From NCBI GenBank assembly GCA_018383975.1, contig JAHAZT010000037.1, positions 1 to 39,584 on the forward strand: a stretch of DNA of 39,584 nt. The letters run 5' to 3'. Both the position numbers and the translations under genes were made by a program. The DNA is from Eubacteriales bacterium. Its GTDB lineage: Bacteria; Bacillota; Clostridia; Oscillospirales; CAG-272. The notes beneath the pieces were generated by a model. It was not told the DNA's origin. It saw only the letters and a list, made by a program, of their open reading frames with translations, and made no database searches. Positions 1 through 39,584 of the stretch are shown in pieces; positions within the stretch are counted from its first letter, which is position 1; each line of letters opens with the position of its first letter.

Positions 1-1016
1 ACGCCTGTGCATTTCGAGCCGATGTCAACACGGACTTCGGTGCCGGAAACGGACATGACGTATCCCACGACGGTATCTCCTGTACTGATATTTTTGAACG
101 ACTCGTCAAGAAGCTCCGCGAAATTTTCATGTTCGCTCATAATTGTTTGTACCTCCTCGATTATGTAGCCCGGAGTTGAAGCTCCGGCCGAGATGCCTGC
201 TTTGCAGTGCATCTTTTTTATGTTATCGGGAATTTCGGCTGCGCTTTCGATGAAAAAGGTGCTTTTGCAGTTCTGCTTTGCTATCTCATAGAGCTTGCGT
301 GAGTTTGCGCTCTCGCCGTCGCCGACTATGAGCATAACGTCGCAATTCTGCGCCAGCTCTTCCGTCTCAAGCTGCCGTTCTTCCGTAACACAGCATATTG
401 TATCAAAAAATAAGGCGTTTGTATATAGTTTTTGAATATTTTTTTTACTTTTTTCGTAATCAAAATGATTTAATGTCGTCTGACTTGCAACAATTATTCT
501 CTTTTCAGCCAGTTTATCCCTTAAATCATCGGAAAGAGACGTTTCAAGCTCCGCGCTTCCGGATATAACCGCATAGTCGCCGTGAATATAACTGACGATG
601 CCTTTAACCTCCGGATGACTTGCGTCGCCGAAAATTACGGCAAATGTGTCGTCCGACGTGTTTTCGTCCATTATCTTATGAATTTTTGATACGAACGGGC
701 ATGTGCAGTCGCAGACGTGAAACGTGCCGTCGGATTTTTCGGCTTCGCGGAGCGTATTCATAAGACCGCGGGAAATTCCGTGTGCGCGGATGATGACGGT
801 TGCGTTCGCCGGCGGGGAAGAGAGAAGCCGCGAAAGCCCGCCTTCGTCTATGGAGCGCACTCCCTTTTTTTCGAGATATTCCGTATATTTTTTGTTATGA
901 ATGAGATGACCCAACGTATATATTTTCCCGCCCGTGTCCGCGAGGGCTTCTGCTGTTTCGGTCGCGCGCTTGACGCCGAAGCAAAATCCGGAATGCTTTG
1001 CAAGTGTAACGCTCAT
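1..1016 (-). CDS. ispH: 4-hydroxy-3-methylbut-2-enyl diphosphate reductase (IspH) fused to ribosomal protein S1-type domain(s); 3' end outside window
   Basis: Hand translation of minus strand from ATG at 1016: MSVTLAKHSGFCFGVKRATETAEALADTGGKIYTLGHLIHNK...CTCPF...TICCVTEERQ...SAGASTPGYIIEEV, then in frame ...ISTGDTVVGYVMSVSGTEVRVDIGSKCTG (S1-like). Not in ORF track because it runs off the window. Confidence 0.93.
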   Translation of the reverse strand, partial: MSVTLAKHSGFCFGVKRATETAEALADTGGKIYTLGHLIHNKKYTEYLEKKGVRSIDEGGLSRLLSSPPANATVIIRAHGISRGLMNTLREAEKSDGTFHVCDCTCPFVSKIHKIMDENTSDDTFAVIFGDASHPEVKGIVSYIHGDYAVISGSAELETSLSDDLRDKLAEKRIIVASQTTLNHFDYEKSKKNIQKLYTNALFFDTICCVTEERQLETEELAQNCDVMLIVGDGESANSRKLYEIAKQNCKSTFFIESAAEIPDNIKKMHCKAGISAGASTPGYIIEEVQTIMSEHENFAELLDESFKNISTGDTVVGYVMSVSGTEVRVDIGSKCTG

Positions 1017-1642
1017 TGCTTTTCCTCCGCAGATGACGAAATATCCTTGCCCAGCTCGCATATTTTTTCAAATATTATCTCGCTTGCGTGTCTGTATTCG
1101 TCAATTCCGCCGTTCTCAAAGCCGAGTTCATCAAAAGCAATCGGCTTGCCGAAGCGAACCTCCGTTTTTCTGAACGGACGGACTTTCATCCCCTTTGCGC
1201 CGATGAAAACGGGAAGGACGGTCGCCTTTGCATGATAGGCAATAAGTCCTATGCCGCTCTTTATTTTTGTTTCGGCGGGGTCTTTTCCGGGAATTCTCGT
1301 CCCCTGCGGGAAAATGCCGACAGCCTCTCCCTTTTCGAGAGACGAAATTACTTCATTCACAGATTCAACTCCCGCTGCCGCTCTGTTTATCGGAATAGCT
1401 CCCGCACCTCGGAAAATAAGTCTGCCGAAAGGATTTCTGAAAAGCTCCGCCTTTGCCAGAAACCTTATCGAACGTCTTGAAAACGTTGATATGAAGAACA
1501 TATCAAAGGCGTGCAGATGGTTTGCGGCTATGATAACGGGCCCGCTTTTCGGGATGTTTTCTTTCCCCTTTTGCTTTGCGCGGAAAATCAGGCGGATTAC
1601 GGGAAAGAGAAGTATATCCGCGATTCTGAATAGAATGTTCAT
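1013..1642 (-). CDS. plsC: 1-acyl-sn-glycerol-3-phosphate acyltransferase
   Basis: NHLHAFDMFF (NHxxxxD motif) and FPQGTRIPG; 4-nt overlap with ispH. Confidence 0.9.
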   Translation of the reverse strand: MNILFRIADILLFPVIRLIFRAKQKGKENIPKSGPVIIAANHLHAFDMFFISTFSRRSIRFLAKAELFRNPFGRLIFRGAGAIPINRAAAGVESVNEVISSLEKGEAVGIFPQGTRIPGKDPAETKIKSGIGLIAYHAKATVLPVFIGAKGMKVRPFRKTEVRFGKPIAFDELGFENGGIDEYRHASEIIFEKICELGKDISSSAEEKQ

Positions 1643-1643
1643 T

Positions 1644-2306
1644 TTATTTTATTCTGCTTTCGATTATTTTTACGGCGCGGTCGAGCGTTTCCTCAAAGCT
1701 GCCGGAGTTATCAAGCATTATGGCGTCCTCTGCGGGAACTGCGGGAGCGATGTTTCTTGTTCTGTCCTGCTCGTCTCTTGCGGAAAGTGCTTTTCTGACC
1801 TCTTCAACAGTCACCTTTTCGCCCTTTTCTTCAAGCTCCGCCTGCCTGCGAACGGCTCTTGCCTCGTCGGAAGCGGTCATAAAGAATTTGACGTCGGCAT
1901 CGGGAAGTATCACCGTGCCGATATCGCGCCCATCCATAATGACGTTGTTTTTCTTCGCCATATCGCGCTGAACGTCGAGGAGAAATGCTCTTACCGCACC
2001 CATTTTGGACGTTGCCGAAGCGTAATCGGCAATTTCGCTTGTGCGGATAAGCCCCGTCACGTCCTCGCCGCAGAGAAACATATGCTGAACGCCGTCCGCA
2101 AATTCAATATCCATTTTTATTTCGGGAAGTCTTGCCGTAACAACCGCCTCGTCGTGCGGATCGGTTCCCGTGCGGAGGATGTACAGCCCGATTGTTCTGT
2201 ACATTGCGCCCGTGTCTACGTAGCTGAAGCCGAATTTTTTCGCAAGTGCCTTTGCGAGAGTGCTTTTTCCGGAGCCGGAGGGACCGTCGATTGCTATGTT
2301 TATCAT
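1644..2306 (-). CDS. cmk: (d)CMP kinase
   Basis: MINIAIDGPSGSGKSTLAKALAKKFGFSYVDTGAMYR...MDGRDIGTVILPDADVKFF. Confidence 0.97.
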   Translation of the reverse strand: MINIAIDGPSGSGKSTLAKALAKKFGFSYVDTGAMYRTIGLYILRTGTDPHDEAVVTARLPEIKMDIEFADGVQHMFLCGEDVTGLIRTSEIADYASATSKMGAVRAFLLDVQRDMAKKNNVIMDGRDIGTVILPDADVKFFMTASDEARAVRRQAELEEKGEKVTVEEVRKALSARDEQDRTRNIAPAVPAEDAIMLDNSGSFEETLDRAVKIIESRIK

Positions 2307-2324
2307 GATAATATACTTCCTTTT

Positions 2325-3566
2325 TTATATTTTTGCCGCGTCCGTTGCCGCCGTGACGGCAGTCGCAAACGCCGATTGCAGATTAAAACCGCCGGTGTAT
2401 GCGTCAACATCTATTATTTCACCGGCAAAATAGAGGTTTTTTATAAGTTTTGATCTCATCGTCTGCGGGGATATTTCCGAAACGGAAACGCCGCCGCCCG
2501 TGACGATTGCCTCGCTTATCGGGCGGAAGCCCGTGATCGTCAGCTTTATTGCTTTGAGAGAAGCGACAATGTTTTTCCGCTCCGTCTTTGTTATGGAGTT
2601 TGTGACTCTGTCCCCCCGCACACCGCAGATATCGCAGAACGGCATTATCATTTTTGACGGCAGAAGCGTTGCCAGAACGGACGAAAAATGCTTGTTTTTA
2701 TTTTTATCGAATTCGGAAAGCAGACGTCTGTCGAGTGTTTCTTCGTCCAGAGCGGGCTTTTCGTCGATAATTACTTCGTATTTTCCGCTTGTCATCGGTC
2801 GCATATGTGCGGAAGCGGATAGGATGACAGGTCCGCTTACGCCGAAGTGCGTAAAGAGCAGCTCGCCGAAGTCCTCATAAATAACGGAATTCTTTTCCTT
2901 GTCAATGATTTTTATCGCAATATTTTTCAGCGTCAGCCCCTGCATACGGGCGCAGAGGTCGCCGGCGCACGTCAGTCCGACGAGGGAAGGGATGAGCTCC
3001 GTTACCGTATGACCGAGGGCTTTTGCAATTACAAAGCCGTCGCCCGTCGAGCCTGTCACGGGGTACGAAACGCCGCCCGTGCATAAAATGACACTGTCAA
3101 AACCGGCGTATCTGTGCTTTTCCGTCAAGACGGCGGTGATACTGTCGTTCTCGCTTTCAAGAGCGGTCACGCGCTCGTGAATCACTCTGCAACCGAGGTC
3201 GAGCATGTGATTTTTCAGCGCGAGAACGATGTCTGTCGCTCTGTCCGAAACGGGGAAAACGCGATTGCCTCTTTCGACCTTCAGCGGCACGCCGAGAGCT
3301 TCAAAATAGTCAATCGTGTCCTGCGGGGTGAAGCGGTGTATCGCCGAAAAAAGAAATTTTCCGTTCTGTGTGACGTTTCTGACAAACTCTTCGGGTGAGC
3401 AGGAATTTGTCAGGTTACACCTGCCTTTTCCCGTTATTCCGAGTTTCATTGCAAGCAGGTCGTTTCTTTCAAAAACGGTGACCGTCGCGCCCAGCTCCGC
3501 CGCTCTGCACGACGCCATAAGCCCTGCCGCGCCGCCGCCGATAACGGCGATTTTTTTATTGTCCAT
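2325..3566 (-). CDS. NAD(P)/FAD-dependent oxidoreductase, HI0933/YhiN-like family
   Basis: MDNKKIAVIGGGAAGLMASCRAAELGATVTVFERND...GITGKGRCNLTN...CTGGVSYPVTGSTGDG...TGGGVSVSEISPQTMRSK...YFAGEIIDVDAYTGGFNLQSAF; ATG at 3566 preferred over upstream 3617. Confidence 0.92.
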   Translation of the reverse strand: MDNKKIAVIGGGAAGLMASCRAAELGATVTVFERNDLLAMKLGITGKGRCNLTNSCSPEEFVRNVTQNGKFLFSAIHRFTPQDTIDYFEALGVPLKVERGNRVFPVSDRATDIVLALKNHMLDLGCRVIHERVTALESENDSITAVLTEKHRYAGFDSVILCTGGVSYPVTGSTGDGFVIAKALGHTVTELIPSLVGLTCAGDLCARMQGLTLKNIAIKIIDKEKNSVIYEDFGELLFTHFGVSGPVILSASAHMRPMTSGKYEVIIDEKPALDEETLDRRLLSEFDKNKNKHFSSVLATLLPSKMIMPFCDICGVRGDRVTNSITKTERKNIVASLKAIKLTITGFRPISEAIVTGGGVSVSEISPQTMRSKLIKNLYFAGEIIDVDAYTGGFNLQSAFATAVTAATDAAKI

Positions 3567-5490
3567 TACTTCCTCCCAGCACGGCAAGCGCCTTTTCCGC
3601 CGCGTCGATTTCGTCATAGAGCAAATCGAGGAGCTTATCTATCTCATCCGCTCTCGCATAAATTTCGGAAAGGCGGACGTAATCTCCGGAGGCGTCGCCC
3701 TCCGCCTCTTTTTCAAGACGCGATTTTTCGCCTTCGAGCTTTTCGATCTCCGCCTCGCAGCGTTCGATTTTTGATTTGTTTTTTCTTATGTCGGAGGCGG
3801 TTTTCTTTGCGTCGAGATAGCTTTGTTTGTTTTCCGCAACCGGCTTTTCATCTGCGATGTCGACGTTTTTTGCCGCTTCCTTCTGCTTTTCTCTGTATTC
3901 GCAGTATTCATCGTAATTGCCTGCAAATATCCGAAGACCGTCCGTCATATCGAATATTTTCGACGACAGCTTGCGGACGAAATATCTGTCGTGCGAAACG
4001 GCGATTATCGTTCCGGAAAACTGCATGAGCGCGTCCTCCAGAGCCTCGCGTGAGCCGATGTCAAGGTGGTTTGTCGGCTCGTCCAGAATGAGGAGATTTA
4101 TTTGCGAAAGTATCATTTTGCAAAGCATAAGTCTCGCTCTCTCGCCGCCCGAAAGCACGGCGACCTTTTTATCCATATCCTCCGCAAAGAAGAGGAAGGA
4201 CGCAAGCGCGGAGCGCACCTGCGGTATTGTCAATCTGTCGTGCGCACGGCAGACCTCTTCAAGGACGGTGCTGTCGTCGTCCAGGGTCTGTTGCTCCTGA
4301 TCGTAATAGCCGGAAACGACGTTGTATCCGAAGCGGAGAATTCCGTCATAATCCTCGTCAAGCCCGCCGATAATACGCACAAGTGTACTTTTTCCGCACC
4401 CGTTCGGTCCGACTATCATTATTTTGTCGCGCTTTTTAACCTCAAAGCTGATATCGTCAAGAATTTTTCTCTCGCCGTACGACTTTGAAATGTTTTCCGC
4501 AAAAAGCACGTCGTTGCCGCTCTCCCTCGCCTCCGAAAAGTGCAGGGAAATGCTTTTCGGGTCTCTTTTCGGAGCGTCGACGCTGTCTTTTTTCAAATGT
4601 TCTATCTGCTTTTGCTTGCTTTTTATCGTTACGAAGTTGCGTTCCTGACCCCAGCGGCGCTGTTGCTCTATTATCGCCTCAATGCGGGAAATTTCCTTTT
4701 GCTGAAGCTCGTGCTTTTTTGCAAGCGCCTTGCGCTGTTCCGCCTTCTGGGCGGCATAGGCGCTGTAATTGCCGGGGTATATCGTCGCTTCCGTGTGTTC
4801 TATATCAAGTATCTTGTTTGCTGCGCGGTCAAGAAAATATCTGTCGTGCGATATAAGGATGAGCGTTTTTTTATACGAACGCAGATGTTCCTCAAGCCAC
4901 GAAAGAGTATCCATATCGAGATGGTTTGTCGGCTCGTCCAGAATGAGAAGGTCAGGCTCGCGGAGCAGAAGCTTTACAAGGGCAAGACGTGTTCTCTCGC
5001 CGCCGGAAAGGGTGTTTATCGTTTTATCGAAGAATTCCTCTCCGAAACCGAAGCGGGCAAGAGTCGATTTTATTCTCGAACGATATTCATAACCGCCCAT
5101 TTTGCGGAATTCTTCCGTCAGAACGGCGTATTTTTCGATTGCCGCCTCGCCTCCGATATGATTTTCAATATTTTCGGAAAGCTCGGCAAGGCGTTTTTCG
5201 GTCGCGACGATTTCGGGGAAAGCGTCCGACATTTCGGAAAGAACGGTGTCGTCGCTTTCAAGCATTGCGTTCTGCGCGAGCATGGAAACCGTTTTGTCCT
5301 TTGCTATATATACGTTGCCCGATGACGGAGTGAACGTCCCGGCGATTATCTTTGCGAGAGTGCTTTTTCCCGCGCCGTTCACGCCGACTATTCCGAGTTT
5401 ATCGCCTTCGTTTATTGAAAAATTTATATTGTTCAACACGACGTCCGTTCCGTATTCGACGGTCACGCCGCTGACGCTTAAAAGTACCAT
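3556..5490 (-). CDS. ABC-F family ATP-binding protein (YdiF/Uup-like)
   Basis: Two ABC cassettes with GVNGAGKST/LSGGERTRLALVKLL and GPNGCGKST/LSGGERARLMLCKMI, C-terminal coiled coil, no membrane domain. Confidence 0.95.
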   Translation of the reverse strand: MVLLSVSGVTVEYGTDVVLNNINFSINEGDKLGIVGVNGAGKSTLAKIIAGTFTPSSGNVYIAKDKTVSMLAQNAMLESDDTVLSEMSDAFPEIVATEKRLAELSENIENHIGGEAAIEKYAVLTEEFRKMGGYEYRSRIKSTLARFGFGEEFFDKTINTLSGGERTRLALVKLLLREPDLLILDEPTNHLDMDTLSWLEEHLRSYKKTLILISHDRYFLDRAANKILDIEHTEATIYPGNYSAYAAQKAEQRKALAKKHELQQKEISRIEAIIEQQRRWGQERNFVTIKSKQKQIEHLKKDSVDAPKRDPKSISLHFSEARESGNDVLFAENISKSYGERKILDDISFEVKKRDKIMIVGPNGCGKSTLVRIIGGLDEDYDGILRFGYNVVSGYYDQEQQTLDDDSTVLEEVCRAHDRLTIPQVRSALASFLFFAEDMDKKVAVLSGGERARLMLCKMILSQINLLILDEPTNHLDIGSREALEDALMQFSGTIIAVSHDRYFVRKLSSKIFDMTDGLRIFAGNYDEYCEYREKQKEAAKNVDIADEKPVAENKQSYLDAKKTASDIRKNKSKIERCEAEIEKLEGEKSRLEKEAEGDASGDYVRLSEIYARADEIDKLLDLLYDEIDAAEKALAVLGGSNGQ

Positions 5491-5525
5491 TATGAGAGTT
5501 CCTGTCCGGATATAATTTATCTTAT

Positions 5526-5555
5526 ATTATACATCATATAGCACCCGTATGTCAA
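5526..5555 (-). promoter_or_regulatory. sigma-A-type promoter for ABC-F/flavoprotein/cmk/plsC/ispH cluster
   Basis: Minus strand TTGACA (5555-5550), 18-nt spacer, TATAAT (5531-5526), upstream of ATG at 5490. Confidence 0.7.
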
Positions 5556-5625
5556 CCTTGCGGTGTCAATTTCGGGGGTGCAACGTAAAATATTATAAAT
5601 CGGAAACAAAAAAGGAGTTGATTTT

Positions 5626-6138
5626 TTGAACGGAAAACTCAGAACGGCGTGTAATCTGCCGCTTCCGTATCCGGAGGTGCGCGTTTCCGCGCCGAACCCA
5701 AATTACGCAAGACTTCTTTCCGTCGCTTACGCGGGTGACGGAGGGGAACTTGCCGCCATACTTCAATATACATACGGTCATATTATGACGGAAAATGCAG
5801 AGCCTGCACAGCTTTCCGCCGTGCTTTCGTGCGTATCGGTGACGGAAATGCGGCATCTTGAAATTCTCGGCGAATTGATTTATATGCTCGGCGGCGACCC
5901 GAAATTCTGCGATATGCAAAGGCGCGGGTGCTTTGACGCGTCAAAGGTCAATTATCAGACGTCGCCGGAAAAAATATTGCGCACGGCAATAGCGGGAGAA
6001 AAGGCGGCGATTGCTATGTACAGAGACCTGCTCCGTCGCATAGACGACGGATGTATCCGCGAGATACTGCGCCGGATAATTCTTGACGAGGAACACCATA
6101 TAAAGATATTCTCGGAACTTCTCGGCACTGCGCGTTAG
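5626..6138 (+). CDS. ferritin-like di-metal protein (rubrerythrin/CotJC-like), TTG start
   Basis: Di-metal ligand pattern E...EMRHLE...GEKAA...DEEHH; RBS aaaggag before TTG. Confidence 0.75.
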   Translation: MNGKLRTACNLPLPYPEVRVSAPNPNYARLLSVAYAGDGGELAAILQYTYGHIMTENAEPAQLSAVLSCVSVTEMRHLEILGELIYMLGGDPKFCDMQRRGCFDASKVNYQTSPEKILRTAIAGEKAAIAMYRDLLRRIDDGCIREILRRIILDEEHHIKIFSELLGTAR

Positions 6139-6165
6139 TCTTGCGGCAAAAACGGAAGATTTTCA

Positions 6166-6194
6166 TTGACTAACTGCGCCGGAGGTGATATAAT
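6166..6194 (+). promoter_or_regulatory. Strong sigma-A-like promoter with extended -10 and no CDS downstream
   Basis: TTGACT (6166-6171), 17-nt spacer, TGa-TATAAT (6189-6194). Confidence 0.7.
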
Positions 6195-6233
6195 ACTTAC
6201 CTGAAACAAGCAATTTATGCGACTCTGACAGTT

Positions 6234-6294
6234 CTCGACGCCGCTCGGTCACCGGCGGCTCTGACAGCCTCAAAGGCTGTCATTCACTACCGCC
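6234..6294. repeat. Solitary copy of nested-hairpin repeat (same family as 28261-28676)
   Basis: CTCGACGCCGCTCGGTCA identical to part of unit at 28564; GGCGG-CTC-TGACAGCC-tcaaa-GGCTGTCA-TTCACTA-CCGCC. Confidence 0.85.
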
Positions 6295-6312
6295 TTCTCC
6301 GCTTCCCGCCAA

Positions 6313-6352
6313 AGAAAAAAACAAAAGCCGCCGAAGCGACTTTTGCTTTTTT
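6313..6352 (-). terminator. Rho-independent terminator of tRNA-Thr/Gly transcript, apparently bidirectional
   Basis: Stem CAAAAGTCGC-TTCG-GCGGCTTTTG (minus) followed by T tract; plus-strand side also followed by cttttttgg. Confidence 0.8.
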
Positions 6353-6425
6353 GGAGCAGATGACGGGAATCGGACCCGCGTAGTCAGCTTGGGAAGCTGA
6401 TATTCTACCATTGAACTACATCTGC
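6352..6425 (-). tRNA. tRNA-Gly(CCC)
   Basis: Cloverleaf GCAGATG/CATCTGC acceptor, anticodon loop TTCCCAA, T arm GCGGGTCCGATTCCCGT, encoded CCA. Confidence 0.95.
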
Positions 6426-6453
6426 GAAAAAAGCCCGGAGAAAACCGAGCCTT

Positions 6454-6529
6454 TGGAGCTAATGATGGGACTCGAACCCATGACCTGTTGATTACGAATC
6501 AACTGCTCTACCAACTGAGCCACATTAGC
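6454..6529 (-). tRNA. tRNA-Thr(CGT)
   Basis: Cloverleaf GCTAATG/CATTAGC acceptor, anticodon loop TTCGTAA, TTCGAGT T loop, encoded CCA. Confidence 0.96.
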
Positions 6530-6551
6530 ATTGCTTTTCAAAGCGTATTAA

Positions 6552-6580
6552 AGTTTATCACATCAAAAGTGTTTTGTCAA
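6552..6580 (-). promoter_or_regulatory. Promoter of the tRNA-Thr/tRNA-Gly pair
   Basis: Minus strand TTGACA (6580-6575), 17-nt spacer, TAAACT (6557-6552). Confidence 0.6.
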
Positions 6581-6617
6581 TATTTTTTTGATTATTTTTT
6601 GAAAGGAAGTCGGAAGT

Positions 6618-7469
6618 ATGAATTTAACAGACCGCGGAGAAGTCAAAAGACTTCTTGAAAAATACGGTCTTGCTCCGAAAAAGAGCAGGGGGCAGAACTT
6701 TCTCGCAAATGCGAATGTTGTCTACGATATAGCTGACCTTTGTGGAGATGAGGACAGGTGCGTCATAGAGATCGGACCCGGCGTCGGCGCGATGACGGCG
6801 GAGCTTTGCAAAATGTATAAAAAGGTGCTTGCAATCGAAGTCGACAGCGACCTTATTCCGCTGCTTTCGGAGGCTCTCTGCGAATATGATAACCTTGAAA
6901 TAATCGAAGCGGACGCTATGAAAATCGACTTTGCAGCTCTGGTGAAAGAGAAATTTCCCGATGAAAAGGTTTCCGTCTGCGCAAATCTGCCGTATTACAT
7001 AACTTCGCCCGTGATAATGCGCCTGCTCGACGCTTCGGAGGTGTTTGAGTCGATAGTCGTAATGATACAGAAGGAGGTTGCGGATAGACTTTGCTCCGCA
7101 CCCGGAACGGCAGATTTCGGCGCGATAACGCTTGCCGTCGACTATAAAGCGGAGGCGAAAAAATGTTTTTCCGTTTCCGCGGGCAACTTTATTCCGCCCC
7201 CGAAGGTGACCTCCACCGTCATAAAAATGAAAATGCGGGAAAACCCGCCCGTTGCGCCCGTTTCGGTCGACAATATGTTCGCGCTTATCCGCGCGGCGTT
7301 TGCGCAGAGAAGAAAGACATTTTCAAATGCGGTGAGAGCCGCTTCCTCAAAATACAGCAAGGAGGATATTGAAAGCGCACTCCTTTCGCTCGGACTTTCC
7401 GCAGACGTCCGCGGTGAAAAGCTCGGACTTTCCGAATATGCCGCGCTTTCAGATATTTTGCCGCTATGA
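6618..7469 (+). CDS. rsmA: 16S rRNA (adenine1518-N6/adenine1519-N6)-dimethyltransferase
   Basis: KKSRGQNFLANANVVYDIADL...VIEIGPGVGAMTAEL...NLPYYITSPVIMRLL. Confidence 0.97.
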   Translation: MNLTDRGEVKRLLEKYGLAPKKSRGQNFLANANVVYDIADLCGDEDRCVIEIGPGVGAMTAELCKMYKKVLAIEVDSDLIPLLSEALCEYDNLEIIEADAMKIDFAALVKEKFPDEKVSVCANLPYYITSPVIMRLLDASEVFESIVVMIQKEVADRLCSAPGTADFGAITLAVDYKAEAKKCFSVSAGNFIPPPKVTSTVIKMKMRENPPVAPVSVDNMFALIRAAFAQRRKTFSNAVRAASSKYSKEDIESALLSLGLSADVRGEKLGLSEYAALSDILPL

Positions 7470-8881
7470 TAAACGAAAAGCTTGAAAAATTCAAAGAATA
7501 TATAAAGGGTAAAACGGTTGCGCTTGTCGGAGCGGGGATAAGCAATATGTCGTGCGTCGATATGCTGCTTTCCTATGGAGCAAGGCTGACCGTCAGAGAT
7601 AAAAACCCCGACCCGACTTATACTCCGGACGGAGAAGGAGGCAGAATTGAAAAAGTCGCGCCGATACTCTCCGGAAAGGGCGTTGATATGCGCTTCGGTG
7701 ACGGCTATCTCTCCGACCTTTGCGAGAATATCATCATCAAAACGCCGGCGATACGTTCGGATTTGCCCGAATTTGCGCAGGCGGAAGAAAACGGCTCGGT
7801 TCTGACTTCGGAGGCGGAACTTTTCTGCAATCTCTGCCCCTGCAAAATAATAGCCGTTACGGGCAGTGACGGAAAGACAACAACGACAACGCTGATTTCC
7901 GAAATGCTTTCCGAAGAGACGGAAAACACGGAAAAGCGTGTATTTCTCGGAGGAAATATCGGCACGCCTCTGCTTCCGAAGGTCGGTGAAATGCGCACCT
8001 GTGACTTTGCCGTTCTCGAGCTTTCCAGTTTTCAGCTTCACAGAATGAGCTTTGCGCCGTATCGCGCCGTCATAACGAATATATCGCCGAACCATCTCAA
8101 CTGGCACACATCTATAACGGAATATGCCGAAAGCAAGGCGAATATATTTGCTCATCAGGATAAAGATTGCAGGCTTGTGCTCAACGCCTGTGACGGATAC
8201 ACAGATGATTTCCGCTCCCGCGCAAGGTCGCAGGTTGTGTTGTTTTCTTCAAAGGGCGAGCCGGAGGGAGACGCCGTGTGGCTTTCCGGAAATGATATTT
8301 TTGCAAGACTTTCGGGAAAAACGGAAAAGGTTATGTCGCGCGCCGATATCCGCCTTGTCGGACTACACAACGTTGAAAATTATATGGCGGCAATCGCCGC
8401 GCTGGATGGTCTTATCTCAAAGGAAACCGTGATAAAGGTTGCCGGAGAATTTGCCGGCGTACGTCACAGAATTGAAGAGGTATGCACAAAAAACGGCGTG
8501 AAATTCTATAACAGCTCGATAGACACAACGCCGACGAGAACCCTTGCGGCACTCCGGTCATTTGAAAATCCGCCGATAGTCATCTGCGGAGGGTCGGACA
8601 AGAACCTGCCCATGGATACTCTTGCGGCAGAGCTTGAAAAAAGAGCGAAATACGTAGTGCTGACGGGGACGACGGGTGTCCGCCTCGCGGAGCTTTTCGA
8701 CGCCGTTGGCTATAAAAAATATACATATGAAAGAGATTTTGAAAAGGCTGTCCGCGCGGCGGCGGGCTTTGCGGAGGAGGGCGACGTTGTTCTGCTTTCT
8801 CCGGCGGCGGCGAGCTTTGACAGCTTCCGCAATTTTGAAAAGCGCGGCGACTTTTTCTGTGACATAGTCAGAAATCTCTGA
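7466..8881 (+). CDS. murD: UDP-N-acetylmuramoyl-L-alanine--D-glutamate ligase
   Basis: TGSDGKTTTTTLISEML, NISPNHLNWH, GGSDKNLPMDTLAAEL; overlaps rsmA by 4 nt. Confidence 0.95.
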   Translation: MINEKLEKFKEYIKGKTVALVGAGISNMSCVDMLLSYGARLTVRDKNPDPTYTPDGEGGRIEKVAPILSGKGVDMRFGDGYLSDLCENIIIKTPAIRSDLPEFAQAEENGSVLTSEAELFCNLCPCKIIAVTGSDGKTTTTTLISEMLSEETENTEKRVFLGGNIGTPLLPKVGEMRTCDFAVLELSSFQLHRMSFAPYRAVITNISPNHLNWHTSITEYAESKANIFAHQDKDCRLVLNACDGYTDDFRSRARSQVVLFSSKGEPEGDAVWLSGNDIFARLSGKTEKVMSRADIRLVGLHNVENYMAAIAALDGLISKETVIKVAGEFAGVRHRIEEVCTKNGVKFYNSSIDTTPTRTLAALRSFENPPIVICGGSDKNLPMDTLAAELEKRAKYVVLTGTTGVRLAELFDAVGYKKYTYERDFEKAVRAAAGFAEEGDVVLLSPAAASFDSFRNFEKRGDFFCDIVRNL

Positions 8882-8900
8882 AAAACGGAAGGATAAAAAG

Positions 8901-10148
8901 ATGGAACTTTCAGAAAGACTGAAAAAAATCGACGAGGCGGCGCTGAAAGCGCTTGCGCCCGTCTTTGCGGATTTTGACAGAATCTCCGCAGAAAATACGG
9001 AGAAGGTATTGCGTTCGTTTGCAAAGCACCGCGTGTCGGACTCGATGTTTGCGGGGTCAACGGGTTACGGCTATACGGACAACGGCAGGGATGCGCTTGA
9101 CAGAATATATGCGGACGTTTTCGGAGCGGAGGCGGCGTTCTGCCGTCACAGCATAGTCAACGGAACGCACGCTATATCAATCGCGCTTTTCGGACTTCTG
9201 CGCCCCGGCGACATTATGCTTTCGATAACCGGTCGCCCATACGATACGCTTTCCGATGTTATCGGTGACAAAACGCACGACGGTACAGGCTCCCTTGCCG
9301 ATTTCGGCGTCGGATACGATGAAACAGAACTGTGTGACGGCGGCGTTGACTATCCCGCGGTTGCGGAAAAAATTGCAAAGTACGGCGAGAAAATCAAAGT
9401 AATATTCATTCAGAGATCGAAGGGCTACGGAATCCGCCCGACGTTTTCCTCGGAGGAGATCGGAGAGATGGCACGCTTCTGCCACGAAAGATCTGGGGCT
9501 TATGTCGTCGTTGACAATTGCTACGGCGAATTCTGTGACGAAAAAGAGCCGACAGACTTCGGAGCGGACGTTATAGTCGGTTCGCTTATAAAAAACCCCG
9601 GCGGCGGCATGGCAAATTGCGGCGGATACGTCGCGGGAACGGCAAAAGCGGTTGAACTCATTTCATACAGACTGACGACTGTCGGAATAGGAACGGAGGT
9701 CGGTGCGACGATCGGCGAAAACCGCAATCTTTTCAGAGGATTTTTCCTTGCTCCGCACGTCGTCGCACAAGCGAAAAAAACAGCGGCGTATGCTTCGTAC
9801 GTTTTTTCCGCTCTCGGCTATGACGTTTCTCCGTCATATGACTGCGCACGCCACGATATCATTCAGACGGTGACGTTTGGCACGCCGGAGGGACTTTGCG
9901 CATTTTGCAGAGGCATACAGGCGGGATCCCCCGTTGACGCATTCGTAACGCCAGAGCCATGGGCGATGCCGGGCTATGCGGACGAGGTCATCATGGCGGC
10001 GGGAGCATTTGTTTCGGGGTCGTCGATCGAAATATCGGCGGACGGGCCGCTCCGCGAGCCGTATACGGCATATTTTCAGGGCGGGCTGACGTTTGAAAGC
10101 GGCAGATATGCCATTCTCAAAGCGGCAAAATGCCTGCTGAACGAATAA
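8901..10148 (+). CDS. methionine gamma-lyase / aluminium resistance family protein (PLP-dependent)
   Basis: FAGSTGYGYTDNGRDALDRIYADVFGAEAAFCRHSIVNGTHAISIALFGLLRPGD; IKNPGGGMANCGGYVAG. Confidence 0.9.
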   Translation: MELSERLKKIDEAALKALAPVFADFDRISAENTEKVLRSFAKHRVSDSMFAGSTGYGYTDNGRDALDRIYADVFGAEAAFCRHSIVNGTHAISIALFGLLRPGDIMLSITGRPYDTLSDVIGDKTHDGTGSLADFGVGYDETELCDGGVDYPAVAEKIAKYGEKIKVIFIQRSKGYGIRPTFSSEEIGEMARFCHERSGAYVVVDNCYGEFCDEKEPTDFGADVIVGSLIKNPGGGMANCGGYVAGTAKAVELISYRLTTVGIGTEVGATIGENRNLFRGFFLAPHVVAQAKKTAAYASYVFSALGYDVSPSYDCARHDIIQTVTFGTPEGLCAFCRGIQAGSPVDAFVTPEPWAMPGYADEVIMAAGAFVSGSSIEISADGPLREPYTAYFQGGLTFESGRYAILKAAKCLLNE

Positions 10149-10170
10149 TCGGCAAACGGAATATATATGA

Positions 10171-10203
10171 AAAATACACGGAAAATATCCGTGTATTTTT
10201 TTA
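10171..10203 (+). terminator. Rho-independent terminator
   Basis: aaaatacacgga-aaata-tccgtgtattttttta. Confidence 0.85.
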
Positions 10204-10220
10204 TTTTCGTCCCCTTTATT

Positions 10221-10254
10221 ATGACAAATTCCTCGCACGGACAGGGTTTATAAT
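10221..10254 (+). promoter_or_regulatory. Candidate Spo0A-activated spoIIG promoter
   Basis: ATGACA (10221-10226), 22-nt spacer, TATAAT (10249-10254); overlapping inverted TTTGTCAT resembles a 0A box. Confidence 0.5.
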
Positions 10255-10284
10255 TAGAAAAAAGAGCAGGGGAGGCAGGCGTCA

Positions 10285-11154
10285 ATGACGGAAGAAATAT
10301 ACGGCGACGTATTGTTTCTGATAAATTTTTCAATGGACTTTCTCTCGCTTTTCATAACGGGAAAGATAATGCACCTGAAAATGAACAAATGGCGGCTGCT
10401 CGCCTCGGCGACGGTCGGCGGGGTTTACGGCGTTGCGTCGCTTTTCTTCCCGTTTGACGGGGTGCTTCTCGTGCTTGCAAACGTTGCCTGCGCTTTTATG
10501 ATGTGCCTTGCGGCGTTTCACAGGAAAAAAAGTATGCCGGCGACGCTCGTATCGTGTCTGCTGTTTTACGGCGTCGGGATGATGCTCGGCGGGGTGATGA
10601 CGGCGATATATTCAAGGCTCGGAAAATACACGGGTTATATTTCCATAGGCGGCAGTATTGCAACGGTTTTCGGCGATATTCCCATATGGGCTTTCGGTCT
10701 TGCGGCGGGAGCCGCCGCGCTTGTGACGTATATCTGCGGGCGCGTTACAGCAAGGAAAAGCACGACGGAAAGTGTCGGCATAACGGTCGGCTTCGGAGAG
10801 AGAACGGCAGAGGCGAGGTGCCTTGTCGACAGCGGAAACCTGCTTGCTGAGCCTATCAGCGGGACGCCTGTGATATTTCTGAAAAGCGACGTTGCAGAGA
10901 GAGCTTTTCCTCCGGAAATACTTTCGGCTATGAAAGAAAAAGGCGTTTGCCGGAGCATTGAGATAATGAAAAAACTGCGGTTTGTGCCGTCGGCATCGGT
11001 GAACGGTGAAGGAACGGTTGCGGCGGCGGTGCCCGATTTCTGTTATATCGAGACCGCACACGGCACACAATCAAAAAAGGCACTCATAGCCGTTGATTTT
11101 TCGGGGTGCGACTTCGGCGGAACGGACGGTATCGTCCCGAAAATACTTATATAA
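10285..11154 (+). CDS. spoIIGA: sigma-E processing peptidase SpoIIGA
   Basis: N-terminal multi-[30 protein letters not shown]; aspartic protease-like [21 protein letters not shown]; followed by sigE. Confidence 0.95.
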
Positions 11155-11171
11155 AGAGGGGTGAATATAAC

Positions 11172-11891
11172 ATGCTTTTCACGAAAATAATATCGCGGAT
11201 AAAATCGGCGATATACGGACTTTTGCGAAAGCTGGGAATTCTTTGCGAGGTGCATTACATAGGCGGTGCGGAAACGCTTCCTCCGCCGCTTACGGCAGAA
11301 GAAGAAACGGATATTCTCTCCCGTCTTGACGAGGACGAGAGCCTGCGTCGGGTGCTTGTTGAAAGAAACCTGCGGCTCGTCGTCTACATAGCGCGGAAAT
11401 TTGAAAACACCGGCGTCGGACTTGAAGACCTCATTTCAATCGGCACGATAGGACTTATCAAGGCGGCAAATACCTTCCGTGCAGACAAAAATATAAAACT
11501 GGCAACCTATGCTTCGCGCTGTATTGAGAACGAAATACTTATGTATATAAGGAAAAGTCAGAATCAGAAACTTGAGCTTTCTCTTGAGGCACCGCTCAGC
11601 GCCGACTGGGACGGAAACGAGCTCATTCTTTCAGACGTGCTCGGCAGCGACGAGGAAAACGTCGGCAAAAGGCTTGAGGACGAGGAGGAAAAAAGTGTGA
11701 TAGCCGAGGCTGTTGCGCTCCTCGGCGACCGTGAGAGGGAAATAATAGAATTGCGGTTCGGACTCGGCGGCAGGCGCGAAATGACTCAAAAAGAGGTTGC
11801 GGATATGCTGGGAATATCACAATCCTACATTTCAAGGCTCGAAAAAAAGACGATAAACCGCTTAAAAGAACAGATTGAAAATAAAATCTGA
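11172..11891 (+). CDS. sigE: RNA polymerase sporulation sigma factor SigE
   Basis: [37 protein letters not shown]...[34 protein letters not shown]; start at MLFTK. Confidence 0.96.
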
Positions 11892-11920
11892 AAAAAATAC
11901 GAAAAAAATCAAAAAAACAC

Positions 11921-11949
11921 TTGCAAAAAAATAAAGAGTGTGATATAGT
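11921..11949 (+). promoter_or_regulatory. Promoter of rpmE
   Basis: TTGCAA (11921-11926), 17-nt spacer, TGa-TATAGT (11944-11949). Confidence 0.6.
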
Positions 11950-11986
11950 GAATAGGCATGAATTTGGAAAGGAAGAAGGTGTGAAC

Positions 11987-12190
11987 ATGAAAGAGGGAAT
12001 CCATCCTAAGTACGTTGATGCAACCGTCAGATGTGCTTGCGGCGAAGTCATTCAGACAAAATCGACTAAGGGCGATTTCAAAGTTGAAATTTGCTCAAAA
12101 TGCCATCCTTTCTATACCGGAAAACAGAAATTTGTTGACTCCGGCGGGCGTGTCGATAAGTTCAAAAAGCGTCTTGAAGGAAAGAAATAA
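11987..12190 (+). CDS. rpmE: 50S ribosomal protein L31 (zinc-binding type)
   Basis: [27 protein letters not shown]...[29 protein letters not shown]. Confidence 0.97.
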
Positions 12191-12211
12191 TCGGGTTGAT
12201 GACTTTGATTT

Positions 12212-12258
12212 GGCGGGGAAACGCGCAGCATAAGCTTGTGCGCGCACCCGCCTTTTTT
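12212..12258 (+). terminator. Rho-independent terminator of rpmE
   Basis: GGCGGG...GCGCA...TGCGC...CCCGCC followed by TTTTTT. Confidence 0.8.
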
Positions 12259-12280
12259 CTGCTCTTTGAAAGGAGATTAT

Positions 12281-13546
12281 ATGGAAAAGCTTATTGATAA
12301 AGAAACTATAACAAACGTTGCGCTTGTCGGCGTTTTTCTTCCGGGCGACGACGAAAGAAATTTTGAAGCGTCGCTCTGCGAGCTTGAAAGATTGACGGAA
12401 ACGGCAGGCGGAAAGGTCATCGCAAAGTTGACTCAGAACAGAGAAAATCCGGAGCCGAGAACGTATATCGGTCAGGGAAAGGTTGAGGAGTTGAAAACGC
12501 TTTGCGAAAACAATGATATCGATACCGTGATTTTTGACTGCGAGCTTTCGCCGTCACAGATAAAAAATCTTGAGGACGACACGGATTTGCGCGTGATAGA
12601 CAGGAGTATGCTCATTCTTGATATTTTCGCGCTTCACGCCGTCAGCGGCGAGGGAAAATTGCAGGTTGAGCTTGCACAGATGAAATATACCGTGCCGAGA
12701 TTGACGGGCAAGGGCAGCGAGCTTTCAAGGCTCGGCGGCGGTATCGGAACGAGAGGCCCCGGCGAATCCAAGCTGGAAACCGACCGCAGACACGTCAGGC
12801 GTCGTATTGACGCTTTGCGCGAACAGCTTGACAGGCTTGAAAAGAACAGAATGACACAGCGCGCACAGAGAAGTCGCTCCGGAATATTTTCCGTTGCCAT
12901 CGTCGGCTATACGAACGCAGGCAAATCGACGCTTCTGAATGCTCTCACGGGCGCGGGAATTCTTGCCGAGGACAAGCTCTTTGCAACTCTTGACACGACG
13001 ACGAGAAAATATTCTCTTCCGTCCGGAGAGGAAATTCTGCTGACGGACACCGTCGGATTTATCCGCAATCTGCCGCATCATCTTATAGACGCGTTCAAAT
13101 CTACTCTTGAGGAACTGACATTTGCGGACGCGCTGATGATAGTCGTTGACGCGGGCGACCCGGAGTGCGCGGTGCAGATAGACGTTACGGAAAAACTTAT
13201 ATCGGAACTGGGCGCGGGCGGACTGCCGACGCTGTACGTTTTCAACAAATGCGATATCGGAATAAGAGATACCGTCCTTCCGTTTGAGGACTCGAAAAAG
13301 GAGCGGATTTTCATATCCGCAAAGACGGGCGAAGGACTTCCTGAGCTTGCCGAAAAACTGGAAAAGCTCGCCCACAGCGGCAAAAAACAATTGACATTTG
13401 TTTTCCCGCACAGCGACGTTTCAAAGAAAAACATTCTCTATAAAAATGCCACCGTCATCTCGGAGGAATACGGGGAAAGCGGAGTTACCGTTGTTGCGGT
13501 GACGGACGAAAAAACGGCGGGTCAGCTGAAAAAATATATCGGGTAA
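12281..13546 (+). CDS. hflX: GTPase HflX
   Basis: GKLQVELAQMKYTVPRLTGKGSELSRLGGGIGTRGPGESKLETDRR; GYTNAGKSTLLNAL; RBS aaaggag before ATG 12281. Confidence 0.96.
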   Translation: MEKLIDKETITNVALVGVFLPGDDERNFEASLCELERLTETAGGKVIAKLTQNRENPEPRTYIGQGKVEELKTLCENNDIDTVIFDCELSPSQIKNLEDDTDLRVIDRSMLILDIFALHAVSGEGKLQVELAQMKYTVPRLTGKGSELSRLGGGIGTRGPGESKLETDRRHVRRRIDALREQLDRLEKNRMTQRAQRSRSGIFSVAIVGYTNAGKSTLLNALTGAGILAEDKLFATLDTTTRKYSLPSGEEILLTDTVGFIRNLPHHLIDAFKSTLEELTFADALMIVVDAGDPECAVQIDVTEKLISELGAGGLPTLYVFNKCDIGIRDTVLPFEDSKKERIFISAKTGEGLPELAEKLEKLAHSGKKQLTFVFPHSDVSKKNILYKNATVISEEYGESGVTVVAVTDEKTAGQLKKYIG

Positions 13547-13581
13547 ACCGAAAAAGAATATATCGGAGAGGAGAAAAACGT

Positions 13582-14205
13582 ATGGCGACAGAGGCTCTGA
13601 CGACCCTCGGCAAGAGGGGAACGTTTGAATTTTCGGAGAAAAAGTCCGTTTTCATCGGCTATGCCGCGCCCGTTTCAAGCGAGGCGGAGGCGCTCGCTTT
13701 CGTCGCGGAAATAAAGGCAAAGCACTCCGACGCAAGGCACAACGTTTCGGCATACGTTGTCGGCGGGGCGTGCCATGCAAGCGACGACGGCGAGCCGCAG
13801 GGAACCGGCGGAGTGCCCGTGCTTGACGTCATCCGCAAGAGCGGAATTGACAATGCCGCAGTCGTCGTCACGCGGTATTTCGGGGGGATACTTCTCGGCG
13901 CAGGAGGACTTGTCCGCGCTTATTCAAGGGCTGCCGCGGGCGCCGTTGCCGACGCGGGAGCGGTCACATACGATCTTTTTTCCGAGTGTGAATTTACCTG
14001 TCCGTACACCGATTACGACAGACTTGTCTACGAGCTGGGCAAATATACCGCCATGATTGATAAAACGGAATTTCTTTCGGACGTGAGAGTCGGATTTGCG
14101 ATACTCGCGTCGGAGGAGGCTGCGTTTTCGGCAAGAATAAGCGAAATGACGGGCGGCAGATGCTCCGTTTTGCATACGGGACAGCGTTTTGACGCGAAAA
14201 AGTGA
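13582..14205 (+). CDS. YigZ/IMPACT family protein
   Basis: KSVFIGYAAPV...HNVSAYVVGG...ASDDGEPQGTGGVPVLDVI...VVVTRYFGGILLGAGGLVRAYS. Confidence 0.93.
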   Translation: MATEALTTLGKRGTFEFSEKKSVFIGYAAPVSSEAEALAFVAEIKAKHSDARHNVSAYVVGGACHASDDGEPQGTGGVPVLDVIRKSGIDNAAVVVTRYFGGILLGAGGLVRAYSRAAAGAVADAGAVTYDLFSECEFTCPYTDYDRLVYELGKYTAMIDKTEFLSDVRVGFAILASEEAAFSARISEMTGGRCSVLHTGQRFDAKK

Positions 14206-14297
14206 CGAAAAACTGTCGAAAAATCGAAACAAAAAAGGATTTTCCCGATTTTCTGCGTATATTATCAACGAAAAACAAAAAACAGGAGGTTTTTGCC

Positions 14298-15293
14298 TTG
14301 ACCGTAGCCGAAATGCTTATGGAACGAGAAAGAAGTACGCTTTCCCCCTTTGCGTGTCTTTCGGAGAACACAAAGGGGCGTCTTCATCCGATACCGCCGC
14401 CGGAGCTGAGAACGGAATTTCAGCGCGACAGGGACAGGATTATTCATTGCAAATCCTTCCGCAGACTGATGAACAAGACTCAGGTTTTCCTCTGTCCGGA
14501 GGACGACCATTACAGAACGCGTCTGACCCACACTCTTGAGGTGACGCAGATTGCGAGAACTATCGCGAGGGGGCTTTCGCTCAACGAGGATCTGACGGAG
14601 GCTGCGGGACTCGGACACGATCTCGGTCACCCGCCGTTTGCTCACGCAGGGGAGCGCGCGCTCACGGAGTGCTTTGACCCGGGCTTTACGCATTACTATC
14701 AGAGCCTGCGCGTAGTAGATAAACTCGAAAAGGGCGGAAAGGGACTGAACCTGACGTTTGAGGTGCGCGACGCAATTGTAAATCATTCGGGTGACAATGC
14801 CGCGTCCACTCTTGAGGGTAAAATCATCAAGCTGGCGGACAGAATTGCCTATATCAATCACGACATAGACGATGCGATAAGAGCAAAAATACTCCGTCCG
14901 GACGACCTGCCGAAAAAGCTGACCGATATTCTCGGTGATACTCATTCAAAGCGTATCGGAACGCTTGTCAGCTCCGTTATTGAGGAAAGCACGGGCAAAA
15001 ACGATATAATTATGGACGGAACAATCCATTCCGCTATGCTTGAACTGCGGGAATTTCTCTTTGAAAATGTATACAGAAATCCCGAGGCGAAGGGCGAAGA
15101 GGGACGTGCAATGGATATGCTCAAACGCCTTTACGAATACTTTGTGCAGAACCCGGATAAAATGCCGGAGGAATACAATATTGACGAAAGCGACTCCGTC
15201 GAGCGCCGCGCATGCGACTACATATGCGGAATGACGGACAGATACGCAATAAACACTTTCGAGCGCATATTTGTGCCGAAGGTCTGGAAATAA
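14298..15293 (+). CDS. dgt: deoxyguanosinetriphosphate triphosphohydrolase-like protein (HD domain), TTG start likely
   Basis: FQRDRDRIIHCKSFRRLMNKTQVF...HYRTRLTHTLEVTQIARTIAR...GLGHDLGHPPFAHAGERAL; aggaggt before TTG 14298. Confidence 0.93.
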   Translation: MTVAEMLMERERSTLSPFACLSENTKGRLHPIPPPELRTEFQRDRDRIIHCKSFRRLMNKTQVFLCPEDDHYRTRLTHTLEVTQIARTIARGLSLNEDLTEAAGLGHDLGHPPFAHAGERALTECFDPGFTHYYQSLRVVDKLEKGGKGLNLTFEVRDAIVNHSGDNAASTLEGKIIKLADRIAYINHDIDDAIRAKILRPDDLPKKLTDILGDTHSKRIGTLVSSVIEESTGKNDIIMDGTIHSAMLELREFLFENVYRNPEAKGEEGRAMDMLKRLYEYFVQNPDKMPEEYNIDESDSVERRACDYICGMTDRYAINTFERIFVPKVWK

Positions 15294-15316
15294 AACGCAA
15301 AAGGAGGTAACTTGAT

Positions 15317-17071
15317 TTGAAAATCACGCCGGAATTCATAGACGATCTCAAATTCCGAAACAGAATAGAAGATGTTATCTCCACGTATGTGACGCTCAAA
15401 AGAGCGGGGTCGAGACTTGTCGGGCTTTGCCCGTTTCACTCCGAAAAAACGCCGTCGTTTACGGTGTTTACGGACACAAACAGCTATCATTGCTTCGGCT
15501 GCGGAGCGGGAGGCGACGTCATAACCTTTGTTATGGCAGCGGAAAATCTTGATTATCTCGGCGCGCTTGAATTTCTCTGCAACCGCGTCGGAATGAAAAT
15601 GCCCGATACGGACGGCGAAAAGAGCGAGTCCGGCAGGCGAAGAAGATTTTACGATATGAACAGGGAAGCGGCAAGATTTTTTCATGCGTCGCTTTCAAAG
15701 CCGGGCGCCGAGGGCGCCGTCGACTACCTCATAAACAGGCGGAAACTGCCGAAATCGGCAATTACGCGGTTCGGTATCGGCTATGCGCCGGACAGCTTTG
15801 ACGCTCTGCGAAAACATATGATATCGCTCGGTTACAGGGACGAGGAGCTGAAGGAGGCTTTTCTCTGCGGCAAGTCCAAAACGGGCAAATATTTTGACTA
15901 TTTCAGGGGAAGAATAATGTTTCCCATAATAGATAATTTCGGTAACGTGATCGCTTTCGGCGGTCGCGCCATCGGCGATAAGGAGCCGAAATATCTGAAC
16001 AGCTCTGATACGCCGGTTTTTAAGAAAAGCCGCAACCTCTATTCGCTGAATTTTGCAAGGACGTGCTGCTCCGAGGAGCTCATCCTCTGCGAGGGATATA
16101 TGGACGTTATCGGCGTTAACCTTGCGGGACTTTCAAACGCCGTCGCAACTCTCGGCACGGCGCTGACGAGCGATCAGGCGAGAATAATGGCAAAATACAC
16201 GAAAAAGGTTGTCATCGCATACGACAGCGACGGAGCGGGCGTCGCCGCAACGAAAAGGGCGATACCCATGCTCACGGACGCGGGACTTGAAGTGCGCGTG
16301 CTTCATATGGACGGAGCGAAAGACCCGGATGAATACGTCAAAAAGTTCGGTGCGGACAAATTCCGCGCGCTCGTTGCGGAGAGCGAGGGCAAGCTGGAAT
16401 TTCTGCTCGGCTCGGTGCTGAAAAAATATAACGTCGATATACCGGATGAGAAGATAAAGGCGGCGGAGGAGCTTTGCACTATCGCCGCGGATATCGAATC
16501 CAATATCGAGCGCGAGGTTTACGTCGGTAAAATCGCTTCCGCTCTGGGACTTGACGTCGCAAACGTAAGAACCGATACGGAGCGCAAGCGCAAATACAGA
16601 AAAAAAGACCGCGAGGCAGAGGAAAAACGGAAAATCGTGATGAGCTCGCTCGGCGTCGGAGACAGAGTCAACCGTGACTACGCAAAGAACGTCAAAGCCG
16701 CGCATGCGGAGGAGACCGTTCTCGGGCTGATGCTGCTGTTTCCGGAGTATACGGAAAAAGTGCGCAACGGCAAAACGGAGCTGACGGCGGACGACTTTGT
16801 CACCGAGTTCAACAGAAGGGTCTTTGGCCGGTTGCTTGAAAGCGGCAGTGAAGGGGGACTCGGCTCGTTTGCGGACGAATTTTCGCCGGAGGAAATCTCC
16901 AGAATGTCATCTATGCTTGTTGCAAGACAGGAGTTGACGGACAACAGCGAAAGCGTCTTTGAGGAGAGTATAAACGCGCTTAAACGCGCCGTTTCCGAGT
17001 CAGCCGACAAGGACGGCGATATCGACTCGCTTATGAAGCTGATAGAAAGCAAAAAACGACAAAACAAATGA
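15317..17071 (+). CDS. dnaG: DNA primase, TTG start
   Basis: LVGLCPFHSEKTPSFTVFTDTNSYHCFGCGAGGDVITF zinc finger; EGYMDVIGVNLAG Toprim; ggaggtaa RBS. Confidence 0.97.
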   Translation: MKITPEFIDDLKFRNRIEDVISTYVTLKRAGSRLVGLCPFHSEKTPSFTVFTDTNSYHCFGCGAGGDVITFVMAAENLDYLGALEFLCNRVGMKMPDTDGEKSESGRRRRFYDMNREAARFFHASLSKPGAEGAVDYLINRRKLPKSAITRFGIGYAPDSFDALRKHMISLGYRDEELKEAFLCGKSKTGKYFDYFRGRIMFPIIDNFGNVIAFGGRAIGDKEPKYLNSSDTPVFKKSRNLYSLNFARTCCSEELILCEGYMDVIGVNLAGLSNAVATLGTALTSDQARIMAKYTKKVVIAYDSDGAGVAATKRAIPMLTDAGLEVRVLHMDGAKDPDEYVKKFGADKFRALVAESEGKLEFLLGSVLKKYNVDIPDEKIKAAEELCTIAADIESNIEREVYVGKIASALGLDVANVRTDTERKRKYRKKDREAEEKRKIVMSSLGVGDRVNRDYAKNVKAAHAEETVLGLMLLFPEYTEKVRNGKTELTADDFVTEFNRRVFGRLLESGSEGGLGSFADEFSPEEISRMSSMLVARQELTDNSESVFEESINALKRAVSESADKDGDIDSLMKLIESKKRQNK

Positions 17072-17113
17072 ACAGTTAAAGAAAAGAATACATAAATTTC
17101 GGAGGAAAATTCA

Positions 17114-18472
17114 ATGCTTGAAGAGACTAACAAGATCGTGACGGAAGAAACGCCCGCAGAGGAGACAAATAAGGCGCCGGCAAAGAAATCCGGCAGAAAG
17201 ACGACCGCAAAGGAAAAGACTGCGGCGGAGCCTGTTGAGACGACGGAAGCGACGGCGGAGCCTGCGGAGGAACATCATACGGCGAAGAAGAAGAGCGCGT
17301 CAAAGTCACACGCGGCAAAGGAACCGGACGATACGGCGGAGAACGCCGCGGCGGAGGTCAAGCCGGAGGGCGAGCGCAAGGAAAAGAATGACATTCAGGA
17401 CATAATCGACAAGGCGAAGGCGAAGGGATCGATATCGAACAGCGAAATAATGATTTCTCTCGGCGATACGGATTATGATCTTGACCAGATAGACAAGCTC
17501 TATGAAACGCTTGAAACCATGGGAATAGACATCACGGAGGATTTTGATGATGAGCCGATTGATCTTGACGAGGATATAGAGGCGGATCTTGAAAACTTTG
17601 AAAGTCCGGAGAGCATGGAAAAGGCTCTTTCCCAGGAGGGACTGGCAATAGATGACCCCGTGAAAATGTATCTGAAGGAGATCGGCAGGGTGCCGCTTCT
17701 TTCGGCGGAGAGGGAAGCGGAGCTTTCAAAGCGCATGGCGGAGGGCGACGAAAAAGCCAAGCAGGAGCTTGTTGAAGCAAACCTGCGACTTGTTGTCAGC
17801 ATTGCGAAAAAGTATGTCGGCAAGGGACTTTTCTTCCTTGATCTCATTCAGGAGGGAAACCTCGGTCTGATGAAGGCGGTTTCCAAATTCGATTATACGA
17901 AGGGATATAAATTTTCAACCTACGCCACATGGTGGATACGTCAGGCAATAACCCGCGCAATCGCCGATCAGGCGCGCACGATAAGAATTCCCGTGCATAT
18001 GGTTGAAACTATACACAAATACACAAAGCGTTCGAGAGAGATGAGCCAGGAGCTCGGCAGAGACGCAACTCCCGAGGAAATAGCAAAGGATCTGAACGTC
18101 AGTCCGGAAAAAATCCGCGAGATAATCAAGGTTGCGCAGGATCCCATTTCCCTTGAAACACCCGTCGGCGAGGAAGAGGACAGCCACATAGGCGATTTTA
18201 TAGAGGATCAGGATTCTCCGGCTCCGGCAGACGCCGCATCGTATGCGCTGCTCCGCGAGCAGCTCTGCGAGGTGCTTCACACGCTGACGCCGAGAGAGGA
18301 ACACGTTCTCAAGCTGCGCTTCGGTCTTGAAGACGGAAGAGCGAGAACGCTTGAGGAGGTCGGGCAGAAATTCAATATAACGAGGGAGAGAATCCGCCAG
18401 ATTGAGGCGAAGGCTCTGCGCAAGCTCCGTCACCCCAGCCGTTCAAAGAAGCTCAGAGACTATCTCGACTGA
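17114..18472 (+). CDS. rpoD: RNA polymerase sigma factor RpoD/SigA
   Basis: [28 protein letters not shown]...[63 protein letters not shown]...[29 protein letters not shown]. Confidence 0.98.
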
Positions 18473-18504
18473 TAAATCTTTATTTGCACAATATACAACA
18501 TTCT

Positions 18505-18570
18505 GCCGCGCACTTTGAACTTTGTGCACATCACAGTTGTGCATAAAGCAAAGGACGCGGCGGATTTTTT
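18505..18570 (+). terminator. Long composite hairpin terminator after rpoD
   Basis: GCCGCG/CGCGGC, CTTTG/CAAAG and CTTTGTGCAC/GTGCATAAAG coaxial helices, then TTTTTT. Confidence 0.75.
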
Positions 18571-18646
18571 GTGAATAATGACAAGAACATCGGTGCGGCT
18601 GGCAGAGAAACAGTCGGGCTGTCGGGAGCTTATATCAAATTATCAC

Positions 18647-18675
18647 TTGACACAAGGGCTATTTTGTAGTAGTAT
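18647..18675 (+). promoter_or_regulatory. Promoter of the large lipoprotein gene
   Basis: TTGACA (18647-18652), 17-nt spacer, TAGTAT (18670-18675). Confidence 0.65.
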
Positions 18676-18757
18676 TATTGTATATTATTATAGCTTTGCG
18701 TATCGTTTTTCGCAAATCAAAAGTTAGCAAGAAATTTTTTTCCGGAGGAAACTTTCC

Positions 18758-21700
18758 ATGTCAAAGAAAATTTTAAGTCTGATACTTGCCGCCGTCATGC
18801 TTTTCGGCGCGCTTGCAATGACGGGCTGCTCTCTTTTTGAGAAAAAAGAGCCGACCGCATCGGACGACCGTCTGCCCACTACGCTCAACCTTCTGGGAGT
18901 GACCGAGGCGTCGACGACGCCGGAGGCTGTTGCCGCGGTTGAAGAGCAGATAAACAAGATACTTGTTGCAAAGTATGAAACGAAGATAAAACTCACTCTC
19001 GTGACCGAGGATGAATACTATAAGCTCATCGACGGGAGAATAGCGGAGAAGCGTCACCTTGACAATCTTGACAAGGCGGTCGCGCAGTACAACAAGTACA
19101 TGCAGAAGCTTGCCGACGAGCAGGCAAGACTTGCGGCGACAATCGGCAAGAAGTCAAACAGCAAATGGAAGAAAAAGAACGTGACAATCCCCGCCGAAAC
19201 GGTTTCCACAAGGTTGAAATACACAGCGGAACAGACCACAGTTGACGAGGGCGGCATTATCTCCATAGTTTATCCCGATCCCGAATCGCCCATCGATATA
19301 GTGATGATTTCCGGAAAGGAAATGTATGATTACTTCGATAAGAATTCCGTAATCGCTTCCATTTCCGCTTACCTCAAGGACGAGAGCTATCAGAAGCTCA
19401 ATCAGTATATTTACCCCACGTATTTCTCCCAGATTTCCGCAATGACGGGAGACGTGAAGGCGGTTCCTTCAAACAATCTTCTTGCTGAATACACATATAT
19501 CGTTGTCAAAAAAGACCTTGCAGACAGATATAATTTCAATATGGAAAACGTAAGCAATTATTCGGATCTCGCGGGCTTCCTTGCCTCTGTCAAGAAAAAC
19601 GAAAGCATAAAGCCCATGAAGGACGTTCCCGACGCGCTCGGAATTTTCTATCCGTTCGGTAAAGACGTTGCAATCGCGACTTATGCGGATCCGATATACG
19701 GATACAACGTCGAGGAAAACAAGAAATTCACGATAAGCAACCTCTTTGATATTCCGCAGTACACGGATCACCTCAGACTCATGTCGGAATACAAGAGCCT
19801 CGGATATTTTGAAGGCGACGGCGATTCTTTTGCCGCGGCGGCAATAGTCGGCGATGCCTCCGTTGAAAAGACCTATGGCGACGATTACTACGTAAAGGTT
19901 GTTCAGAATCCGTTTGTCACGGAGACCGATATATTTGACGGAATGATGGCTGTGAGCGCGTACACATCGGACGAAAAGCGTTCTCTTGAGGTCATTCAGG
20001 CGTTCAGCACGACTCCCGAACTCAAGAATCTTCTTCAGTACGGCATAAAGAACGTTAACTATTCCGTAAACGAAGACGGGCTCACAATAAAACGTCTCAA
20101 CAGCGATTATATGATGAAAACCTCGCTCACGGGCAACGTTTACATGGGCTATCCCGACGAAAATCAGTACGGAGACCAGTGGAAATATTATAAGGTTACA
20201 AACCTTTCCTCGATTCTTTCTCCGTTCCTTGTGTACTACATGAACGACAACACCGTCGACGGCGAGATGAACAACATTCTCAAACGCGTCGCGCTTGAAG
20301 AGGCGTTCGGCAACGTCGGCACAACGTACGATTGGTATCTCGAAAACGAAAACAAGGCGTCCGGCGCGAACAAATTCCTCGAACTCAAACGCTACTATAA
20401 GGATTACCTGAAGGAATGTCTCCGTGCGGACGGCGTTACGGAAGCGAACCTCAATGCGGCAATCGAAGGAAACCATATAAGAAACAGCGATTGGTTCATC
20501 GGAAAGCTTGTTGATAAGTTTGTCGGCGAAAAGTATGCGGACATTGTCACAAGCGCGGGCGTGGACGCACTTGTCCAAAAAAAGCTCTCCGATATAATCG
20601 GCGTAAGCTACACGAAGGTATCAACCGGAAACTCCTTTGAAAAATACAGAAACGACGCGGCGCAGTATTATACAAACATCAAGTATCTGCGTATAATGGC
20701 GGATATGCTTCTCTTCACAGAGATGGACGAAGCCGAAAAGGCAAGATACAATGATATGTCCGATACGGAATTCGAGAAGGCACTTCTTGCGTTTGTTACT
20801 GAAAACTATATCAAAAAGAACGACCTCACTGATGAGAAATATTCGGAGCTTGTAAAAACGTATATCTGCTCTCTCATGACCTTCTCCGATGACCTCGGCA
20901 ACACATATTCCGTTGCATGGGACGATATTGCCGAAACGCTCAAAAAGGCAGAGCCTTTTGTAAAGGCTTCCGAAAAGATGAAGGAAGTGTATGCGGATAT
21001 TCTTGCCGAGAACAGATACAACACGGAAAGCGCAAGCGCAACGCCGGCGGCTGTCGTGACGAAGATACACGAGCTGCTCTATATGCAGTATCTTGCCGAT
21101 AACGGCGTTTCGATGGCTGAATTTCAGAACAGCATTTATGATGAAATCTTCGCTCCCTACGGTCTCACGAAAACGACGGCAGACGAGCTGCGCAAAAAGG
21201 ATAAGACGACGTACGATTCCTATATTTCAAAGATCAAATCCAAATACAAATCCGCTATAAGAGACGTTTACTCTGCGGAAAAGTACAAGGAGAAGGGAGC
21301 AATGGCGCTCACGGCTTCCGAAATACTGGCGGTTGTTGTTGACTATATCATAGAAGAAAAGACGCAGATTTATCACACAATGTGTCATGCGGCGAATATA
21401 AGCTACAACGAATTCAGAACGACAAGAGCCCACATGGCGGACTATATCAAATATGTAAACATGATGAAGACGAAGAACACATACACTCTTTCAACTGTTT
21501 ACACGAAGAACGAAATAAATTCCCTTAAATACAACGAGATTCAGGATACGGTATATAAGGCGATTTATGATGTCGGTTATTATACCAACGAGATGGTGAA
21601 GCTTGTCGGCTCTTCGCTTGCGGAATATACGAGCGCAAAGTCAAGCGCAAGCAAATATATTGCGTCCATCGGCAAGCTCATTGATTACTATAAGGACCAG

Positions 21701-21991
21701 ATAATCGCCCTCGGCTATGATATAGACGATTTCAGAAACATGGATCCCGACGTTATCGAAAATATCGTATATGAGATTGCGACAAAGGAATGTTCTGCGG
21801 GCAAAATCACTCTTGAAACATACATGCAGGATATTTCAAAGAAATATGTTGACGGACTTGCAACCGCGGATAACATTGAGGAGTACTGCAAGGAGGCTTC
21901 AAAGGCGCTCCACGGCGACGCCCTCTTCGACGCTATCCCGAAGGAACTTGACAGGGCAAAGGAAGCCGCTCTTGCGGAAGAAACAAAATAA
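18758..21991 (+). CDS. 1077-aa lipoprotein with extracellular solute-binding protein-like N-terminal half and long uncharacterised C-terminal region
   Basis: Signal peptide with lipobox LAMTGCSLF; SBP-like PIDIVMISG...MMAVSAYTSDEKRSLEVIQAFSTTPELKNLLQYGIKNVNYSV; remainder charged and without recognised motifs. Confidence 0.8.
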   Translation: MSKKILSLILAAVMLFGALAMTGCSLFEKKEPTASDDRLPTTLNLLGVTEASTTPEAVAAVEEQINKILVAKYETKIKLTLVTEDEYYKLIDGRIAEKRHLDNLDKAVAQYNKYMQKLADEQARLAATIGKKSNSKWKKKNVTIPAETVSTRLKYTAEQTTVDEGGIISIVYPDPESPIDIVMISGKEMYDYFDKNSVIASISAYLKDESYQKLNQYIYPTYFSQISAMTGDVKAVPSNNLLAEYTYIVVKKDLADRYNFNMENVSNYSDLAGFLASVKKNESIKPMKDVPDALGIFYPFGKDVAIATYADPIYGYNVEENKKFTISNLFDIPQYTDHLRLMSEYKSLGYFEGDGDSFAAAAIVGDASVEKTYGDDYYVKVVQNPFVTETDIFDGMMAVSAYTSDEKRSLEVIQAFSTTPELKNLLQYGIKNVNYSVNEDGLTIKRLNSDYMMKTSLTGNVYMGYPDENQYGDQWKYYKVTNLSSILSPFLVYYMNDNTVDGEMNNILKRVALEEAFGNVGTTYDWYLENENKASGANKFLELKRYYKDYLKECLRADGVTEANLNAAIEGNHIRNSDWFIGKLVDKFVGEKYADIVTSAGVDALVQKKLSDIIGVSYTKVSTGNSFEKYRNDAAQYYTNIKYLRIMADMLLFTEMDEAEKARYNDMSDTEFEKALLAFVTENYIKKNDLTDEKYSELVKTYICSLMTFSDDLGNTYSVAWDDIAETLKKAEPFVKASEKMKEVYADILAENRYNTESASATPAAVVTKIHELLYMQYLADNGVSMAEFQNSIYDEIFAPYGLTKTTADELRKKDKTTYDSYISKIKSKYKSAIRDVYSAEKYKEKGAMALTASEILAVVVDYIIEEKTQIYHTMCHAANISYNEFRTTRAHMADYIKYVNMMKTKNTYTLSTVYTKNEINSLKYNEIQDTVYKAIYDVGYYTNEMVKLVGSSLAEYTSAKSSASKYIASIGKLIDYYKDQIIALGYDIDDFRNMDPDVIENIVYEIATKECSAGKITLETYMQDISKKYVDGLATADNIEEYCKEASKALHGDALFDAIPKELDRAKEAALAEETK

Positions 21992-22005
21992 TCGGAAAAG
22001 CTCAG

Positions 22006-22039
22006 AAAAGAGCCGACCTTTTGCGGTCGGCTCTTTTTG
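22006..22039 (+). terminator. Rho-independent terminator
   Basis: aaaagagccgacc-ttttgc-ggtcggctctttttgt. Confidence 0.88.
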
Positions 22040-22127
22040 TTTTCCGGAAATATACGGCGATGCTTGCGGAGCGGAGCGAGAAAGGGCTTTGTCCTCCTCC
22101 GCGACGATCTCTCCGGCGGAATATTTT

Positions 22128-23069
22128 TTGCGTGCGGCTAATATAAATTTATCACACGGAATATTTTCGGAGGGGCTTACGGAAGAAAGACTGGAAAAGG
22201 TGATACGATATCTGCCGCGGGAAAAAGCGGAGGCTGTTGCGTCGTTCTGCGCCGCAAGGCCTGACGGCGGAAAAGACGTTACCGAAATAAGGCTCCGCGC
22301 GGGTGCGCCGCTTTCGCTCACCGTGGGAATGAAAAACGTTATCCTGCCGCAGTCGGCGGTGTCCGTATCGACCGAAAGGGAGCTGGGAGAAACGCTCGGC
22401 AGACTCTGCGAGGACTCCGTCCATACATACGGCGAAACGATAAAAGAGGGCTATGTGACGCTGTCCGGCGGATACAGGATAGGCGTTTGCGGAAGCGCGA
22501 GAAGCGAGGGGGAAAGGGTGAAGGGAGTTTACCTGATAAGCTCGCTTTGCATAAGAATTCCGCATGCGATAACGGGCGTATGCAACGAGCTTCTCCGCGA
22601 GATCAAAACCGGAGAGGGACTTGTCTCCGCCTTGATTTATTCGCCGCCGGGAGAGGGAAAAACAACGCTTCTCCGTGACGCCGCAAGACGTCTTTCAAGC
22701 GGCGCGGACGCGGTGAGAGTGTGCATTATAGATACGCGCGGCGAGATATACCTTCCGGAGCTTTTTTCGGACTGTATTGCGGACGTTATGTGCGGATATC
22801 CGCGGGCAAAGGGAATGGAAATTGCGGCGAGAACGATGTCTGCGCAGCTTATCGTCTGTGACGAGATAGGCACGGCGGATGAGGCTGACGCCATAATCTC
22901 CGTTTCAAACACGGGAATTCCGCTTCTCGCGTCTGCGCACGGAAGCTCCTTTGACGACATCATGCGTCGTCCGCCGCTCAAAAAGCTCGCGGATGCGGGC
23001 GTTTTCCGCAAATATATCGGGATAAGGCGGAATGGCGGAGGATATGCGCTCTCTGTCGACGCTATATGA
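22128..23069 (+). CDS. spoIIIAA: stage III sporulation protein AA (start uncertain; possible TTG 22128)
   Basis: VTEIRLRAGAPLSLTV...GGYRIGVCGSA...YSPPGEGKTTLLRDAARRLS...RGEIYLPELF...CDEIGTADEADAI. Confidence 0.93.
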   Translation: MRAANINLSHGIFSEGLTEERLEKVIRYLPREKAEAVASFCAARPDGGKDVTEIRLRAGAPLSLTVGMKNVILPQSAVSVSTERELGETLGRLCEDSVHTYGETIKEGYVTLSGGYRIGVCGSARSEGERVKGVYLISSLCIRIPHAITGVCNELLREIKTGEGLVSALIYSPPGEGKTTLLRDAARRLSSGADAVRVCIIDTRGEIYLPELFSDCIADVMCGYPRAKGMEIAARTMSAQLIVCDEIGTADEADAIISVSNTGIPLLASAHGSSFDDIMRRPPLKKLADAGVFRKYIGIRRNGGGYALSVDAI

Positions 23070-23569
23070 GAATAATCGGTGCCGTGCTTGTGTTTTTTGC
23101 CGCTTTTTCCTGCGGACTCTTTGCCGGAAAATACGAGCAGAAAAGAATAGACGAGGCGGAAGCCTTCCTTTCGCTTTTTGAATATATAAAAAATCAGGTG
23201 GGTTATTTTCTGACGCCGACAAAGCTGATATACCGCGGCTTTGAAAACGTGACGCTCTCCGACGTCGGCTTTCTTGAAAAACTGCGTTCTCACGAAAACG
23301 ACGAGATATATTTTGACGTATGGGGCGAGGCTTTCCGCGCGTGCGAGGACGCGCTTCATCTTTCTGCGGAGGAGAAGAAAATAATTCTCGGTTTCGGAGA
23401 ATGTATCGGAAAAAGCGACGGAAATATGCAGATAAGCCGCTTTGATTATTACATCGGGCTTTTGACGTCGGAGCTGGAAAATGCAAGGACGGTTGTTGCA
23501 AAAAACAAAAAGGTTTACAGAACGATAGGCTTTGCCGTCGGTGCGATGGCTGCCATACTGCTTATTTGA
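23066..23569 (+). CDS. spoIIIAB: stage III sporulation protein AB
   Basis: N-terminal TM; ...EAFLSLFEYIKNQVGYFLTPTKLIYRGF; operon position. Confidence 0.9.
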   Translation: MRIIGAVLVFFAAFSCGLFAGKYEQKRIDEAEAFLSLFEYIKNQVGYFLTPTKLIYRGFENVTLSDVGFLEKLRSHENDEIYFDVWGEAFRACEDALHLSAEEKKIILGFGECIGKSDGNMQISRFDYYIGLLTSELENARTVVAKNKKVYRTIGFAVGAMAAILLI

Positions 23570-23579
23570 GGGTGATGAA

Positions 23580-23774
23580 ATGGAAACTGCGCTTATTCTT
23601 AAGGTCGCCGGAATAGGAATTCTTGTTGCCGTATCGAGCATGGTGCTCAGCAAATCCGGACGAGACGAGCAGGCAATGCTTGTTTCACTTGCGGGGGTTG
23701 TCATAGTGCTTTTGATAATAGTCGGCGAAATAGGAGGGCTTTTCGATACGGTGAAAAGTATTTTCGGATTGTGA
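23580..23774 (+). CDS. spoIIIAC: stage III sporulation protein AC
   Basis: METALILKVAGIGILVAVSSMVLSKSGRDEQAMLVSLAGVVIVLLIIVGEIGGLFDTVKSIFGL. Confidence 0.94.
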   Translation: METALILKVAGIGILVAVSSMVLSKSGRDEQAMLVSLAGVVIVLLIIVGEIGGLFDTVKSIFGL

Positions 23775-24157
23775 ATATCATAAGGCTGTGCGGCGTTGCG
23801 ATAATTTCCGTCGTCGCGGCGGTGCTTGTAAAAAGGGTCAAGGCGGATTTCGGGGCGTTCGTTTCAATTATTGCGGCTGTTGTCATTTTCGGGGCGGCGG
23901 TGTCCGCCGTCGCGCCTCTGACTTCGTATGTAAGCGAGCTTGCCGAGACGTCGGGCTTCGGAATATATGCCGAAACTATAATCAAATCGCTTGCGGTGAC
24001 GCTGCTTGCGCAGACGACGGGTGATATTTGCCGCGATTGCGGCGAAAATGCCGTTGCGGGAAAGATAGAATTCGCCGCAAAGTGCGCGATAATGCTTTTG
24101 AGTCTGCCGGTGATAAAAAATATACTTTCTCTTTCGGAGGCGGTGCTTGAAAAGTGA
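23771..24157 (+). CDS. spoIIIAD: stage III sporulation protein AD (GTG start)
   Basis: IIRLCGVAIISVVAAVLVKRVKADFGAFVSIIAAVVIF; 4-nt overlaps with neighbours. Confidence 0.93.
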   Translation: MNIIRLCGVAIISVVAAVLVKRVKADFGAFVSIIAAVVIFGAAVSAVAPLTSYVSELAETSGFGIYAETIIKSLAVTLLAQTTGDICRDCGENAVAGKIEFAAKCAIMLLSLPVIKNILSLSEAVLEK

Positions 24158-25248
24158 AAAAGACGGCTTGCGCGGCGATTGTGCTTGCGCTTATTCTGCT
24201 TTTTTCCGTCACGGCGGCGGGAGCAGAGGCGGACGACGTGCTTTCCGCCATACCCGACGGGCTGAAAGAATATCTGCCCGATATTCCGAAAGAGGCGACG
24301 CCGTCCGAAATTGCGTCGTCGTTCAATGCGGGATGGCTTTTCAGAACGGTTATTGCGATTCTTTCAAGCGTTGCCCCGAACGCATTTTCATCCGTTCTGA
24401 CGGTTCTCGGAATACTCATAGTTGCGGCGGTGCTTGCGACCGTGCGCGACAGTATTTCCGGCGAAGCCGTAAAAAACGTGCTGACTTATGTCTGCTCGCT
24501 CTGTATATGCGGCGCGGCATACGGGCTTATCGGATCGCTGATGAGTATGGTATCGGAATTTACGCTGCGGATGGGGGAATTTCTGCGGTACGTTATGCCG
24601 ACGCTCGGCGTGCTTATGGCAAGCGAGGGCGCGGTGACTATGTCCGGCGTCGGGTGCGCCGTTGTTTACGGCGCCGTCGCGTTGCTGGAAAAGATAACGG
24701 AGGGCTTTGTTTTCCCCATGATAAAAGTATGCTTTTGCATATCCGTCGGTGCGGTGGCGCTTGGAAACGACAGTCTTTCCGGCATAGCGCAGACGGTGAA
24801 AAGAATTGTCACAAGCGTTATGGCACTTGTTATGATAGCTTTTTCGTGCGTGCTGACGTTTCAGAGTATAGTTGCGAAAAGCGCGGACTCCGTGCTTTTC
24901 AAGGGGGTAAAATTTGCAATTGCGAACATAATTCCCGTTGTCGGAAGTGCCATCGGCGACGCTCTGACAACGGTGAAGGGCAGTATTGCGGTTATAAAAT
25001 CGGCTGTCGGAACGGTCGGAGCGATAGCGGTGCTTCTGATATTTCTTTTTCCGTTTTGCACGCTCTGGGCAAACAAGGTGGCTTTTGAACTGCTTTCATC
25101 CGCCGCGGGACTTCTGGGGCTTTCACGCGAGGGAAGATTCCTTTCGGAAATGTCGTCGGTTACAGGCCTTATGATGGCGGTAATAAGCTCGTCGACGATA
25201 TTTTTCGTTGTGGCGATGGCGGTATTCGCGTCGGCGGGGGCGGGCTGA
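24154..25248 (+). CDS. spoIIIAE: stage III sporulation protein AE (GTG start)
   Basis: Signal peptide plus multi-TM protein of expected size between AD and AF. Confidence 0.94.
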   Translation: MKKTACAAIVLALILLFSVTAAGAEADDVLSAIPDGLKEYLPDIPKEATPSEIASSFNAGWLFRTVIAILSSVAPNAFSSVLTVLGILIVAAVLATVRDSISGEAVKNVLTYVCSLCICGAAYGLIGSLMSMVSEFTLRMGEFLRYVMPTLGVLMASEGAVTMSGVGCAVVYGAVALLEKITEGFVFPMIKVCFCISVGAVALGNDSLSGIAQTVKRIVTSVMALVMIAFSCVLTFQSIVAKSADSVLFKGVKFAIANIIPVVGSAIGDALTTVKGSIAVIKSAVGTVGAIAVLLIFLFPFCTLWANKVAFELLSSAAGLLGLSREGRFLSEMSSVTGLMMAVISSSTIFFVVAMAVFASAGAG

Positions 25249-25249
25249 T

Positions 25250-25741
25250 ATGGAAAAGCTGAGCGGATTTGTGCTTTCGGTCATGACGGTATGCGTAATT
25301 TCGGGGGTCGCAACCGGACTTTCTCCGGAGGGCGCGATGAAAAGGTATATAAAATATATAGTTTCGCTTTGTGTGCTGGCGGCGATAATGACGCCTGTAA
25401 TATGTGTTTTTTCGTCATTGCCGTCATACGGAGAAGCAATTCCGGAGCTTTTCGGCGGGGGCGAAGCCGCAAGGGATGACGCCGAGGAAAAGATTATCGA
25501 AACACAGAAAAAGGCGGTTGAGCAGTCGATTAAAAACGTCATTTCCGAAAGATTCGGCATTGATTCCGGCAGTATCACCGTTGAAATAACGATAGACGCG
25601 ACAAATAAATCGGCTATTGAAATACGCGGGATAAATATTACCGTCGGGGCAAAATGCCGCGTGGAGGAGATACGCGCTTATATAGATGAAATGTTTTACG
25701 GTACGGCAAGGGTTACCGTTACGGAGGCTTTTGATGGGTGA
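25250..25741 (+). CDS. spoIIIAF: stage III sporulation protein AF
   Basis: MEKLSGFVLSVMTVCVISGVATGLSPEGAMKRYIKYIVSLCVLAAIMTPV; operon position. Confidence 0.9.
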   Translation: MEKLSGFVLSVMTVCVISGVATGLSPEGAMKRYIKYIVSLCVLAAIMTPVICVFSSLPSYGEAIPELFGGGEAARDDAEEKIIETQKKAVEQSIKNVISERFGIDSGSITVEITIDATNKSAIEIRGINITVGAKCRVEEIRAYIDEMFYGTARVTVTEAFDG

Positions 25742-26246
25742 GCTGAAAATGAAGAAAATGTTTTCCGGTGCGGACGGGAAAAAGCTGGTGTTGCTTGTTG
25801 TTGTCGGTGTTTTGGGAATTGCGCTTATGCTTTTGGGGTCGTTTTCGGGAAAGAAAAAGAGCGAAACGCAGAATTTGTCGAGTATATCCGATGAAACCGA
25901 GGCATATATTTCCGAGGTTGAGAATAAGATTAGAAACATAACGGAGCAGATAACGGGATCGAAAAAGACCTGTGTTGCGGTGACGGTGAAGTCCGGCATT
26001 GAGTTTGTTTACGCATACGACGAAAAGACGGCGTCCGGTTCGGAGAGTAAAAGCTATGTAACCGTCAAAAACAGCAGCGGCGACGGAGCACCGGTGCTTG
26101 TCAGACGGATATATCCGGAGATTGTCGGCGTTTCGGTCGTTTGCGAGGGCGGCGACAGAGGGGAAATGCAGTCAAAGCTGATAAACGCCATATCCACCGC
26201 GCTCGGAATTTCAAGTCACCGTATCTGCATAGTGGGAACAAAATAA
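25734..26246 (+). CDS. spoIIIAG: stage III sporulation protein AG
   Basis: Single TM, ring-building-motif-type protein VKSGIEFVYAYDEKT...IYPEIVGVSVVCEGGD; operon position. Confidence 0.92.
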   Translation: MGELKMKKMFSGADGKKLVLLVVVGVLGIALMLLGSFSGKKKSETQNLSSISDETEAYISEVENKIRNITEQITGSKKTCVAVTVKSGIEFVYAYDEKTASGSESKSYVTVKNSSGDGAPVLVRRIYPEIVGVSVVCEGGDRGEMQSKLINAISTALGISSHRICIVGTK

Positions 26247-26267
26247 TTATTTACAGGAGATAGTATT

Positions 26268-26930
26268 ATGAGAAACGCAGAAAGAATGGCACTCAGAATG
26301 GGTCAGGCGGAGCAGATTGCGGGAGACGGAACGCTTGAGCTTCCGGAAAGCGAAGAAAAGTCGTTCAAATTCAAAAGCATTTTCACTGCCGACGGAGCAA
26401 AAAAAGGGCTGAAGAAGATAGGACTCAAAAATATAGTCGTTGCGCTTGCAATCGTGCTTATCGGCGCGGCGGTTTACGTCAACTGGCAGCTTTTCGGCGG
26501 CTCAAAGGTGCAAAATCCGGATAAAGACCCGAACGCAGAGCAGGCGGGAAGCGTCAATCCCGATGCGGAGCAGGGCGGCAAAACCGAGGACTTTTTCGCT
26601 TCCGCAGAGGTTTCCAGAAAGCAGGCGAGGGACGAGGCAATCGAGGTGCTTCAGGGTGTTGTTGATGACAAAGGCTCTCTCGACGCGGCAAAGGAGCAGG
26701 CTCTCAAGGACATCAGTGCGATGGCGGCAAACATAGCGCTTGAAGCAAACATTGAGTCACTCATAAAGGCGAAAGGCTTTGAGGAATGTGTCACCGTTCT
26801 CAACGGCGACAAGGCGACTGTTGTTGTAAAGAGCGAGGGACTCAAGCCGAATCAGCTTTCGCAGATACTTGAAATCGTTTATCTTCAGGCGGGCGTCCTC
26901 CCGGCAAACGTTACGATAACAGAGAAATAA
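26268..26930 (+). CDS. spoIIIAH: stage III sporulation protein AH
   Basis: Single TM then ...FFASAEVSRKQARDEAIEVLQGVVDD...; last of operon. Confidence 0.92.
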   Translation: MRNAERMALRMGQAEQIAGDGTLELPESEEKSFKFKSIFTADGAKKGLKKIGLKNIVVALAIVLIGAAVYVNWQLFGGSKVQNPDKDPNAEQAGSVNPDAEQGGKTEDFFASAEVSRKQARDEAIEVLQGVVDDKGSLDAAKEQALKDISAMAANIALEANIESLIKAKGFEECVTVLNGDKATVVVKSEGLKPNQLSQILEIVYLQAGVLPANVTITEK

Positions 26931-26946
26931 GTTTGCTTGTTCAATC

Positions 26947-26974
26947 AAAAAAGCACGCCGCGGCGTGCTTTTTG
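26947..26974 (+). terminator. Rho-independent terminator of spoIIIA operon
   Basis: aaaaaagcacgccgcggcgtgctttttg. Confidence 0.82.
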
Positions 26975-27009
26975 TGTGCAATGAGTGATGATGTTTATGT
27001 TGAAATTTG

Positions 27010-27642
27010 TTATTCAATTATAAAAAGAAGTTGTCGCTGATATTCTGAAGATTTCTTATTGTATTCGTTAAGACTGGATTGAACGCTCATATATGAACCA
27101 TGTGGGGAATCCAGCCAATCATACATTTCCAATACCATTATGTAATAATCTTTAAAAATGCTGTAAGCCTCTGACTTGCCTTCAATCTTTTTGATTGAGG
27201 TCTTCACATTATCTATAATATCAACACTGCTGGGAATTTTTTTATCGATTGCATATTTTGCAATTAAAATAGAAACATCGGTATCGCTTATATAAGTCGA
27301 GAAAGCCAAATCGTCGTTAACGATATTTTCAAAGTTTAAAGTAGGAGGCAAAACTGTCGGCAGCACCTTGCGCCCGGCTTCTTTCATTTCTATCTGAGAG
27401 ATCCCCAAATGTTTTGCAAGATTCTTCCAGTATTCTTTGTAAAATCGACTGCTGCCATATCCGTTTTCAATTGAAAAGTTCCATGCACGGAGTATAAATT
27501 GCATTTTGTCATATGCTGTTGCGTACAATTCGTTTATTGAGTCGTAGAGTTGCTTTTCAATCGCGGAAATTGACTCGGTTGTGCATGAAGAAAGCAAAAT
27601 TGCAAAAGCTAATACAATTGCCAATAATGATAATTTTCGCAT
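27010..27642 (-). CDS. uncharacterised lipoprotein, 210 aa
   Basis: Signal peptide with lipobox MRKLSLLAIVLAFAILLSSCTT; RBS-like aaggaa; no recognised domain. Confidence 0.75.
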   Translation of the reverse strand: MRKLSLLAIVLAFAILLSSCTTESISAIEKQLYDSINELYATAYDKMQFILRAWNFSIENGYGSSRFYKEYWKNLAKHLGISQIEMKEAGRKVLPTVLPPTLNFENIVNDDLAFSTYISDTDVSILIAKYAIDKKIPSSVDIIDNVKTSIKKIEGKSEAYSIFKDYYIMVLEMYDWLDSPHGSYMSVQSSLNEYNKKSSEYQRQLLFIIE

Positions 27643-27660
27643 AACATAAGTTCCTTCCTT

Positions 27661-27867
27661 TCAATTTTTTAAGCAAAATGAGCACTTTTTTGCAAGCGGT
27701 CTTTCTTTGGACGGATATGCCATGGCTTCTTCTAGTGTGTCGAAATAGACTTTGTATTCATCACGCATGCTTTCTATTTTGCATCTTCCGTCTGTTGAAT
27801 TTGCCAAGTGAATCTTTTTGGAATTAGTATTTACTAGATAATTCTTATGATTTTGTGGTTTGTCCAT
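27661..27867 (-). CDS. 68-aa protein resembling small Ada-type/'NxNSKKxH' metal-binding-like domain
   Basis: YLVNTNSKKIHLAN...YKVYFDTLEEAMAYPSKERPLAKKCSFCLKN; CxxC at C-terminus; RBS ggaggg. Confidence 0.65.
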   Translation of the reverse strand: MDKPQNHKNYLVNTNSKKIHLANSTDGRCKIESMRDEYKVYFDTLEEAMAYPSKERPLAKKCSFCLKN

Positions 27868-27891
27868 AGGTTGCCCTCCGTGTCATTATTA

Positions 27892-27932
27892 TTCCAATTT
27901 GGAATTATATATATTGTAATTCCGATTCGGAA
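27892..27932. promoter_or_regulatory. Two 13-bp palindromic candidate operators
   Basis: TTCCAATTTGGAA (27892-27904) and TTCCGATTCGGAA (27920-27932), centres 28 bp apart. Confidence 0.75.
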
Positions 27933-27941
27933 TTTTGTCAA
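27913..27941 (-). promoter_or_regulatory. Promoter driving the 68-aa/lipoprotein pair
   Basis: Minus strand TTGACA (27941-27936), 17-nt spacer, TACAAT (27918-27913). Confidence 0.75.
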
Positions 27942-27987
27942 GCTGTTTTTGAAATATAATTCAGAAAAGATTGCAGGGGAAAATAAT

Positions 27988-28239
27988 ATGAAAACACGAA
28001 AAAAAGCTTATGGGAGCGCTAATATGGTCGGTAAAAAAATCGAATATTTGCGTAAAAAGCGAGGGATAAAACAAAAGGATTTTATAGAAAGAATTCAGGT
28101 GATGGGGTGTGATATGAATCCTACCAGCTACTCAAAACTCGAAGGACAGTTAAGGAGTGCAACTGATATGGAGATTTATGTTATTTCGAAAATTTTGAAC
28201 GTGAGCATAGAAGACTTATTTGATATAGAAAATGGTTAA
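27988..28239 (+). CDS. XRE-family helix-turn-helix transcriptional regulator
   Basis: VGKKIEYLRKKRGIKQKDFIERIQ...TSYSKLEGQLRSATDMEIYVISKILNVSIEDLF; agggga upstream of ATG 27988. Confidence 0.85.
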   Translation: MKTRKKAYGSANMVGKKIEYLRKKRGIKQKDFIERIQVMGCDMNPTSYSKLEGQLRSATDMEIYVISKILNVSIEDLFDIENG

Positions 28240-28260
28240 ACTACTAAGTTTGAAATAGTT

Positions 28261-28676
28261 GGGATTCGAATTCTCGCGTCTCGACGACGCTCGGCCAGGC
28301 TCGGCTCTGACGTGCCAAAGGGCACGTCATTCACTACCGAGCCCGTTCGAATCCGCTTGTCAAAAGGAAAAGGGGGATTCGAATTCTCGCGTCTCGACGA
28401 CGCTCGGTCAGGCTCGGCTCTGACAGTCTCGCTGCGGCTCGGTCACACTCGGGTTCTGACAGCCGTCTAAGGCTGTCATTCATTGCCCTCGTGCCGCTTC
28501 GCTACGTCAAAGGCTGTCATTCACTACCGAGCCAGTTCGAATCCGCTTGTCAAAAGGAAAAGGGGGATTCGAATTCTCGCAGCTCGACGCCGCTCGGTCA
28601 GGCTCGGCTCTGACAGCCATCCAAGGCTGTCATTCACTACCGAGCCCGTTCGAATCCCCTGTGCCAAAAGGAAAAG
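28261..28676. repeat. Array of three nested-hairpin repeat units (113, 190, 113 bp), the middle one containing a nested extra copy
   Basis: Units start gggattcgaattctcgc at 28261, 28374, 28564; each ends gttcgaatcc...caaaaggaaaag. Confidence 0.92.
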
Positions 28677-28704
28677 AGCGCTTTCAGCGCTCTTTTCCTT
28701 TTGG
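28664..28704 (-). terminator. Perfect 19-bp stem directly after tRNA-Arg, includes the CCA tail
   Basis: CCAAAAGGAAAAGAGCGCT-ttc-AGCGCTCTTTTCCTTTTGG. Confidence 0.75.
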
Positions 28705-28778
28705 CCTGCCCTGGGGGATTCGAACCCCCAACCGTCAGAATCGGAATCTGATACTCTATCCAATTGCGCTAAGGGCAG
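28702..28778 (-). tRNA. tRNA-Arg(CCG)
   Basis: Cloverleaf CTGCCCT/AGGGCAG acceptor, anticodon loop TTCCGAT, T arm GGGGGTTCGAATCCCCC, encoded CCA. Confidence 0.96.
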
Positions 28779-28799
28779 ATATTAAATCCCTTGCGGGAT

Positions 28800-29606
28800 T
28801 CAGTCATTTTTTGAAAGATCTATGAGCCTTTCGGCGTTTTTATAAAACAGCTTTTCCTTCTGTTCTGCGGAAAGTCCCAGTTTATCTATAAACGCCATTG
28901 TGTCCGCGGGGGTTTCCCAAGGGGAATCTGTTGCGAACATTATTCTGTTGTTATCAAATGCGGAGAAGACCTTTCTTGCTCCTTCAACGTCGCCGACGTG
29001 CGAAGAATACGCCGTGTCTATCCAGATGTTCTTCTTTGACAGAAGCTCTGCCGACTTTTCATACATAAAATTAGCTCCGAAATGCGCGCAGACAAGTCGC
29101 AGAGAAGGGAACTTGTCGCAAACGGAGGCAATCATTTCCGGCGTTGCGTGAACGTGGTCGAGCGAGACAAAATCAAGCCCCGCATGAATGATGACGGTCA
29201 GGTCGTATTCCGCACATGCGGAAAGAACCTCCGAAAATGCGTCGTCCGCAAAGTCGTGACTCATAAAATCGGGATGAAGTTTTATGCCGTAAAGTCCCGA
29301 TTCTTTTATCTGCTTTGCGGCGGATTTTTTATCGGGGCAGTCGGGATTTATTGATCCGAACGAAATAATTCTTCCTTTATAATTATTTATGGCGGCGGCA
29401 AATTTATTGACGTTTTCCTGCTGGTGGGGATTTGTTGCAATGTTGAGCACGAAGCTCTTGTCAACGCCGTATTCATCCATGGACGAAATCAGTCCGGAAA
29501 GGGTGCCGTCCGTATGCGCAAGCTGCTTGCTTTCGCCGGAAAGAACGTTTATTGCCTTCGGTGCAAGCGCGTCGGGAAAGCAATGTGTGTGCGTGTCGAT
29601 AAGCAT
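28800..29606 (-). CDS. amidohydrolase family protein (Amidohydro_2-like metal-dependent hydrolase)
   Basis: MLIDTHTHCFPD...GIKLHPDF...VIIHAG...LVCAHFG...IMFATDSPWETP. Confidence 0.9.
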   Translation of the reverse strand: MLIDTHTHCFPDALAPKAINVLSGESKQLAHTDGTLSGLISSMDEYGVDKSFVLNIATNPHQQENVNKFAAAINNYKGRIISFGSINPDCPDKKSAAKQIKESGLYGIKLHPDFMSHDFADDAFSEVLSACAEYDLTVIIHAGLDFVSLDHVHATPEMIASVCDKFPSLRLVCAHFGANFMYEKSAELLSKKNIWIDTAYSSHVGDVEGARKVFSAFDNNRIMFATDSPWETPADTMAFIDKLGLSAEQKEKLFYKNAERLIDLSKND

Positions 29607-29860
29607 TATTTGCCCATCGCCTCCTCAATTGCCTTTGCGAGCTGATCGGGACACGACGTGCCTCTGCCGCCGCAGTCCGTTCCCTTGAGAAGCGCGACAA
29701 CCTCGTCTGCTTTTCTGCCGACGACAAGCTTTGATACGCCCTGCGTGTTTCCGTTGCAACCGCCCGTGAATTTTACGTTGCGGACGATACCGTCCTCAAT
29801 TTCAACGTGTATCATGCGGGAGCATGTGCCGTGCGTTTTATAATCAACAGTATTTGTCAT
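29606..29860 (-). CDS. TSCPD domain-containing protein (TIGR03905-like)
   Basis: THGTCSRMIHVEIEDGIVRNVKFTGGCNGNTQGVSKLVVGRKADEVVALLKGTDCGGRGTSCPDQLAKAIEEA. Confidence 0.9.
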   Translation of the reverse strand: MTNTVDYKTHGTCSRMIHVEIEDGIVRNVKFTGGCNGNTQGVSKLVVGRKADEVVALLKGTDCGGRGTSCPDQLAKAIEEAMGK

Positions 29861-30028
29861 ATAAAAACCTTCTTTTTCAATTTTAATTCCAATAAATTAT
29901 ACCATATAGGAGGTGAAAGTCCACACTATTTTTGAAAAAAGAATTGATTTGTGCAAAATGCATAAAAAACTTTTAAAAAATTCTCCAAAATTCTGCTAAA
30001 AATTTTTTAGCAAATTTTCGAAAAAGTA

Positions 30029-30057
30029 TTGCAAAAAATGACCGTATAATGTAGAAT
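30029..30057 (+). promoter_or_regulatory. Promoter of the S10 ribosomal protein operon
   Basis: TTGCAA (30029-30034), 17-nt spacer, TAGAAT (30052-30057); alternative -10 TATAAT at 30045. Confidence 0.55.
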
Positions 30058-30063
30058 TAAAAA

Positions 30064-30359
30064 GCTTGATGTGCGATGAAGCGGGAGGTTGCCGTGATTT
30101 CACGGGTAATTTCCGCAGAGTATGTCCGACATTGAACCGGGCGAGAGCTTTTTTGGAATCTCTTTTGATGTTTTGGATATTGCGCCGCGTGCGGCGTCAA
30201 TCCGATGAAAAACACAAGTGCCGCCGGAAAATTTTCCGGTTTTTATTAAGAGGGCGTGGAAACGCCCGGCAGAGTGTTCCGTAAAGCTGAGACGCGGACG
30301 GCGAAAGCCGAAAACGTCGCCGCCTACTTAAAAATCTTAAACAGGAGGCAAAGAAAACA
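30064..30359 (+). promoter_or_regulatory. Long structured leader of rpsJ with terminator-like hairpin
   Basis: CGCCGCGTGCGGCG (30183-30196), CCGGAAAATTTTCCGG+TTTTTATT (30224-30247), GGGCGtggaaaCGCCC downstream; about 300 nt without CDS. Confidence 0.55.
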
Positions 30360-30671
30360 GTGGCAACAAGCGAAAAAATCCGAATCAGACTCAAAAGCTA
30401 CGATCACACTCTGATCGACGCCGCAGCGAAGAAGATCGTTGAGACCGCAAAGAGAAACGGCTCTGAAGTTTCCGGTCCCATTCCGCTCCCCACGGAGAAG
30501 GAAGTCGTCACAATCCTGCGCGCAGTCCACAAGTATAAGGACAGCAGAGAGCAGTTCGAAATCAGAACCCACAAGAGACTTATCGACGTAATCAAGCCGT
30601 CGCAGAAGACAATTGAAGCTCTTACGGGTCTTGAACTTCCGGCCGGCGTTGAAATTGAAATAAAGCTCTGA
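30360..30671 (+). CDS. rpsJ: 30S ribosomal protein S10 (GTG start)
   Basis: [42 protein letters not shown]. Confidence 0.98.
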
Positions 30672-30809
30672 ACCACAAAACAAGGCTGAAACAATTTCAT
30701 TTGGCATAAATGCGGGAACAATCTTCCTTATATATTATATGCCGCGGTCACGTTGACCCGCTCAACTTGCGTGATGGTCAACCAATAACCAAAACAGGAG
30801 GAAAAAACA

Positions 30810-31442
30810 ATGAAAAAAGGTATCATCGGTAAGAAAATCGGCATGACGCAGATTTTCGACGAGGCCGGAAATGTGGTTCCGGTCACGGTAATCGAGGCAG
30901 GTCCCTGCGTTGTCGTTCAGAAGAAGACAACCGAAACCGACGGCTATGACAGCGTTCAGCTCGGTTTTGAGGACATTGCCGACAAAAAGCTCACAAAGCC
31001 TGTTGCAGGTCATTTTGCAAAAGCAGGCGTTGCGGCTAAGAGACATCTCAAGGAATTCCGCCTTGATGACGCAAAGACAATGAACGTAGGCGACGTCGTT
31101 GCAGCCGATACGTTCGCAGCAGGCGACAGAGTTGATGTCACGGGCATCACAAAGGGTCACGGCTATTCCGGCGTTATAAAGAGATGGAACTGCCACAAGC
31201 TCAGAATGACGCACGGCGTAGGCCCTGTTCACCGTCAACCCGGTTCCATGGGCGCTAACTCATCTCCGTCGCGTATATTCAAAAACAAAAAGATGGCGGG
31301 TCAGTACGGTAACGAACAGGTTACGGTACAGAACCTTAACGTAGTACGTGTTGACGCAGAAAAGAACCTCATCGCAGTCAAGGGTGCAATCCCCGGCGCG
31401 AAGGGCGGAATCGTATTTATCCGCAACACGGTTAAAGGCTGA
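30810..31442 (+). CDS. rplC: 50S ribosomal protein L3
   Basis: [45 protein letters not shown]. Confidence 0.98.
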
Positions 31443-31459
31443 GAAGGAGGAACGACACA

Positions 31460-32083
31460 ATGGCTGAAATGAAAGTTTTGGACATGTCCGGTGCTCAGGT
31501 TGGCACGATTGACCTCTGCGACGCTATATTCGCAGTTGAAGTCAACGAGGCTATCCTTCACGCAGCGGTCAGAATGTACCTTCTCAATCAAAGACAAGGT
31601 ACACAGTCTGCTCTTACAAGAACAGAGGTTTCCGGCGGCGGTAAGAAACCGTGGCGCCAGAAGGGCACAGGCAGAGCGAGACAGGGCAGCACACGCGCTC
31701 CCCAGTGGACGCACGGCGGCGTTGCATTTGCTCCGAAGCCCAGATCCTATCGCACGACAATGAACAGGAAGACAAGACAGCTCGCTATGAAGAGCGCACT
31801 CTCTTCCAAGGTTGCCGGCGGCGAATTCGTTTGTGTGGACGCTATCACGGCAAGCGAATACAAAACAAAGACAATGGTGAATATGCTCAAGGCTATCGGC
31901 GCAGAAGGAAAGGCACTCGTTGTTCTCTCCGAAAAGAATGATATGGTTGTCCGCAGCCTTGCAAACATTCCCGGCGTTAAGACAGCGTATGCGAACACAA
32001 TCAATGTGTACGACATTCTTAACTGTGACAAGCTCGTCATGGCTAAGGGCGCGGTCGAACAGATCACGGAGGTGTATGCATAA
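31460..32083 (+). CDS. rplD: 50S ribosomal protein L4
   Basis: RQGTQSALTRTEVSGGGKKPWRQKGTGRARQGSTRAPQWTHGGVAFAPKPR. Confidence 0.98.
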   Translation: MAEMKVLDMSGAQVGTIDLCDAIFAVEVNEAILHAAVRMYLLNQRQGTQSALTRTEVSGGGKKPWRQKGTGRARQGSTRAPQWTHGGVAFAPKPRSYRTTMNRKTRQLAMKSALSSKVAGGEFVCVDAITASEYKTKTMVNMLKAIGAEGKALVVLSEKNDMVVRSLANIPGVKTAYANTINVYDILNCDKLVMAKGAVEQITEVYA

Positions 32084-32382
32084 TGAAAACGGCTCATGAT
32101 ATCATAATCAGACCGATTATTTCGGAAGCAAGCCTTGACGGAACGAAGATAAAGAAGTATACCTTCGAGGTTCTTCGCACGGCGACGAAGCCCGAAATCG
32201 CAAGCGCGGTTGAAGCGGTTTTCGACGGTGTAAAGGTTGAATCCGTAAACACGGTCAGCGTAAAGAGCAAACCGAAGTCACTCGGCGGTCGTAAGCCCGG
32301 TGCAACAAGAACATGGAAGAAAGCCATCGTTACCCTTACAAAGGATTCCAAGACGATCGCCTTCTTCGACGGAATGATTTAA
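32083..32382 (+). CDS. rplW: 50S ribosomal protein L23
   Basis: DIIIRPIISEASLDGTKIKKYTFEV; operon position. Confidence 0.97.
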   Translation: MKTAHDIIIRPIISEASLDGTKIKKYTFEVLRTATKPEIASAVEAVFDGVKVESVNTVSVKSKPKSLGGRKPGATRTWKKAIVTLTKDSKTIAFFDGMI

Positions 32383-32400
32383 TGAGGAGGAGCAGCGAAT

Positions 32401-33234
32401 ATGGCAACAGTAAAATATAATCCTACGACTCCCGGCAGAAGAGGAATGACAGTTCCGGATTTTGCGGAAATCACGAAGTTCTCTCCCGAAAAGAGCCTTC
32501 TTGCGGTTAAGAAAAAACACGCCGGCAGAAACAGCTACGGCAAGATCACAGTCCGTCATCACGGCGGCGGCAACAAGCAGAAGTACAGAATAGTCGACTT
32601 CAAGCGCGATTATTTTGAAGGCGCGGCAAAGGTTATCGGTATCGAATACGACCCCAACCGCACAGCTTACATCGCCCTCATTCAGTATGAAAACGGCGAA
32701 AAGAAGTATATCATCGCTCCCGTAGGTATTAAAGACGGCGATATGATATATTCCGGAGCGGAAGCCGACATCAAGCCCGGCAACACGCTTCCGATAGAAA
32801 AGATCCCCGTAGGTACTTTTATCTACAACATTGAGCTTTACGCAGGCAAGGGCGGTCAGCTCGTTCGCAGCGCGGGAAGCGCGGCTCAGCTCATGGCGAA
32901 AGAAAACGGCATGGCTCAGGTCAGACTTCCTTCCGGCGAAGTGAGACTTATCCGTCTTGATTGCAAGGCGACAATCGGTCAGGTTTCCAACATCGACCAT
33001 GAGAACGTCAAGATCGGTAAAGCGGGTAAGACACGTCACAGAGGCGTCCGTCCTACGGTACGCGGTTCTGTCATGAACCCCTGCGATCACCCTCACGGCG
33101 GTGGTGAAGGTAAGTCACCTATCGGTCGTCCCACTCCCGTTACTCCTTGGGGCAAGCCCACAATGGGTTATAAGACGAGAGATAAGAAGGCAAGAACCGA
33201 AAAGTTCATTGTAAAACACAGAAACGGTAAATAA
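32401..33234 (+). CDS. rplB: 50S ribosomal protein L2
   Basis: [28 protein letters not shown]...[24 protein letters not shown]. Confidence 0.98.
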
Positions 33235-33247
33235 GGAGGCATAAGAA

Positions 33248-33523
33248 ATGAGCAGAAGCTTGAAAAAAGGACCTTTCGTTGAAGAAAAGCTTTATTCCAG
33301 AGTTGAAGCCATGAATAAAGCCGGAGAGAAAAAGGTCGTCAAAACCTGGTCGCGTGCTTCCGTTATCTTCCCTGAATTCGTTGGACACACAATCGCTGTT
33401 CACGACGGAAGAAAACACGTTCCGGTTTATGTGACGGAGGACATGGTCGGACATCGCCTCGGCGAGTTCGCTCCCACACGTACCTTCCGCGGACATTCCG
33501 GTTCAAAAACATCAAACACCTAA
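33248..33523 (+). CDS. rpsS: 30S ribosomal protein S19
   Basis: [15 protein letters not shown]...[51 protein letters not shown]. Confidence 0.98.
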
Positions 33524-33552
33524 TGTACCGAGCTAAGGAGGAATAATTTATC

Positions 33553-33888
33553 ATGGAAGCAAGAGCATATCTTAAGTATGCCAGAATTTCCCCGCGCAAA
33601 GTACAGATCGTGCTTGACCTTATCAGAGGTAAGGATGCGGGAACCGCAATGGCAATACTCAAAAACACTCCCAAGTCGGCAAGCGAATACCTTATAAAGC
33701 TGCTTAAGAGCGCAGTTGCAAATGCTGAAAATAATTTCGGCATGGACGCAAGCAAGCTTTATGTATCCGAATGCTTCGTTTGCCCCGGCCCCACGCTCAA
33801 GAGACTTCTTCCGCGTGCTAAGGGCAGCGCAGACAGACTCCTCAAGAGATCGTCTCACGTTACGATCGCTTTGAAGGAAAGAGCTTAA
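33553..33888 (+). CDS. rplV: 50S ribosomal protein L22
   Basis: [23 protein letters not shown]...[26 protein letters not shown]. Confidence 0.98.
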
Positions 33889-33905
33889 GAGAGGGAGGAC
33901 GAAAA

Positions 33906-34712
33906 ATGGGTCAGAAAGTTAATCCGCACGGTCTCCGTGTCGGTGTAATCAAGGATTGGGACTCGAGATGGTTCGCAGATGACAAAACATTCGGCGATAC
34001 ACTCGTTTCCGACTACAAACTGAGAAAGTATCTCAAAGAGAAGCTTTACTCCGCAGGTGTTCCGAAGATCGAAATCGAACGTACACCCCAGAACGTAAAG
34101 GTTCTCATCCACTGCGCTAAACCCGGTGTTGTTATCGGTCGCGGCGGTGCTGAAATCGAAAAGCTCCGCGCTGAGATCGAAAAACTCGTAGGCAAGCCTG
34201 CGCTTGTAAACGTTGCGGAGGTCAAAGCTCCCGACCTTGACGCTCAGCTTGTTGCAGAGAGCATCGCGGCACAGCTCGAAAAGAGAATTGCGTTCCGCCG
34301 CGCCATGAAACAGGCTATCGGCAGAACGATGAGACTCGGTGCAAAGGGAATCAAGATTTCCTGCGGCGGTCGTCATAACGGCGCTGAAATTGCAAGAACC
34401 GAGCATTACCACGAAGGTACGATTCCGCTTCAGACGATTCGTGCTGACATTGACTACGGTTTTGCAGAAGCAAACACAACCTACGGCAAGATAGGCATTA
34501 AGTGCTGGATCTACAAGGGCGAAATCCTTGCAGACAAGATGGCTAAGGGTTATGTTCCTTCGGACAGACCCCGCGATGGCAGAAGAAACGACAGAGGCGA
34601 CCGCAAGGGCGGAGACCGCAGAAACGGCGACCGCAGACAGAACTTCGCGGGCAGCAATCGTGCTCCCAGACAGCAGCACAGAGACGGAGGCGATAAAAAT
34701 GTTAATGCCTAA
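33906..34712 (+). CDS. rpsC: 30S ribosomal protein S3
   Basis: [24 protein letters not shown]-terminal Arg/Gly/Asp-rich tail. Confidence 0.98.
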
Positions 34713-35121
34713 AAGAGTTAAATACAGACGTGTGCAGCGCGGACGTCTGAAGGGCAAGGCTACAAGAGGCAACACCGTAACATACGGAATGTTCGGTCTT
34801 GCGGCGCTTGAACCCGCTTGGATCACAAGCAACCAGATAGAAGCAGCCCGTATCGCTATGACGCGTTACATCAAGCGTGGCGGTCAGGTATGGATCAAAA
34901 TCTTCCCGGATAAGCCGATCACGGAAAAGCCCGCCGAGACCCGAATGGGTTCCGGTAAAGGTTCTCCCGAATACTGGGTTGCAGTAGTTAAGCCGGGCAG
35001 AGTTATGTTTGAGATGGACGGCGTAAGCGAAGCGGACGCAAAGGAAGCTATGCGTCTTGCGGCAAACAAGCTCCCGATCAAATGTAAGTTTGTAAAGAAA
35101 GAAGAAGCAGAGGAGGAATAA
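34699..35121 (+). CDS. rplP: 50S ribosomal protein L16
   Basis: [62 protein letters not shown]; overlaps rpsC 3' end. Confidence 0.97.
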
Positions 35122-35125
35122 TACA

Positions 35126-35317
35126 GTGAAAGCAGCAGAACTTAAAACAATGACTTCCGCTGAACTCGACGCGAAGCTCAAAGAGCTTAAAGCTGAGCTG
35201 TTCAACCTTCGCTTCCAGCACGCGATAAACCAGCTTGACAATCCCCACAAGATTACGGAAACCAAGAGGGACATCGCGAGAGTTATGACAGTCCTTCGCG
35301 AGAAGAACGAACAGTAA
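35126..35317 (+). CDS. rpmC: 50S ribosomal protein L29
   Basis: [38 protein letters not shown]. Confidence 0.97.
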
Positions 35318-35337
35318 TCTGAGAGAGGAGAAATGTC

Positions 35338-35604
35338 ATGAGTGAAGTAACAGAGAGAAATCTCAGAAAAACGAGAGTCGGCAAGGTCGTAAGTGACAAG
35401 ATGGACAAAACGATCGTTGTTGCTATCGAAGACAACGTTAAGCACCCCAAGTATGGCAAGGTCGTCAAGAGAACGGTTAAGCTCAAAGCTCACGATGAGA
35501 ACAACGAGTGCGCCATCGGCGACAAGGTCAGCGTAATGGAAACAAGACCCCTTTCTAAAGACAAGAGATGGCGTTTGGTTTCCATAATCGAAAAAGCAAA
35601 ATAA
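35338..35604 (+). CDS. rpsQ: 30S ribosomal protein S17
   Basis: [36 protein letters not shown]. Confidence 0.98.
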
Positions 35605-35676
35605 AATTCACAGTGCAGGGCTGGAGCGACCGACGGTCGCAGCCTGTGAGATGTGAATGCTAAGGAGGAAAGCACA

Positions 35677-36045
35677 GTGATACAACAGCAATCGCTTATG
35701 AAAGTCGCCGACAATACCGGCGCAAAAGAACTTATGTGTATTCGTGTGCTCGGCGGTACCGGAAGAAGATATGCCGGTGTCGGAGATGTTGTGGTCGCAG
35801 CCGTTAAAAAGGCAGCTCCCGGCGGTCAGGTAAAGAAGGGCGAGGTCGTAAAGGCTGTTATCGTCCGTACCGTTAAGGGCATAAAACGCCCCGACGGTTC
35901 TACTCTCAGATTCGACGAGAACGCGGCAGTAATCATCAAAGATGACAAGACGCCGAGAGGCACACGTATATTTGGACCTGTGGCAAGAGAGCTCAGAGAC
36001 AAGGATTATCTTAAAATTCTTTCTCTCGCACCCGAAGTACTTTAA
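35677..36045 (+). CDS. rplN: 50S ribosomal protein L14 (GTG start)
   Basis: [46 protein letters not shown]; aaggagg RBS. Confidence 0.98.
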
Positions 36046-36060
36046 TGGAGGAATCTTAAA

Positions 36061-36399
36061 ATGAAAATGCATATCAAAAAAGACGATACCGTTATTGTTA
36101 TCTCCGGTGACGACAAGGGCGCAAAGGGCAAGGTCCTTGCGGTATCCCCCGAAGAGGGCAAGGTTATCGTTGAAAAAGTAAACGTACAGACAAAGCACGT
36201 AAAGGCAAGAAAGCAGAACGACCCCAGCGGCATTATGAAGGTCGAGGGCGCGATTTACGCAGACAAGGTTATGCTTTATTGCGACAAGTGCAAGGCAGGC
36301 CGCCGTGTAAAGACGCTCGTCGATACAAAGACGGACAAAAACGGCAAGACCAAAACAATCAAAACCCGCGTTTGTGCAAAATGCGGAAGCAAGTTTTAA
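36061..36399 (+). CDS. rplX: 50S ribosomal protein L24
   Basis: MHIKKDDTVIVISGDDKGAKGKVLAV; C-terminal paired CxxC. Confidence 0.97.
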   Translation: MKMHIKKDDTVIVISGDDKGAKGKVLAVSPEEGKVIVEKVNVQTKHVKARKQNDPSGIMKVEGAIYADKVMLYCDKCKAGRRVKTLVDTKTDKNGKTKTIKTRVCAKCGSKF

Positions 36400-36414
36400 T
36401 GGAGGTAAGATGAA

Positions 36415-36957
36415 ATGGCAGCAAGATTGAAAGATTTTTATAAAGCCGAAGTCGCTCCGGAACTTGCAAAGAAGTTTTCGTACAAAAGCCCTATGCAGAT
36501 ACCGAAATTTGATAAGATCGTTATCAATATGGGCTGCGGCGAAGGCAAAGACAACCCGAAGGTTAACGACCTTGCCATCGGATATCTTTCCGATATAACA
36601 GGTCAGAGAGCCGTACCCACATTCGCAAAGAAGTCGGTAGCAAACTTCAAGGTAAGAGCCGGAATGAAGATCGGCGCAAAGGTTACGCTCCGCGGTGACA
36701 GAATGTACGAATTTATGGACAGACTGTTCAACCTCGCGCTTCCTCGCGTTCGTGACTTCCGCGGTATCAATCCCAACGCTTTCGACGGCCGCGGCAACTA
36801 CTCGCTCGGTCTTAAAGAACAGCTTATCTTCCCCGAAATCGAATACGACAAGGTAGAGAAGATAATGGGTATGGATATTACCTTTGTTACGACTGCAACA
36901 ACAGACGAAGAAGCAAAGACGCTCCTCACTCTGATGGGCGCTCCCTTTGCTAAATAA
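36415..36957 (+). CDS. rplE: 50S ribosomal protein L5
   Basis: [24 protein letters not shown]...[30 protein letters not shown]. Confidence 0.98.
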
Positions 36958-36971
36958 TGGGGGTAAGATAA

Positions 36972-37157
36972 ATGGCAAGAACAGCATTAAAACTCAAACA
37001 GCAGAAGCCTCAGAAGTATTCTACAAGAGAATATACGAGATGCAAAATCTGCGGCAGACCTCACGCATATCTCCGTAAATACGGCATTTGCAGAATCTGC
37101 TTCCGTGAGCTTGCTTACAAGGGACAGATACCCGGCGTAAAGAAGTCAAGCTGGTAA
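36972..37157 (+). CDS. rpsZ: 30S ribosomal protein S14 type Z (zinc-binding)
   Basis: [41 protein letters not shown]. Confidence 0.98.
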
Positions 37158-37294
37158 TAACACGGTAAACGCTCCATCTTGTCGGAAGGAAAGTGAAGAG
37201 CTTTAACCGCCGACACGCCGCCGGAAAAAATCCGGCAGGCAAGGCGAAGCGCACACACGCTTCGCGAAAACTTGCATTAAGGAGGAAAATAACA

Positions 37295-37693
37295 ATGCAA
37301 ATCTCAGACGTAATTGCCGATATGCTCACACGTATCAGAAATGCGAATGACGCAAAGCATGAAACGGTTGACGTTCCCGCTTCCAACATGAAGAAAGCTA
37401 TCGCTGACATTCTTGTTGCAGAGGGTTACATCAGGAGCTATCAGATCATCGAAGACGGCAGACAGGGAATAATCAGAATTACTCTTAAATACGGCAAGGG
37501 TAAGACAAAGACGATTCAGGGACTCCGCAGAGTTTCCAAGCCCGGTCTTCGTATTTATTCAAACTGCGAAGACATGCCCAAGGTCCTCGGCGGACTCGGC
37601 ATCGCCATCGTATCCACATCAAAGGGCATAATGACCGACAAAAAAGCTCGTGAGCTCGGCGTCGGCGGCGAAGTTATCGCTTTTGTCTGGTAA
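37295..37693 (+). CDS. rpsH: 30S ribosomal protein S8
   Basis: [40 protein letters not shown]. Confidence 0.98.
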
Positions 37694-37711
37694 TCGGAGG
37701 GAGGAGAGAAT

Positions 37712-38248
37712 ATGTCAAGAATCGGTAGAAAACATATCGCTGTTCCCGCAGGCGTTGAGGTTACAATCAACGGCGCGACGGTTACGGTAAAGGGACCCAA
37801 GGGTACTCTTTCGGAAACCTTCCACTCCGGAATTTCCGTCAAAAACGAAGGCGGCTTCATCATAGTTGAACGCCCCAACGATGATAAGGAATACAGAGCG
37901 CTTCACGGACTTACACGTACACTCATTGCCAACATGGTTGATGGTGTTACAAAAGGCTTCTCAAAGACACTTGAGATTGTCGGCGTAGGTTACAAGGCAG
38001 CTCTCGCAAACAAAACCCTTACTCTTTCGCTCGGTTATTCACATCCCATCATCTTCAAGGAAGAGAACGGGATCACATTTGAAGTACCGAACTCAAACGT
38101 AGTTATCGTTCACGGTATCGACAAGCAGGCTGTCGGGCAGATCGCCGCTCAGATCCGTGAAAAGAGACCGCCTGAACCGTACCTCGGCAAGGGTGTTAAG
38201 TATTCAGGCGAAAAGATTCGCCGTAAAGCCGGCAAGACCGGTAAGTAA
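37712..38248 (+). CDS. rplF: 50S ribosomal protein L6
   Basis: [34 protein letters not shown]...[24 protein letters not shown]. Confidence 0.98.
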
Positions 38249-38266
38249 TGAAAGGAGCGGACGATC

Positions 38267-38626
38267 ATGGTATCAAGAAAAGATAGCAATAAAGCTCGCT
38301 TGACTCGCCATAAGAGAGTCAGAGCGAAGATTTCAGGAACTCCCGAAAGACCGCGCCTTTGTGTTTACCGTTCTCTCGCAAACATCAGTGCTCAGATCAT
38401 TGATGACGTAAACGGCGTAACACTCGTTTCGGCGTCCTCTCTCGAGAAGGATTTTGAAAACTACGGCGGCAACAAGGATGCCGCAAAGCTCGTCGGCAAG
38501 AAAATCGCCGAAAGAGCCCTTGAAAAAGGAATAAAGGATGTCGTATTTGACCGTGGCGGCTATGTTTACCACGGAAGAGTCGCATCACTTGCAGACGGAG
38601 CCCGCGAGGGCGGTCTCGCATTCTGA
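38267..38626 (+). CDS. rplR: 50S ribosomal protein L18
   Basis: [34 protein letters not shown]...[26 protein letters not shown]. Confidence 0.98.
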
Positions 38627-38639
38627 TAGGAGGAATAAC

Positions 38640-39143
38640 ATGGCTAAAATAATCGATCCTGCAACTCTCGAACTTACAGAGAGAACAGTTGCTACAAACC
38701 GTGTTTCCAAAACCGTCAAGGGCGGCCGCATCGCTCGTCAGACTGCTATTATGGTGGTCGGTGACTACAACGGTCACGTTGGCTACGGTCTTGGAAAAGC
38801 AAGCGAATACCCCGAAGCAATCCGCAAGGGTATTGAAGACGCTAAGAAAAACATCATCGAAGTTTCCCTCAAGGGAACAACAATCCCCCATGAAGTTATC
38901 GGTTGCTACGGCGCAGCGCGCGTGCTTCTTAAGCCCGCTGCTCCCGGTACCGGAGTTCTTGCCGGCGGCACAGTCCGTGCGGTAGTCGAAATGGCGGGAA
39001 TCAAGGATATCAGAGCTAAATGCCTGCGTTCCAGCAACCCCACAAACGTAGTTAAGGCTACATTTGAAGGTCTCCGCGCACTCCGCACAAGAGAACAGGT
39101 TGCAGCCGCTCGCGGACTCACAAGCGAAGATATCAAGGGCTGA
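38640..39143 (+). CDS. rpsE: 30S ribosomal protein S5
   Basis: [57 protein letters not shown]. Confidence 0.98.
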
Positions 39144-39157
39144 GGAGGTAAATGAAG

Positions 39158-39337
39158 ATGGAAAAAATCAAAATTACTCTCACAGGCAGCCTTATCGGTG
39201 CGAAGCCCAACCAAAAAGCAACGGCAAAGTCTCTCGGTCTGAATAAAATCGGTGACGTAACCGTTCAGAACAATGACGCTTCCGTTTTGGGTAAAGCAAG
39301 AGTACTCGCTCACCTTATCAAGGTGGAAAACGTTTAA
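39158..39337 (+). CDS. rpmD: 50S ribosomal protein L30
   Basis: [45 protein letters not shown]. Confidence 0.96.
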
Positions 39338-39393
39338 GCATTGGCAAAAATCAATGTATCGAAAAAATTCCCGGTATAAGGAGGATAACCCAA

Positions 39394-39584
39394 ATGAAGC
39401 TTAATGAACTCAGACCTGACGAAGGCTCTGTTACGCCCGCAAGGCGCAAGGGCAGAGGTCCCGGTTACGGCAACGCAAAAACTGCAGGCAAAGGACATAA
39501 AGGTCAGAATGCAAGATCCGGCGGCGGTGTTCGTCCGGGCTTTGAAGGCGGTCAGATCCCGCTTTACAGAAGACTTCCGAAGAG
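39394..39584 (+). CDS. rplO: 50S ribosomal protein L15 (truncated by window end)
   Basis: [63 protein letters not shown]. Confidence 0.97.

Follow-up and report, generated by a model that had tools for sequence, protein, structure and literature searches.

The window, by which we mean the whole stretch of 39,584 nucleotides that was analysed, carries a tRNA-Arg(CCG) gene on the minus strand at 28702-28778, and three repeat units lie 3' of it: unit 3, nearest the tRNA gene, at 28564-28658, unit 2 in the middle at 28374-28544 and unit 1, the distal one, at 28261-28354. All three are on the minus strand, which is the tRNA sense strand and the relevant strand of the units. Between tRNA-Arg and unit 3 is a palindrome of 43 nt with 20-nt perfect arms (28663-28705, assigned to neither strand), which is the terminator-like hairpin of tRNA-Arg and also the apex of a larger palindrome that runs from tail through terminator to inverted tail. 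An additional copy with decayed outer arms is present on the minus strand at 6222-6313, 60 nt 3' of tRNA-Gly(CCC) (6352-6425). Rfam at gathering scores gave only tRNAs and the S10-Clostridia ribosomal protein leader (RF03136), which is at 30067-30144 on the plus strand ahead of the S10 operon, and E-value mode over the array gave nothing credible, in line with the initial annotation, which did not recognise the array as a named element.

Units 1 and 3 are 94-95 nt long, and each unit has an outer stem GGGATTCGAA/TTCGAATCC, an arm 1 made up of middle stem (GGCTCGG/CCGAGCC), internal loop and inner stem, and an arm 2, a 5-bp hairpin. This second arm, for example GCGTC-tcgac-GACGC, is a small extra hairpin between the middle and outer stems, and it is its presence that makes the unit a three-way junction. 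All three units share one unchanged asymmetric internal loop, which on the strand of the tRNA reads TAGTGAA/GAG. The initial annotation had proposed three units with shared nested stems around such a loop and every part was found in its place, as was the compensated change in the inner stem, which is TGACGTGCC-aaag-GGCACGTCA in unit 1 and TGACAGCC-atccaa-GGCTGTCA in unit 3. Unit 2 has the same architecture and is longer than the others because a copy of the GTAGCGAAGCGGC ... GCCGCAGCGAGAC type (28426-28505, minus strand) is nested in the loop of its inner hairpin. When units 1 and 3 are folded as single-stranded DNA the z values are -6.4 and -5.7, with none of 200 dinucleotide shuffles equal to them, and the lowest z for three-way-junction DNA folds is -7.2. 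The order of parts in unit 3 is inverted T-arm tail, arm 1, arm 2 and direct T-arm tail. The outer stem is thus present as first described, but it is not specific to the element: its sequence originates from tRNA-Arg, and across loci it is a copy of the T-loop and T-arm of the neighbouring tRNA and tracks the tRNA species.

The suggestion of an element family with many copies also held. A covariance model built from 115 distinct cores has 16 matches in the 1.48-Mb draft genome to which the window belongs. Within the order it matches 82 of the 396 genomes, belonging to 42 of the 168 genera, and the distribution is patchy. Under strict filters no copy was found in the 299 other genomes of a phylum-wide sample (300 including our own genome). 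A pattern scan of GTDB genomes gave at least 117 stretches; among those listed nearly all are from Oscillospiraceae, Clostridia or Clostridiales MAGs and most come from herbivore guts. The motif is also found in sixteen stretches (L165-L180, from IMG/VR) of contigs classed as viral, for which true phage and host DNA are both possible. Inner stems from one genome resemble each other more than those from different genomes do (0.73 against 0.61; permutation p about 0.001), a pattern of sequence likeness consistent with local amplification.

With regard to position, adjacency to a tRNA gene is the rule in the own genome and not chance, a point that the initial annotation overlooked. Thirteen of the 16 copies were verified to lie 3' of a tRNA gene (Arg, Gly, Ser, Gln, Val or Ala) or of tmRNA on the same strand. 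Another comes after a tRNA-Glu-like remnant that is recognised by neither ARAGORN nor Rfam, and two are at a contig end. In L016 (about 1590-1655) the sequence upstream of a copy resembles tRNA-Glu(CTC), with a good T-arm and acceptor end, and was rejected by ARAGORN and Rfam; it is perhaps a decaying or rearranged tRNA gene. The host tRNAs of the own genome, tmRNA aside, mostly have C at anticodon position 34 (CCG, CCC, CTG, CAC, CGC), and C34 tRNAs are often dispensable isoacceptors. A preference for these was considered and dropped, as over all loci the count is 17 of 35 and the excess is too weak to claim.

The relationship to the host gene is clearest in the tails, which were compared for 38 loci covering 13 tRNA kinds and tmRNA. 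Downstream of the core there is a direct copy of the 3' tail of the host gene, with a mean longest match of 16.6 nt against 6.5 for permuted tails; upstream of the core that tail recurs as its reverse complement (12.2 against 6.5). The direct tail usually starts at tRNA position 55-56 and mostly ends at CCA, and the inverted tail reaches position 53-54. The left arm therefore has bases absent from the distal tail, which makes the intact tRNA the probable template of this arm. In L082 the tail, the terminator and the inverted tail together make up a single palindrome that is nearly perfect. The idea of a tRNA minihelix, with the left arm derived from the 5' strand of the T-arm, was rejected, as the arm matches the 3' part in reverse complement, reading ACTTGAA at tRNA-Leu and not TTCAAG. 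In L140 (about 1750-1950) an intact tRNA-Ser has no encoded CCA and the distal tail copy retains it, which suggests that the gene originally ended in the distal tail. In L013 (1401-1700) there are two tandem units at tmRNA with identical flanks and different terminator hairpins, each perfectly paired (GTCGCC/GGCGGC and GCACCC/GGGGTGC), so that terminators too seem to be exchanged or rewritten.

The stems covary strongly. For the fixed structure the share of paired cells is 90.3%, compared with 31.8-43.6% in slid versions and 73.3% in shuffles, and 313 cells are changed on both sides against 92 in shuffles. Several inner-stem positions show all four Watson-Crick pairs. The second arm is freely variable, and of 154 tails 67 have a hairpin of at least 5 bp, where shuffles give 13.7. 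The covariation noted in the initial annotation is thus very strong, and its view of a non-coding, maintained structure is supported.

That annotation left the level of the structure as RNA or cruciform DNA, and of these the DNA level is favoured and the RNA level disfavoured. Under selection as RNA, G-U pairs are tolerated and A-C pairs are not. The variable inner stem has 3 G-U and 6 A-C, whereas tRNA stems from the same loci have 62 G-U and 9 A-C; the middle stem has 28 and 20. The p-values for these counts are nominal, as copies share ancestry. As G-U is no commoner than A-C in the inner stem, the structure seems, from the base pairs, to be maintained symmetrically on both strands and as DNA, not RNA, a pattern that DNA hairpins, or the repair of palindromes by template switching, would be expected to give. 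This bears on an alternative in which the units are transcribed, by read-through from tRNA promoters, as a structured RNA (tRNA trailer, sRNA or attenuator). Its stems would be selected as RNA, and its inverted tail could base-pair with the 3' end of the tRNA and influence maturation. Covariation around a fixed internal loop would suit such an RNA, as would the constant orientation and 3' position relative to tRNAs. However, besides lacking the G-U excess, the units are beyond a strong terminator-like hairpin, and in other genomes many copies are far from any tRNA and within other repeats, and we regard an RNA role as quite unlikely.

Evidence for insertion comes from several loci. In L022 a copy splits a tRNA-Leu(CAG) gene at the D-loop: the flanks, once joined, are recognised as tRNA-Leu(CAG), an intact twin adjoins, and there is no target duplication. 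In L120 a copy is at the same D-loop site in a fragment beside an intact tRNA-Leu(CAA). Neither of these D-loop insertions has complementary arms, a point against the interpretation favoured below. There is double nesting of copies at a tRNA-Val locus, and elsewhere copies are inside other hairpin repeats with a few stem bases replaced. The terminal ends of copies, GTAGCGAAGCGG/CCGCAGCGAGAC, are only partly inverted. Same-genus relatives are too distant for an empty-site comparison at tRNA-Arg. The usual host of dispersed copies (L160, L065, L126, L128, L244 and others) is another abundant hairpin repeat (CCTTCCCCTTGAGGGGAAGGTGG...GGATGAGGTG, with GGCTCC(C/T)...TGACTGAGGG variants), which may be a separate family of its own.

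These insertions have to be set against the proposal that there is no transposition, and that old palindromes at tRNA terminators have grown and been homogenised by replication slippage and template switching, the covariation being mutational (quasipalindrome correction). Watson-Crick pairing is indeed almost perfect and without strand bias, and tail, terminator and inverted tail do form one palindrome. But copies are at unrelated sites in many families, including the tRNA D-loop, and both the linker TGACCGAG and the internal loop are kept although unpaired. For the loop, the pattern search fixes its letters, including GGTAG, in the loci it selects, so that conservation in those loci is not independent evidence; in the G571 copies, which were found by the model, GGGAG replaces GGTAG and the rest of the loop is largely kept. 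Growth in place is on this evidence very unlikely.

No enzyme could be linked to the copies, which also counts against that interpretation, the candidates tried being Y1/RAYT and IS110 transposases, integron integrase and recurrent neighbours. The own genome has no Y1 or IS110 transposase, two other carriers (G001 and G038) have no Y1 transposase, 59 relatives including the own genome have no integron integrase over the TIGR02249 cut-off, and no recurrent mobility gene family was found beside copies. Divergent RAYT-like Y1 transposases of about 170-210 aa are present in relatives (L248, L251, L255, L257 and L258), with no copy nearby.

Among the known systems to consider are the GTAG-tagged REP sequences, which are moved by a RAYT (Y1) transposase by cut-and-paste as single-stranded DNA. 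They are alike in being extragenic imperfect hairpins in many copies, in part with GTAG near the hairpin, and probable single-stranded DNA substrates (PMC3733652). In favour of a family of this kind are the hairpin signature at DNA level, GGTAG adjoining the hairpin (fixed by the pattern in pattern-selected loci), the GTAG with which many dispersed copies begin on the left, and RAYT-like genes in some relatives. Yet the own genome, G001 and G038 are without Y1 transposase, none of 23 Y1 loci in relatives (11 RAYT-like and 12 other) has a copy nearby, and GTAG is absent from G571 and from some left ends or loops (TGAGCGAAGC, GGGAGTG). Present units are also branched and about 80-95 nt, whereas REPs are single imperfect palindromes of 20-40 bp, and the arms here are derived from the target. 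Assignment to the REP/RAYT group is therefore unlikely.

Integron attC sites are likewise imperfect hairpins of DNA, in which unpaired bases are conserved and terminal structures vary, but they have no counterpart of the second arm or the tRNA tails, and by eye the T-loop GTTCGAA does not fit the attC core GTTRRRY (R and L boxes RYYYAAC/GTTRRRY). Genomic islands that integrate at tRNA genes use tyrosine recombinase att sites, and resemble our units in having an intact tRNA upstream, a direct 3'-tail copy at the far side and tandem accretion. The present unit differs in being about 100 bp and without genes, in having an inverted tail as well, and in that the tail always matches the particular host tRNA whatever its isotype. 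The units may also be compared with a MITE, which has its own terminal inverted repeats and a short target-site duplication; here the outer arms are host sequence.

In kind the family also resembles repeats of organelle DNA. The double-hairpin elements (DHE) of Allomyces are of the same class as the RHE of sponge mitochondria. The latter are likewise short non-coding multi-hairpin DNA repeats, scattered and presumed mobile, with no known enzyme (PMC2800124). Our family is also a multi-hairpin DNA repeat in many dispersed copies, and nesting and the interruption of tRNA-Leu suggest that it may be mobile; it differs in being bacterial, in forming a three-way junction with one fixed internal loop, and in having an outer stem copied from the host tRNA tail. 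The likeness is one of kind, and a relation in sequence is not expected. Phage and plasmid collections gave no match to the element, and searches of the literature by topic and motif letters found no description of the repeat family, which is previously unnamed and spread through gut Clostridia. A human-microbiome structured-RNA survey reports 250 palindromic candidates (PMC8040213), with which the family may overlap.

We suggest, with a probability of about 0.62, that the array consists of clustered copies of a mobile DNA-hairpin repeat which is non-coding and non-autonomous and colonises tRNA genes. The family lies beside tRNA genes, with copies of the tail of the respective gene on both sides, and so looks like a tiny selfish element made of DNA folds rather than a functional RNA. 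A copy would fold, as single strand or cruciform, into a three-way junction with an outer stem of host sequence; the fixed internal loop TAGTGAA/GAG, capped by a freely varying inner stem, would be the likely protein-recognition feature, and the second arm a small variable hairpin. We infer that the element is recognised through this loop and moved in trans by an enzyme that acts on single-stranded DNA. Copies would multiply within a genome, with other hairpin repeats, the loops of other copies, or tRNA or tmRNA genes as landing sites, in the last case mostly at the T-loop immediately before C56. At tRNAs the surviving copies would be those within a partial gene duplication, with an intact tRNA upstream and a second tRNA tail after the element. 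The inverted tail is probably due to fold-back (template-switch) synthesis at the palindromic terminator, a step that is a reconstruction, and such synthesis would also keep the stems perfectly paired. It is possible, though doubtful, that the family stands for a class of DNA-fold parasite with no fixed outer ends, which acquires its outer stem, through fold-back copying at the terminator, from the tRNA gene that it enters, and leaves that tRNA rebuilt.

Hairpin repeats in bacteria are usually ascribed to RAYT transposases, and here we have an order-wide family with no RAYT in the host, with covariation at the DNA level and with arms derived from the host. The family is also a warning that a functional RNA is not necessarily implied by strong covariation together with a conserved loop. 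If the reading as a DNA-fold parasite is true, one short hairpin can colonise many of the tRNA and tmRNA genes of a genome. The family offers many natural replicates for study of the ways in which hairpin DNA spreads and tRNA genes withstand insertion.
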